DNA of 64,000 bases, taken from NCBI RefSeq assembly GCF_932294415.1, contig NC_065535.1, positions 93,946,862 through 94,010,861 of the forward strand, in the 5' to 3' direction. This document shows positions 1 to 64,000 of this stretch, in pieces (the first letter of the stretch is position 1; every line of letters starts with the position of its first letter). A program made the translations under genes and the position numbers. The notes below the pieces were generated by a model, which saw nothing but the letters and a program-made list of their open reading frames with translations, searched no databases and was not told the DNA's origin. The stretch comes from Quercus robur. Lineage: Eukaryota; Streptophyta; Magnoliopsida; Fagales; Fagaceae.

Positions 1-544
1 CTAAAAACAGAAATCAATCTAGGTCATGTAACAAGACACAAGGAACTTCAGTAAATCTTACTTATCCAAAAAAATATTTAATAAAAAAAGAGTAAAAAAT
101 CTTCTGTAGAAATCTTGCAAAGAAAGCCATATTGAATGCAAATGCAGTGGACAATGACAAAAAAGATAGCTCTTGAACACGAAACATCAGAGATCCAATT
201 CCTACAGTGAAACAGTTGTTATCATGATCTTAATGATGCTACAAACCAAGATAGAGTGTTGTTCAACCTTAAAAACTGATAAGGCCACTGTTCATCCAAA
301 AGGCACTCAAGGAACTCCTGTTCTTTCAGGCAAGAAATTTTCTCCTCTGGACTAGTGACACCACTATACAAAAATAAGAGCTTACGCTCCACCAGATCAA
401 CCTCTCAGCCATGAAAGCCACTCCAAAAATTTGGAGGCCATTCATGACTGCACACAGACCAGAAAATGTCACAAATTTAAACAGAACCAACAGCAACAGC
501 ATATGGAACGAGAGAAAAGGAATTTTGTAAGACCCTTGTTTTAT

Positions 545-660
545 TGGTTAATAAAACACGCACTTATTGGGTCTTGAACCCACAACCTCACCCTCCAAAC
601 CATTATTATGGGAGAAAGAAGTGCCAATTGATCCATACGCTAGCTCATAGGCTAGAAAAG
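545..660 (-). repeat. tRNA-derived SINE fragment
   Basis: Read on the minus strand, this holds a tRNA-like promoter pair: an A-box-like stretch (gagctagcgtatggatcaat) followed by a B-box-like stretch (gtgggttcaagaccc). Bases 1-544 to its left show no gene or repeat that I can support. The boundaries are approximate and no target duplication was found. Confidence 0.4.
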
Positions 661-1002
661 GTGTTAGTAAAGAGCTATCTCAACAACAAAGATCCAATAT
701 TAACATCATTACCAAAGCCCCATCTTCAAAATGGACTCCATCACTTATTGTTTTTGGTTTATTGCTATGATTTTAAGAGCAAAGTTATCTTCAACATCCA
801 TTTTTCCTTAAACAACCAGGTCAAGACAACAACAGTCACCTTTTGGACTTTCTTTATACCATAAATCTTCATTATTCCCACACCTGTACTCTTAGCTCTA
901 AGAAGGCCATAGCTATTCAAACTTTGTGTCAGGGCTGTTTAACTTATCAAAAAGAAGGCTACAGCTATTAATGCCCAAGAGCCTAGTGCAACAGTACCTG
1001 AT

Positions 1003-1075
1003 GAAGTTATGGAAGACTAATATGCTACAACTTTGCAGTAGTTATGGAAGACTAATATGCTACAGCTTTGCAAAT
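1003..1075. repeat. Short tandem direct duplication
   Basis: A ~34-bp unit (agttatggaagactaatatg followed by ctacaactttgc) is repeated twice with one mismatch (ctacagctttgc in the second copy). A further short repeat, atgatgcaggaagttgtcta, occurs near 1248 and 1336. No gene is visible at 661-1440. Confidence 0.6.
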
Positions 1076-1479
1076 TCACCTATTCAAGAATTATTTATTG
1101 GGTCTTCATGTGAAGTCCAATTGAAGTGAAAGTCATGTCATTTTAATAGTCAAAGTATGAGTCTTTTAGGGTTAAAACAGTTTTTAATTTGGGTTTTTAT
1201 TTTATTAGTTATGGTCAATTTTATATTCAGGGGCGAATCTGTAATTATGATGCAGGAAGTTGTCTACTTGATGAAGGAAACAAAGTTTCACTCTGGTTTG
1301 ATATTTAGCTTCTAAATTTGGAAACAGAATTAACTATGATGCAGGAAGTTGTCTAGCTGCCAAAGTTTCTATTGTATTCATAAATGGAGAATAGAGACAG
1401 AAGTCTGCTAGAACAGAAGATATTAAGACCATTCAGGCTGGTACCTCTCAAATTCAGTTGGTTGAGAATGATAGAATAG

Positions 1480-1937
1480 TCCAGGCTCTAATAAAATCTG
1501 GTGTATTCTCTTGTAATTCAGCATGGGAGATGTTTTGAGTGAGGAAGGAGAAAGTGGAATGGTGGAAATTGATCTGGGATAGTGCCATTGTCCCTGATTC
1601 CTTCATTCTATGGCTAGCTATTAAAGAAAGGCTTCCCACTCAAGATAGGGTTGCTGCCAGGGGCTGGACTGGTGATGTTCTTTGTGACTTCTGCAGAAAC
1701 CAGATGGATAGAAGGAATCATCCCTTTTTCGAGCCCTTTTTTAGTTTTTAGTCATAGGATTTGGAGTCAGGTGCTGGGGGTCTGTATGCAGTATCCTTAG
1801 ACATATTTGGGATGAAATCATTTAATGGGTGTTGAAGGTCTAAAAGGCAGTTGTCTAAGATCTATAGTAGGGAAGGTTGTCTTAGCGACTACTATCTATC
1901 ACACTTGGATCCAGAGGAATACCAGAATTCACATTGG
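1480..1937 (+). mobile_element. LINE fragment, zf-RVT region
   Basis: The plus-strand translation around 1539-1750 reads WWKLIWDSAIVPDSFILWLA then IKERLPTQDRVAARGW and a CDFC motif. This is the zinc-binding reverse transcriptase C-terminal domain (zf-RVT) of plant LINEs. Downstream, in shifted frames, are more weak matches (IYHTWIQRNTRIH). Stops and frameshifts make it a dead fragment lacking EN and RT. It lies in the apparent last intron of the NIPA gene and abuts an opposite-strand LINE fragment. Confidence 0.75.
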
Positions 1938-2895
1938 AAGATTTTTTTTTTTGATAGGTAATAACAATTTTATTAATAGAAAATCCCTTAATACACAAGA
2001 AATATACAAAGAGAGCAATAACATCAAGAAATAGAACAACTATCTATGAAAGCTAACAAAATAGAAGAGGAATGGTTGGGTAACACAGTTATCCACTCAT
2101 GCAAAGCCCTAAAAACAACAGCTTCAATTCCATCAAAGGCCTTTCTACATCTTGCTCTACGGTCATATTCCTTCCCAATCAACCACATCAAGCACAAAGG
2201 AATAGCCCGCCACACATCACTAATAACCCTTCTACTCCCTTTCCCATAAGGCAACACATCAAGGACTCTTTGAGGCATTACACAGTAAACCCCGAATAGA
2301 CAGAACACAAGGGACCACAGCTCACTAGCACACTTGCAGGGAAGAAACTTATGGCCAATAGTCTTCCCAGCCTTCTTGCACATATAACACCACTTGATCA
2401 CATATAACTTACAATGCTGTAGAATATCAATCATGAGAATCTTACCCAGAGCAGCATTCCACGTAAAAAAGGAAGCCTGGGGCGGAATTTTGACCCTCAA
2501 GATAGTCTTCAGGGAAAAAAACCTTACACCTCAAAAAGGAAGTGCTCTATAGTAGGACTTTAACCTCGAATAATCCATTCTTATTAGGCCACCGACACAA
2601 CTTATCTTCCACATCCCTAGCCTTTGATGAGCAAAGATCTATAAAGGTGATCAACACTTCTAATTCCCAGTTATGTAAAAGCCTCGTAAATGTAACATCC
2701 CAAAACATGGAACCATCCCTTCAACACAAATAATCCACCACAGTGGCCCTTTTATCCTGAGCAATGCCATACAGAACAGGGAAAGCATCCTTCAGAACCC
2801 CATCCCCACACCACCAATCTAGCCAAAAACGAACATAGGTTCCTTTTCCAACACCTAGCAAAACAATGCCAATCCAAACGAATAAATTTTGACAG
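1938..2895 (-). mobile_element. LINE 3' fragment with poly(A)
   Basis: On the minus strand an open stretch at 2024-2500 encodes a zf-RVT domain (IPPQASFFTWNAALGKILMI, CYMCKKAGKTIGHKFLPCKC). Upstream (2510-2890, with stops) are RT-linker motifs such as GKGTYVRFWLDWWCGDGVLK. The element ends at its 3' side in a short T run (1941-1950, poly(A) on the minus strand) preceded by a ctattaataaaattgttatt-type tail common to plant LINEs. It is 5'-truncated and sits head-to-tail against the plus-strand LINE fragment. Confidence 0.75.
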
Positions 2896-3658
2896 AGGAA
2901 ATCTAGTAAAGACCATTATCAATGATGTTCGATGGAGATGTGGATTTGAATTCCATTTAAGGTTTTTGATATGGACAGGATTCTATGTAATCAGCTAAGG
3001 ATTCAAATACATATGGAGAGGATTCTATGTATCTGCTGAAGTTTGTTGTGCACTGTGGGAGAGCTGCGGTTAATGAAAGTTCAGGCATGAAATTTGCCTT
3101 GGAATAGATGAGAGAAGTAGGTTGTATGTTTTGTTTGCTTTATTAATAGCTATTGCTGATGTCCAGTGTTTTGAACTCTATCGTAATTTTTTTGTTACTT
3201 ACTTTAATAATAACTTATTCATTCAAAAAAGAAGAAAAAGTACAGGAAGCCTACCAAATACCATGTGGATTACAATAGTTACGCATTTTTTAATTATTTA
3301 GCTTACTCTAGACGCTAGACCCTCAGGATTGCTAAACATCTTCCAATATTTAACTTATTCCACTCTGATCTTCTCAACAGAAGCCATCTTGTTGGCAAAG
3401 ACATAATATCATGAGGTTTAGTCCTAACCCACAATGTTAAACCTTGTGCATTAAAAACTCTGACCCTCTCTTCTACACCCACATGCTCTCATACTATTTT
3501 CTATTCCATCATACACGTCCATTATATTGAACCTATTTCAATTTTGAAAAAGGAAGTGCCAATTGGGCTAGAGTTCACTGGTGAACTAGGTAAATAATAT
3601 TTATGAAGTGAAAAAGAAATAAAGTTTTCAGATAACCCTGTTCAGTAGAAGAATATAC

Positions 3659-6600
3659 CTTAAACATGATCACACTGGCCACAATAGTTAGTGATGTGAA
3701 CATAACATAGTATATGGGAGATACAACAGCCGTGTTGAAGGTATCAAGTGCCTGCATTGGACAAACAAGGAAAAAATAATCAAAGGAGAAATTATGCACA
3801 GTAACTATAAAACAGCAGAAGCGAAAAGTAAAGAAAAATATTTGACTACAATATCCAGAAGAAGAAAATACATGTTCTTAGTAGTGTCAAAGAATTTTTG
3901 GCCCCAAGGAGTGGGAGAAGAGGAGGAGATTCGAACTAGTGACTTTGCTCATGAGGTGTGGTCCCTAGCCAATTGTGCTACCCCTTGGGGTTGTAATGTC
4001 CAAGAATTTTCTAGTTCAAGTCCATGAAACATTCATTTCAAGATAGCTCATAATGCCTCTCATTCTCCTTTTGCCAATGAGTTTTATCTCAAACAACAGC
4101 TCCCCCATGAGAAAGATGAAGGGTAAAGTAGTGGGTTCAAAATCCACTGGGCATGTACAATTTAGAAAGAGCCTTGCACGCTCAAAGGCCTTTCTATTAA
4201 AAAATTTATTTACTCATTATTCATCCCTGCAACTACAGGATAAGTAATTATAGTGCATAACTAATTGTATGGATCACCATCCAAGACATCCATAGTAAAG
4301 AGAAATACTTCCCATGCCCAACCCATAGCAATTTATTCAATCCAAAGACCACCTTTTGTCAAATAATTAGTGTCCATTTGGTTCCAAATTAAAAAACCAG
4401 CTTATTTTACTATTCAGTTTATTTTTGCTACCATTCATGGGTCCCACTGTACTATTTCAGCTAACTTTTACCTTTATCTACAATACTTTCAGCAAAAAAT
4501 TTTCAATTTCAACAAAATAAGCGGATCCCAAACAGACCCTTAGTCTAATTGAACTCAATAATCTATTTTGCTCTCCCCAAGTTTCCAAACCATGAACAAA
4601 AAGGAAACCTGTTCATCAATGACAACTTACAAGTATCTAATTCTCCATACCCTTTCCTTAGCCTAGTGAAATGATTCTCTCACCTTAAACTTCATTGAAC
4701 CCATAAATTGCTTCATGACATCTTAAAAGAGCGAATATCTTCTTTCAAAGAGATGATGAAGTTGTTGGAACTCGTACACTAATCAAAATTCCTTTACCCA
4801 ACCAGAACTTCTTTATTCTTTTTAATCAACCTGTACCAAGAAACTCCCTATGGTGATTAAAAGGGGTGAATATACAATAAGATATAAGTGAGATCATCCT
4901 TTCAGAATCTCATCAAGTTCTTGGAAAACCTCATGAAACCCCAAAATCAACACCTCCATCCAATGGTGAATCCATCCTCCAAAGAGAACTCCAATTGCAG
5001 GCAAAGGTCATTTTTCTGGTCAGTCAATATATATGAATACTTGAAATGAGAATCTAACCCAAACACAGACAATGTGATTAGTTGCAGCAGGCATGCCATT
5101 GTGAGTAAGTATTAATGACGCATGCATATTGGACGAGGACCAAAATTTCATGTTACAGGAATATACTATAGTGTCTTCCCATGCTTTAGGATATCAAACA
5201 TAGCCCCTTACAAGCATGAAAATGAGATGGATTTTACTAATCCCATGTAACTTCATTTCCTTATTTACAGAGCAAGGAGATCTATTATGGGACCTTCATG
5301 TTCAAGAGCTTTGAAAAAGTTATCCGTTTAATGGGAATATAGTACCATACTCCATTCATCATAAATCTTTATGATAGGATAATTTCAAATAAGCAACATA
5401 AAGTTTGGTACTAAAGTAGAAGTAGTGAAAATAAAACTACTTGAAGGTAAAAAAAATAAGAGAAAGGCGGGGATATGAGAGATAGATGTACCTTGTTCAA
5501 ATAATTCATTTGGGTGAGCACACAAGCAATTACCACTACAGTGAATACCCAAGTTTCAGGATAAATTAGTTGATTCATTCCCGACAATGTCAACTTCAAT
5601 GCAATTCCAATTGCTTTGACACTCATGACCTGTCAAAGGGCACCCTTATGATAAAAACACTTAGAAGATATGACCTGGTAAAAGCATACACATTCAACAA
5701 GTTTAAAACCAAATACAGATACATACCGATAAAGAACCTACAAGAGAACAAACTCCAATGTAAACCATTATGTGTGTCTGGCCATATTGTGGGATAAAGT
5801 AGAATATAAGTATCAATGCAGCTGTTATAACCAAAGCTGCATACATGAGAAAAGCTGCAAAAGAAACAACAGAAAAAGTATATCTTTTTAACTTAACCAA
5901 ATGAGTGTCAAAAAAACATATGAACATAAAAACCCAAGAATGAAATAATCTATAAACACAAATAATTCCTTGAAACATTACATTACCTGGGTCCATAGCA
6001 AGTTCCCAGACTTCTGTTACAGAATGTATTTCACGTTCTTGAGGAGCATGTAGAACAATTGTTGTAGAACCCACAACACACAGAACACAACCAAGAATTC
6101 CAAAAATATGTAACCTCTCCCGTAAAATAATGTGCGCAAGTGCAGCACTGCAAAACAATATGACAGTAAGCACTCAGGCCTCAGCAATTGATAGCTATAT
6201 GATTAAGATATATCCTCTCAAAAAATAAAATCCGAAAATTTAAACAAGCTATGAAATCTAAATTTGTTATCATGCCTGATAATAATGCTGAGAGCCCCAA
6301 GAGGAGTGACCAGTAAAGCTGGCGCAAACGCATAAGCCGCAAAATTAGCAATTTCCCCAACTATCACTGTTGAAATAGCAATTGCCCATCAGTGTTCACA
6401 TATGTTACTAAAATCATAAATTATAAGTGACTTAAACAACAAAAAAAAAAAAAAGACTTAAAAATGCTTTCTTTTGTGAGTAGCTTCTAGAATTTAACAT
6501 GTAGATGTCAAATGAAGAAAACTGCCATAACATTTTATTTATAAAATGGTAATATACGGTTTGAAATTTATAACGGTTTGATTACTCCATCTAAAGCTAT

Positions 6601-9043
6601 GACAAGCCTGGAGTATCAACAAGACCTAGAAAGAGAAACATTAAAATAGAACTCTGTGTGCCACTTTATTTGATGGCAGAGGTCAAAAGAGACTATGCAT
6701 TGGTTATATAATAGAATCTTCAAAAAAATTTCATTATCTGTTTTTTTTTTTTTTTTTTGGATAGGTAAAGGCATTTTCATTATTCTGTAAGGATTTTCTG
6801 TAGAAGTTGTTGGTACATACTAAGCACAAGGAGTTTACTTCTTTTCACCACATTATTCTATATTCATTGGAGGATTTTTATCTTTACTCTCATTCAGTCC
6901 CCATCAATCCAGCAGCCAAAATGGATAAATGAATTTAGATGTGGTCTGTTGTGGATGATAATTGTATCAATTTTTGAATCAGTACTTATAAAAGGTACAT
7001 AATGTTCTGTTTGTGAGAATAGGTAGAATAGAACAAATTGACTGATTGCACAATACATTGCTTCTGTAATGAGTAGCAATCTATTTTTTGTTTGTTTCCA
7101 TCTTAAATAGTGGTTCATCAAAGGGAAAGTCTAACGGTAAATATAGTCATTGATCAATAATAAAGGAAATTATTAAAAACTCACTCGTTATCATGCCCAC
7201 CCACCAAAGTGGCTCATATAAGTAAGAATAGCCTCCAACACCTGTACAAAACATCAATGAACTTAATTTCAGGAAAATCTGTTACAAATGACATTAATAT
7301 ATTAAATATATCCAAAGTAAACAACAGAAAGCAAGCGCCAAATAGTGCAACATGCATCCCCACTAGCAACAGTTAACATTACAGACATGCAAGTACAACG
7401 CAACTGCTCCAAAATGAGAACATAAATAAGTATTGCAAAGACACCATTAACTCATGTACAGTACATAGTACATACAGGCACTCAGTACATTCATTCATTC
7501 AGTCCAAGCACACGTGAAAAAAATAGAACTGTATTTCCCAAACTTGTCCCTCAGCTTGACAAGACTGCCAAATCCTCAAAAATGTTATAAAACAACACTA
7601 TTAAATTTGGATACTGTCAGTCCAACTTATAACGAGGATCTGTTTAAACTCTAAACTCAAATTTGCCACCACACCCCCCCCCCCCCCCCCCCCACCCAAA
7701 AAAATCAGAAAAATGAAAAGAAAAGAGGCAAATGCCCCATAAATTCTTCTTTAACCACATCACTATGTCAACTAATTTCCCATAACCATCCAACTCCACA
7801 TAATCAATTTTACTATCCATAGAAAACTCCTAACTCAAATTCTCCACTAGATAGATTTTCAATGTGGCAATAGTTCAACCTGTTTCTGATATTTAGTAGA
7901 TCCAACCACACACATTCTCAAGACAGGAATCATAACCATGCCAAATTGCAATTGCTTATTATACAGAAAATCAATCAAAACCTGCATCTCTCTTCCAACC
8001 AAAAATATCAACAAAATCAAATCCACACGCAGCAATCGTGAAGAATTGAATAATATGAAGAACTTTAATTACATCGACAGTTTAACTCATTTTCACACAA
8101 TTCACACTAGGATTTGAAAGCAAAATACCTCAACTTTCACTCTCCGATCACTCACTCACTAATCACACTAATGCTTTGAAATTCATCAAACACTCTTTTG
8201 GCAATTCCAAGCAAAACCTAAATATCAACAAAATCAAATCCACACGAAGAAATTGTGAAGAATTGAATAATATGAAGAACTTTAATCAAATTGACTCTTT
8301 AACTCATTTTCACACTAAGATTTGAAAGCAAAATAACTCAACTTTCACTCTCTGATCACTCACTCACTCACTAATCACACTAATGCTTTGAAATTCATCA
8401 AACGCTCTTTTGCCAATTCCAAGCAAAACCTAAATATCAACAAAATCAAATCCACAGGCAGCAATCGTGAAGAATTGAATAATATGAAGAACTTTAATCA
8501 CATTGACTCTTTAACTCATTTTCACACAATTCACACTAAGATTTGAAAGCAAAATACCTCAACTTTCACTCTCCCATCACTCACTAATCACACTAATGCT
8601 TTGAAATTCATCAGACGCTCTTTTGCAAATTCCAAGCAAAACCTAAATATCGACAAAATCAAATCCACACGCAGCGATAGCAACTCATGCTTTTCAACTA
8701 ATCACATTGACGATGTAACTCATTTTCACACTAAGATTTGAAAAAATCCAAATCCCTCAACTTTGACTTTCCCGATCACTCACTCACTCACTAATCACAA
8801 TCAATGCTTTCACTTTCACACAAAAAAAAAAAAAAAATCAAACGAAATTTCAACGAAAAAACGACACAAACCTGCTCTGATTCCAGAAGCACCAGCCTTC
8901 TTCAATCCCTTCTTCTTCACGATGAAGCTCGCGCCGATGAAGAAGCTGGACGATAGAGCGAGAACCAGACCTTTGACGTTGTCAGACGACATTTCCTCAC
9001 GCCAGCTCGTCGATGTCATCTCCGCCGGACTCCGCACGGCCAT
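3659..9043 (-). CDS. NIPA-type magnesium transporter (3' end missing)
   Basis: Probable NIPA (DUF803) magnesium transporter, a polytopic membrane protein proposed to carry Mg2+. Seven exons give 280 aa in frame: 9043-8872, 7241-7185, 6366-6276, 6147-5987, 5854-5727, 5629-5492 and 3751-3659. Phases match at every junction. Family landmarks in order are [110 protein letters not shown] and [21 protein letters not shown] chose the ATG at 9043, the first after an in-frame stop. The family normally continues with an exon of about 60 or more residues after VIMFK. I do not find it between 1 and 3658, so it should lie left of the window after an intron longer than 3.6 kb, or be lost. Intron 3 begins with GC, not GT. 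No frame breaks are seen. Confidence 0.9.
3899..4001 (-). repeat. tRNA-derived SINE with target duplication
   Basis: The minus strand reads aaggggtagcacaattggct (A-box-like) and then cactagttcgaatctcc (B-box-like), the arrangement of tRNA-derived plant SINEs. A 9-bp direct repeat, aagaatttt, flanks it at 3890-3898 and 4002-4010. The ends also carry a short inverted repeat (ccccaagg/ccttgggg). It lies in intron 6 of the NIPA gene. Confidence 0.5.
4058..4166 (+). repeat. SINE-like fragment
   Basis: Contains cccatgagaaagatgaaggg followed by agtagtgggttcaaaatcc, a B-box-like segment of tRNA-derived SINEs. No clear target duplication was seen. A partial relative of the 545-660 element begins near 3552 (aagtgccaattgggctagag). 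Confidence 0.35.
4372..4544. mobile_element. MITE (GTCC..TTTGG family)
   Basis: The ends are gtccatttggttcc and, inverted, cccaaacagac. The inside carries the phrase attcatgggtcccactgtac, also seen in variant form at 10610-10660 and 47580-47600. The latter two are therefore members of the same broad MITE group. It is in intron 6 of the NIPA gene. The target duplication was not resolved. Confidence 0.55.
7674..7693. repeat. 20-bp poly(C) tract
   Basis: An uninterrupted run of 20 C, about 450 bp upstream (in gene sense) of exon 2, inside NIPA intron 1. On the sense strand it is poly(G). Length may vary between individuals or through sequencing slippage. Confidence 0.9.
8004..8760. repeat. ~213-bp tandem repeat, about 3.5 copies
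   Basis: The phrase aatatcaacaaaatcaaatc recurs at about 8004, 8219, 8431 and 8644 (aatatcgac in the last), giving periods of 215, 212 and 213 bp. Each unit carries tgaagaattgaataatatga, cactcactaatcacactaat and ctttgaaattcatcaaacg. The last copy is partial and ends next to exon 1. The whole array is in intron 1 of the NIPA gene. Confidence 0.85.
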
Positions 9044-9408
9044 CGCCGACGCCACACCAGCTCAGAACAACAACCCGAATCCGAATCCGAATCCAAATCC
9101 AAATTCAAAACCCTAGCTTCCACCGGTGACTCTATCATACCCTCACCGGAAGGCGCATCGAAAACGGTATCCAAATCCTCTTCTTCTCGATGAAAATGAC
9201 TCGGAGTGAGTCAGGAAGAACGACTTCGATTTGGATCTCAGAGATTTTTTTATTTTATTTTTTTTTTGAGTTTTAAATTTTTAGATTTTGTATTAGATCG
9301 ATAAATTAGGGAAAAGCATTTGATTTTTGTAACGCTTTGTAAATTGTCGGCGCTTGAGGAAGGTACAGCTGTGACCTGTGTGAGTGAGTTTTTTGTTTCT
9401 GTTTTTCA

Positions 9409-9459
9409 TTTATATATATATATATATATATATTCTTTTTAACTTTCTCAGATCGGAAA

Positions 9460-9490
<31 letters not shown>
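9409..9490. repeat. TA and GA microsatellites upstream of NIPA
   Basis: An alternating TA tract (about 9411-9432) and a GA tract (about 9463-9490) lie 370-450 bp upstream of the NIPA start codon. On the gene's sense strand the GA tract reads CT, a common feature of plant promoters and 5' UTRs. A promoter role is inferred only. Confidence 0.6.
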
Positions 9491-9495
<5 letters not shown>

Positions 9496-10437
9496 AAGAG
9501 TGTGTTGTGGGGTTATTGATTTTTTATTTTTTATTTTATTTTTTTTGCTTTTTGTGTTTTTGTGTTTTTGTTTTTTATTTATTTATTATGGTGAGATTGG
9601 TTATACCAAAATCCAAAATAAGGACTCAACTCCGACTATGAGTGATCCATTTCATCTTCTTCTTCTTCTTCTTATCTAAATGTATTTTCCTATTTTAACT
9701 ACTATTTCTTTCCTTTTCAATACTACAACCTCATTATAAATTTTTTTTTCTTTTACCAAAATAGAGTTATAGATGATATATCTATTTAATGTTTGTGTGT
9801 CAAGGTGGATTATGTTAATAGATATGTTGTGGCTAACAAAAAAAAAGTTTGTTTTAACTTAATAAATATTGGAGTGGAATAAGGGATTCTTGGATAGAAT
9901 TATTATATTCTATAATGTGAGAAAATGAGTCATCGTTTTATATTTTTTGTCCATTCAGATTAGACATCTCATTCAAAGAAAAAAAAATTAGACATTAAAA
10001 TTTTGATAATAAAAAAATTAGACATCAAAATATTTTTATTAAATTCAGATTGGTCATGAATTAAATTAGATAAACTTTGATCAAGTTATATATTACAATC
10101 ATTGAATTTTTCTATACTTGATTAAATAATGCCTATTAAACTATTTGTAGACCCGAACTTTTCAAAAATATATATATTTAAAAATGAAGTCACAAACAAA
10201 ACTTTCAATATTAAATGTGTTCTTTTGATCTGTATACCACTAAACAATATATTTTTTAAGTGAATTTTTTTATCATTTAAAGATAGTTTCAACTTATGAC
10301 ATATAATGTCAATAAGAAATATATTTTACTAATTTTTTAAAAAAGACTTTACCATTTGAGCTAAATAGAACTCATTATTTTAAATGATATAAGTTTGTTT
10401 ATTTTCGATGAAACCCAAGCCAATTATTTATATTTTT
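9491..10437. other. AT-rich intergenic DNA, nothing resolved
   Basis: Very AT-rich with poly(A/T) runs and a TTC repeat near 9655. I see no coding frame, RNA gene or bounded repeat that I can support. Confidence 0.6.
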
Positions 10438-10824
10438 TGCTAAAAGAATTGTTAAATGATATAAGTTTGTTTATTTTTTATGAAACTTAAGCCATTTACT
10501 TATATGTTTTGTTAAAAGAATTGTTTTTACAATATCTAGTGTGCGTTTGGCATGGCTTAAAAGGTCAACTTTTTTTACTATTTAGCATATTTTTCTACTA
10601 TTTATGGACTCCACTGCATTTTTTGATACTATTCAGGGGTCCCAATGTACTAATTTAGCTACCTTTTAGTTTATCTACAGTATTTTAACAAAAAGTTTTC
10701 AGTTTTAACTGAATAAACTGTTTCCAAAAACAATTCTTTTAACAAAACATATAAGTAAATGGCTTAGGTTTCTTCAAAAATAAACAAACTTATATCATTT
10801 AACAATTCTTTTAGCAAAACAAAC
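10438..10824. mobile_element. Long inverted repeat around a MITE
   Basis: About 95 bp at 10438-10532 (containing gttaaatgatataagtttgt and acttatatgttttgttaaaa) are repeated in inverted form at 10729-10824. Between them, 10540-10730 is a MITE-like sequence (gtgcgtttggcatgg, then ggggtcccaatgtactaatt) related to the 4372-4544 element. This is either one fold-back element or a palindrome with a nested MITE. An extra partial copy of the arm lies at 10380-10437. Confidence 0.65.
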
Positions 10825-10910
10825 AAACTCATATCATTTAACAATTCTTTTAGCAAAACGAATACTTAATTGTTATAAAAATAAAATAAAACGAATACTT
10901 GATTCAAGAT

Positions 10911-11184
10911 TCAGTAGTATTCATTAATGTTTTTTTCTTTCTTTTTTCTCTTACAATTTGTATAACTTATAAATAAACAATTAATTTTTTCGCAAGTTAC
11001 ATCATTCTTTAATTCAAAGGACCAAATCGTTGCATAAAGTAAAAAATTCAAGATTCAGTAGTATCCATTAATGTTTTTTTTCTTTCTCTCTCTTACAATT
11101 TGTATAACTTATAAATAAACAATTAATTTTATCGCAAGTTACATCATTCTTTAATTCAAAGGACCAAATCGTTGCATAAAGTAA
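10911..11184. repeat. Tandem duplication, ~137 bp x 2
   Basis: The block at 10911-11046 (from attcaagattcagtagtatt to gttgcataaagtaaaaa) is repeated almost exactly at 11048-11184, including acttataaataaacaattaa and ggaccaaatcgttgcataaa. Few mismatches suggest a recent local duplication. Nothing else recognisable is seen from 11185 to 12100. Confidence 0.85.
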
Positions 11185-12110
11185 AAATTAGTTCAATTCA
11201 AAGTGTTTTCACCTTATTTATATCAAATGAGTGTAAAGCTATGTTTGAGATATGGTTAGTGTAAATCTTATAAATGTTGTACCATGTTATTTTTATAGAA
11301 TCAATGCTATAGCATTTATTAAATTATTATATTAAATGATTATTTTGACAAAATCTTCTTTGGATTTTATGGTCTTCTCATATAGTCTGTATTTGCAAAA
11401 TATTAAAAAAATTGGAGAATGATAACTTGTTCATTTATAAAAATAGGTTTTATTAACGTATGCCCTTATGATATATATTAGTAAAACCATTTTATGAAAC
11501 TTTTTATAGAAAAATGAAAAAGTGACTGATTTTTATGATAGTTTTTTCAATTTCCTATTAAAAGTTTCATAAAATGGATTATTAATATATGCTCTCAGGG
11601 CACACATTAATCGAATCCAAAATAAAATATTCATAATTTAGGATTGTGGTTTGATCATGATTGACCTCTTGTTAAACATAAACTTTAGCATGAAGAGAAC
11701 ATATCATATAATAAACCATTTAAAAAATATTAAGCATTTTTTTTAACCTTTTGTTAAAATAATTACATTAAATATAACTTGAAAAAATGCGTACACACAC
11801 AAATGTATGTATATGAGGGTCAAAGGGTGTGAGAGAGGTATAAAATTCGTGCATGTTGCATGAGATGGTTGTTCTTAAAAGACAAATTTTATGACAAATC
11901 TTATATTTTGACCTTTCAACCAATTCATTATCATTTCATGTACATTTTTCATGCTACGCAAAATGCAAAAGTGTAATCTATATGGTATGTTAATGATATG
12001 TAAGAAAGAAAATCATACTATGCTTTCTGTTTTTTAAATTATTTTGTGTGATGCAAGATTAAATTAATGCGTTGGAAGTTTCTGATGCAATACATGAATA
12101 ATGTTTCATG

Positions 12111-12538
12111 TTTTTTTTTTTTTTTTTTGAGAATCCAGCCCGGTTGGCCAAGCTTTATTCAAAGAAAAATTACGCATTATCACGTGTTACAAGGGGAGCT
12201 AAATTGTCAGGGATGGACTCCATCCATACCTGCCGCTCATTACCAAACTTGAAACGTCTAGCAAGAAAATGAGCAACAAAGTTACCAATATGTTTGACAT
12301 GAGAAAAGCTACAAGAGCGAAAATTATCAGCTAATGCTACAACATCACTTATTGCAATACCATACTCAGGGTGGCTGTCATCTGCTGCAAAAATTGCTTT
12401 TATGATAGTTTCTGCATCTCCCTCCACAACGATGCCAAAGATATTGCTGATTTCCCTGGCAAATATCATGGCTCTTCTGCACGCAAGCACTTCCACAGTT
12501 GCAGCCGAGCAAGGAAGTGGGATTCGCTCAAATAATAT
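12111..12538 (-). mobile_element. 5'-truncated LINE, RNase H only
   Basis: The minus strand 12496-12170 encodes an RNase H-like (RVT_3) segment: GIVVEGDAETIIKAIFA, then FSHVKHIGNFVAHFLARRF, ending near WMESIPDNLAPLV. The 3' side is an 18-base T run (12111-12128, poly(A) on the minus strand). A 9-bp target duplication, tgtttcatg, flanks it at 12102-12110 and 12539-12547. This is a classic truncated target-primed insertion. Confidence 0.85.
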
Positions 12539-12700
12539 TGTTTCATGTGATTAACTTCGAGATATTGATGAAGTGACATTATATTTTAATTCTAGATACA
12601 TATGAGATTTAAAATTTTAAACACATCCAATCCTTAAGAAATTAGAGCAACAATTAATAACATGCATGAATACACATTTAACATAGCCTAATCCAACACT

Positions 12701-12815
12701 TTTTTTTTTTTTGGATAGAGTTTCTACCGGTTTTTAGTATAGTCAAGGATTGAACTCCACCAGATTTCTTATTTAACCATTAGAGACTTTACTAGTTGAG
12801 TTAATTGAAACCCAC
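12701..12815 (-). repeat. tRNA-derived SINE
   Basis: On the minus strand it reads taactcaactagtaaagtct (A-box-like) and then gagttcaatccttgac (B-box-like). It ends in ctatactaaaaaccgg and a poly(A) (T run 12702-12713). A similar SINE type is common in eudicots. The target duplication was not resolved. Confidence 0.55.
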
Positions 12816-13483
12816 GAATATGCTCTCTAAAAATGACACAATTCACCATCTTTCTCTAACCTCTAGACTCACATGGTTTCCTCATGCTTCTATGAGGTCT
12901 TTTTTTTTTTTTTTTTTTTCTTTTTTGTCTCATTATTGGTCAATGTGACACACAATATAGGTCGTTTGGGGCCATTTCAAAGCTATTTGAAGCTCAACGA
13001 TTATAAATGAGCTTTTTTGTTTAAATATCATTTAGATAATATTTAGTTAATGTTCTATATTATACAACAACAATAGAGCATCAATCTCAAAATTTGGGGT
13101 TGGCTATATATTTTTGACAAATTAGATTGGGTCCGTCACATGAATATATTTTCTCCATTTTATCCTATTTGAAGTCATACTCTCTGTTACTTTCCTATTT
13201 AAATGTTTTTTTTCCCTTACATCTACTAAAGTCATTTTTGGTCTTCCTCTACTTTCTTTCTTTTTTTGTTCCCTTAACTTAGATTAACTCACTTTTTCTT
13301 GCTAATTCATTCCCCGCTCTTCTTTGAATAGTTAATGTTTTATATTATATTTTTTTATTATTAAAATTCATTATTTTGACATTTCAATATGACTAATTTA
13401 CTTAATGGTTTATAAAAATTTATAATTCAAACTTAATGGTAATCTGGCTGGATTTCTATTAATCTATAATCTTTTAGCCTTAA

Positions 13484-13832
13484 TCTATACTATATATAAG
13501 AAGATTCTTCTCTTTGAACTAGACTTTTATGTGATTCAAAAGTACTCTCATTAATGAAAGGTAACTTCATTTAGAAATATAGTCATAAATGCCAAATAAC
13601 AAATTTCATTTTGAATTTAAAAAAAAAATTCCTAAAATTTAGGATTTTTTTTCCCTTCATGTTCAAAAAAAAAAATTAAAATTACTGTTTATCTCTAAAG
13701 TTTATTTTTTTATTTGTTTGAAAAATAAATATATATATATTTTCAAATTATAATAAATGTAAATTATTAAATTTTACCCAAAAAAAAAAAAAAAGTCTCT
13801 GAGCACATGCAATGCGCGTGTTTAGAGGCTAG
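13484..13832 (+). mobile_element. Non-autonomous mini-Helitron
   Basis: Begins TCTATACTATATATAAGAAG, directly after an A, and ends CTAG directly before a T, as expected for insertion between A and T. About 10 bp before the end is a GC-rich hairpin (gcacatgcaatgcgcgtg), the Helitron 3' signature. It is about 349 bp with no coding capacity. Confidence 0.7.
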
Positions 13833-14580
13833 TAAGACTAGATGAATATATATATCACATTTAACAAAAAAAAATAATCACTTAATCCCCCCACATTTAC
13901 AGATTCTCTCTAGTTAGGGCCCTAGGCTATGGCCTAAGGTTGGCCGTAGGTGGTTTTTTTATGGGATGAGCAAAATCTTGAATGGCACGCTGCTCTAAAT
14001 TTCAATTTATTTTTCTTTGATTATACTTCCATATGTTTGACTTAGAAGTATGCTAATAAACAAACTGAGTTTTGTTAAGTAGTGAATATTCGAGCTTAAC
14101 TTGACAACAAAAGTAGAATGTTAAGCATGAGAGATCATTTTTCATTAGTAGAATAAGATATTTTGACTTTTAAAGAGTACTAACTATCACACATCCATGT
14201 GCATAACAACTCTTATGATTTTGGATGAATTTACAAAAGGTTACCCAATATTTATTTACATAAAAATTGTTTTGAAAGCTCATAAAAAGTACCCAAGGAA
14301 CGTTATTTCACGAAAAACAAAGGCACCTATCTTATAATCTAATTTTATCAAATTCAATAATTTATCATTTTAAATAGCTCCCCATTTAAATAAAACATTG
14401 TTTAGGAAAATATACTATATAGTATTTTTACCTTACTTAAGTATTGATTCAATTCATTTACTCCCATCCAAAACCAGATATTTTAACTCTCTTAAAAAAT
14501 AAAAATAAAAAAATAATTAAAAAAAAAACCCAGATATTTTAACACTTGCCTTATCTCACGCGCTTTGCGCATGTGATGAG
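13833..14580. other. AT-rich intergenic DNA
   Basis: No gene seen. Near 14553-14580 there is acgcgctttgcgcatgtgat, similar to Helitron 3' hairpins, but no matching 5' end was found. Confidence 0.5.
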
Positions 14581-14683
14581 GCTTTTTTTTTTTTTTTTTT
14601 GGCTCTAATGTCATAATTTTTCTTTTTAAAAAAAAAAAAAATTGGATAATTTTGTTATGAAGAGATGGATTAGTAGAAGAGTG
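14581..14683. repeat. Left copy of a tandem repeat split by the LINE
   Basis: T run, then ctctaatgtcataat, poly(A), ttggataattttg and atggattagtagaagag. A second copy with the same order lies right of the LINE at about 20655-20757 (gtctaatgtcataat, ttggataaattgg, atggattagtaggagag). The LINE inserted inside what was a tandem duplication of about 110 bp. Confidence 0.75.
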
Positions 14684-14875
14684 GATATTCAACAATCAAA
14701 AACTTTAAGTTTCTTTGACCTAAGGCTTGAGGCGGCACCAACCTAGGTTTGTAGAATACGTGCCTACTCCTTGGAGTGAGGCTATAGTTTTGTTTTGTTT
14801 TGTTTTTTTTTCTTTTTTTTCTTTTTTGGGTTTTGTGAACGACAGTACGTGGGTTTGCTCCTTGTGTTTTCAGGC

Positions 14876-16176
14876 ATGGATAACCTCTCGGTTTTGTGGG
14901 AGTCCTTTTCACTGACTGAGTCCAAAGGAAACATGTATCAAGTAAATGATGGAGGTCTTGATGGGAAGTTTCTTTTGGTGGCAAGGTTTTTTACTAGTAG
15001 AGCATTGAACATGGAAGAAATTGCTCGAACTTTTAAATTACTTTGGCATACCAAGAAGGGATTCGAAGTGCATGACATGGGCAATTATCGAGTGTTATTT
15101 TTGTTCTTGAAGGAGTCGGATATAGATAGAGTTGTAGCAAGTGAGTTGTGGTCTTTTGACAAGTACTTGGTTGCTCTGAAACGAATACGGTGACAGACGA
15201 AGATGAAGGGATTGATTTTTGACAGTGCACACTTTTGGATACAAGTTCATGATCTTCCTATGGGCAGTTTGAATATGAGAGAGGTCCAAGAGATTGTTTC
15301 CGTGGCAGGGGAAGTTGTACACAGTAGGGCAAAGCACAAGGATTATGAAGGTGGCACTTTCATGCGGGTTAAGGTGAAGGTTGATGTTACAAAACCTTTG
15401 ACCAGAGGCAAAAAAATAGGATTGCGCACAATGGTGAGGAAAGTTGGGTGAGCTTCAAATACGAATGCTTGCTTAACCTTTGTTATTGGTGCGGTCAACT
15501 TACCCACCATGATAAGGAATGCTCTATTTGGTTGAAAAGGAAGGGTAGTATGAGGAAGAGTGACTAGCAATTCATGTTATGGCCGCAAGTGGTTACTTCG
15601 AACCTGGCGAAAAAGACGGTGATACGAGTTGCCGGGTACGAAAAGGATGTGAGGGAGGATACTAGAGATGTAACGGGTCAGGCATGAAGGGATGACGAAG
15701 GGTTTGAAGCTCGAATTGCTAGGCAGAACCAATGTGATCGGTCAAAACTTGAGGCGTAGCAAACAGGGGCAGTACTATGCGTTGGTTTAAATGTTGCTAT
15801 GTCCAATGAAAGAAGCACTTCGGTTTGTAGGATTTCTGAGCAAGTTGGTGGGTTTGTAAGCCAGGATTTTCAAGCTAAATTGGACAAGATTGATGCTGAC
15901 CTAAGGTGTTTTGAGACCTCAAAGGTTGCTAGAGTGGTTGAGTGGAATATGTGAGCTAGTCAGGACGAGATTGGGAAGGTGACGCCTACTGAATTAGTGG
16001 GAAAACATAGCCATTCAAGGTTTGGCAGATTGGGTGTTGTGCCTTCGAATGGGATGGGTTTGGCCTCTTTGAAGTGTCCAAAAGAGGATTCAAGTGAGGA
16101 GCTGAAACTTGTGAGTGTTGGAAGGAAAAAACAAGTTGTTGATTTTCAAAATTTAACAGTGGAGGCTGGTGTTTAG
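14876..16176 (+). pseudogene. LINE ORF1 (DUF4283 + zinc knuckle), broken
   Basis: ORF1 encodes the RNA-binding protein of plant LINEs. From the ATG at 14876 (MDNLSVLWESFSLTESKG) the first 105 codons match the DUF4283 type (GKFLLVARFFTSRALNMEEI, RVLFLFLKESDIDRVVASEL). A TGA at 15191 interrupts it, and reading continues in the same frame (FWIQVHDLPMGSLNMREVQE). A frameshift follows, then a CCHC zinc knuckle, CYWCGQLTHHDKEC, at 15481-15522. The rest, up to the TAG near 16176, holds low-similarity sequence with several stops. Order and spacing match intact plant LINE ORF1. It is non-functional as it stands. Confidence 0.85.
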
Positions 16177-16190
16177 CCCTACCGACAGCC

Positions 16191-19100
16191 ATGAAAACCT
16201 TAGCTTGGAACTGTAGGGGGCTTAGGAATCAACGTGCAGTTTAAGAGCTTGTCGACATTGTGCAAGCATAAGATCCCATGATTGTGTTTTTATTTGAAGC
16301 ATGGTCAACTAAGGAGCATATGAAATAGGTTCGAGATAGGATTCTTTTTTATGGATGTTTTATAGTTCCTAGTAACGATAGGGACGGTGGTTTAGCTCTT
16401 TTGTGGAAGAAGGAGGTGGATATGTGGGTGGATAGTTTTTCGAACTACCATATTGATTCTATTGTGCATGGTGGTTCGGAGAATGCTTGGAGATTGGCTG
16501 GTTTCTATCGAGAGCCTGATACAAATCATAGAAGTGAAGGTTGGAATATGTTAAGGATGCTTAGCTCAAAGCTGAAGCTTCCATGGTGCTATTTAGGTGA
16601 TTTTAATGAACTTTTGGAGGTGGGAGATAAGAGAGGTGGGGCTCCGTGGGCCTATTCTTTGATGCAAAATTTTAGAGAAGTATTGGATTATTGTGGGTTT
16701 GTTGACCTACACTTTTCAGGACTGGATTTTACTTGGCATGGGAGGCGGAGGGGAGAATGGATTTGGGAAATTTTGGATAGGGGTGTTACAAATTATGAAT
16801 GGTTAACTCGTTTTCCCACAGGTAGGGTGAGAGACTTAAATTGCTTTACCTCAGACCATAGGCCGATTCTTCTTTATTTGGATGGTAATGGTGAGCAACA
16901 AAAATGGCGTAGGAAGCCTTTCCTGTTTAAATCTATGTGGATTTTGGATCTTGAATGTAAAGAGGTGATAACAAGAGCTTGGGATTGTGCCCCTGATGGT
17001 ACACTTATATTTGTGGCTGCAACAAAATTAAAAAGGATTAAGAAACGGTTGAAATCTTGGAGTCGGGATCACTTTGGCAATGTTAAAAATCAGATAAAGT
17101 AAGTGAAGGAGAAATTGTGGCATGCTGAAGAGGTTTTGGCTAGATCAAGGGATCATGAGGAGGTGATTCGATTGAAAAAGGAGTTGAATGTATTACATGA
17201 CAAAGAGGAGAAAATGTGGCAACAACAGTCTAGGGTTCAGTGGTTGAAGAATGGGGATCAGAATACTAAGTTTTTTCATGGGACCGCTACTCAAAGGAAG
17301 AAGAAGAATTTTATTAAGGGATTGCGTGATGGGAATGGGGTTTGGCAAGAGGATGAAGAGGCATTTTTGGCTTTCTTTAATGATTTTTATACTAATCTCT
17401 TTACTTCCTCAAATCCACAATGTGAGAGATTTTACAATTTGCTCCAATACCAATGGGCTTGGTCTGCGATCGAATGTTATAAAAGATTTGTGCCCCCTCA
17501 TCCTTCACCAATTAGTCATTGGATGGATTGGTAAGACACACGGTCCGACACACAGGATTTAGATCATGTGTTGGATGGGGTGAATGTTGTAGTAACTGAT
17601 ATTATGAGAGCAGAACTTGATAGACCTTTCACAAGGAGGTGGGAGAAGCAATTAAGGGGATGGCTCCACTTAAAGCCCCTGGTCCGAATGGTATGCCACC
17701 TTTATTTTTTTAGACTTACTAGACTGATATTGGTTTGGATGTTTCTCAAGCTGTTTTATCTTGTTTAAATTCAAGGTCTATCCTTAGGTCTATAAACCAT
17801 ACCTTTATTACTCTAATCCCTAAAGTCCATAACCCTGAAAGGGTTTTTGAATTTCGTCCTATAAGCCTTTGTAATGTGATTTATAAGATTATTAGTAAGG
17901 CAATAGCAAACCATCTCAATCCTATGCTTAATTCTATTATTTCTGAGACCCAGAGTGCTTTTATTGTTGATCGATTAATCACTGATAATATTTTAATTGC
18001 TTTTGAGTCTTTGCATCATATGAAGAAGAATTGTTGTTCAGGCAAGAAAGGGTTTATGGCTATGAAATTATATATAAGCAAGACTTATGATAAGGTGGAG
18101 TGTGTTTTTCTTGAAAAAAATTCTCCTCAAGATGGGTTTCTCAGATACATGGGTGGCTTTGATTATGGAGTGTATTACTACTGTGTCATATTCTATTCTT
18201 GTGAATGGTGAACCAAAGGGTGTGATTGTTCCCTCTCGTGGCTTAAGACAAGGGGATCCTCTCTCCCCTTATTTGTTCCTCTTTTATGCTGAAGGGTTGA
18301 ATGCTCTATTACGGAATGCTACAGATGAAGGAGTGATTAATGGTTTCTCTCTTTGTAGAAATGAGCCTAAACTAACTCACCTGTATTTTTGCAGACGATT
18401 GTTTAATTTTTTGTAGATCTACTCTTGAGGAGTGTAATAAAATTCAAGAACTGCTTGTCATTTATGAGACTGCTTCAGGTCAAATGATCAATAAGAAGAA
18501 GACTACTCTCTCTTTCAGCAGGAATACAGATGAAGCTACTCAGAAAGCTCTAAAAGTGGCCTTAGTGTTCCGGTCATTAGATATTATGAGAAATATTTGG
18601 GGTTGCCCTCTTTTGTAGGTAGGGATAGGATAGGAAAACGTGTTTTACTAAGATCAAAGAAAGGATTTGGGGTCGAATGCAAGAATGGAAGGAAAATTTG
18701 TTGTCTTAAGCAGGGCGAGAATGTCTTCAAGCTTCCGGCGGGTCTTTGCAAAGATATTGAAGCCGTGATTCGAAAATTTTGGTGGGGGTAGTGGTGATGC
18801 GAGAAAAATTTATTGGGTTAAATAGAGCTCTTTATGTTCTTCTAAATCAATTGGTGGCATGGGGTTTCGGGACCTTCAGAAGTTCAATCAGGCTTTATTG
18901 GCTAAACAGGTTTGCGCTTTCTTCATCACCGGGATACACTTCTCCTTAAAGTCTTTAGTGCTAAGTATTTTCCAAATGGTAATATTCTTGATGCCCCAAT
19001 TCACCCTAAGTATTCTTACGCATGGTGAGTATCTTGAATGCACGTGTTGTCATTGAGAAAGGTACGATATGGAGGATAGGTAGTGGACAAATGATAGATG

Positions 19101-20561
19101 TTTGGCATCGTAGGTGGTTACCTGATCTCAATAATAGTAAAATTATTTCACCCAACACCAATAATGATGTTAGTAGGGTGTGTGATCTATTCCTACCTGG
19201 TACACGGACTTGGGACCCGAGGCACCTGACAAGCTGTTTTTTACCATGGGAAGCGGATATTGTGTAAAAAATCCAGGTTTGTGCAAATGGGCAGGAGGAT
19301 ATTTTGATCTGGCCTTTAACAGTTGATGGTGATTATAGTGTAAGGAGTGCATATAGAATGCTTGTTAATAATGAGAACCAGTTGCTACCAAGCTCTTCTG
19401 CTCCTAATGGTGTTGGCTTGGTGTGGAAGAAAATCTGGAAGGTCCAGGTTCCTCATAAAATTTGACATTTCTTGTGGCGTGCTGCAAAGGATTCTTTGCC
19501 CACAAAACAGAACTTGGTGGCTCGGCACATCCCTGTTGGTAATGTTTGTGATGATTGTGGTGATCATTCGGAATCGGTGATGCATGCATTATGGCTTTGT
19601 GATCAGGTTCGTTCGGTTTGGATGATGGATCCGGGTTTCCTGTTTTTGGTTAAGGCAAAGAGCAAGTCATTTTTTGAGCTGTTGGAGGTTTTGTTTAATC
19701 ATGGTTCATGCTATCGTGTTGCGCTTTTTGCTACTATGGCGTGGTGTTTGTGGCAGTTATGTAATAGGTTGAGAGAATGCTAGTTAGTGTGGTTGCTACA
19801 TGAACTGGGTGATTGAGCTCGAGGCTTAGTTGATGAGTTTTGGGAAGTTAATCCTCAGGTGCAGAGTGAGCCAATGCGTTGTCCCCTAGTGCGTTGGTCT
19901 CCTCCCCCTCGTGATCATTACAAAGTGAACTTCGACACAACTTTTTTTGAAGAAACCGGGTTAGCAGGTGTTGGTGTAGTTGTTCATGACTGTGCTGGGC
20001 AGATTATTGGAGCTTTGAGGTAGAATATTGGCTCGGTTCAGTCTGTTGAAACAGCTGAAGGGTGGTGATGTTTACTGCAGAGTTGTGTGTGTTTAGAGCA
20101 TGGTTTTAAAAATCGAACCGGACATAGAACCGTTTTTTTGAAATTTCCGGTTCAACCCGATTTTTGGCCGGTTTTCCGGTTGTTGACCGGTTTTTGACCG
20201 GTTTTGGGGTTTTTAACCGGACCGGATTGGCTCCCGGTTCCCAGTTGAACCGCTCGGACCGGCCGGTCCGGTCCGGTTTTTAAAACAGTGGTTTAGAGTG
20301 ATTATTGAAGGTGATTGTAGTCGGGTTATTACTGCCTTGAAGGGCTTTGGTTGCTGCCGTACTTTGTTTGGTCACATTATTGATGAATCTAAACGAATTG
20401 GAGGAACATTGAGGAGGTGTTTGTTTCAGCATGTTCAGCGTGGGGGGAATAGGTTAGCTCATTGTTTAGCTAAAAAAGCAGTTTTATCTGTAGATACTGA
20501 TGTATGGGTAGAATCTTTGCCTGAGGATGTGGAAGATGTTTTCCATTCAGATTTGCCTTGA
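16191..20561 (+). pseudogene. LINE ORF2 (EN-RT-zf-RVT-RNase H), broken
   Basis: ORF2 starts at 16191 with MKTLAWNCRGLRNQRAV, the apurinic endonuclease N-terminus, followed by stops. A 233-codon open stretch (16401-17102) covers the rest of the endonuclease (WCYLGDFNELLEVGDKRGG, TSDHRPILL). RT follows in pieces: VQWLKNGDQNTKFFHGTATQ (17239), TFITLIPKVHNPERVFEFRP (about 17800), LRQGDPLSPYLFLFYAEG (about 18242) and the catalytic FADD in a shifted frame near 18390. The zf-RVT domain is at 19400-19660 (HIPVGNVCDDCGDHSESVMH). RNase H is at 19900-20561, interrupted by the MITE at 20099-20290. At least a dozen stops or shifts are present. Confidence 0.9.
20099..20290. mobile_element. 192-bp hAT MITE nested in the LINE
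   Basis: Exact 8-bp target duplication gtttagag at 20091-20098 and 20291-20298. The termini are inverted repeats of ~25 bp with about four mismatches (catggttttaaaaatcgaac versus cactgttttaaaaaccggac). The body is almost entirely ccggtt/aaccgg-type palindromic repeats. An 8-bp duplication is typical of hAT transposition. Removing it restores continuity of the RNase H reading. Confidence 0.9.
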
Positions 20562-20759
20562 ACTTGTGTTGTTTTGGTTTTTCTTAATAATATTTTTACC
20601 TTTGTCTCAAAAAAAAAAAAAAAAAAAAAGTAGAAGAGTGTCCTATTTTGTATGTTTTTTTTTTTTTTTTTTTGGGTCTAATGTCATAATTTTTTTTTTT
20701 TTAATTTTAAAATTTGGATAAATTGGTTTTGAAAACATGGATTAGTAGGAGAGTATCAT

Positions 20760-21294
20760 ATTTTGTAGGCATTTTAAGTGGAGTTGGAGATATATTTTTA
20801 CCAAGTTGTCCTCAAGTTTTCTTCTTGTTAAACGTAAGGTTTAGGGGTATTTCTGAACTATATAAAAGTTCATTGACATTAAATTAAATGTTTCTTCATA
20901 ATTTGCAACAATTCATTTTTCCTATATGTTTTATTCTCCATAATTACATTCATTTGTTCTCCATAATTTTCAACAATTCATCTTTCCTTCAGAGTTTGTT
21001 TACTACTTTATCTTTTCATTAATGAATAGTAGGTTGTTTTGAACTACATGTACTATAGTTTGATAAGTTTATCATGGCTTTTGAGTTTTGAATCAATGTC
21101 ATTTTTAAAACCTTTAAATTTGGTGCATTAATCAAATATATTGTGACTCTTGGATATTGCATTTTGATGTTTTCATTTGCAACAAATTATGCTCTTATGA
21201 GTACACTTCACCTTTGCAGAAAGAAAAAAAAAATGTTGACGTAAAAATTATTATGAAACCTAATGACTCTAGTTAAAAGACATAACTTCTTTCT

Positions 21295-21328
<34 letters not shown>

Positions 21329-22170
21329 TTAAAAGACATAACTTAAATTGAATGTCATATGCTAAAAAAATGATTTTATTTCGAAAACTCCAAATTCTAC
21401 GACAATACTTCTCTGAACAACAATATTTAAAAAATTAATTAATTTATTGACCTAATTTTTTTTATTTCAAATATGTCTAGTCATTTAATAGTATATAAAG
21501 GTATAAGCATTGAAATCCTTATAATTTTTTTTTGAATTTATCTTCAAAATAAGAAAATTTCTAGAGAGAAAAAAAAAAAAAAAAAAACAATAGTTATGAA
21601 ATATTTTATGAGAAGACTTAAGGTAGTTATCATATATTTGGCTATCATATTTCATGTGGTAGTTCAAGCTAATGACCTTGTCTCTACATCTTTTCATCAC
21701 TTTTCAATTCCAATTCCATTTCCTCACTCCTTCGAACTTGATAACGTGCAAGAACCATTTTTTATTTGCCTTAAAAATCTAGTTGAAGGGTGTGAAAATT
21801 TGAAAATTATATGGTTGCATGAATCCCATGCATTATGTATTGTGAGAAGTTTTATTCAGTGCTTAAACGAGCACAAATTGAATCGTGACAAAAATGTATC
21901 AGATAGCTGAAAACGGTGTACATCTCTGCTATGAAACGCATTACTTCTCAAAATCACATTTTCAGCTTTGGCGAATGTTTATACAATGGTTCAAGTTGTA
22001 CATGATGAAGTAGCTTCACTTTTATATTTGGTAAATAGTTTTTGACATCTCTCTTTCTCTCTCTGAACTAGAATGCACATATGCACACCACGGCACCTTT
22101 AAACGGGTTAATATCTCTCCAGGCACTAAGTGTTTGGAGGAGGGGGTCTTGGATTTGAGCTTCCGGAAAA
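20760..22170. other. AT-rich intergenic DNA with one small ORF
   Basis: AT-rich, with A runs at 21297-21326 and 21571-21588. Apart from the small ORF at 21596, no gene is seen. Sequence near 22068 (aatgcacatatgcacacc) weakly resembles 32914 and 49736, suggesting an old dispersed repeat. Confidence 0.5.
21596..21910 (+). CDS. Possible small secreted four-Cys protein
   Basis: A 104-codon ORF of unrecognised family. Residues 1-26 (MKYFMRRLKVVIIYLAIIFH...) look like a signal peptide with a hydrophobic core ending near QAN. The predicted mature part has four Cys spaced C-x7-C-x14-C-x7-C in a likely helical stretch (FFICLKNLVEGCENLK and CIVRSFIQCLNEHKLN), a pattern loosely like small plant defence-type peptides. 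A TATA-like box, tatataaa, lies at 21492-21499, about 100 bp upstream. It could be real, a decayed copy that lost other cysteines, or chance in AT-rich DNA. No function is assigned. Confidence 0.35.
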   Translation: MKYFMRRLKVVIIYLAIIFHVVVQANDLVSTSFHHFSIPIPFPHSFELDNVQEPFFICLKNLVEGCENLKIIWLHESHALCIVRSFIQCLNEHKLNRDKNVSDS

Positions 22171-22180
22171 ACATATTCAT

Positions 22181-22751
22181 TGATGACGTCGAAAATTGTC
22201 ACCAATGGGTCACACCGTACTCGCGACTCGAATCGAACCTGCACGACAAGAACAATCGACGGACGTCCTTCACAGGGCACCGGTGTGGTGCCGGCCAAAG
22301 GTTCTCCGACGGTCAAGTTAGAATTATTCTTGTTTTTACTTAGAGCGTTAGAGAGGGTCAATTAAAGCGTACCTCGATTACTGTGGGTATTAGACCTTTT
22401 ATAGTGATAGAGGGTTGACTTTTCCTTTTTGGTTTTCACATCTTTTCAATGTGGGACTCTAGTCCCAATTCTTCTAAGCGTGGTGAGCAAGGATTCCCGT
22501 TTCCGGATCATGGGCCCTTATTGGGCCTGTCAGCGATGGACCTTCAACGCGCGTGGGATAGCCCTTGCACAGGCCCAACAGTCCCAACCCGTCAGGCCCG
22601 TTCAGGTAGCCCTTCAAGAACGGCCGTCAGGCCCGTTCAGGCGAGCCCGTCAATCAGGGCCGTCATGCCCGTTCAGGTGGACCCGTCAAGCAGGGACGTC
22701 ATGCCCGTCCAGGTGGACCCGTCATGTATTCCGCATTTCTAACCGTCTTCA
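22181..22751 (-). repeat. 3' LTR of Tat element
   Basis: 571 bp, starting TGAAGACGG and ending CATCA on the minus strand, preceded by the polypurine tract. It appears identical to the copy at 32292-32862. The U3-side half is rich in cccgtca/tgacggg repeats. Confidence 0.95.
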
Positions 22752-23059
22752 GTTGCCCCCTTCACCCCAATGGTCCGCCAGTTTTTAGGATATAGGATCA
22801 ATGGGGTGACGATCCTAAAGTGAGGGTATGACGGGTATTTTTACGACGGAAGGAGGCTCATGTGATGGGGAGTTCAAAGTTGTCATAACGGGTTTGACGG
22901 ATCAACACAAGATAGGATGACGGTTCAAATGAGGAGTCCGTCGATTACACCAATTACAGACAGGCTGTACGAAGGTAATTAATGCCGATGACACGTGTTG
23001 CAAGCTGATTGGACCTTGTCTCGGATCGAAGCGACGCTTCGACTTCCGTGCATCTCTCT

Positions 23060-23067
23060 TATAAATA
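23060..23067 (+). promoter_or_regulatory. TATA box of antisense gene
   Basis: tataaata at 23060-23067, plus strand, about 270 bp upstream of the antisense gene's ATG and about 160 bp upstream of its 5'-UTR intron. The spacing suits a transcription start near 23090. Confidence 0.65.
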
Positions 23068-23332
23068 ATGGAGAGATTCCTCTCATTTCTTCAGATTCAG
23101 TAGAAATCAAGCTGTCAGAGCTCACCCGTCACCCTTGTCAGAGCGTACCCGTCGTAATTTGCTGATCCGTTCATTTACCTTAGTCGTCAACGCCGTCCTT
23201 CGTCACTTCGTTGGCAAAACTGGTAAGTGTTCTTCTTAAAACTCATACTTGTTTTAATTTTCCTTACAATCCACATCCGTTATAGACACATAGACCGTCA
23301 GAGTCTTAGGCTCTTGTCATTTCGTGTAGGAA

Positions 23333-24163
23333 ATGTCTAGTGCGTCGAGTAATCAGTCAGTTATTCGTGACGGGGTGGATTACGAGGAAGTATATCCGTC
23401 CAGTCAACGAGAACAAGGTAGTCCAGATGATAGTAGTCCGTCCACATCTTCCTCGTCCTCAACATATGAGGATCTGGAGGTGGTTGATCCAGACGAGGGA
23501 CGTGGTGTTGGTGAGGATCAAGTTGTCAGATCCGTCATTGGTGCTGATGGGCTTAGGAAGTTCGTCATGCTACCAGAGTGGACGGTGAATTTCTTCACGT
23601 CCGTTATCAAGGAAAAGCACTTTAAGACATTTAGAGATAATTACCAACTTCCAGAGAATGTTACGATCCGTCTACCCTACAAATCAGAGAGGTGTTACTA
23701 TGACGGGGTAGAGGGAGTCGGGGTGTATGAGCAAATGTTGAAGGCCGGACTTAGATTTCCATTGAGTTCGCTTCACCGTTTGCTCCTCCGTCAGCTGGGG
23801 TTATCTGTGAACCAGATTTCCCCTAACGCTTGGAGAGTTTTTATAGCGATGGAGGTACTGTACGGTGCCATGTCCAACGGAGAAAGGAGGCTGACGGTTA
23901 GGGAGTTTTTCCACTACTACCATCCGGACGAGATTGACAAATCCAGGGGGATTTATAGCTTCGTCCCTAGGAGTCCGTTGCTGAAAGTAATCTATGATAC
24001 GCCGGACTCGAATAGGGATTGGAAGAGTCGGTTCTTCTTCCTAGAAGGCGACGGTTGGATGGGTCGTCCTGGGGAGACAGATTTCATGCCCGTCGACACT
24101 ACTTGGGGCATATTGGATCCGTCTAGTATGGACTATCCTCCAAACTCTAACATTACTAAGTTT

Positions 24164-24203
<40 letters not shown>

Positions 24204-25545
24204 AATATAATCTAACCGTCCTCTTTCTTCTTTTGCAGTTAGACGACGGCCCCAAATTGACCTTGAGGAGTTTGCTTTCATTGAGAAAATCCTTAAAAAG
24301 ACCAAGCCGGAGGAAAGGACTTGGGCGAAGCTGGTAACACTAAATACCATTCATTGGTATTGCGACGGACCGGAACCTACAGCGGCTGCCGTCAAGTACG
24401 AAACACAGATAAGGAGACGTAAGTTCATCACCCTTTAGTTAAAGAAATTGTGCATTTTATTTTTTGTTAATTAACTCCCCCGTCCACGTTTCAGAGATGG
24501 ACGATGCCAAGAGAAGAGCCTTGATTCGGTCAAAGGCTGCAAAGAAGACTGCTGACGACACTCCTCCTGCGACGGGCCCAAGCAATCCGTCTGCTAAGCG
24601 GAAGACTCAGCCCAAAGCGGACCGTCAGGCCAAGAAGGCCAAAGTGTCTCTAGATCCCGTCGTGGGACTCATGGCGGAGCCCCCGAAGACGGTCACTCCA
24701 ACCAAGCACGGGGTTGGCAAGGGTTTGATGAAAGGCCCGTCGAAGGTTGACGAGAAGCCGCCCGTCCTTCTTCGAGAGGATTCTAAGCATGCCTTAGAAC
24801 AGATTTCCTCCATCATCTCGGCGGAGGATTATGAAGACTTAGGCAACCACTCGACGGAGGCCATGGGGGAGACGGGCCTGTTTGCCATCACACAGGTAAG
24901 ATAGTTCGTCTACTATTCAAATGCAACTTAAATCATCTGTCGAAAGTTTGTTTTATAACTGTTGTGATTTTTCAGGCAATGGTCATGATGAAGGGGCTGA
25001 TGGGACGGTGCCTCAGCCAAGAGACGGCCTTGGATCGTGTACGGGCCAAGGCGGAGAAGACGGAGGAGGAACTCCTCCAACTGCGAAACTGGAGACCTAA
25101 AATAGAGAAAAAGCTTGAGCTGTCGGAGAAGGCAAGGAAGAGCCTTGAACAGACGACGGAGGAGGCAAAGAAGGCTCTAGAGAGCAAGGACAAAGAAATA
25201 GCCGAGCTGAAGAACGAAGTCCGTCAGGCTAAGGACGCGGCGGTCCGTGAATACCGTGACTCCGACGCCCTAATCACTGAGCTGGGCGATTCTTTCCATC
25301 AGGGCTTCATGGATGCCCTCCGTCAAGTCAGGCAAGCTTATCCAGACGTGGACCCTTCTAAGTTCAAAGTTGAAGACCCGGTCCAGTCATCCGTCGTGCC
25401 TGTTGCCTCTGAGGATACAGACGACCTCTTTGATGTCGACGACGCCGTTGTTGACGGGGCGCCTGCACCAGCAAAAGATGACCAAGCTGAGGCTGACACG
25501 GAGACAGTTCCACAGCCCGTCGATAACGCGGACAAGGCTCAGTAG
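23333..25545 (+). CDS. Antisense spliced gene of Tat element (aORF)
   Basis: Plus-strand gene lying against the direction of its host retrotransposon. Coding exons 23333-24159, 24243-24418, 24495-24895 and 24976-25545 join in phase to 657 codons ending TAG. A non-coding first exon is spliced at 23223-23329 (gtaagt...gtgtag) just before the ATG. Intron 1 uses the second AG of ttgcagttag to keep the frame. Residues ~78-270 (FVMLPEWTVNFFTSVIKEKH, VRLPYKS-like, LSVNQISPNAWRVFIAMEVL) resemble the plant putative gypsy-type transposon domain (Pfam Transposase_28) known in antisense ORFs of Tat elements. Exon 3 has a basic, nuclear-signal-like stretch (SAKRKTQPKADRQAKKAKV). Exon 4 is a Glu/Lys-rich coiled coil (ELLQLRNW to EVRQAKDA) with an acidic tail. 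Function unknown. No internal stops. Confidence 0.8.
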
Positions 25546-25904
25546 AAGGATTTTTATTTTTATTTTATTATTTTTCTTTTTGGAACAATTCTCATCTGTT
25601 GTTGATGATGTGTAAACATTGCCGTTTAATGGCCTATTTTGTTAAATGAATCCGTGCACTTAATTTTATATGTTTTGTCGTTGCTTGACCTGTTTACATC
25701 CGCTTGCGTATGAGTATGCTTTTGATCTTAAAAACTTATTCTTTGCAAGACCTGTGGAATGCTCCGTCCATCTTTTTGATACTACTTTGTTATGTAAGAT
25801 GATTAGTCCGTCTTCTTTGCTTCATCTTAATTCCGTCCACGTGTTGGACGATCCGTCCAACCTGTGAACTTTAAGGTTGTCATTTTGTGGACTAAGTTAT
25901 CCCC

Positions 25905-26800
25905 ATTTAGTATAGTCCGTCCACCTTATGGTGATCGTCCATGTAGGATGATCCGTCCATCTTGTGGACTTAAGGTGGACTTGAAGTGGTCGTCCATGCA
26001 GGATGATCTGTCCATCTTGTGAACATAAAGCGATCGTCTTAGCAGGATGGTCCGTCCAGCTCGTGGACTTATATTTTTCATCCGTCCATCTTGTGGACTT
26101 AAGGCTATCATCCGTGTAGGATGATCCGTCCACCTTGTGGATTTAAGGTTGTCATCCCTGTGGGATGATCCGTCCACCTTGTGGACTTAAGGTTGTCATC
26201 CCTGTGGGATGATCCGTCCACCTTGTGGACTTAGGGTGATCGTCCTTGTAGGATGATCCGTCCATATTGTGGACTTCATATTGTATCCGTCCATCTTGTG
26301 GACTTTAAGGTTATCATCCCTGTAGGATGCTCCGTCCATTTTATGGACTTAAGGTTATCATCCATGTAGGATGATCCGTCCACCTTGCGGACTTAGGGTG
26401 ATCGTCCACGTAGGACGATCCGTCCATTTTGCGGACTTCATAGTTTATCCGTCCATCTTGTGGACTTAAGGTTATCATTCCTGTTGGATGATCCGTCCAC
26501 CTTGTGGACTTAGGGTGATCGTCCTTGTAGGATGATCCGTCCATATTGTGGACTTCATATTGTATCCGTCCATCTTGTGGACTTTAAGGTTATCATCCCT
26601 GTAGGATGCTCCGTCCATGTTATGGACTTAGGGTGATCGTCCTTGTAGGACGATCCGTCCATCTTGTGGACTTCATAGTGCATCCGTCCATCTTGTGGAC
26701 TTTATTTTCTGCTCGTCCATCTTGTGGACTTATGGTTATCACCCCTGTAGGATGATCCGTCCACCTTGTGGACTTTATTTTGTTTCCGTTAACTTTGTGG
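25905..26800. repeat. Hairpin-rich minisatellite in Tat element
   Basis: About 20 diverged copies of a 45-60-bp unit centred on gatccgtccaccttgtggac, with linkers such as ttaaggttatcatccctgta. The core gtccacctt-gtggac is itself an inverted repeat, and gatcgtcc...ggacgatc gives a second dyad. The array lies exactly between the 3' ends of the antisense gene and gag-pol, so both transcripts would run into it from opposite sides. Confidence 0.9.
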
Positions 26801-26997
26801 ACAATCGCAATGACATACATTCAAGTAGAAGATCAAAATTGCACCTGACTATAGAAATGCGTAAAGGAAAAGTGCCTGCCCCCTTGGGCTTAAAAAAGGC
26901 ACGTCAATATTGTAGCAAAAATATAGTTAAACAGTTGAAAGAAAAGTTAATATAATGCCAAAAAGTCTTAAAAGAAAAACTGGTTGTCGTGTCGCTA

Positions 26998-29900
26998 TCA
27001 CTGGTAGTATTTCCTCAAGTGCTCGGCATTCCACGGATGTGGTAGCTTTTCTCCGTCTATTGTCTCCAGGTGGTATGTCCCTTTCCTTTTCCATGACGTA
27101 ACTCTGTAGGGTCCTTCCCAGTTGGGGCCTAGTTTTCCCTGTGTAGGGTCTCTAGTTGTACCCATGACCCTCCTGAGTACGAGGTCTCCTACTTGGAAGC
27201 TTCTCTGTCGGACCCGGGAGTTGAAATGTCTGGACATGCGATCCTGGTATCTAGCGATCCTCTGCTCTGCTGCCGACCTGACCTCATCTATAAGGTCCAG
27301 CTGTAGCCTCATGGATTTGTCATTCCTTCCCTCGTCGTGGTTGTGAACCCTGTAGCTTGTGAGCCCAACTTCCGCTGGGATGACTGCCTCGCTCCCGTAT
27401 GTCAGTCGAAACGGTGTCTCTCCTGTCGGAGTCCTCGCCGTTGTCCTATATGCCCACAGTATGCTTGGCAGTTCTTCTGGCCATATGCCCTTTGCCCCCT
27501 CGAGCCGAGTCTTGATAATCTTTAGCAGGGATCGGTTTGTGACCTCAACCTGACCGTTAGCCTGAGGATGGGCGGGGGACGAGTAGTGGTTTTTTATTCC
27601 TAGCTGTGAGCAGAAATCACGGAAGGGGCCGTTATCGAACTGCCTCCCGTTATCTGAGACAAGGACTCTAGGAATACCAAACCTACATACTATGTTCCGC
27701 CAGACAAAACTTCTAATGTTCTTTTCTGTAATGGTGGCCAAGGCTTCCGCTTCTACCCATTTCGTGAAGTAGTCAATGCCCACTACCAAGAACTTTAGCT
27801 GCCTTATCGCCGTTGGGAAAGGTCCCATGATGTCCAGTCCCCACTGAGCGAACGGCCATGGAGCCGTTATGGGGGTTAGCTCTTCAGCTGGCTGTCCGAT
27901 AAAATTGCTGAACCTCTGGCATTTGTCGCATCTTTTAACGTAGGACTCAGCATCCTTTTGCATGGTCGGCCAGTAATACCCAGCTCGTAACAGTTTGTGC
28001 ACCAATGACCGCGATCCAGAATGATTCCCGCATATTCCTTCGTGTACTTCCCTCATCACGTAGTCTGCCTCTTCAACCCCGAGACATCTTAGGTAAGGAC
28101 GGGAGAAACCTCTCTTGTAAAGAATGTCTTTTATCAAGACGAACCTTGCCGCTCGGACTTTTAACTTTCTCGCTGCCTCCTTCTCTTCAGGCAATATCCC
28201 GTCCTTTAGGTATGAAGTTATCTGCGTAGTCCAGTTTCTTTCGGAGCGTATCTCCTGCATGTTGTCGGGGTCTATTAGCGGAAAGATTTGAACAAAGGAA
28301 AGCACATTACCCGGTGTTATCATATGTTCTGCTGAAGCGGCTTTGGCTAGCCGATCAGCGGGTTCGTTGTCTCCCCTGGGGATCTGGACGAATATTGCTT
28401 TTAGCCCGTCGACTCTAGCCCTCACTTGATCAAGATATCTCTTCAACCTTTCCCCTTTGCATTCATAATCTCCGTTTACTTGATTGGTCACGACTTGAGA
28501 GTCGCAATGCACGACCACACTTTCAGCTCCGGCGGCTTTGACTAGGTCGAGTCCTGCTACCACCGCTTCGTATTCTGCTTCGTTGTTGGTAATGGGGAAG
28601 TCGAGACGGACCATAGATTCAATCTCGTCTCCTTCAGGTGACAGCAATATTATGCCGGCTCCTCCAACTCGCTTATTGGATGATCCGTCGGTGTAGATGT
28701 TCCACTGGGGGGGTTCTTCTGCCCCCTTGTCCGCGTCATGCGTAAACTCTGCTATGAAGTCGGCTACAGCTTGTCCTTTAAAGGCCACACGTGGGCGGTA
28801 TTTGATGTCAAACTCACTCAATTCTATTGCCCACAGCGTCAGTCGACCTGCGGCCTCAGGATTACTTAGTGCCCTTCGCAAGGACTTGTCGGTCATTACG
28901 TTCACGGTATGGGCTTGAAAGTAGGGCTTGAGCTTGCGAGCCGCCGTGACCAACGCAAAAGCGAGTTTCTCCATAGGTTGGTATCTTTTCTCGGCACCGC
29001 GGAGCGCCCGGCTGGCGTAGTACACGGGCTTCTGTGCCCTGTCCTCCTCTCTGATTAAGGCCGCGCTGACGGCCACAGTGGAGACGGCCAAATAGAGGAA
29101 GAGCTCTTCACCTGGTTGCGAGGGGCTCAGTAGAGGTGGTGAAGATAGATAGGTTTTTAACTCCTCGAATGCTCGTTGACACTCGTCCGTCCACTCGAAT
29201 GACTTTTTCAATGTTCGGAAGAAAGGTAAACATTTGTCCGTCGCTCTCGACACGAATCTATTCAATGCCGCTACCTTGCCGTTAAGGCTCTGTACTTCCT
29301 TCACGTTTCTCGGGGGGGCCATCTCCATTATGGCTCGGATTTTGTCCGGGTTAGCTTCAATCCCCCTTTGAGATACCATGAATCCTAGGAATTTTCCTGC
29401 CGTTACACCAAACGCGCACTTTCCTGGATTGAGCTTCATGTTGTAGGATCGAAGTGTGCCGAATGTTTCCTTGAGATCTTCCAAATGGTCTTCCTCCTTC
29501 CGGCTCTTCACCAGCATGTCGTCGACATAAACTTGGACGTTCCTCCCGATTTGCTGTGCGAACATCTTGTTCATTAGTCTCTGGTATGTTGCCCCTGCAT
29601 TCTTCAGACCGAATGGCATTACTTTGTAACAGAAGAGACCTTGACTGGTTACAAACGAAGTCTTCTCCTGGTCGTCCTCGTGCATGCGGATCTGGTTATA
29701 ACCCGAGAAAGCATCCATGAAGCTTAACAATTGGTGTTGAGCCGTCGAGTCCACTAGGATGTCGACCCTTGGAAGGGGATAGCTATCTTTGGGGCATGCT
29801 TTGTTAAGATCGGTGAAGTCCACGCACATCCGCCATTTGCCACTCGTTTTCTTCACCATTACCACATTCGCCAGCCAATCGGGGTAGTAGACTTCCCTGA

Positions 29901-32229
29901 TGAAGCTTGCATCTTGGAGTTTGCGGACCTCTTCCGCTATTGCTTGGTCTCGTTCCGGGGCGAATACTCTCTTCTTTTGTCGGACGGGTAGAAACGAGGG
30001 CAACACGTTCAACTTATGTACCATGACCGAGGGATCGATTCCTGGCATATCGTCATGGCTCCAGGCGAACACATCCTTATTGCTTCTCAAGAAAGCCACG
30101 AGCTCTTGACGGATTGCGGGTTTTGCAAGCGTTCCGATCCTGGTGGTTCGGTCTGGATTGGAACCGTCGAGAGTTATCTCCTCTAGCTTCTCTGTAGGTT
30201 CTGTCGTCGTTCGGTGTTTTTCTATGTTCAAAGCCTGGATCTGGTCTTCCACCTCCATCATAGCTACGTAGCATTCTCGTGCGGCAATTTGACTTCCGCG
30301 TAGCTCTCCTACCCCATACTCTGTTGGGAACTTGATCATCAGGTGGTAAGTTGATGTTGCCGCCTTCCACGAGTTGAGCGTGGGTCGCCCAATAATAGCA
30401 TTGTAGGCTGACGAGCAATCGACCACCAAGAATGTTACGTCCTTGGTGATTTGTTGTGGGTAATCTCCTACCGTCACCGATAACGTGACCGCGCCCAAAG
30501 GGAATATTCTACTCCCTCCGAAACCAACGAGCGGGGCGTTTGTTGGTATCAGCAGCTCCCTATCAATCCTCATTTGTTGGAACGCCGGATAATACAAGAT
30601 GTCGGCCGAACTACCGTTGTCGACCAACACTCGGTGGATGTTGTAATCGCCTGCCCGCAAGGTGACGACGAGGGCATCGTCGTGTGGATGGTGTAGGCGC
30701 CTTGCATCCTCTTCCGAGAACCCGATGATAGGGCCTTCCCTTCTTGCCATCTTTGGCACTGTGCCTGCTAATTGGACATTCTGTACCATCCGAAGATATG
30801 TTTTGCGAGCCTTTTTTGACGATCCGGCCGCACCTGTTCCTCCAATTATCATCCTTATGTCCCCCAATGGGGGCCTTGGTCGCTCGTTCTCTCGGCGGGG
30901 GTGTTGTTCTTGTGGGGGTTGATCCGTTCTCTCCTTACTAACGAACTTCTTCAATTTCCCTTGTCGGATAAGGGTTTCGATTTGTTGCTTCAAATCATAG
31001 CAGTCGGCCGTGTCGTGACCATGGTCACGGTGGAAGCGGCAATATTTGTCTCTGGACCTTTTGTTGGGGTCACTCTTCAGCTTTCCCGGAAACGTCAGGG
31101 ATCCTTCGTCCTTAATCTGCATTAGGACTTGGTCTATCGAGGCGGTCAACGGAGTGAAACTTGTGAACCTTCCGCCCATTGGTTTTGGGCGTCTCTCCTC
31201 CCTTCGGTCTCCCATCCGTCCTCTCTTCCGCCCCTGGTCCTGTCGGGGGTCCTCTTGTCTGTCCCTTTTCTTGGGTCTGTCTTCTCGGGCTAACAACGCG
31301 TCTTCAGCGTTCATGTACTTGGTGGCCCTGTAAAGCACCTCTGACATGGTCTTTGGGTCGTTTTTGTATAGGGAGAACAAAAACTTACCCCCCTTCAGCC
31401 CGTTCGTGAACGCTGCCACCAATATCTTGTCGTCGGCTTCGTCGATCGTGAGCGCTTCTTTATTGAAGCGTGATATGTAGGCCCGTAACGTCTCCTCCTC
31501 TCTCTGCTTGATATTCATTAAACAAGCTGTGGACTTCTTATACCGATGTCCTCCGATGAAGTGCGTAGTGAACTGAGCGCTCAGCTCCCTGAAGGTGCCG
31601 ATGGAGTTTGGTGTCAGCCGGCTGAACCAAATCCTTGCCGCGCCCTTCAGGGTTGTAGGGAATGCCCTACACATAATTGCGTCCGCCACTCCCTGAAGGT
31701 GCATCAGGGTCTTGAAGGTCTCTAGGTGATCGAGGGGGTCCTTGATTCCGTCATAGCTTTCCATGCTCGGCATGCGGAACTTACTCGACAGGGGGAAGGA
31801 GTTGACGGACGCCGTAAATGGCGAGTCAGTCCGGTTGACAAGGTCGTCAAGATCACTGGACACTCGCCCCTTGAGAGCGTTCATCAGGACTTCCATCTGT
31901 TCCTTCATCGCCTGCATCTCCGCGATGATGGGTTGTGGAGCTGTGTCCGTCACTGAGGGGATGCTAGCGTCCCGTCGCACTTGTTTGCTCGGGGCGTTAC
32001 TCTCCTGTGGTCCGTCATTATTTCTCCTTTCCTCACTGTTCCCTTCTTGATCTTCTCCTTGGCTATTCACCGCTGCACTCTTTTGATTCAGCTGCTCTGT
32101 CAGGTCGTGGTTTTGTTTGGTGAGGCGCTCCACGGCTGCGGCGAGCGTCTTGACCTGTCTCTCAAGGGCAGTTGTAGGGGCTTCTTCTTGGACGTCATTT
32201 GTGGTTGCCATCGAGCGCGTGAGTACCAT
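26998..32229 (-). CDS. Gag-Pol polyprotein, Ty3/gypsy Tat lineage
   Basis: One uninterrupted 1,743-codon frame for capsid, protease, reverse transcriptase, RNases H and integrase. Gag is at residues ~150-310 (GAARIWFSRLTPNSIGTFRE), followed by an atypical zinc knuckle CRFHRDHGHDTADC (397-410; Cys-His-His-Cys). Protease motif DNGS is at 537-540. RT spans ~780-960 with YVDD at 901-904. The Ty3-type RNase H lies at ~1040-1160, and a second, archaeal-like RNase H at ~1175-1300 begins NIYTDGSSNKRVGGAG. Integrase has a zinc finger H1396/H1403/C1434/C1437 and catalytic D1466, D1526 and E1562. No chromodomain is obvious. All key residues seen are present. The start ATG at 32229 lies only 62 bp past the 5' LTR; a second Met is at codon 7. 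Gag and Pol share one frame, so any level control is not by frameshift. Confidence 0.95.
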   Translation of the reverse strand: MVLTRSMATTNDVQEEAPTTALERQVKTLAAAVERLTKQNHDLTEQLNQKSAAVNSQGEDQEGNSEERRNNDGPQESNAPSKQVRRDASIPSVTDTAPQPIIAEMQAMKEQMEVLMNALKGRVSSDLDDLVNRTDSPFTASVNSFPLSSKFRMPSMESYDGIKDPLDHLETFKTLMHLQGVADAIMCRAFPTTLKGAARIWFSRLTPNSIGTFRELSAQFTTHFIGGHRYKKSTACLMNIKQREEETLRAYISRFNKEALTIDEADDKILVAAFTNGLKGGKFLFSLYKNDPKTMSEVLYRATKYMNAEDALLAREDRPKKRDRQEDPRQDQGRKRGRMGDRREERRPKPMGGRFTSFTPLTASIDQVLMQIKDEGSLTFPGKLKSDPNKRSRDKYCRFHRDHGHDTADCYDLKQQIETLIRQGKLKKFVSKERTDQPPQEQHPRRENERPRPPLGDIRMIIGGTGAAGSSKKARKTYLRMVQNVQLAGTVPKMARREGPIIGFSEEDARRLHHPHDDALVVTLRAGDYNIHRVLVDNGSSADILYYPAFQQMRIDRELLIPTNAPLVGFGGSRIFPLGAVTLSVTVGDYPQQITKDVTFLVVDCSSAYNAIIGRPTLNSWKAATSTYHLMIKFPTEYGVGELRGSQIAARECYVAMMEVEDQIQALNIEKHRTTTEPTEKLEEITLDGSNPDRTTRIGTLAKPAIRQELVAFLRSNKDVFAWSHDDMPGIDPSVMVHKLNVLPSFLPVRQKKRVFAPERDQAIAEEVRKLQDASFIREVYYPDWLANVVMVKKTSGKWRMCVDFTDLNKACPKDSYPLPRVDILVDSTAQHQLLSFMDAFSGYNQIRMHEDDQEKTSFVTSQGLFCYKVMPFGLKNAGATYQRLMNKMFAQQIGRNVQVYVDDMLVKSRKEEDHLEDLKETFGTLRSYNMKLNPGKCAFGVTAGKFLGFMVSQRGIEANPDKIRAIMEMAPPRNVKEVQSLNGKVAALNRFVSRATDKCLPFFRTLKKSFEWTDECQRAFEELKTYLSSPPLLSPSQPGEELFLYLAVSTVAVSAALIREEDRAQKPVYYASRALRGAEKRYQPMEKLAFALVTAARKLKPYFQAHTVNVMTDKSLRRALSNPEAAGRLTLWAIELSEFDIKYRPRVAFKGQAVADFIAEFTHDADKGAEEPPQWNIYTDGSSNKRVGGAGIILLSPEGDEIESMVRLDFPITNNEAEYEAVVAGLDLVKAAGAESVVVHCDSQVVTNQVNGDYECKGERLKRYLDQVRARVDGLKAIFVQIPRGDNEPADRLAKAASAEHMITPGNVLSFVQIFPLIDPDNMQEIRSERNWTTQITSYLKDGILPEEKEAARKLKVRAARFVLIKDILYKRGFSRPYLRCLGVEEADYVMREVHEGICGNHSGSRSLVHKLLRAGYYWPTMQKDAESYVKRCDKCQRFSNFIGQPAEELTPITAPWPFAQWGLDIMGPFPTAIRQLKFLVVGIDYFTKWVEAEALATITEKNIRSFVWRNIVCRFGIPRVLVSDNGRQFDNGPFRDFCSQLGIKNHYSSPAHPQANGQVEVTNRSLLKIIKTRLEGAKGIWPEELPSILWAYRTTARTPTGETPFRLTYGSEAVIPAEVGLTSYRVHNHDEGRNDKSMRLQLDLIDEVRSAAEQRIARYQDRMSRHFNSRVRQRSFQVGDLVLRRVMGTTRDPTQGKLGPNWEGPYRVTSWKRKGTYHLETIDGEKLPHPWNAEHLRKYYQ

Positions 32230-32272
32230 GTAACTCCTTTATCTAGGAAATGTTACCGTATCCGGTCGTCTT

Positions 32273-32290
32273 TCCCACAGACGGCGCCAA
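32273..32290 (-). promoter_or_regulatory. Primer-binding site of Tat element
   Basis: The minus strand reads ttggcgccgtctgtgggaa directly inside the 5' LTR. TGGCGCC at the start is the 3' end complement of a tRNA acceptor and is usual in Tat and Athila elements. I have not assigned the tRNA. Confidence 0.8.
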
Positions 32291-32291
32291 C

Positions 32292-32862
32292 TGATGACGT
32301 CGAAAATTGTCACCAATGGGTCACACCGTACTCGCGACTCGAATCGAACCTGCACGACAAGAACAATCGACGGACGTCCTTCACAGGGCACCGGTGTGGT
32401 GCCGGCCAAAGGTTCTCCGACGGTCAAGTTAGAATTATTCTTGTTTTTACTTAGAGCGTTAGAGAGGGTCAATTAAAGCGTACCTCGATTACTGTGGGTA
32501 TTAGACCTTTTATAGTGATAGAGGGTTGACTTTTCCTTTTTGGTTTTCACATCTTTTCAATGTGGGACTCTAGTCCCAATTCTTCTAAGCGTGGTGAGCA
32601 AGGATTCCCGTTTCCGGATCATGGGCCCTTATTGGGCCTGTCAGCGATGGACCTTCAACGCGCGTGGGATAGCCCTTGCACAGGCCCAACAGTCCCAACC
32701 CGTCAGGCCCGTTCAGGTAGCCCTTCAAGAACGGCCGTCAGGCCCGTTCAGGCGAGCCCGTCAATCAGGGCCGTCATGCCCGTTCAGGTGGACCCGTCAA
32801 GCAGGGACGTCATGCCCGTCCAGGTGGACCCGTCATGTATTCCGCATTTCTAACCGTCTTCA
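32292..32862 (-). repeat. 5' LTR of Tat element
   Basis: 571 bp, bounded by TG...CA. It holds the element's promoter. On the minus strand there is a TATA-like ctataaaag near 32510 (its complement reads cttttatag), followed about 50 bp on by the gtacgcttta region. Confidence 0.9.
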
Positions 32863-32867
32863 TTCAT

Positions 32868-33402
32868 AAATAGTATATTTAAACATCTCAAAAAGGAAAA
32901 AAAGAAAAAAAAGAATGCACATATGTATGAGAAATATAGTTGTGAATAACCAATACATTATTGTAGGTTCCTATTTAAAAAAAAAAAACCCTTATTGTAA
33001 GTGCAAGTCAATTAAGATGGCTATGCAAGAGTAAAGTTTATTTAAGACATTCTCTTCTATGTGTGTGTGTTAAAAATGTTTAGTAATCTAAAAAAAAAAA
33101 AAAAGATGGCTATGCAATATTCTGGCCAGCATGTAGAAAAATGTAGTGTATAGAACCGTGTATGCGATTTTACTTATAATTAGTAATCGTTCAAATGTTA
33201 ATCAACCATATCTCACTCGTTTTAAAGGTTAAAATGCACTACTATGCCCTGAACTTTGTTGTTTTCACATTAAGACCCCGTGATCTAATTTTGTCGCCAA
33301 TTTAATGCATAGACTTTGCCTTCAGTCAATGCTTAATTTGACGAAATTGGTAGCAGAAATCACGCCTGACTATCACATTTAAAAATAATAATAATAATAA
33401 TA

Positions 33403-33444
<42 letters not shown>

Positions 33445-33481
33445 AAACAAGGGGATGAAGGGGTTGAGCACTTGAGCGCCT
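32868..33481. other. Intergenic, low-complexity, no gene
   Basis: AT-rich with a (TAA)n stretch and a ~30-base A run near 33411-33440. The sentence-like block at 33230-33320 (aaatgcactactatgccctg) has a cousin near 37290-37330 in inverted or variant form, suggesting a dispersed repeat. No coding signal. Confidence 0.5.
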
Positions 33482-33489
33482 ACTGTAGC

Positions 33490-36400
33490 TAGGGGTGGCA
33501 AATGGGCGGGTTGGGTCATAAATGGGTTGGGTCATAGATGGGTTTGGTGTATCATTACCCATATATCCATTTATGACCCGTTTATATATAAATTAATTAT
33601 CCATTACCAACCCAACCCATTTAATAAGTAACCCACCCATTTAACCCAATATGACCCAAATACCTCTAAAACTTCTTGAATACCCTCTTGACCTCCAAAA
33701 TACCCATAAATACCTAAAATGATGCAAATACCCCTAATCTTCCAAAATTACCAACATACCCTTGGACATCAAAAATTATCCCCAAAATCTCTAAAATTAG
33801 CAAAATACCCATGAAACCTCTAAAATAACCAAAATACCCCTGATATCTCTAAAATCACCAAATATGCTTAAAAACCACTAAAATGACCAAAATACCGTCT
33901 GAAACCCAAAAAATGACCAAAATACCTCCAAAACTCAAAAAATGACCAAAATACCCCCGAAACCTAAAAATTACCAAAATACCCTCCAAAACCTAAAAAA
34001 TGACCAAAATACCTCCAAAACCTAAAAATGACCAAAATACCCCCAAAACCCAAAAAATGACCAAAATACCCCCAAAACCCAAAAAAATGACCAAAATACC
34101 ATCAAAACCTAAAAATGACTAAAATACCTCCGAAACCCAAAAAATGACCAAAGTACCCCCAAAACCCAAAAAATGACCAAAATACCCCCAAACCTAAAAA
34201 TTACCAAAATACTCCTGAAACCCAAAAAATTACCAAAATACCCCCAAAACCTAAAAATGACCAAAATACTTTCAAAACCCAAAAAATGGCCAAAATACCC
34301 TCGAAACCCAAAAAATAACCAAAATACCTTGAAACCTAAAAAATTACCAAAATACCCCCGAAACCCAAAAACTAACCAAAAAACCCCCCCCAAAACTTAA
34401 AAATTACCAAAATACCCTCGAAACCCAAAAAATTACCGAAATACCCCCAAAACCTAAAAATGACCAAAATACCCCCAAAACCTCAAAAAATACCAAAATA
34501 CCCCCGAACCTCAAAAAATACCAGATATCCTTGAAACCCAAAAAATGACTGAAATACCCTCGAAACCTAAAAATGACCAAAATACCACCAAAACCTAAAA
34601 AATTACCGAAATATCCCAAAACCTAAAAATTACCGAAATACTTCTGAACCCTAGAAATTTACCGAAATAACCCTAAAACTAAAAGATGACAGAAATGCCC
34701 TTGTAACCTAAAAAATGCTAAAATACCCTAAGAATCTAAAAGATGATCAAAATAACCCCGAAACCTAAAAAATTACCGAAATTCCCTCGAAACCTATAAA
34801 TTGAATGAAAGACTCTCAGAACCTTTAATTTGTCAAAAATATCCTTGAAACATCCAAAATACCCCGAAACCTCTATTTCGGTAATTTTAGATGTTTCAGG
34901 TGTATTTTGGTCATCTTACATGTTTAGGGGCATTTTGGTCATAATTTGGGTTTCAGGGGTTTTTATCGATCATTTTTTTAGGTTTTGGGGTTATTTTGGT
35001 CATTTTATTTTTTAGGTTTTTGGGGGTATTTCAATCAATTTTTAGGTTTCAGGGTATTTTGGTAATTTTTTTAGGTTTTTGGGGTATTTCAATTATTTTT
35101 TAGGTTTTAGAGGTATTTCAGTCATTTTTTAGGTTTATGGAGTATTTTGGTAATTTTTTAGGTTTAGGGAGTATTTTGGTAATTTTTTAGGTTTTGGGTG
35201 TATTTTGGTAATTGTTAGGTTTTTGGGGTATTTTGGTCATTTTTTTAGGTTTTTGGGGTATCTTGGTCATTGTTTTAGGTTTTGGGGTTATTTTAGTCAT
35301 TTTTTAGGTCTTGGGGTATTTTAATCATTTTACAGGTTTCAGAGGTATTTTGGTCATTTTTTAGGTTTCGAAGATATTTTTGGTAATTTTAAGGTTTCAA
35401 AGGTATTTCGGTCATTTTTAAGGTTTAGGAAGCATTTTGATCATTTTTTAGGTTTAGGAAGCATTTTGGTCATTTTTTGGGTTTTTAGGTATTTTGGTAA
35501 TTTTTGGGTTTTGGGGATATTTTGGACATTTTAGAGGTTTGGGGGGGGGGGGGGGGGGGGGGATATTTTGCTATTTTAGAGGTTTTGGAGGTATTTTTCT
35601 CATTTTGTGGGTTTTGAGGGTATTTTGGTCAATTTTTGAGTTTTGGGGATATTTTGGACATTTGAGAGGTTTTGGGGGGTATTTTGCTCATTTTAGAGAT
35701 TTTGGAGGTATTTATGTCATTTTGTGGGTTTTGGGGATATTTTGGTCATTTTTTGGGTTTGGGGGGAATTTTGGTCATTTTTTGGGTTTCGAGGGTATTT
35801 TTGTCATTTTTTGGGTTTTTGAGGTATTTTGGTCATTTTTAGGTTTTAGGGGTATTTTAGTCATTTTTTGGGTTTCAGAGGTATTTTGGTCATTTTTTAG
35901 GTTTTGGGAGTATTTTGGTCATTTTTTTGGGTTTCAGGGGTATTTTGGTTATTTTTTGGGTTTTGGGAATATTTTGGTCATTTTTAGGTTTCGGGGGTAT
36001 TTTGGTCATTTTATGGATTTTGGTGGTATTTTAGTAATTTTTAGGTTTTATGGGTATTTCGGTCATTTTTTTGGGTTTTGGAGGTATTTTGGTCATTTTT
36101 AGGTTTCAGGGGTATTTTGGTCATTTTTTGGGTTTTGGTGGTATTTTAGTAATTTTTAGGTTTTAGGGGTGTTTTGGTCATTTTTTGGGTTTCAGAGGTA
36201 TTTTGGTCATTTTTTGGATTTTGGGGGTATTTTGGTCATTTTTAGGTTTCGGGGGGTATTTTGGTCATTTGTTAGGTTTTGGGGGTATTTTGGTCATTTG
36301 CTGGGTTTTGAGGGTGTTTTGGTCATTTTTTTGGTTTTTGAGGTATTTTGGTAATTTTTAGGTTTTGGGGAGTATTTTGGTCATTTTATAGGTTTTAGGG

Positions 36401-36721
36401 GTATTTGGGTCATTTTTTGGATTTTATGGGTATTTTGGTTATTTTTTGGGTTTTGGTAGTATTTTGGTCATTTTTTAAGTTTCAGGGGTATTTTAGTCAT
36501 TTTCTAGAAATTTAGATTTTATATTGTTTATTTAAATTTTAGATGGGTTTAGTGGGTATTAGTGGGATTATCCATTTAGACCCATCTAAATTATTTAATT
36601 AAATAACCAAATGGGTCTTTACCCATTTAACCCAAATATTCAAATGGGTTGGATTAAGAATTATTCAAATAAGGTGGGTAATGGGTGGGTTCATGGATAT
36701 GGATAAAAATTGCCACCCCTA
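33490..36721. mobile_element. hAT-like fold-back element built of opposed ~28-bp arrays
   Basis: The termini are taggggtggcaa and its inverse ttgccacccct-a. The 8-bp target duplication actgtagc is at 33482-33489 and 36722-36729. The ~170-bp subterminal parts (gggttgggtcataaatgg; cccatttaacccaa) are also inverted. The interior consists of a left array of a ~28-bp unit (gaccaaaatacccccaaaac) from about 33660 to 34865 and a right array of its reverse complement (ggtattttggtcattttt) from about 34880 to 36510. The dyad centre is near 34870 (gaaacatc ... gatgtttc). No transposase is present. A 22-base G run interrupts the right arm near 35540-35562. Confidence 0.9.
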
Positions 36722-36763
36722 ACTGTAGCTAACCCCGGCCCTTATTATTATTATTATTTTTTT

Positions 36764-36766
<3 letters not shown>

Positions 36767-36836
<70 letters not shown>
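36767..36836. repeat. (CT)35 microsatellite
   Basis: 70 bp of uninterrupted TC repeats, preceded by a TTA repeat at about 36741-36757. Likely highly variable in length. Confidence 0.95.
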
Positions 36837-36837
<1 letters not shown>

Positions 36838-36840
<3 letters not shown>

Positions 36841-37730
36841 TGGCACTCCAAAAACCCAGTTGGAGGGGGGGAGAGGGGTTGGTTCATGGGTGTGCAACAT
36901 TACTGGTTTTCTTACCTAGATCTCTAATATGGCTTTGAAGCTGTAATTTGAGACCCAGTTGAATTTAATTTTTAAGAAGGAAGATATTTTTGTTATTTTT
37001 TATCTTTGATTTTGTTGCTTTTTGAGCTGTGGAGATTTTGGAAATTGGCATTTTTGTTTAATGTTCTCCTTTTTTATGTCTTTGAGATGAAAATAAATTT
37101 TGGCCTAGTATTGGGTGGTTATGATTTTTCTTCGTCTATGTCTCTATATATATATTTTTTCCCCTTCCGTGATAGTCAAACATGATTTCCCTTACCAATT
37201 TGGCACGGGGTTATTTGTTACAATATCAAAGTTCAGCTATTAAATTTGCAAAAAAAAGAAGAAGTTAGGGATACGTATTTGTATAAACTAAATCAAAGTT
37301 TAAGAGTGTTAATACATTTTACCCATATCTTAAATATAATTTTCTTAAAATTGAACTCATTCTTCCAAAAAGCAACATAGATTATGGCCGTAAGGTGATG
37401 AGTTTTGATCCGCATGATGATTCCTTTCAAGTTACTAAATTTCATGCAATTTTGTTGTTAGCTTCGATAATTTCTATTAGTACCTTCCTACTTCCTGAAA
37501 TTTTTGTGTTTTGACTTCTAACAGTTTCTCTGTTCAAGGAAAGTCCGTGTTGTCCCTTTTACATCACACAACCATAACATGCTTTTATATTTTGTTGTTT
37601 TCCATTTGTGCATTAAACATCACTTTTTATATTTTTAACCACTTGTTTTACTAGAAGCACCTTCTTCTACATTCTTCTTTAGTCACTTAATTCATTTATA
37701 TCTAACCAATTTTAATGTTCTTTTACCATG
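36838..37730. other. Intergenic, no gene seen
   Basis: AT-rich sequence with a short TA repeat near 37146. No frame, splice-supported gene or bounded repeat is evident. Confidence 0.5.
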
Positions 37731-37735
37731 CTATG

Positions 37736-38407
37736 TGTAAGGACACGATTTGTAACGACCCGTAACAGTGTTGGGTTCGTACGTAAAAAAGCCCAAACAA
37801 TATCATTTGTAGAGCGTGGGTTTGAAAGGCTAGGTCTCAGTCACCAGACGGTGGGTTTTTCATGGTGTTCCTACATGATTAAGTCATTTTCGCCCTAGGA
37901 ATCTTTCTCCTGGAGGCGGGTTAGGAGGCTCTGGTTTTTGGCCATTTTCCCCAGCCACCTCTATGAATTGCTTATTTTTCCTTTTATACTAGCCTGTGTT
38001 TTTTATCCTTCGTTCACGTGTAGGATCGACATTCCAAGACTGATACTTGTCCCATCAGCCCATACCCAAGGTGGTTGGGGGTGGTTGTAAAAGCTGGAGA
38101 GTATGGCTCTGTCAGGTGCAGAGTATTGAATGGCAGTAAGGGCAGCTTTCCTTGGTCGTTATACTTTCCAGCATACCCTTTTCTATTGGCACAGATATTT
38201 TTAGATTTTTTTCCAAGTTGTTTCTATACCATTTTTGCCCTTTCTTCTTGTGAGATCTCGGACATGCCAAGGATTGAATCGTCCTCGGCTGTGTCCCAAG
38301 GCTATTTTGTACTTGTATTACCGATCCTGGATTATAACCTTCCTCGGCTCGGGCCTTTAGACCCCAATGAATAAATGGGTCAGGGCCACAAACTATTGGG
38401 CCCCACA
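37736..38407 (-). repeat. 3' LTR of LARD-like element
   Basis: 672 bp; on the minus strand starts TGTGGGGCCC and ends CCTTACA. An open frame of 99 codons on the plus strand is shared with the other LTR and is probably a by-product. Confidence 0.9.
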
Positions 38408-38747
38408 ATAGCCCCTCAAAATCCTGTTGTCCGACCTCTTGGTTGGGAGAAGAGGATTTTGGTAATGCCGAGCCTTTATTACGGCTCGTTTAACTCTGTC
38501 TTTCATTAATGCTAGTGTCTCTTCATCTACCCAGGAAACATACCGGACCACGAGACATTCCTATGAATTCATTCACAATGCGTCCCCGCCGTTTGATTAT
38601 CCGAAACGCGCCTTTAATGACTTACCTTTACGAGACTATTTAAATTCGATGGTTTGTTGACGATGTAGGGAAGTGGAACGGGTACATTCTCGTTTACAGA
38701 TTTTCTTGGAAATCCGGATGGATTAAATACCTTCCGCTCTACCCTTC

Positions 38748-39527
38748 ATATAAGAAGGAAGGCAAGAGGTTATTTCTCTTGTACAGAGACCCTTTTAATC
38801 CTTCTGAAATCAGAAACCCTTAGCTTCCTCCAGAGTTTACTTTATCCGCTAGTTGTATCTTAACTTGTGATACACTCAAGATAGGAGTAAGTAATGAAAG
38901 AACCATACCCCTCCCAGAAACACCACATTCTTACGAAGCTCAAAATGGCTCGGTCAGGGCAAGGATGGTGGAGACTCAAGATCCTTCTTACCCTCCTTTC
39001 AGCCAAAATTCGAAGCAGGGGCTCGTCACGTCAAACTTTCGGCGCGACTGAGCTGGGGTCACCCATTATCAATACCAGCCGCTTTCTCATGAGCATAGCT
39101 AACATGGCACCAGCGTGTTAGGAGTCAGGACTAACGCAGGGACTAAGTGCCCCTGCTTCTTCCTCTCTTCGTTCACTGGTGCCTCCTTTTACCTCTCTTT
39201 CTTCTTCTTTTCACCAGATCCATCCTGGTGCTTTTCCTTCTTCCTCTTCTTCTCCTCCTTCTTTCTCTTCATCTCCTCCCTCTTCTTCTCCTCCTTCTTT
39301 CTCTTCATCTCCTCCCTCTTCTTCTGAAGAAGGTCCTCCTCTCAATATGGGCGCTACTGGGGCAGAGTTTGGAAGAATTTCGGAGACGAGTTTAAAAAAG
39401 GCATCTGACTGTTTATTTGTCTGTATTGTTGTGGTTTTTTTTTTTTTATTGTTTTTATAATCCCCCTTCTGTATAGGCTTGTTTAAACCCTTCTTTGTAC
39501 GTTGTAATACATCTTTATATTAATAAA
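38748..39527 (+). pseudogene. Antisense transcription unit in LARD-like element
   Basis: On the plus strand, against the element, a TATA-like box (atataag, 38748-38754) is followed by a leader, a splice donor-like gtaagt at 38887, short frames with a Ser/Pro/Phe-rich stretch (about 39170-39330), a Gly-Ala segment (MGATGAEFGRISETSLKKAS) and a poly(A) signal AATAAA at 39522-39527. This copies the position, direction and promoter/leader-intron layout of the large element's antisense gene. No long coding frame remains, so it is either a degenerate copy or a noncoding transcription unit. I cannot show homology of the coding parts. Confidence 0.45.
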
Positions 39528-39639
39528 AGTCGCTATTGCTTTACTTCACATGTTCTATCTCTTTATTTCTGAAATGGTTACGCCGTGAATAGACATACTA
39601 TCTTGTGAATCCTTTTTATTTTTACACTTTGAACGACGT

Positions 39640-40000
39640 CTAGGACCGAAATCTCAGTTAATAGAAAGATCTTACTCTGTGTTTATTGAAACTATCCGAC
39701 TTAATAATACTGAATCGAACAAATGATACTTAGGGTTGAAACCCACATTAAGAAGAAAAAGACAGGATATTATGATGAGCTTATTGGGGCGGTCTGGCAC
39801 AATACCGCCGACCTGAGAGCACAATACTTAGGACCGAAATCTCTTATCAAGGAAAAAGGTACTATTATGAACTTATGAGAGCTGTTCGGCACAATAATAC
39901 CGACTTGAACAAATGATACTTAGGGTCAAAACTCTTGCTAAGGAAAAGATATTATCATGAATTTAATAGAGTTGTCTGGCACAATAATGCCGACCTAAAA
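39640..40000. repeat. Degenerate ~90-bp tandem repeats
   Basis: Variants of atacttagggtcgaaac-type and tctggcacaataatgccgac-type phrases recur near 39660, 39728, 39826 and 39911. They lie between the antisense unit and the next array in the LARD-like element. Confidence 0.6.
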
Positions 40001-40209
40001 GAAAACAACACTTACCCCAAAATAGCCGAGATGACTACTGAATACTCGGCGCAGTGTAGGAGGTAATCATCCGAAGACGTATAACCCAAAAATGAACAGC
40101 CCCTCCAGATTGCTGAGTAATAGGGCGTTTCACCATCTTCCTTACAACTTTCATAGCCTTAACCTTTTTCTGGTATTTGAGCCGAGGATTGAGCAACTTA
40201 AAATTTTTA

Positions 40210-40780
40210 TTAAGTAGCCGACCTTTCCATAGGTTTGAGTCCGAGAATCATGTGATACCTTGGTTCTGACCAAAACTTGATTTTGATAAATAATTGGTTT
40301 TCCCATAGGTTTGAGTCCGATGACCATACAATACATTGGTTCTGTCCAAAACTCAGTTTCCTCATCATCTAAGTAGTTGGTTTCCCCATAGGTTTAAGTC
40401 CGAGGACCATATAATACCTTAGTTCTGTCAAAAACTCAGTTTTCTCATCATCTAAGTAGTTGGTTTCCCCATAGGTTTGAGTCCGAGGACCATACAATAC
40501 CTTAGTTCTGTCCAAAACTCAGTTTTCTCATCATCTAAGTAGTTGGTTTCCCCATAGGTTTGAGTCCGAGGACCATACAATACCTTGGTTCTGTCCAAAA
40601 CTCAGTTTCCTCATCATCTAAGTAGTTGGTTTCCCCATAGGTTTGAGTCCGAGGACCATACAATACCTTGGTTCTGTCCAAAACTCAGTTTCCTCATCAT
40701 CTAAGTAGTTGGTTTCCCCATAGGTTTGAGTCCGAGGACTATACAATACCTTGGTTCTGTCCAAAACTCAATTTTTGATA
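40210..40780. repeat. ~86-bp tandem repeats in LARD-like element
   Basis: Six to seven copies of a unit including ccataggtttgagtccgagg, ccatacaataccttggttct and actcagtttcctcatcatct. Spacing between successive ccataggtttgag phrases is about 86 bp for the inner copies. It occupies the same relative place as the minisatellite of the Tat element. Confidence 0.9.
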
Positions 40781-41029
40781 AGTGGTCGGGGGAAACAACC
40801 CCTCAGTTATGGCATGAGACCCTGGTTTAGAGGGAATTAGTTTCTCGGCCGAGCCCTTAGCACCATCTATGCGGCTGATGCTACAAAGCGTAGCCCCTAA
40901 TAAAGAAACATAGCCCCTAATGGAACTTTACGCTAGAACACAACATCCGGCCGCTAGAACTGACAAGGGAACTGTCTCGACCTACCGCCTATGCCAACAC
41001 ACAAGCCTTTCCTACAGACGGCGCCAAAT

Positions 41030-41701
41030 TGTAAGGACACGATTTGTAACGACCCGTAACAGTGTTGGGTTCGTACGTAAAAAGGCCCAAACAATATCAT
41101 TTGTAGAGCGTGGGTTTGAAAGGCTAGGTCTCAGTCACTAGAGGGTGGGTTTTTCATGGTGTTCCTACATGATTAAGTCATTTTCGCCCTAGGAATCTTT
41201 CTCCTGGAGGCGGGCTGGGAGGCTCTAGTTTTTGGCCATATTCCCCAGCCACCTCTATGAATTGCTTACTTTTCCTTTTATACTAGCCTGTGTTTTTTAT
41301 CATTCGTCCACGTGTAGGATCGACATTCCAAGACTGATACTTGTCCCATCAGCCCATACCCAGAGTGGTTGGGGGTGGTTGTAAAAGCTGGAGAGTATGG
41401 CTCTGTCAGGTGCAGAGTATTGAATGGCAGTAAGGGCAACTTTCCCTGGTCGTTATACTTTCTAGCATACCCTTTTCTATTAGCACAGATATTTTTAGAT
41501 TTTTTCCCAAGTTGTTTCTATACCATTTTTGGCCTTTTTTCTTATGAGATCTCGGACATGCCGAGGACTGAATCGTCCTCGGCTGTGTCCCAAGGCTATT
41601 TTGTACTTGTATTACCGATCCTGGGTTATAACCCTCCTCGGCTTGGGCCTTTAGACCCCAATGAATAAATGGGCCAGGGCCACAAACTATTGGGCCCCAC
41701 A
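41030..41701 (-). repeat. 5' LTR of LARD-like element
   Basis: 672 bp, about 4% different from its partner at 37736-38407 by eye. The adjoining sequence at 41011-41029 (cctacagacggcgccaaat) is the inverse of the primer-binding site. Confidence 0.9.
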
Positions 41702-42047
41702 CTATGATTTCAAATTCAATTGCTGAAGCAAGACTTACTAGATGGAAAATACAAGTCTCTTTTGTTATTTTGAGTTGTACGTAATAAATATTATTCAAGG
41801 ATACCGTGTTTCCTACATCGTTCTACATTAATTTGAGTCTTAAGGATATGTTAATTGAGGTTTTTCAAGCCCATAACTATTGTTATGTGGGAGTTGAATT
41901 TTATATAGAATTAATAATATGGAGTCATCACTCCCCTAGAAGCCTCACTTTGTGTCTGGGAATAAATATTTATTCCCAATCCAAAGAAGAAACAGTGTTA
42001 AGCACCTCTCTTTTACTCCATTCAAAGATTGTCTTGTTATATATATA

Positions 42048-42392
42048 CTAGACTCATCATACGCGCTTTGCACGTGCTATTAAACTCTTTTTTACTTTTT
42101 ATTTTGGGTTTAGTGAAATAATATTTAAAAGTGAGATAAAGATAGTATCCTAATTTTTAGGATTTTTCTCTATATGAAAGTTGATAAAAATTTGAAATCC
42201 TAAAATTTGGAACTTTTTAAAAATTAATAAATTACTCTTTTAACTAGTTTATGTTTTTAAATTTAAAATTATCTAACTAAAAGATATAGATATTTTAAAG
42301 AGTTTAAGAATTTGTGAAAGAATATTTTAGTACGCAAAATGATAAAACCCAAATAGGAAATCCTCTTATTAATAGTATATATATATATATAT
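42048..42392 (-). mobile_element. Helitron-like element
   Basis: On the minus strand it ends CTAG followed by T, preceded by a GC-rich hairpin (gcacgtgcaaagcgcgt). Its 5' part resembles tactattaataagaggattt, a common Helitron start, although the exact first base is hidden in a TA repeat at 42376-42392. It is similar in plan to the 13484-13832 element. Confidence 0.5.
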
Positions 42393-42477
42393 AACGATTA
42401 TAAAATTACTGTACAAATATTATTTGTCCAGAAGTTTGCTTGAAGTTTATTTTTCATTCCTAAATTTTAAACGCTCT

Positions 42478-42509
<32 letters not shown>

Positions 42510-44909
42510 TTAAACTATTGAAAATGCCACACTTTCTAGCATTTTTTTCCTCCCTTATTTCACTTTTAATTTTTTTTTTTTTTTTGATGAACCTTATTTC
42601 ACTTTTATACTAAGTGGCACTACTTTTGGTATTATTGGCATGTCTAACATGTACATCACAATTAAAAAAGCATGAGAAAAAAAAAAGAGGCACATGAGTG
42701 AACAAGTGGCACTAAACTATTGGTCACAAGCATAGTATGAAAAGATCTTTTTTTTTTTTTTTTTTTCCTTCTTATTAAGTGAAAAAAATCTTTTTAAAGT
42801 TTAGGAATTGTTTTAAAAAGAAATTTTACAATAGTTTAGGGACAATTAAAAAAAATAGAAATTTTAATGACAAAAAGTGTAACATTTTCAATAATTTAAG
42901 GATGAAAAGGAAAGATTTTAAAGTTTACGATCAAATAACAACTTCATGCAGACTTTAAGGATGCAAACAATATATATTTTGCCTAAAATTATTGGGTACT
43001 ACATGAAAGTTCATGTTTAGTGACTTTAGTCCCTGACAATGGCTTAGACACCAATTTTACCAAATTTTCAAATTAATGTCCAAGTACTTAATTAGTCGGT
43101 TTAATTTACAAAATGAATAAAGCAATAGATAAACAACCACAACAAAACTCATGTGCATGCTAACACAACAAATTGTCTACAAGTGAACTATGTGCATGAC
43201 AATGACCAATTCACCAAATCCACTAAGAAAATAGTCGTGATATAATACAATTTAGAAAACCTCCTGTATAAGTAATTGTACTTTTATCCGAGTTCCTTTC
43301 TTTAGCTTGTAACAAAACTGCACCAGCCAGTTCTCCTCAAAATAAATCGATGATGCAAGTTGAACGTCAATTGCAAATCTGATCTCTCAGATCATCCAAG
43401 GCTACTTGATGATTTGTAATTTCTTCTATGGTTTCTAGCACCAATCCAATACACTCAAGAATGCTTAAGGTGTTTGGATGGAATCTCTTCTCAAGGATGT
43501 ATCAATTTGGAGAGGGTGAAGGTGCGGAGGCTACAATGGGTCTTCTCTCAAGGGAATAGGTAGTCTCTCCTTCTTATGATTTTAGGGTTTTGATTTTGAT
43601 CATATATGCGTCACAATTGAGGCTTGATTGGCGACAAAATTAAGCATGAAAAGATCGAAATTGACTTTCCATAACTATCTTACTTGACCGAGTTTCAAGC
43701 GAAATATTATGTCCATGATTGTTGTGTGGATTCTGATAAACTCGCCTGATAGCTCCATTTTACTCAACTGAACTTCCTGCTATTGCCCTTTGAAGACTCT
43801 CATCTGAACTTGATCCTCATTGACAAAATGCAATTACATCGAAATGAAAATACAAATACAACGAAATTATGCAACTACCTTTGAAATTTTTTGACATGGA
43901 ATTTAGGCAACACTAAATATCCTAACAATTTCCTCCAATGATAATTCCGTGACAAACACCTCAAACAACTTTAGAGATGAGTTTATTTGATTTTGTGATG
44001 ACTCTAATTAAGAACTATGTGGAAATTCTATGACCATGAATTATATTAGTAAAATCATTAGCTATGTGATGGACGTTTATCTAAAAACTATGCTACAAAT
44101 TTTTTTTGGTTGCCCCAAGCACTTGGAATTTGGAATTATATAATCATGAAATACATTAGAAAAATCATTACCAATGACAGGTCCAGTTAGCTAGTGCAAA
44201 CTCTAAATTATTATTAAAAAAAAAAAAAAAAAAAAAAACTAATTACATTAATTGATATTGTTTTACACATCTCGAAGTAATACCTTGTTACAACTGTTTT
44301 CAACAATATTCTTATATTTTTAGTAGAAAATCAGTACTTTTATTCAGGAAATATCAGAAAGAATATAATTTGCAATCTCTGTTGGAACAGTAATATCAAA
44401 GCTCATTCGAGTGATCTTGCTTTCTATGCTAGATCATGAGCTTCCTTGCCTTTGTACTTGTTGAAATCAGCACCAGACCAGCTCCAGAAGCAAAAAATTA
44501 AAACAATAAATATCTTAAACTCACGTATAATATAATTAAATGGAAAGAAAAAATTATATTATGTTACGTTTTAAATAATAATTAACTTAAGTAACAACCT
44601 AACTAATAAATTAGGTTAAATGTATTGTGTTTTACAGGAATCTAAAGCACAACATATTATATGGAGAAATAAAAGTGAATGATATTTGAGTTGCAGTGAG
44701 ATTTTTCACTCTAGGATTTTTGTGTGATTATCTTATCTCAGAAAGCTTAACTGAAAAGTTTAAAGTTGCCAACATCCATTTCAGTTCCTACAAATTAGGA
44801 CATGAAAGTTAAAGTTTCTAACATTTATTTGAATGTTAAAATCAACTTTCTTAGCCACCTTAGTGCCTCCACTCACAATTCATTATTTTTGAGAAATCTC
44901 AATTACATA
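42393..44909. other. Intergenic; duplicated block, no gene
   Basis: AT-rich with long T runs (about 42480-42506, 42568-42585, 42747-42766). No gene is seen. At about 43990-44335 lies an inverted, diverged copy of the block found at 49300-49570 and 51000-51250 (shared phrases such as caacaatattct / agaatattgttg and aattccaagtg / cacttggaatt), so this is debris of the protease-cluster duplication. Confidence 0.5.
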
Positions 44910-45269
44910 AAGCTGCGTTTCAAAGCCGCGTTTTAAAGACGCAGCTTCAGACCAAATTTAAAGCCGCGTCTTTAAAACTCAGCTTCAGGAATTCTAGAGC
45001 CGCATTTTAAAAATGCGGCCACAATAAAAGAAAAAAAAAAAAAAAAAAGAGTTTGCGAAAAAATAAAATGCGGAAATCCTTAGGCCGCGTTTTTATCTCA
45101 AAAAAACGCCGCCTCAGAACCTGTCTATGGCCCCGCGTTCAAAACGCGACCTTAAGGTTCTTTGAAGCCGCGTTTTCTAAAACGGGGCTTTAGGCTCAAC
45201 CTTGGGCCGCATTTTTTATGGCCGCGGCTTAAAAAACGCGGCCCAAGGCCCCCGCGTTTTGTAGTGCTT
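44910..45269. mobile_element. CACTA-like element end
   Basis: A GC-richer 360-bp block full of inverted aaagccgcgtttt / aaaacgcggc motifs ends at 45260-45269 in ttttgtagtg, the inverse of a CACTACAAAA terminus typical of CACTA (En/Spm) elements. Densely repeated subterminal motifs also fit that superfamily. No matching left terminus was found, so it is probably a truncated end. Confidence 0.5.
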
Positions 45270-45815
45270 GATCAATTCAAATCCTACACAACCAAATACG
45301 GCCAAACATGCAATCCCATTATTCAAATAATTTTATTAATAATAATTATTTCATCTACAACATTGTGCAAAGTTCATTCAAAACAATTTCTATTGAGTTT
45401 TGACCATTGCACACATACACATTGACGACTATTTGGCCACGCAATCCAAGATCTTCCTTGCTTCCATATTAATGTTCTCAGTGATATAACCATGAAGGGC
45501 CATACACTGATCAATGGATTTGATCATCTTTATCACAGTGTCATTATCACCCTAAAAAATTACCCCTTGCAGGCCCATTTCATTTGTGATGCTAACAGCA
45601 ACGCTTGCCTGGCGGCCAAGAATTCAACTTCCTCCGCCGTTGATGGCAATGGGATGCTTGCACTAAGCGCTGCAATAGGCTGCCCACTTGAGTCCCTTAG
45701 TACAACCCCAATCCCCGCCTTGCCGGACTCCTTGAAGACAGCACCATTGAAATTTGCTTTAATATTCTCCCTCTGGGTGCACTTCGAGGTTGTATCCTAC
45801 GGGAACACAATTGCA
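45270..45815 (-). mobile_element. LINE 3' fragment, RNase H
   Basis: The minus strand reads FNGAVFKESGKAGIGVVLRD, then SGQPIAALSASIPLPSTAEE and, after a gap, GDNDTVIKMIKSIDQCMALH. This is an RVT_3-type RNase H of a plant LINE with one disturbed region near 45560. It directly adjoins the broken 3' end of the aspartic protease pseudogene and probably replaced that end. An 18-bp perfect palindrome, ccgtgtgaattcacacgg (45816-45833), marks the junction. Confidence 0.75.
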
Positions 45816-45984
45816 CCGTGTGAATTCACACGGTGAAGCATACCAAATCATCATTCATTCTAGCAAACGTATTGATTGGCTTCAACTTTACATTAGCACC
45901 AGTAAAATGAGCTGTGATAATTGGGATATCAAGGTCACCTTTGGACCTAAAACAAGGACTAAGAACACCCTTTGGGTCTTTAAC

Positions 45985-46826
45985 CAGGGCCGGCTCAAGG
46001 CCTAGGCAAGTTAGGCCTAGGCCTAAGGCCCCACCCAAAAAAAAAAAATTCCTTAGGAAAAAAAGGCCCCATTTTTTATAGTTAAAAGTCCAAATTTTTA
46101 TACAATCATATATATTTTCTAAATGTTGTACATTTTTTTTATTAGTGATATACAAATTTTACTATTGGCTTACAAATTGCCATGTTATTAATCACAAAAA
46201 ACGTAATATAAACATTCATTAGTTAAATTGATGAAGTTTATCAATGAGAGACAATATCACATTATATTTTGAACATTTTATAGTGCTTTTAATTAGCGCA
46301 TTTTTCTTTTTCATTTCTATTAAGACCCTCAAAGTACGAGACCAATAGAATCTTAACTCAATTGAAACCCTAAAATATTTCAAAAAGATGTTGCAAATGT
46401 GTTAAATCATCAATTATAGATTAATCTCCCCTAAGAGTTTGAGACTTTGATTTTTGTAAATTAATATCCTACATAACCATACACCAAATAATATTTATCT
46501 CTCTCTCTCTCTTAAAATCAAAACATAAAATTAAAAATTAGATTACAACTTTATTTAACTATGCATCGTCTTATATCCAAAAAAAGTATCTTTTTCAATC
46601 ATAATATATTTTTATTTCTTTTTATTAATATTTATAATTCAACTATGATATTCAATTCTCTATATGAAATTAACATTAGTCTAGTTGGTATTATTTATGT
46701 ATTTAATGTATCAAATTAACCTTAATTTGATTAGTATTAAATAATTTTGTTTAATTAATATTTACATATTAAAGGCCCCATATAAATTTTTCGCCTTAGG
46801 CCCCAAATTATGTTGGGCCGCCCCTG
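45985..46826. mobile_element. Non-autonomous hAT element
   Basis: 842 bp with an exact 8-bp target duplication, tctttaac, at 45977-45984 and 46827-46834. The termini are inverted repeats (cagggccggctcaa versus caggggcggcccaa). The inside is AT-rich without a transposase frame, with ggccttagg-type repeats near both ends. It interrupts the protease pseudogene's C-terminal half. Confidence 0.9.
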
Positions 46827-47398
46827 TCTTTAACACGTTTAGCATGAATAGTTTTCAATAAGGCCAATACCAAATCTTTATGAAACTCAGGTGGAAGAAA
46901 GGTGTAAGTGGTGCCCGAGTCAATAATCATTTTACCCACATTCCTAGCACTGGCCTTGGAAGAAGCTCTATAGGCAAACGTTGTGTTCCCAATACTAATG
47001 CCCTCTAGAGTAACGTAATAATATGTGGAAGGCTTTTTTGCAACTAAGGGTGTTGAAACCACTCCTTTGCCAGAAACCAAGCCATTGGAACCAAAGTTAA
47101 TCTTGATTGAAACATTTGAAGTTGTGGGAACTAAACAATAAGAAAATTTTCCACCAATGTACTTGTTTAGTTGAGAGACTAGAGAAAGAGGGCCACCTCC
47201 TAGGCCAATTATGCCAGAGCTTTCCTCATCAAATATACCCTCATTATTGTTGCTGCAATCGAAAAAAATCCTTGGTATTTTGACCCAATGGCCAGTAGTC
47301 GAGCCAAATGTTAAGGTTTCAACTCCAAGATCACCACTAGTGTATGAATTGTCTCCATAGGTATAATTATTGAAGCAAATGTTTCGTTCACTACGTGA

Positions 47399-47680
47399 GC
47401 GTTTGCGCTCCGCGTTTGCGTCCACGTTTTGATGAGTTCACGTTTTCTCCTTTTTTTTCTTTTTTCTTTTTTTTTTTGGCCCGCAATTGTTGACTTTGGG
47501 GGGACAAATTTTACTGTTATGAACAGTAAATACACTGTTCATGTACTGTACTGACACTGTTCATGCACTAAAAAATATTAAAAATGGGTCCCACGGTACT
47601 ATTTACACATTTAAAAATTATTTTACTACAGTATTTTCAGTTTTCAGTTTCAGTAACAATAAACTCAATCCAAACGGACC
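47399..47680. mobile_element. MITE in protease pseudogene
   Basis: 282 bp with imperfect 8-bp flanking repeats ctacgtga (47391-47398) and ctacatga (47681-47688). It begins gcgtttgcgctcc and ends ccaaacggacc. It carries the atgggtcccacggtactatt phrase shared with the elements at 4372 and 10540. Confidence 0.65.
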
Positions 47681-48229
47681 CTACATGAAACAGCTTTTCT
47701 ATCCAAATTTATGCGAGACTTTGACTTGCAGGAAACGTTACAATATGTTGAAGAATACTGAGGATCGAAGAGAGGAGGGTCTTGCTTGTAACATTTTATA
47801 CATGGCTTACATTGTGTCCATGTTAGATCACCACCTGTATCCGCAACGCCAAGCACACCAAGGGAAATCTTCATGAGGTATTCTCCCGAGTTACTAGCTG
47901 TTACGTTTGATTGGTTTGAATTGCGAGATTGTAAGCTTGCCTTGAAACGATTAGCCCTTGAAATGGAACGAGCAAAAGCATTATGCAAGCGATCAAAATG
48001 GGTGTGAGAGGCATTGGCATTGTAATACGGAGATAGTGTCGAATCACGATGTATGAGATCAACAGTGAAACCACTACAGTTAGTGGCTTCTGTGAATGAA
48101 AATACCAGTATTACTGCTAAGTAGAGAGTAAAGGGTTTAATCTCAAAGCAGCAGCCATGACTTTGACAGTATGATAAGGAAAGGTTGAATGAGATATGAT
48201 AAAAACACATTGGGCTATACAGAATTTAT

Positions 48230-48871
48230 AGGACTAAGAGGCTCAGGCTAGAGCCTTCAAATTCAAAGTAGGTAATGAATTTAATTTGGTAACCCAGGTC
48301 CATTTTTCACGTTATCATCATCATCATCTTCTCTTCTTTCTGTATAAACTGTAAAGGAGGTCAACTCCATTTACCTGGTGCACATCTTTTATCCTGGATT
48401 AGTCTAGTTAGGACAGAAGCTTGCAGACCCTTTTTTTGACGAGGAAGCTTGCAGACCTAATAATAGTATGGTAATGTTTACAGCGGAAATAATAATAATA
48501 ATAGTTATCACATTTTTAGGGAGTAGTTTCAGTCTTCTATATTTATCAAAGTTTTAGTCTTTATGTGTATTTCTTAAATGATTTATTATAGGAGCATAAG
48601 GCGGTATAGGCCAAAAATGTTGAATTTTTTTTTACTGGTTAGAGTCCTCTGTCACGTAACAATGAAATGGTGGTGTTTCTAGTCTGAATGAAAATTTGAT
48701 CAAAATTCAGAGAATTGAAGCTCAGTAAGAATTGGGCCAACGTTAATTGTTATGATGATATTAGAGTAGCATTGTTTTAGAAATAAGAGGCACACATGGG
48801 ACATGGCACAACAGCCTCATTATTTAGGATATTTGAAAGGATATGGCGATCATTAGAAAATAGTGTGGAAG

Positions 48872-48915
<44 letters not shown>

Positions 48916-49073
48916 CCATTAGCTTAAATTTAAAGTGGGCCATGAATTTGGGTAACGTAACTTCTCTTTTTTACTCTTATGAGGGGTTCACTCCATGCGA
49001 GAGGGAGAATATATGCAACAGAACAGCATATACCACCTTCTATTCTTAGGCCTATAACATACAATTTGACCCC

Positions 49074-49104
<31 letters not shown>

Positions 49105-50300
49105 CGCATGGTAATGGAGGTCCTGCTTTGTGAGGTCGCATTTTGATGTTTTATTTTGTGGTTCTCAATGTTTGCTTTAAGCCTTTTGAGTTACGGCTAA
49201 AAAAAAAATTCACATAATTCAGGATTAAAATAGTGCCCAATAAGCTTTGTCATATTTACCATATATACCAAGAACCAACAGATGTTACAGACCAACTATT
49301 AATCATGTATCACTTCCATAATTCGATAGCTCTGACAATAAATGACTAAACTTTCAGAATATTGTTGAAAACAATTGTGAGTTGTGACAAGTTATTAATC
49401 CTATATATATATATATATATACCTATATATAAAATCTCTTTTTTGGAAAACAATATCAATTAATGTACTTAATATTTTTATTTTATTAATTTACTTGAGT
49501 TTACTCTAGATCTGTCATTGGGTAATGATTTTACTAATAAATTTTATGGTCACATAATTTCCAAATTCCAAGTGTTCGAAAATTGAAACATTTTTCTTAA
49601 AGAATGAATACCAAACTTTGCCATTAAAACTGAAATTAGCCAAAATTGACTAGGAGTACATTATTAATGTGGAAAGAAACATCCTCCTTCCACAAAGAAA
49701 AACTACTAACAGATAGTTTTTGACGCCCTGTTGCACATATAGAGATAGCTTCAACATCTCCCTCTCCCCTAGAACGCAGACATGCATGAGAAATATATTT
49801 GAGAGTAATCAGTAGATGTGAGTCATCAAATTACACTCTTCCTAAACATACGCCTACGATTACACAATTGGCCCTCATGGATTTTTGGTGTGAGAAAGGA
49901 TTTTCAATGTGTTTTATGTGCTAAAAACTGGATTGGAGAAAAGTTTTACCTAGGATTATTAAGTTGGGCTCTAAGTTAGGCTATAGAAATAGGAAGGTGA
50001 AAGGAAAAAAAAATGTCAATAAGATTCAAGAAAGCTTGGACAGCAACAAGTCCCCAAAATGGAAAAGTCTATATAAACCTATGAAATAAAATGCAATAAT
50101 ATGCATGAGACCTTCCTGTGCAGGTCACTCTCATTCAAGCTTGAGCTCAAGATAGTTTATGAATTTTAGGAAGTCTATTCATCCCTTGCCTCCCTCCACA
50201 CGATTCCTCCTTTCAACAATCGTTATTCTTCGAATTGAAGTCCCCCATCATGTATTGTTTGGATACAGAGTAGGAATCAAAATGGTGCATTAGAGGCATC
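48230..50300. other. Intergenic; duplicated protease-flank sequence
   Basis: No gene seen. Bases 48250-48340, 48920-48990 and 50775-50870 share phrases such as cttaaatttaaa and gtcatgaatttgggtaac. Bases 49240-49575 match 50940-51260 in the same orientation (tttcagaatattgttgaaaa, tttccaaattccaagtg). These are diverged copies of the 3' and 5' flanks of the protease genes. A TA repeat lies at 48880-48910 and A-rich tracts near 49076-49103. Confidence 0.55.
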
Positions 50301-50399
50301 CTCAAAATTAAAAGTGCGTGCTTCTTTCACAACTAAGGCCTAATTATTAAAAATTGTGTATTCATTGCAAGGGCACAAGGATTGGCGGCTTCTCCAAAA

Positions 50400-50665
50400 G
50401 CATAGGAGACTCACTTATGACTGCTGAACTTTAGGGACATAGGGATGGACTTATTAGTACAGAGTCCAAATATCCACAAGATTACCATTGAAATAGATGC
50501 TAAGCCAGCAGTAGGTATCCTCTCATTAAATAAAATCCTGGCTGACTCTTCTAACTTATATAGTGCTCTAATTTCTGATGGCAGGTCTGTACTCCCAACA
50601 TTTTGAAGAGGTTCATCTGCAATAAATCCACCGAAGGAAATCAGTGTACTGAGCTTTTGGCAAAG
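50400..50665 (+). mobile_element. LINE RNase H fragment
   Basis: The plus strand reads VQSPNIHKITIEIDAKPAVG near 50455-50520, then, after a shift, a REANQCAELLAK-like stretch NKSTEGNQCTELLAK near 50612-50660. This is the C-terminal part of a LINE RVT_3 RNase H. A 50-bp direct duplication follows (gaatcttttgagctgtgttc repeated at about 50684 and 50731, with tccatatatatatccc). Confidence 0.65.
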
Positions 50666-51396
50666 AAAGAAACGTCTCCTTCGAATCTTTTGAGCTGTGT
50701 TCTTGTCCTGCTCCATATATATATCCCTTCGAATCTTTTGAGTTGTGTTCTTGTCCTGCTCCATATATATATCCCTACTTTTGGCTTAAATTTAAAATGG
50801 GGTCATGAATTTTGGTAGCCCAAGTCATTTCTCACATTGTCATCATTGTTATGTCTTGTTTTGTGGTTCTCTTTGTTTGTTTAAAATATCCTGAGTTACA
50901 GCCCAAAATAAAAATCACATTATTCAGGAGCAAAATAGTACTAATCAATAAGCTTTTCCATTTATATCATTCCAAATGATTAACCACAAATTTTGTACAA
51001 TTCCATGGTTTGATCACATATATTAATAGAGATGTATTTGATAGCGCTGAAATAACCTTTCAGAATATTGTTGAAAACAGTTGTGACAAGTAATTTATTC
51101 AAGATACTTTTTTGTGAAAAAAAAAAATATTAATTAATTTCATTAGTTTTTTTTTTTTAATTATGTTGAGTTTGCACTTACTGGATCTATCTTTGGGTTA
51201 TGATTTCACTAATATATTTCATGGTCATATAATTTCCGAATTCCAAGTGCCAGGAAAAAAAAAAAAACACTGAAACATTGTTTTTTAGATAAAATAAACA
51301 CCCATCACAAATGATTTTAATATAACTCATAGACAAATAATTTCCACATATATAATTTCATAAGCAGAGTCACAAATTTCAACAAATTCATCTCTA

Positions 51397-52707
51397 CTAG
51401 TGCTTGGTGCAATCAGCAGGCAGGAAGGACACTTTCTTGGCCTTGAGGTCATATCCCACCAAGAAGTTTATCTGAGCCAAGTTCCCAAATATGGCCACAC
51501 TACCAGATGGTATCATGGTGAAGCAAACCAAATCATCATCCATTCTAGCAAATGTATTGATTGGCTTCAACTTCACATCAGCACCAGTAAAATGAGCCGT
51601 GATAATGGGGATATCAATTTCATCTTTAGACCTGAAACAAAGACTAAGAACACCCCTCGGGTCACTAACACGTTCAGCATCAATAGCTTTCTCTACGGCT
51701 GATACCAAATCTTCATGAAATTCAGGTGGAAGAAGGGTTAAAGTTGTGCCTGAGTCAATAATAATGTTACCCTCATTACTAGCAACAGCCTTAGAAGAAG
51801 CCTTATAGGCAAACCTCTTGTTCCCAACACTAATGCCCTCTAGAGTAAGGTAATAGAATGTGGAAGGATCTTTTGCAACCAAGGGTGTTGAAACCACACC
51901 ATTGCCAGAAACCAAGCCATTGCTACCAAAATTAATCTTGCTTGTAACATTTGAATTTTCTGTGGGAACTAAACAATAAGAAAATTTTCCACCAATAGAA
52001 TTGTTTAGTTGAGAGACCAGAGAAAGAGGGCCACCTCCTAGGCCAATTATGCCTGATCCTGCCTCACTAAATGTACCATCATTATTGTGCCCGCACCCAA
52101 ATACAATATTCGGTAATGTGACCGGACGGCTAGTAGTTGAGCCAATGGTTAACGTTTCAACACCAAGATCACCATTAGTGAATGATTGGTCTCCATATGA
52201 ATAACCATACTGGCAGGTGTTTTTATCAGTGCCACAAGAGGCAGTGTCTAATGCCTTGCAAGGACTTGAATTGCAAGGCACGTTACCATATGTTGAAGAT
52301 TGCTGGGGATCAAAGAGAGGAAGGTTTTGCTTGTAACATTTTTCACATGGCTCACATTGTGTCCATGTTAGATCACTGCCTGTATCTGCAATGCCAAGCA
52401 CCTCAACTGCTGGGGTTCCAAGGGAAATCTTCATGAGGTATTCTCCGCCATTAGCTATTACGTTTGATTGGATTGAACTCTTAGATTTTAAGCTTGGCCT
52501 GAAATGATTAGCCCGTGAAATGGAACGAGCAAAAGCCTTATACAAGCGATCGTAATGGGTGTGAGAGGCATTGTACGATGGAGACTCTGTCGAATCACGC
52601 AGTATGAGATCAACTGTGATTCCACTGTAAGTTGCTTCTGTCAATGAAAGTAAAAGTACTACTAATAAAGTAGAGAGGAAAGTGTTTAATCTCAAAGCTG
52701 CAGCCAT
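51397..52707 (-). CDS. Aspartic protease, nepenthesin/CDR1-like
   Basis: A single-exon gene for a 436-aa secreted pepsin-type (A1B) endopeptidase. Residues 1-25 are a signal peptide (MAAALRLNTFLSTLLVVLLL). A short propeptide follows (VDLILRDSTESPSYNASHTH). Catalytic motifs are DTGS at 108-111 and DSGT at 318-321. The Cys-rich nepenthesin-type insert (WTQCEPCEKCYKQ through CGTDKNTCQYGYSYGDQSF) and the flap tyrosine region are present. The C-terminus is IFGNLAQINFLVGYDLKAKK. I chose the ATG at 52707 rather than the one 51 bp upstream because it starts directly with the hydrophobic signal. Length and motifs are as usual for the family. A TATA-like box (ctataaatt, minus) lies about 65 bp upstream. 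Arabidopsis CDR1 relatives act in the apoplast in defence signalling; that role is inferred here. It has a broken paralogue 3.2 kb downstream in gene sense. Confidence 0.93.
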   Translation of the reverse strand: MAAALRLNTFLSTLLVVLLLSLTEATYSGITVDLILRDSTESPSYNASHTHYDRLYKAFARSISRANHFRPSLKSKSSIQSNVIANGGEYLMKISLGTPAVEVLGIADTGSDLTWTQCEPCEKCYKQNLPLFDPQQSSTYGNVPCNSSPCKALDTASCGTDKNTCQYGYSYGDQSFTNGDLGVETLTIGSTTSRPVTLPNIVFGCGHNNDGTFSEAGSGIIGLGGGPLSLVSQLNNSIGGKFSYCLVPTENSNVTSKINFGSNGLVSGNGVVSTPLVAKDPSTFYYLTLEGISVGNKRFAYKASSKAVASNEGNIIIDSGTTLTLLPPEFHEDLVSAVEKAIDAERVSDPRGVLSLCFRSKDEIDIPIITAHFTGADVKLKPINTFARMDDDLVCFTMIPSGSVAIFGNLAQINFLVGYDLKAKKVSFLPADCTKH

Positions 52708-52770
52708 GACTTGACAATATGAGAAGGAAAGGTTGAATGAGATGTGACAAAAACACATTGGACATTACTG

Positions 52771-52779
52771 AATTTATAG
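52771..52779 (-). promoter_or_regulatory. TATA-like box of aspartic protease
   Basis: The minus strand reads tctataaatt about 65 bp upstream of the chosen ATG. The pseudogene copy has the same box at the same distance, which supports both the start choice and the duplication. Confidence 0.6.
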
Positions 52780-52799
52780 AACTTAGAATCATAACGTGG

Positions 52800-54480
52800 A
52801 AGGTCAAAAGATTACATTATATAAAACAATTTACACATTTTTTTAAAGATTATTTGATTGGTCTATTTAAATGTATTCAGTTTTGGAAGTCTAAACATTT
52901 TACTGGGTGATGCAGATGCAAGGTATGGTATGTGAAAAGTCAAAGGAAGAGGAAGTGGTATATACAGATTTGAGGTTGGGGCCATTAAGACTGTAATCTG
53001 GCTTTACACCTCTGATGGAATTAAGAAGGGGATAACGTTATGAAATTCAGTGTTTAATGCAGCTAGATAATAAATTATGAGTGATATTTTCCGTGATACG
53101 TTGCATATTATTGCTCTTGTCATAGGAATCTAATCTAACACAGTATATTTATATCTAATGTAGTTACACAAGCTCAACTTGAGAGTCTGTGATGTGTTGT
53201 GTTTGCTTTTTCTATGAACTGACATGTGGCGAATTCCTGTATTACTTCAAAGTCCATGTAGGCCAACAGTGCCATGTGGCAAATTATTATTCGTCCATGT
53301 TAATCATTATTGTGATTGCCATGTGTCAAGACTTAATCTATTCATAAATTACTCCTCCAAATTGGATATAACCCGTTTGGATTGAGGGGTGAAAGGAGGA
53401 GAATATAGTAAAATAGGCTGAAAATAGGCTAATTTTGAGTCAAATCTACTATACTTTACTTTACTTATCAATCCAAACAGACCATAGATATGAATTGCAT
53501 TTATTGTATCCTTATATTACTTTGCAAAAATTTTATTTCCAACTCATTGTACTGCCCGATTGTTGGCTTTCCTGCAATTGTGTGAAGTCCAAAAGACCTT
53601 TACAGCATCAAATCTGATTGTGTTTATTGTGTCCCTAAAATATTTATGATTAAATTTTATTTCTCAACCAATTGTAATGCCAGATTATTTCCTTTCTTCC
53701 AATTATTTCACATATACAAGTGAAGTTCAAACGATTTTTTTTTTTTCCTCCCATTAAGTTTATAAAAATTAAGGAGCATGGACAACAGAAAATGAAACTT
53801 TACATATTGTAAAGCAAACAATATTTACTCAGTCTGCACAACAGCAAGGTATCTTTGAGGCCTAGCCAAGCAACCTGTAAACTACTTTCTTATCTTTTCT
53901 GGTGAGAAACATGAATTTTGTTTTCACCTTATGCGTACAGTATTTATACAGAAGTTGACCCCAAAGAATTACAATGGCTATTAACTGTAATATTACAACA
54001 ATTTATTGTTGGGTTGTGGACTGGAATAATGGCACCAATCCAAGTTGCAGTGCTATATATAAGCAAGACATAATTCCAGAGGCACTGGACTGACATGACA
54101 ACTAGGGACAACATAATATGTGCATGCAAGTCTATTTCCTTCAAGAAAATTCTTCAGTAGGAAGGAACCCTGAAGATAAACTAAGACCACATGATCCACA
54201 ATCATACGTGGTGCTGCTTGAGAGTCAATTCTAATATAGAACCAGCTTTCTTACTACATGTCAAAATTTGCAGCAAAGTGAGCAGCTAAACATGAATTTC
54301 CCTAACTATATTGTATCTGCAGTATCAGAACACTTATTCCAAGCTTGAATTGGTGAAACATCATGCAATCTCTGATCTTCAAATTTAAGAGCACTGGCAT
54401 GTATACTCATGAATCAGTTCTCAGAATAGAAGCTTTGAAATTGTTTAAGAAGAGATAGGCATGGGAGACCCTCCCAAATT
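52800..54480. other. Intergenic; one MITE, no gene
   Basis: At about 53372-53485 there is a ~110-bp MITE-like block from cgtttggattgaggggtgaa to tcaatccaaacagacc (inverted ends). Nothing else is clearly coding. The 3' UTR of the PotD-like gene should lie at the right end. Confidence 0.5.
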
Positions 54481-54487
54481 TTCGTGT

Positions 54488-57400
54488 TCAGGTTATTTTT
54501 GAATGCAGCTTTCTTTCCGGCCAAAAATTTCGAATCACTGAAGATATATAATGGTGCATTCCTTGGATCAAACCATGGCCAGGTTTCTGCATGGTACTAA
54601 TCAATGATTGATACTCTGACAATGCGCTATCCGATAATGGCTCCAAAAACTCACACCTAGCCAGAATTTCAGGTGGGGGTATACCAGCAATGAGGTTTGT
54701 GTCCAGCCTTGGTTTGCCCTTGGTGAACTCTGCAGGCATCTTAACTTGTGCACTTTCAAGGGCAGAAGGAGATGCACCTGGGATTACCTCCTGCTTAAAA
54801 GGCAGCGCTCTAGCAGCTTGCAAGCAAAACTCTATCCACTGATGAATCAGTGGAGATGGCCCTCTAACTCTGCCCCCAATTTGGTTTGTTTCAAATCTAG
54901 AGGCGGCAGGGATGGCCTACAAAAATAACATATATCTGAAATCTGAAATGGAAGGCTATATTTCACACTAAAATGTGAGATGCTCAGAAAAGTAAAGGTT
55001 TGACAACCAATGCACTATTGAATCATAAGGGAAGCTGCTCAGTACCCATTTTGTCTCTACAAACTTCCTGTTTGTACCTAAATTATGTCCTCTGAGGATC
55101 ATGAATTCTATAAGAAAATTAAAAGTCAAATGAAGATGAGATGATAGATGGCATACCCATAAATCTGCCCATAAGCTAGCCCCAGACTTGGGAACAATTA
55201 CTGCAACATTAGATGAGCGTTTTGCAATAGGAATAACATCAGAACTCCACCCAACAGCCACCCACACATCTCCCACTCCAAATGCTTTTAGATAGTTTAC
55301 GCTGTCAAATAGTCGAACCTACAAAACCAGTGAAATAAATGTTGAAGATAAAAGTACTAGCACTTAATTTAATGGGAAAGGAAAATGAGTAATCAAAATT
55401 GACATGTCCATGCTCTCATTAATCAGGGATTGTTCAAACATTAGATACAAATAGAAAGCCATAACTCAATCCAACTACCACTAATTAAAATTTTGAGTAA
55501 ATTACACCAACCTCCCCTTAAGATTTTGCAGAAATATTATGGACTTACCTTCTTTTTTTTTCCATTTGAAAAAAAAAATGACACTCTGTTCCCCAAAGTT
55601 TGTGATCCATGTATCAGATACACCATTACAACCACTCATGTGCCAACTGAGACAAAATATTCTTCTTTCAAATTAAATTCCCAACCAAAGTAACCTGACA
55701 TAGTAGTTACAAACCAGGCAGTGATGACAAGGAAAATCAGAGGAAAATAAAATATAATCAAACTAGCCCCAAAGCAGTGTTATTTTTAGAAATAGGAGTC
55801 AAGTCCATAACATTTCCTCAAAAACCTAATGGGAGGTTGATGAAGTCTACCCATTAATATAAACTTTTACTGCACAATCCCAGCACAAAATTGAGATAAC
55901 TTGCCAGCTTGAATTTAAACTTGAAAAGACGAATTTAAGTTGAAACCACTCTCGTTTGCTGGATTAATTATTTTTTTGACTACATTGTAAATTTTAAGAA
56001 GTTCCTGTCAATTAGTTTACCACTCTAGTCTTGTGGTTTTACTTAGGCTGCGTTTGTTTCGGCTGAAAATGAATTTGAGAAAATATTTTACACCTTGATG
56101 TGTGTTTGGTTGCACATGTAAAATTTGGTCAAACTAAAAACCATTTCATTGACCGTAAAATTCAGCCCCCAGAACCGTAAAATCAATTACACACTTGATT
56201 TACCTTCAAACTCAGTTTTACGGACTAAAAATTTGAAGAGAGACTGAGAGAGAGAGAGAGCTTAAAGAGAAAACCCAAAGAAGACCGGAAATCACTCATG
56301 CCAAGCCCAAGCCGAGCAAGAAAAGGGTACTGCCGGTGATGCCCAAAACAACCCCTTGACACACGGCCCCGCCATCGCATGCAAGCCACTCCGCCGACCC
56401 ATCCCTTGTTCTTGTCCTCTGCCGACCCATCCCTCATCCTCACTTACCCGTCCCTTGTCCTCGTCCTCACCGACCCACCTCCATTGACCCATCCCTCATC
56501 CGAACCAACCCATACCTTCAAATCAAGTTTTACGGGCTGAAAACCAGACACGAGAGAGAGAGAGATTGAAGGGAAAGTGAACCCGAAGAGAGAGAGCTTG
56601 AACCTAGGAGAATCTCATCGCCGTCACCGGCTCATAGTTGCCGCCTGAAGCTTGTCGTCACCACCAAAAACAGATCGGAGCCTTGTCATCTCATTCTCGT
56701 CACCACTAAAGCTCGTCGTCAACGCCTAACATAGATCGGAGCCTTGTATCTCGTTCTTGTTGCCGCTGCTCTGTAGCTCGTCTCCTCCACCTCTCTTGAT
56801 CTCATAGCCACCGCCCTCTAGATCAACCCACCCATGACCGATCGTCATCACCGCCTCTAGATCAACCCCCCCCTTGACCCAATTTCAACCAAGTTTCTCA
56901 ATCTACCTCTCTTTCCCTCAATCTCTCACTCTTTCTTCCTCCCCCTCTCTGTTTGACCGAGTTTGAAAGTTAATGGTTTTATTTTGATTTTTGATTCTTT
57001 AAAAATTTTATATCTTGCAATTTTCTATTATAAAATTTGTTTAGAAGCTGAGAAAATGGCTGAGAAAATGTGAGAAACTAGTAGAAAATTTGCATTTTCC
57101 AGAATGTTACCAAACGCTTGAAAATACTTTCTAATACAATTTTCAAAATGCAACCAAACACTAGAAAATATTTGCCTTTCTCAAAAATATTTTCACCTAA
57201 AAATACTTTACACTCGGGAAAATAATTTACATGTTGCCAAACATAGCCTTAATCACATATAAAATAAAAATCGTTGAATCCACACAAGGTACTACTACTG
57301 CACTCACATGCAAGAGTCTCTTTTCTTTTTTTTATGCGTGTGCGTGTGTTTGAGAGAGAGAAAGAGAGGATTATTTGAAATGGGTAAACTTCAAATTCAA

Positions 57401-60400
57401 TTGGGTAACTTTAATAGTAAATGATATGATAGTGCCCACCATTTTTTGGGTCTTGTTAAATAGATACTTGTGACTGTAATGAAGAACTTAAGATTCTAGC
57501 TTCAATATTGATTGACATTTCAAAAGAAATCTTAAATGAAAGTTAATTGTTACTTTACCACTCTGAGCATCAACCTCATAGAGCCACCCTCCATGTTTAA
57601 TCTAAGTTACCTCAAATGGGAATGCCACCCTCCATTTCAAAATCTAAGTTTTCTATACAATAGGAATTGTTGTGGTACAAGAAAACAAGAACTTGGTATG
57701 CCAATTAACTTGGAATGTGGAAGGATTGGGATAGGCTTATTTGACATGAAAATAACTCTCAAATGAAAGTTAAGTTAATCTTTGGTCATGAAGCTATGCA
57801 CTTGTGGCGTTGGGTGATAGATTTGAAATATGGGAAAGAAGGGGGTGGATGATATACAAAATCAGGTAGAGGAATGAATGGGTGTAGTCTTTGGTGGAGT
57901 ATTAGAGCGAGTTATGATAGTTTCTTCCAACATGTGGCTTTGGGTAGGTGACGGCACCCGAGTAAGATTTTGGTATGATCAATGGAGTGGACACTTTCCT
58001 TTGTAAGGATTTTTTTTGATAAGTAATAAACTTCCAAGATAGAAAAACTAATACAAAAGGCCAAAGCACACAGGACGTGTACCAAGGTAAGCATGAGAAC
58101 AAACATATCTAAGAAATATAAAAACTACATCTATCAAGCAAATCAGACAAAGAAGTAAAATAGAAAACCTTGATCTAATAGGGAAGCCTTATTTTCTACT
58201 TGTTTGAATTATCAATTGGACGAAAGGGGTTAGGAGTTGAAATGTGCATTTCAAAAGACATTCATTATTGTGATGGAATCGGCAAATTCCTTTCTAAACC
58301 ATATTTACTCACACATGCCTAGGGGAGAGGAGGTTGATAGGATGAGATGGCATTTGAATGGGAGTGGCAAATTTCAATGTTCATTCTTACTATAAGGCTA
58401 TTTGTGGCACCAGTGTTAATTAATTCTCTTGGAAGAGCAGATGATGTGTTAAGGCCCCAAAGAGGGTGTGTTAAGGGCCTTAAGGCCCAAAGATGGTGTC
58501 TTTCTTTCTGTGGACAGCAGCTTACTGTAAAATTCTTACTAATGATAACCTTATCAAAAGGGGTTTCTCATTAGCCGACTGGTGTTGTATGTGTTAGTGT
58601 AGTGGGGAAACAGTGACCATTTATTGCTCCATTGTCATGTTGCCTATGCTTTGTGGAGTGAAGTATTTAAGACGTTTAGGGCTCAATATGTAAGATTCAA
58701 ATACTGCTTATTAAGTTGCCTTTAAAGTTGGTAAATAAGATAAGAAAAAGAAGAAAACAACTAAATTATGGAACAATCCATGTTTTGGATTGAGCGAACA
58801 CAGATCATGGTTTTCAAAGATGGTAGTGAACTATAGCATACTAGATGAGTGAGAATAAGATATCTTTTCTATCCCAAACCTGTTTCCCAAGTAATTCTAA
58901 ATTTTTCTGGACAGCACTTCTCCCACCAGCAACTTGCAAGTCAATGTTATTTGTGTTATAAGATGCCCCCATATACTTCAAAACTGCACCAATAACCTCT
59001 CTAGGAGAATCAACCATTGAAATCCTCCCTGCAAGTTCAGGCCGCCATAAATCTGCCCAATCCTGCAACCATGGAAAAAATATATATGACCACTTGGATC
59101 AACATATTGTGTGGCAACCATGCTATACCAACAACAACAAAGTCCTAAGCCTGAAAAACTAACACATCCAACAAGATATCAATACTTATATAAAATCATC
59201 TTGTCTTTGATTTAAAGTAGTAAACATAACGGAATGCCTTCAAACACAATATACCTCTATGGGAGCCAATTTTTGCTGTTGAAATTTACTCTTCTTGTAC
59301 GCTATCACCATGCAGCCCCATCTGTATGGAGCAGCCCAGATTTTACCCTCAGGATCTATTTCCCCCACAGAGTTCCTGCGTAGATATACCTGAGACTTTT
59401 TTAGTGAAAGTACAAGTATAAAGTACAGAAAGGGATTAATTATTAGATACAATAATTCAAGCACAAGCCATATCTCTCAAGGAGATAAAATCGGTGAGGA
59501 ATAATTAGCATCTACATTGAAAATATATAAACATCCAAACACATCAAAGTTACCGATGATGCATTTCAACAAAAATGTCTTGCATAACAAAGTCTATAAC
59601 AGCAAATTTCTAGCATACTAGTATGTGGGATTGATATTAGGAGGACAGCAATGTCACTCTCTGGATAACCTTTGTAGAATCTGACATGTCAGAGATAACT
59701 TAATCCATCAACCATCTGACTTTATCTTTCCAAAATATTTCTAAAACTAGAAGTTTCTGATGTTCACTAAATTCCACATAAGAAAATTGAAAACTTCTGA
59801 TAAGTGTACAATACTTACAATAAAACTGCACCCAAAATCACTACTGGAGTAAAAAAAGATTACAGGTTTCAGAGATAGCATTCATCTAAGGACATGAGAG
59901 AAGTTGCATTCTTACCTTCCATTTGTCACTTAAGCCTTTAAACCATTCCAGGTCTTCTACCCCTTGTATGGGCTCAATTATAGCCTTGGTAATGGCAAAA
60001 TTGAGCCAGGAGTCACCAACACTCACAATGTCAGCAGCCAAAGTAGATGACGGTGAGACATTACCTTTTCGAGAGGGCATCGATAAATCAGAGAAAATGC
60101 CCTCAAGACTTCCATTGTATTTCAGGCGAAACTTCAATCTCCTTCCTTGTGATTCTATAAAGTCCTACATACATACAAATCAGGAAGAATATAGTTTATA
60201 TGATCACAACATCTAGTTTTCTTTTTCTTCTTTTTTTTTTTTCCTTGATTGGTAAGTTACACATACACATGAATTGTTAGAGATGGTGGCTCATATTCTA
60301 AATAAGAAAGTAATACCAATCTCTGCTATAGAGGCCTCATCAGTTGAGCATAGCAAAGCAAGAAGAGCGTAAGCACAACAAGTGGAGATTTCAATGCATA

Positions 60401-62760
60401 TAGTTAGGGCTTTAACTGGGGACTTATATGTATGTTGTAATCCCTGTTCTTTCCTGATAGTGAAAATTAGATGCATGTAGGCTTACTGCTTATCCACATT
60501 TAGTTCTATGTATTGCTTTTCTCTTCTTCTTTTTCTTTGATAAGTACTATATATTGCTTTTCTCTCCCTTTTCTTTTCTTCTTTTTCCCACTAAATTGCT
60601 TAGATCGCCAATCATTCATAAACTTACATCTAGTGGGTTTTCATCTGATGATCCCATTCTCACATGAGAAGAAATTGTTATTTGAGCTAAAGTTTATTGA
60701 TTGACAACAAAAGCTAGTAGTTTTGATTGAAAAATCCAAAAAAATTTCTTAATACCTTTAATATCTTGAGTTTGTTTACTAGTACTTATAAAAATTTTGG
60801 AACTAAAGCTTGATTGTTGTTGTTATTACTATTACTTATATTATGTTCCCTAAGCATATTACCTTAATCCGCACATATATTGCATAACGATAACAATGAT
60901 TCACTGTCTCCACCAATAATTATAAACAAAGAGAAATTACTCACAACAGACAGACCTTAATCCAAGAAGGAGGTAGAGAGCCACGTAGAGCAACAACTGT
61001 GAGAGGGACAGTGAGAGCATAAGTTTTAGACTTCCAAGCTTGGAATTTCGCCCTTAACTCCTTGTCATCATCTTCTAAATTTTCCACATTCTCAGGTTTT
61101 GCACTATCACCACCATGATCATCTAATCTTCCATCCATGTTTCACAAAAAATAAAAACAAATTCATAAATTACTCCACTGTTTGTTTGTTTATAAAAAAA
61201 GAAAAGCCAAAATACACCGTTGAGGTCTTATACTTCAATACATTTCTCAACTTTACCCCATGAGCCCTGGAGTTCAAATGGAACCTTTTAGTCCCTAACA
61301 AGTTATTTTAGTACCTAACAAACTTAAGGCAATCGCTTTGAGTCCCTAACAAGTGATCACTTGTAGTACCTACGAAACTTAGGATGATCGTTTTTTGTCC
61401 TTAACAAACTTAAAGCTGTTGTATTTAGTTCCTAATAAATTTAAAGTGATCACTTTTAGTACCTAAGAAACTTAAGTTGATCACTTTTAGTTGCTAACAA
61501 ACATATAAGTCATCATTTTTAGTCCCTAACAAATTTAAAGTGATCAATTTGAGTTCCCAACAAGTAACCACTTTTAGTACCTAAGAAACTTAAGTTGATC
61601 ACTTTTAGTCACTAACAACATAAAGTCATTGCTTTTAGCACCTACCAAATTTAAAGTGATCAATTTGAGTCCCTAACAAGTGATCACTATTAGTACCTAA
61701 AAACTTAAGCCGATCACTTTTAGTCCCTAACAAACATAAAAGTCATCGTTTTTAGTCCCTAAAAAATTTTAAGTGATCAATTTGAGTCCCTAACAAGTGA
61801 TCGCTATTAGTACCTAAAAACTTAAGCTGATCATTTTTAGTCCCTAACAAACATAAAGTCGGCGTTTTTAGTCTAACAAAATTAAAGTGTTTGCTTTTAG
61901 TCATAATATGCTAGGAAGCACAGACACAGATACAGTACAAGTAAGACACAGTGACAAACAATTTCTGAAAAATTATAACATAAAATGTCCCGTACAACGA
62001 CAAGATACAACATGGCTACCACACTCTAAATGAAGCATTCGTGCTAGCTAGCTGATATGTCTAATGAAGTGATGACGTGTCTTTTTTAGTTTGTCCACAT
62101 GGACTTCAAATGGGTCTAGTCTAAGAGTAAACGCTCAGGAGACAACTTTGTGACACAACTCACCATATAGCAAGTTGTAAGTAGTGGAAATGTGCCCTAC
62201 ATGAGCCACCATAACACTTTCATCACTCACAACTTGCGGCGTGACGAGTTGTAGCAAAAAGTTATGCACAAAGTTGTGTCTGAGCATTACTCTCTAGTCT
62301 AAACTCACCAAAAGTGTATTTTGACCCAAAAAGAGAAACATTCAAACAGAATCTATTAACTAATATAAGCGTGTGCCTTGTGCGTATGCAAATTGCTACC
62401 TTGAATTTGGTCGTGCACTGTTGAGGCGAGAGCAGGAGGAGGGACCTTAAAGAGGCGAGCACTCGCCGCGGTAAAGGTGAAGCAGCCAAGGAAGAATATT
62501 ACGGCGGCAAGGCGAAGCGACGACGACGTTTTGGGATTTGGAGAGTCATCGTCGTCGTCGTCGTGGGTAAATGATTGAAGAGATGTGACAGAATTGTGGA
62601 CAGTGAGAGTGAGAGAGAGAGTGGTGGAAATGGTTTTCTTGTGGGGTTTATTGGGAAAACGGAGGAGAAGAGGAAAAGGGTTTGTGCTAAGTAAGCGGTA
62701 ATGGTTGAGGAAGAGGGAGGTGTGTGTGTGTGACTGTGAGGGCAGCAGCGAGGCCGCCAT
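54488..62760 (-). CDS. Chloroplast PotD-like polyamine-binding protein
   Basis: Plant relative of bacterial spermidine/putrescine-binding PotD; the Arabidopsis counterpart is, as I recall, At1g31410. Seven exons in phase give 561 aa: 62760-62400, 61122-60956, 60164-59916, 59389-59255, 59062-58880, 55318-55157 and 54916-54488. The N-terminus is Ser/Thr-rich and looks like a plastid transit peptide, followed by one hydrophobic segment (LRLAAVIFFLGCFTFTAASA, residues ~81-100). The binding-protein part includes WKSKTYALTVPLTVVALRGS, PPSWIKDFIESQGRRLK, AADIVSVGDSWLNFAITKAI, GEIDPEGKIWAAPYRWGCMV and VGDVWVAVGWSSDVIPIAKR. The exon 2 acceptor (gattag) has a weak pyrimidine tract but is the only one that keeps the frame. 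Intron 5 (3.6 kb) carries a PIF-like element and LINE debris. No frame breaks. The ligand is inferred. Confidence 0.88.
56046..57248. mobile_element. PIF/Harbinger-like non-autonomous element
   Basis: 1,203 bp between TTA target duplications (56043-56045 and 57249-57251). The termini are ggctgcgtttg and, inverted, caaacatagcc. The subterminal parts are rich in gaaaat/attttc repeats. The centre (about 56225-56950) is different in composition: GA repeats and GC-richer sequence with ccgacccatccc-type repeats and gtcgtc/accgcc phrases. It looks like filler acquired from elsewhere. It lies in intron 5 of the PotD-like gene. Confidence 0.75.
57780..58690 (+). mobile_element. LINE fragment, RT end to zf-RVT
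   Basis: The plus strand reads LWRWVIDLKYGKEGGG, then GDGTRVRFWYDQWSGHFPL near 57930-58000, then NLIKRGFSLADWCCMC near 58545-58600, all with stops and shifts. A tail-like block (ttttttttgataagtaataa, 58009) from another element interrupts it. It is opposite in sense to the host PotD-like gene and lies within intron 5. A 35-bp duplication (ttaaggcccaaaga...ggtgt) occurs near 58449-58500. Confidence 0.7.
61270..61905. repeat. Minisatellite, ~37-bp unit, in PotD-like intron 1
   Basis: About 16 diverged copies of a unit such as ttagtccctaacaaacttaa followed by agtgatcacttt. The gtgatcac core is a palindrome. It begins about 150 bp upstream (in gene sense) of exon 2 and takes up half of intron 1. 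Confidence 0.85.
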
Positions 62761-62766
62761 TCAGAT

Positions 62767-62792
62767 CAGAGAGAGAGAGAGAGAGAGAGAGG
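62767..62792. repeat. GA microsatellite at PotD-like 5' UTR
   Basis: (GA)13-like tract starting 7 bp upstream of the start codon; it reads CT on the gene's sense strand, probably in the 5' UTR. Confidence 0.8.
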
Positions 62793-63002
62793 AGTCAAGT
62801 GTTCATCGTAAAGAAATGATAGATTTTCGTTGCTAAATAACCCTAAAATTCTAAGTATTTCGTTAGTTGTCCTGTTACGAAACAATTTGTAATAATAGCA
62901 TCTCGAGTTTCTTAAACTCGAGATCCAATTTAAAAATCGAGCTTTTAAGACTCGTTTTTGTTGTTTTTCAGTTGCTGACATGGCGAAAGTTTCCACTTGG
63001 AT

Positions 63003-63051
63003 AGCGAGTTTATAAAACTCGATTTTGGAAATCGAGTTTTATAAACTCGCT
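63003..63051. repeat. Perfect palindrome, 23-bp arms, 3-bp loop
   Basis: The left arm starts agcgagtttataaaactcga; the right arm (63029-63051) is its exact inverse; the loop is tgg. A second, shorter dyad built of the same words (ctcgagtttcttaaactcga) lies at 62901-62920, and related tcgagctttt/gactcg words are at 62938-62955. It lies about 245 bp upstream of the PotD-like start codon. Confidence 0.9.
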
Positions 63052-64000
63052 TTCGCTTTAATGCTTTTTTCCCTTCCCACTTAAAACAATCTACAGAGAC
63101 CCGTTCAAAATCTCTCAATCTCAGACACCGCTCTCTCAAACTCTCTCAAACTCTCTCAAACTCTTCCCCTGACTGTGGAAATTTCAAAATCAACTCACTC
63201 TCTCAAACTCTCTCAAACTCTGTCAAACTCGCCGTGCCAAAGGTGGTTCTCCCATTGAGACTCAGCCACCGAAACTGAGTTCTGCTCCCATTGACAGTGA
63301 GGCACTCAAAGTCAGTACTGCTCCCATTGAACCACCGTGCGCCTAAGGTACTCTCTCTTTCTCGAACTCCAATCTTAGGTTTTGGAGTTTCATGATGTTT
63401 CCTATTTCGTTTTTCAATTTCGGATCTTTCTGGGTTTTGGTTGTTCATGTCATTTCAGTGAATGCATGTATATTATTCTGTTTGGTTGTTTGGGAAATTA
63501 ATGTTAGCAAAACTGATTGAGCATTTGATTGGGTTTCATTAGTTTAAAAAGTGTTAATATCTGGATTACATTGATATTTAATCTAGTTTGTTGGGGTTTC
63601 ATTTGATTTGTTTGTGGGTTTTGTTTGATTTGTTTGTGGGTTTTGTTTGATTTGTTTGTGTATCTTGTTTCACGGTATTTTCACTGATTTGTTTTGGGTT
63701 TGTTTTAATTTTCTGATTGTATTGTCGTTTGTGGGTTTGTAAAGCAAATTATGGGTTTGATGAAATGGTTCTATGAACGGTGTATGAGTTGTGAAGTAAT
63801 AAGTGAGAATATTCATTTGAAAAAAATGAGAACTTACACCTAAAAAATAATGGAAGGAAATGGAGTCAACAAAACAATACATCTAAGAATTTTTTTTTAT
63901 TGGGTTAAAAATACTCAAATCAAGCCAAGGAACGAAAGATAAAAAAATATTAGTTGAAGAAGAGGATTATACCTGTGTTTGGAGTGTTTGGACCAAGAGC
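63052..64000. other. Upstream region; possible divergent 5' exon
   Basis: CT-rich repeats (ctctctcaaactctctcaaa, 63131-63222) are followed by ~150 bp of balanced composition with a near-repeat (ctcccattga three times, 63249-63329) and a donor-like aaggtact at 63354. It might be the 5' UTR exon of a divergent plus-strand gene starting here, but no ATG-led frame supports it. A 24-bp unit (gttttgtttgatttgtttgt) is repeated three times at about 63577-63661. Confidence 0.35.

Follow-up and report, generated by a model that had tools for sequence, protein, structure and literature searches.

An intron-bearing antisense gene and a dense CCGTC pentamer in a young oak retrotransposon: a candidate self-addressing circuit

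Why does a retrotransposon carry a gene with introns on the strand opposite to gag-pol, and what might the product of that gene do for the element? This question is raised by a 64,000-nucleotide stretch of the Quercus robur genome (hereafter, the window). Its sequence supports the presence of a complete intron-bearing antisense gene inside an intact, young Tat element. Such introns would persist because the RNA copied during retrotransposition is the opposite strand, a logic that we consider sound.

The host element is a complete LTR retrotransposon of the Tat clade (Ty3/gypsy) on the minus strand (22181-32862). Its 3' LTR (22181..22751, minus) and 5' LTR (32292..32862, minus) have the same sequence, with zero differences over 571 bp. 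TTCAT flanks the element on each side as a 5-bp TSD, and the inner LTR borders carry a PBS-like TGGCGCCGTC and a polypurine tract. These features support an earlier, sequence-only reading of this DNA, which had called the copy intact and young. Gag-pol is a single ORF of 1743 codons (26998..32229, minus). In a Pfam-type search of this ORF in three pieces, the domain order is gag, RT, RNase H, a second RNase H-like domain and integrase, with no retropepsin family listed. The last pol piece comprises RT_RNaseH (39-140), RVT_3 (180-298), and the zinc-binding (389-440) and core (459-555) domains of integrase. We infer that RVT_3 is the aRH, the additional RNase H that sits between RH and INT in Ogre and Retand and is their hallmark (PMC6317226). 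The region from pol to the 3' LTR (22752-26997, 4.2 kb) holds an antisense TRP28-type gene, and the gag-pol strand has no ORF of at least 150 codons across 22181-26998. Taken together, the extra RNase H-like domain and the TRP28-type antisense gene that follows pol give the element a Retand layout.

Other repeats and genes lie nearby in the window. Beside the element, 33793-36507 contains two 29-bp tandem arrays of about 1 kb and 1.6 kb, with AAAATGACCAAAATACCCCC and GTATTTTGGTCATTTTTTAGG units in opposite orientation. A 675-bp direct repeat (37736-38410 and 41030-41704; 96% identity, 3.3 kb apart) could be the LTRs of a short element. On the minus strand are duplicated TAXi-type aspartyl protease genes (46808-48210 and 51397-52758), one an intact 453-codon ORF and the other split in two ORFs.

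The antisense gene, in our corrected model, has four coding exons, three coding introns and a 5'-UTR intron, giving 647 codons. Its candidate TATA box (TATAAATA, 23060..23067, plus strand) is the only TATA[AT]A on that strand in 22700-23333. The 5'-UTR intron (23223..23329, plus; GTAAGT...GTAG, 107 bp) ends 3 bp before the ATG at 23333, and the spliced leader, counted from an assumed start site at 23090, has zero upstream ATGs. On the same plus strand, the ATG opens the coding exon with the TRP28-type domain (exon 2, 23333..24125). This is followed by intron 2 (24126..24238; GTATGG...TTTTGCAG, 113 bp), a coding exon (24239..24418), intron 3 (24419..24494; GTAAGT...TTTCAG, 76 bp), a coding exon with a basic stretch (24495..24895), intron 4 (24896..24975; GTAAGA...TTTCAG, 80 bp) and a last coding exon with a coiled coil and an acidic tail (24976..25545; stop at 25543-25545). 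The TATA box and 5'-UTR intron that the sequence-only reading had seen against gag-pol were thus located, and its four exons do join in phase to the stop. Its count of 657 codons was revised to 647, with intron 2 now at 24126-24238.

Relatives, rather than phase, place the borders of intron 2. A script enumeration found eleven donor/acceptor pairs that keep the frame; therefore, phase alone cannot choose between them. The pair chosen originally (donor 24160, taa/GTTTCC; acceptor 24242, GTTAG; slashes mark exon borders) has the weaker donor and acceptor and was rejected on relatives, and the preferred pair is donor 24126 (cta/GTATGG) with acceptor 24238 (TTTTGCAG). Four relatives (P0001, P0002, P0003 and P0008) pass directly from VDTTW to RPQ and lack the ten additional residues, and another (P0124) shows an unspliced read-through at this border, not a join. 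Read-through into intron 2 is seen in 96 of 119 exon-2 relatives and is absent in 23 (these being the best-listed of 2197). At the N/GT codon, 87 of the 96 read-through rows have G, S, R or C, an upper count given that serine has other codons too, and 9 have another residue; the residue after it is M, I or T in all 96. As expected where an exon turns into an intron, identity to the window product falls from 0.82 at residues 251-260 to 0.39 at 261-270 and 0.08 at 271-280. Intron 2 contains a run of 37 T (24166-24202), in which the unspliced ORF continues as poly-Phe.

Relatives also bear on the other introns. An anchor for intron 4 was present in 73 of 241 fetched proteins: 28 are joined, 43 read through with V first, as CAG/GTN predicts, and 2 do otherwise. 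For intron 3, both sides were covered in 15 rows, with the joined spacing in 8 and a longer spacing in 7. A Quercus suber model (P0007) joins an exon of another gene to E-MSSASSNQ, a chimera that would imply the same acceptor position for the 5'-UTR intron.

The antisense product is homologous to the TRP28 (PF04195) proteins known from Retand elements. A search with the full product gave 11 homologues (E 1.8e-240 to 2.1e-74), a profile of the product 524 and an exon-2 profile 2197 (the best 120 listed for each profile); in each search, scoring was limited to the nearly 8000 candidates with the most words in common. Among the matches listed, the named ones belong to Quercus, Castanea and Lithocarpus. 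The PF04195 model, put forward earlier as a check, scores this copy below the Pfam gathering score of 26.2 (19.8 bits for the full product, 21.7 for exon 2), while 57 of 62 aligned relatives match PF04195 with an E no higher than 0.01 (best 4.5e-8). One bearer of PF04195 (P0005) has 53% identity across 66% of the query.

A basic stretch (KRK...KADRQAKKAK) is common to relatives, and the predicted model of P0001 contains a helix at 373-501, with a block of pLDDT above 90 across residues 421-470; the basic stretch and coiled coil read from the letters thus hold as predictions. The P0001 model is confident in the coiled coil only. The model of exon 2, which bears the TRP28 domain, is of low confidence (mean pLDDT 40.3), and no DNA-binding fold emerges from it. 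The product had no match among solved structures, NCBIfam returned coiled-coil matches only, all sub-threshold, and DUF1985 and DUF287 were absent from the 7 families found at E up to 1. No DNA of relatives was found in the viral contig or genome contig collections.

Capture of a host gene was considered and rejected. Most of the named hits are uncharacterised proteins of Quercus, Castanea and Lithocarpus, and the two named host genes, P0007 and P0011, resemble fusions with element exons. P0007 is a Quercus suber 2-isopropylmalate synthase 1 ending in a TRP28-type exon, and P0011 is a Quercus lobata SNC1-like NLR starting with element exons 4-5; each may reflect exon capture or an annotation artefact.

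The pentamer CCGTC/GACGG is concentrated within the element, which contains 110 of the 121 sites in the whole window. Its density per kb is 17.5 in the LTR, 15.5 in the leader, 15.1, 16.7, 22.4 and 15.8 in the exons, 8.8 in intron 2 (one site), 11.3 in the 3' UTR and 22.0 in the tandem array. It is 0 in the 187 bp adjoining pol, 4.0 in gag-pol, 0.1 in the left flank and 0.3 in the right flank. Means from a first kind of shuffle are 0-2.2 for every short element part; gag-pol holds 21 sites against summed means of 12.0, and the flanks hold 3 against 5.8 (left) and 8 against 12.9 (right). The 3' LTR has 8 sites in U3, upstream of the sense TATA (near 22403, minus, derived from LTR position 349), and 2 in R/U5. 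Another 5 lie in the region of the polypurine tract side and antisense promoter (22752..23059), so that 13 sites separate the sense and antisense TATA boxes. The tandem array (25901..26810) has 20 CCGTC, adjoined in most units by a GTCCA-N5-TGGAC dyad. CCGTC is kept in 19 of 22 dyad-anchored units, and the 20 dyad-like sites listed have 4-6 of 6 arm pairs at spacings of 29, 44 or 73 bp.

Coding constraint does not account for this density. We made 2000 synonymous shuffles per CDS, keeping protein sequence and codon usage fixed. In the antisense CDS, 33 sites stand against a mean of 10.57, and none of its 2000 shuffles reaches 33; gag-pol shows a mild excess (21 against 11.18, reached in 1 of 2000). 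The antisense CDS offers 66 synonymously possible sites and realises 33 of them, where 10.6 are expected; gag-pol offers 103 and realises 21, where 11.2 are expected. These densities differ (Fisher p 1.9e-7). CCGTC/GACGG is the top pentamer of the antisense CDS and ranks first in the non-coding parts minus the array (25 vs 3.0 expected). With tandem repeats masked, 22181-25900 has 51 sites vs 7.4 (z 16.1); in 13 other segments (up to 3.72 kb), top pentamers have z 3.4-10.3, the highest on a small expectation (7 vs 0.4). Composition, amino-acid sequence and codon usage leave the pentamer density unexplained in the LTR, leader, antisense gene and array.

What might read such a word? Sites in the antisense CDS fall in all reading frames, with 17 CCGTC to 16 GACGG, and one-mismatch neighbours of the pentamer are near expectation. 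This points to recognition as double-stranded DNA rather than RNA. CGTCA is a TGA-type bZIP site. As the core word, CGTCA was rejected: CCGTC scores higher, and the base after CCGTC is mixed. An exact short word that is independent of frame and strand, dense outside gag-pol, and found notably between the two promoters and in the array, looks like a protein address.

By analogy with VANC, the antisense protein is a candidate reader of the pentamer. We propose as possible, while stopping short of calling it probable, that this TRP28-type protein binds CCGTC arrays and activates or un-silences its own element. The accessory gene, spliced to 647 codons, would be expressed against gag-pol from its own TATA promoter. 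Its protein may be nuclear and oligomeric, as the basic stretch and coiled coil suggest, and would bind CCGTC in double-stranded DNA; a published predictor assigned DNA-binding residues to TRP28 (PMC11963269). Two places would collect the protein: the group of sites that separates the sense LTR promoter from the antisense one, and the array further downstream. Transcription of its own family would be raised, or silencing lifted, with the pentamer as the address by which the protein finds its own copies. Three results count against this circuit. Gag-pol also has a mild pentamer excess. The TRP28 domain is poorly modelled, with no DNA-binding fold suggested and no match to a solved structure. 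Finally, sites fill the exons of the accessory gene, at residues that are not more variable in exon 2, where mean identity is 0.79 at realised and 0.64 at unrealised sites.

Could the pentamer instead serve a host protein? CCGTC may be a host-factor binding site exploited for transcription, with the antisense protein doing something else. The U3 cluster near the sense TATA fits such a host-driven promoter, and DNA binding by the antisense protein is itself a prediction. However, a promoter site needs neither 33 of the 66 possible sites in the accessory CDS nor 20 in the array, and we judge this explanation rather unlikely. The antisense protein might also act on the cDNA of the element, in nuclear import or integration within the pre-integration complex, and not on transcription. 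The published comparison is indeed with nuclear accessory proteins of retroviruses (PMC7264820), and cDNA carries the motif in double-stranded form; yet gag-pol, which is half of the cDNA, holds few sites, making a cDNA role very improbable in our estimation.

Two further explanations dispense with a DNA-binding protein. The pentamer excess could be a functionless by-product of mutation or repeat slippage, since part of it sits in tandem arrays and similar flanks (15-16 of 20 positions) occur at 4 of the 58 dispersed sites. The flanks of the remaining 54 are no more alike than random places; therefore, duplication fails to explain the dispersed sites. The excess also survives tandem-repeat masking and, with the protein sequence fixed, is present in every CDS frame, so that we think a by-product quite unlikely. 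Least probable among these explanations is that antisense RNA pairs with genomic RNA and tunes silencing, with the protein incidental. By the anatomy of the element, the transcript would complement the 3' part of genomic RNA, and PMC7264820 raises such an RNA role as a possibility, but the protein core and splice donors are conserved across many relatives.

How does a self-addressing TRP28-type protein compare with known systems? Antisense TRP28 ORFs are already known and are not new here. A 2025 survey of 63 clusters of Retand elements with recent activity found them in every cluster except two, and tandem arrays in about half (PMC11963269); this agrees with the sequence-only reading, which had noted antisense Transposase_28-type ORFs as known in Tat elements. 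Our element shares with Retand a 4.2-kb region from pol to the 3' LTR, with its antisense TRP28-type gene and an array adjoining pol, as well as a further RNase H placed after RH and before INT (PMC11963269, PMC6317226). It differs in its four introns with conserved donors, the word "intron" being absent from the main text of PMC11963269, and in its CCGTC saturation. We found no report of introns in Retand-type antisense genes in the non-subscription literature searched, and absence from print is not claimed. Novelty may lie in the conserved layout of several introns and in the saturation with CCGTC. Grande of maize offers another antisense accessory gene with its own promoter: gene23 is transcribed from that promoter and its product is reported to be nuclear, as told in PMC7264820. 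Ogre also has an intron in a plant Tat-clade element (PMC6317226, PMC12786077). That intron is on the sense strand between gag-prot and pol, whereas here gag-pol is one ORF and the introns are antisense.

A functional parallel is offered by VANC of the VANDAL transposons (PMC5735166). VANC proteins are likewise encoded by a TE, in an intron-bearing gene. They bind to short motifs that abound in the TE encoding them, some in tandem repeats of the same orientation, and they remove methylation. Here too, in one copy and one window, a short motif is dense in the element and rare outside. However, VANDAL is a DNA transposon and VANC has DUF1985/DUF287, which are absent here. VANC motifs are 8-9 bases and mostly non-coding, and those of VANDAL21 avoid coding regions, while the 5-base sites here also occur in exons and fill those of the accessory gene itself. 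Binding and demethylation were shown for VANC; their counterpart here is proposed from sequence. It is doubtful, if conceivable, that this element holds an LTR-retrotransposon counterpart of VANC, in which a spliced antisense TRP28-type protein reads CCGTC and un-silences or activates its own family. The role of the Retand antisense gene is given as unexplained in PMC11963269 and PMC7264820, and a motif that can be counted in sequence renders it testable. If the proposal is true, one shared function would account for both the antisense gene and the tandem arrays of Retand, and LTR retrotransposons would have independently built sequence-specific self-recognition like that of VANDAL transposons.
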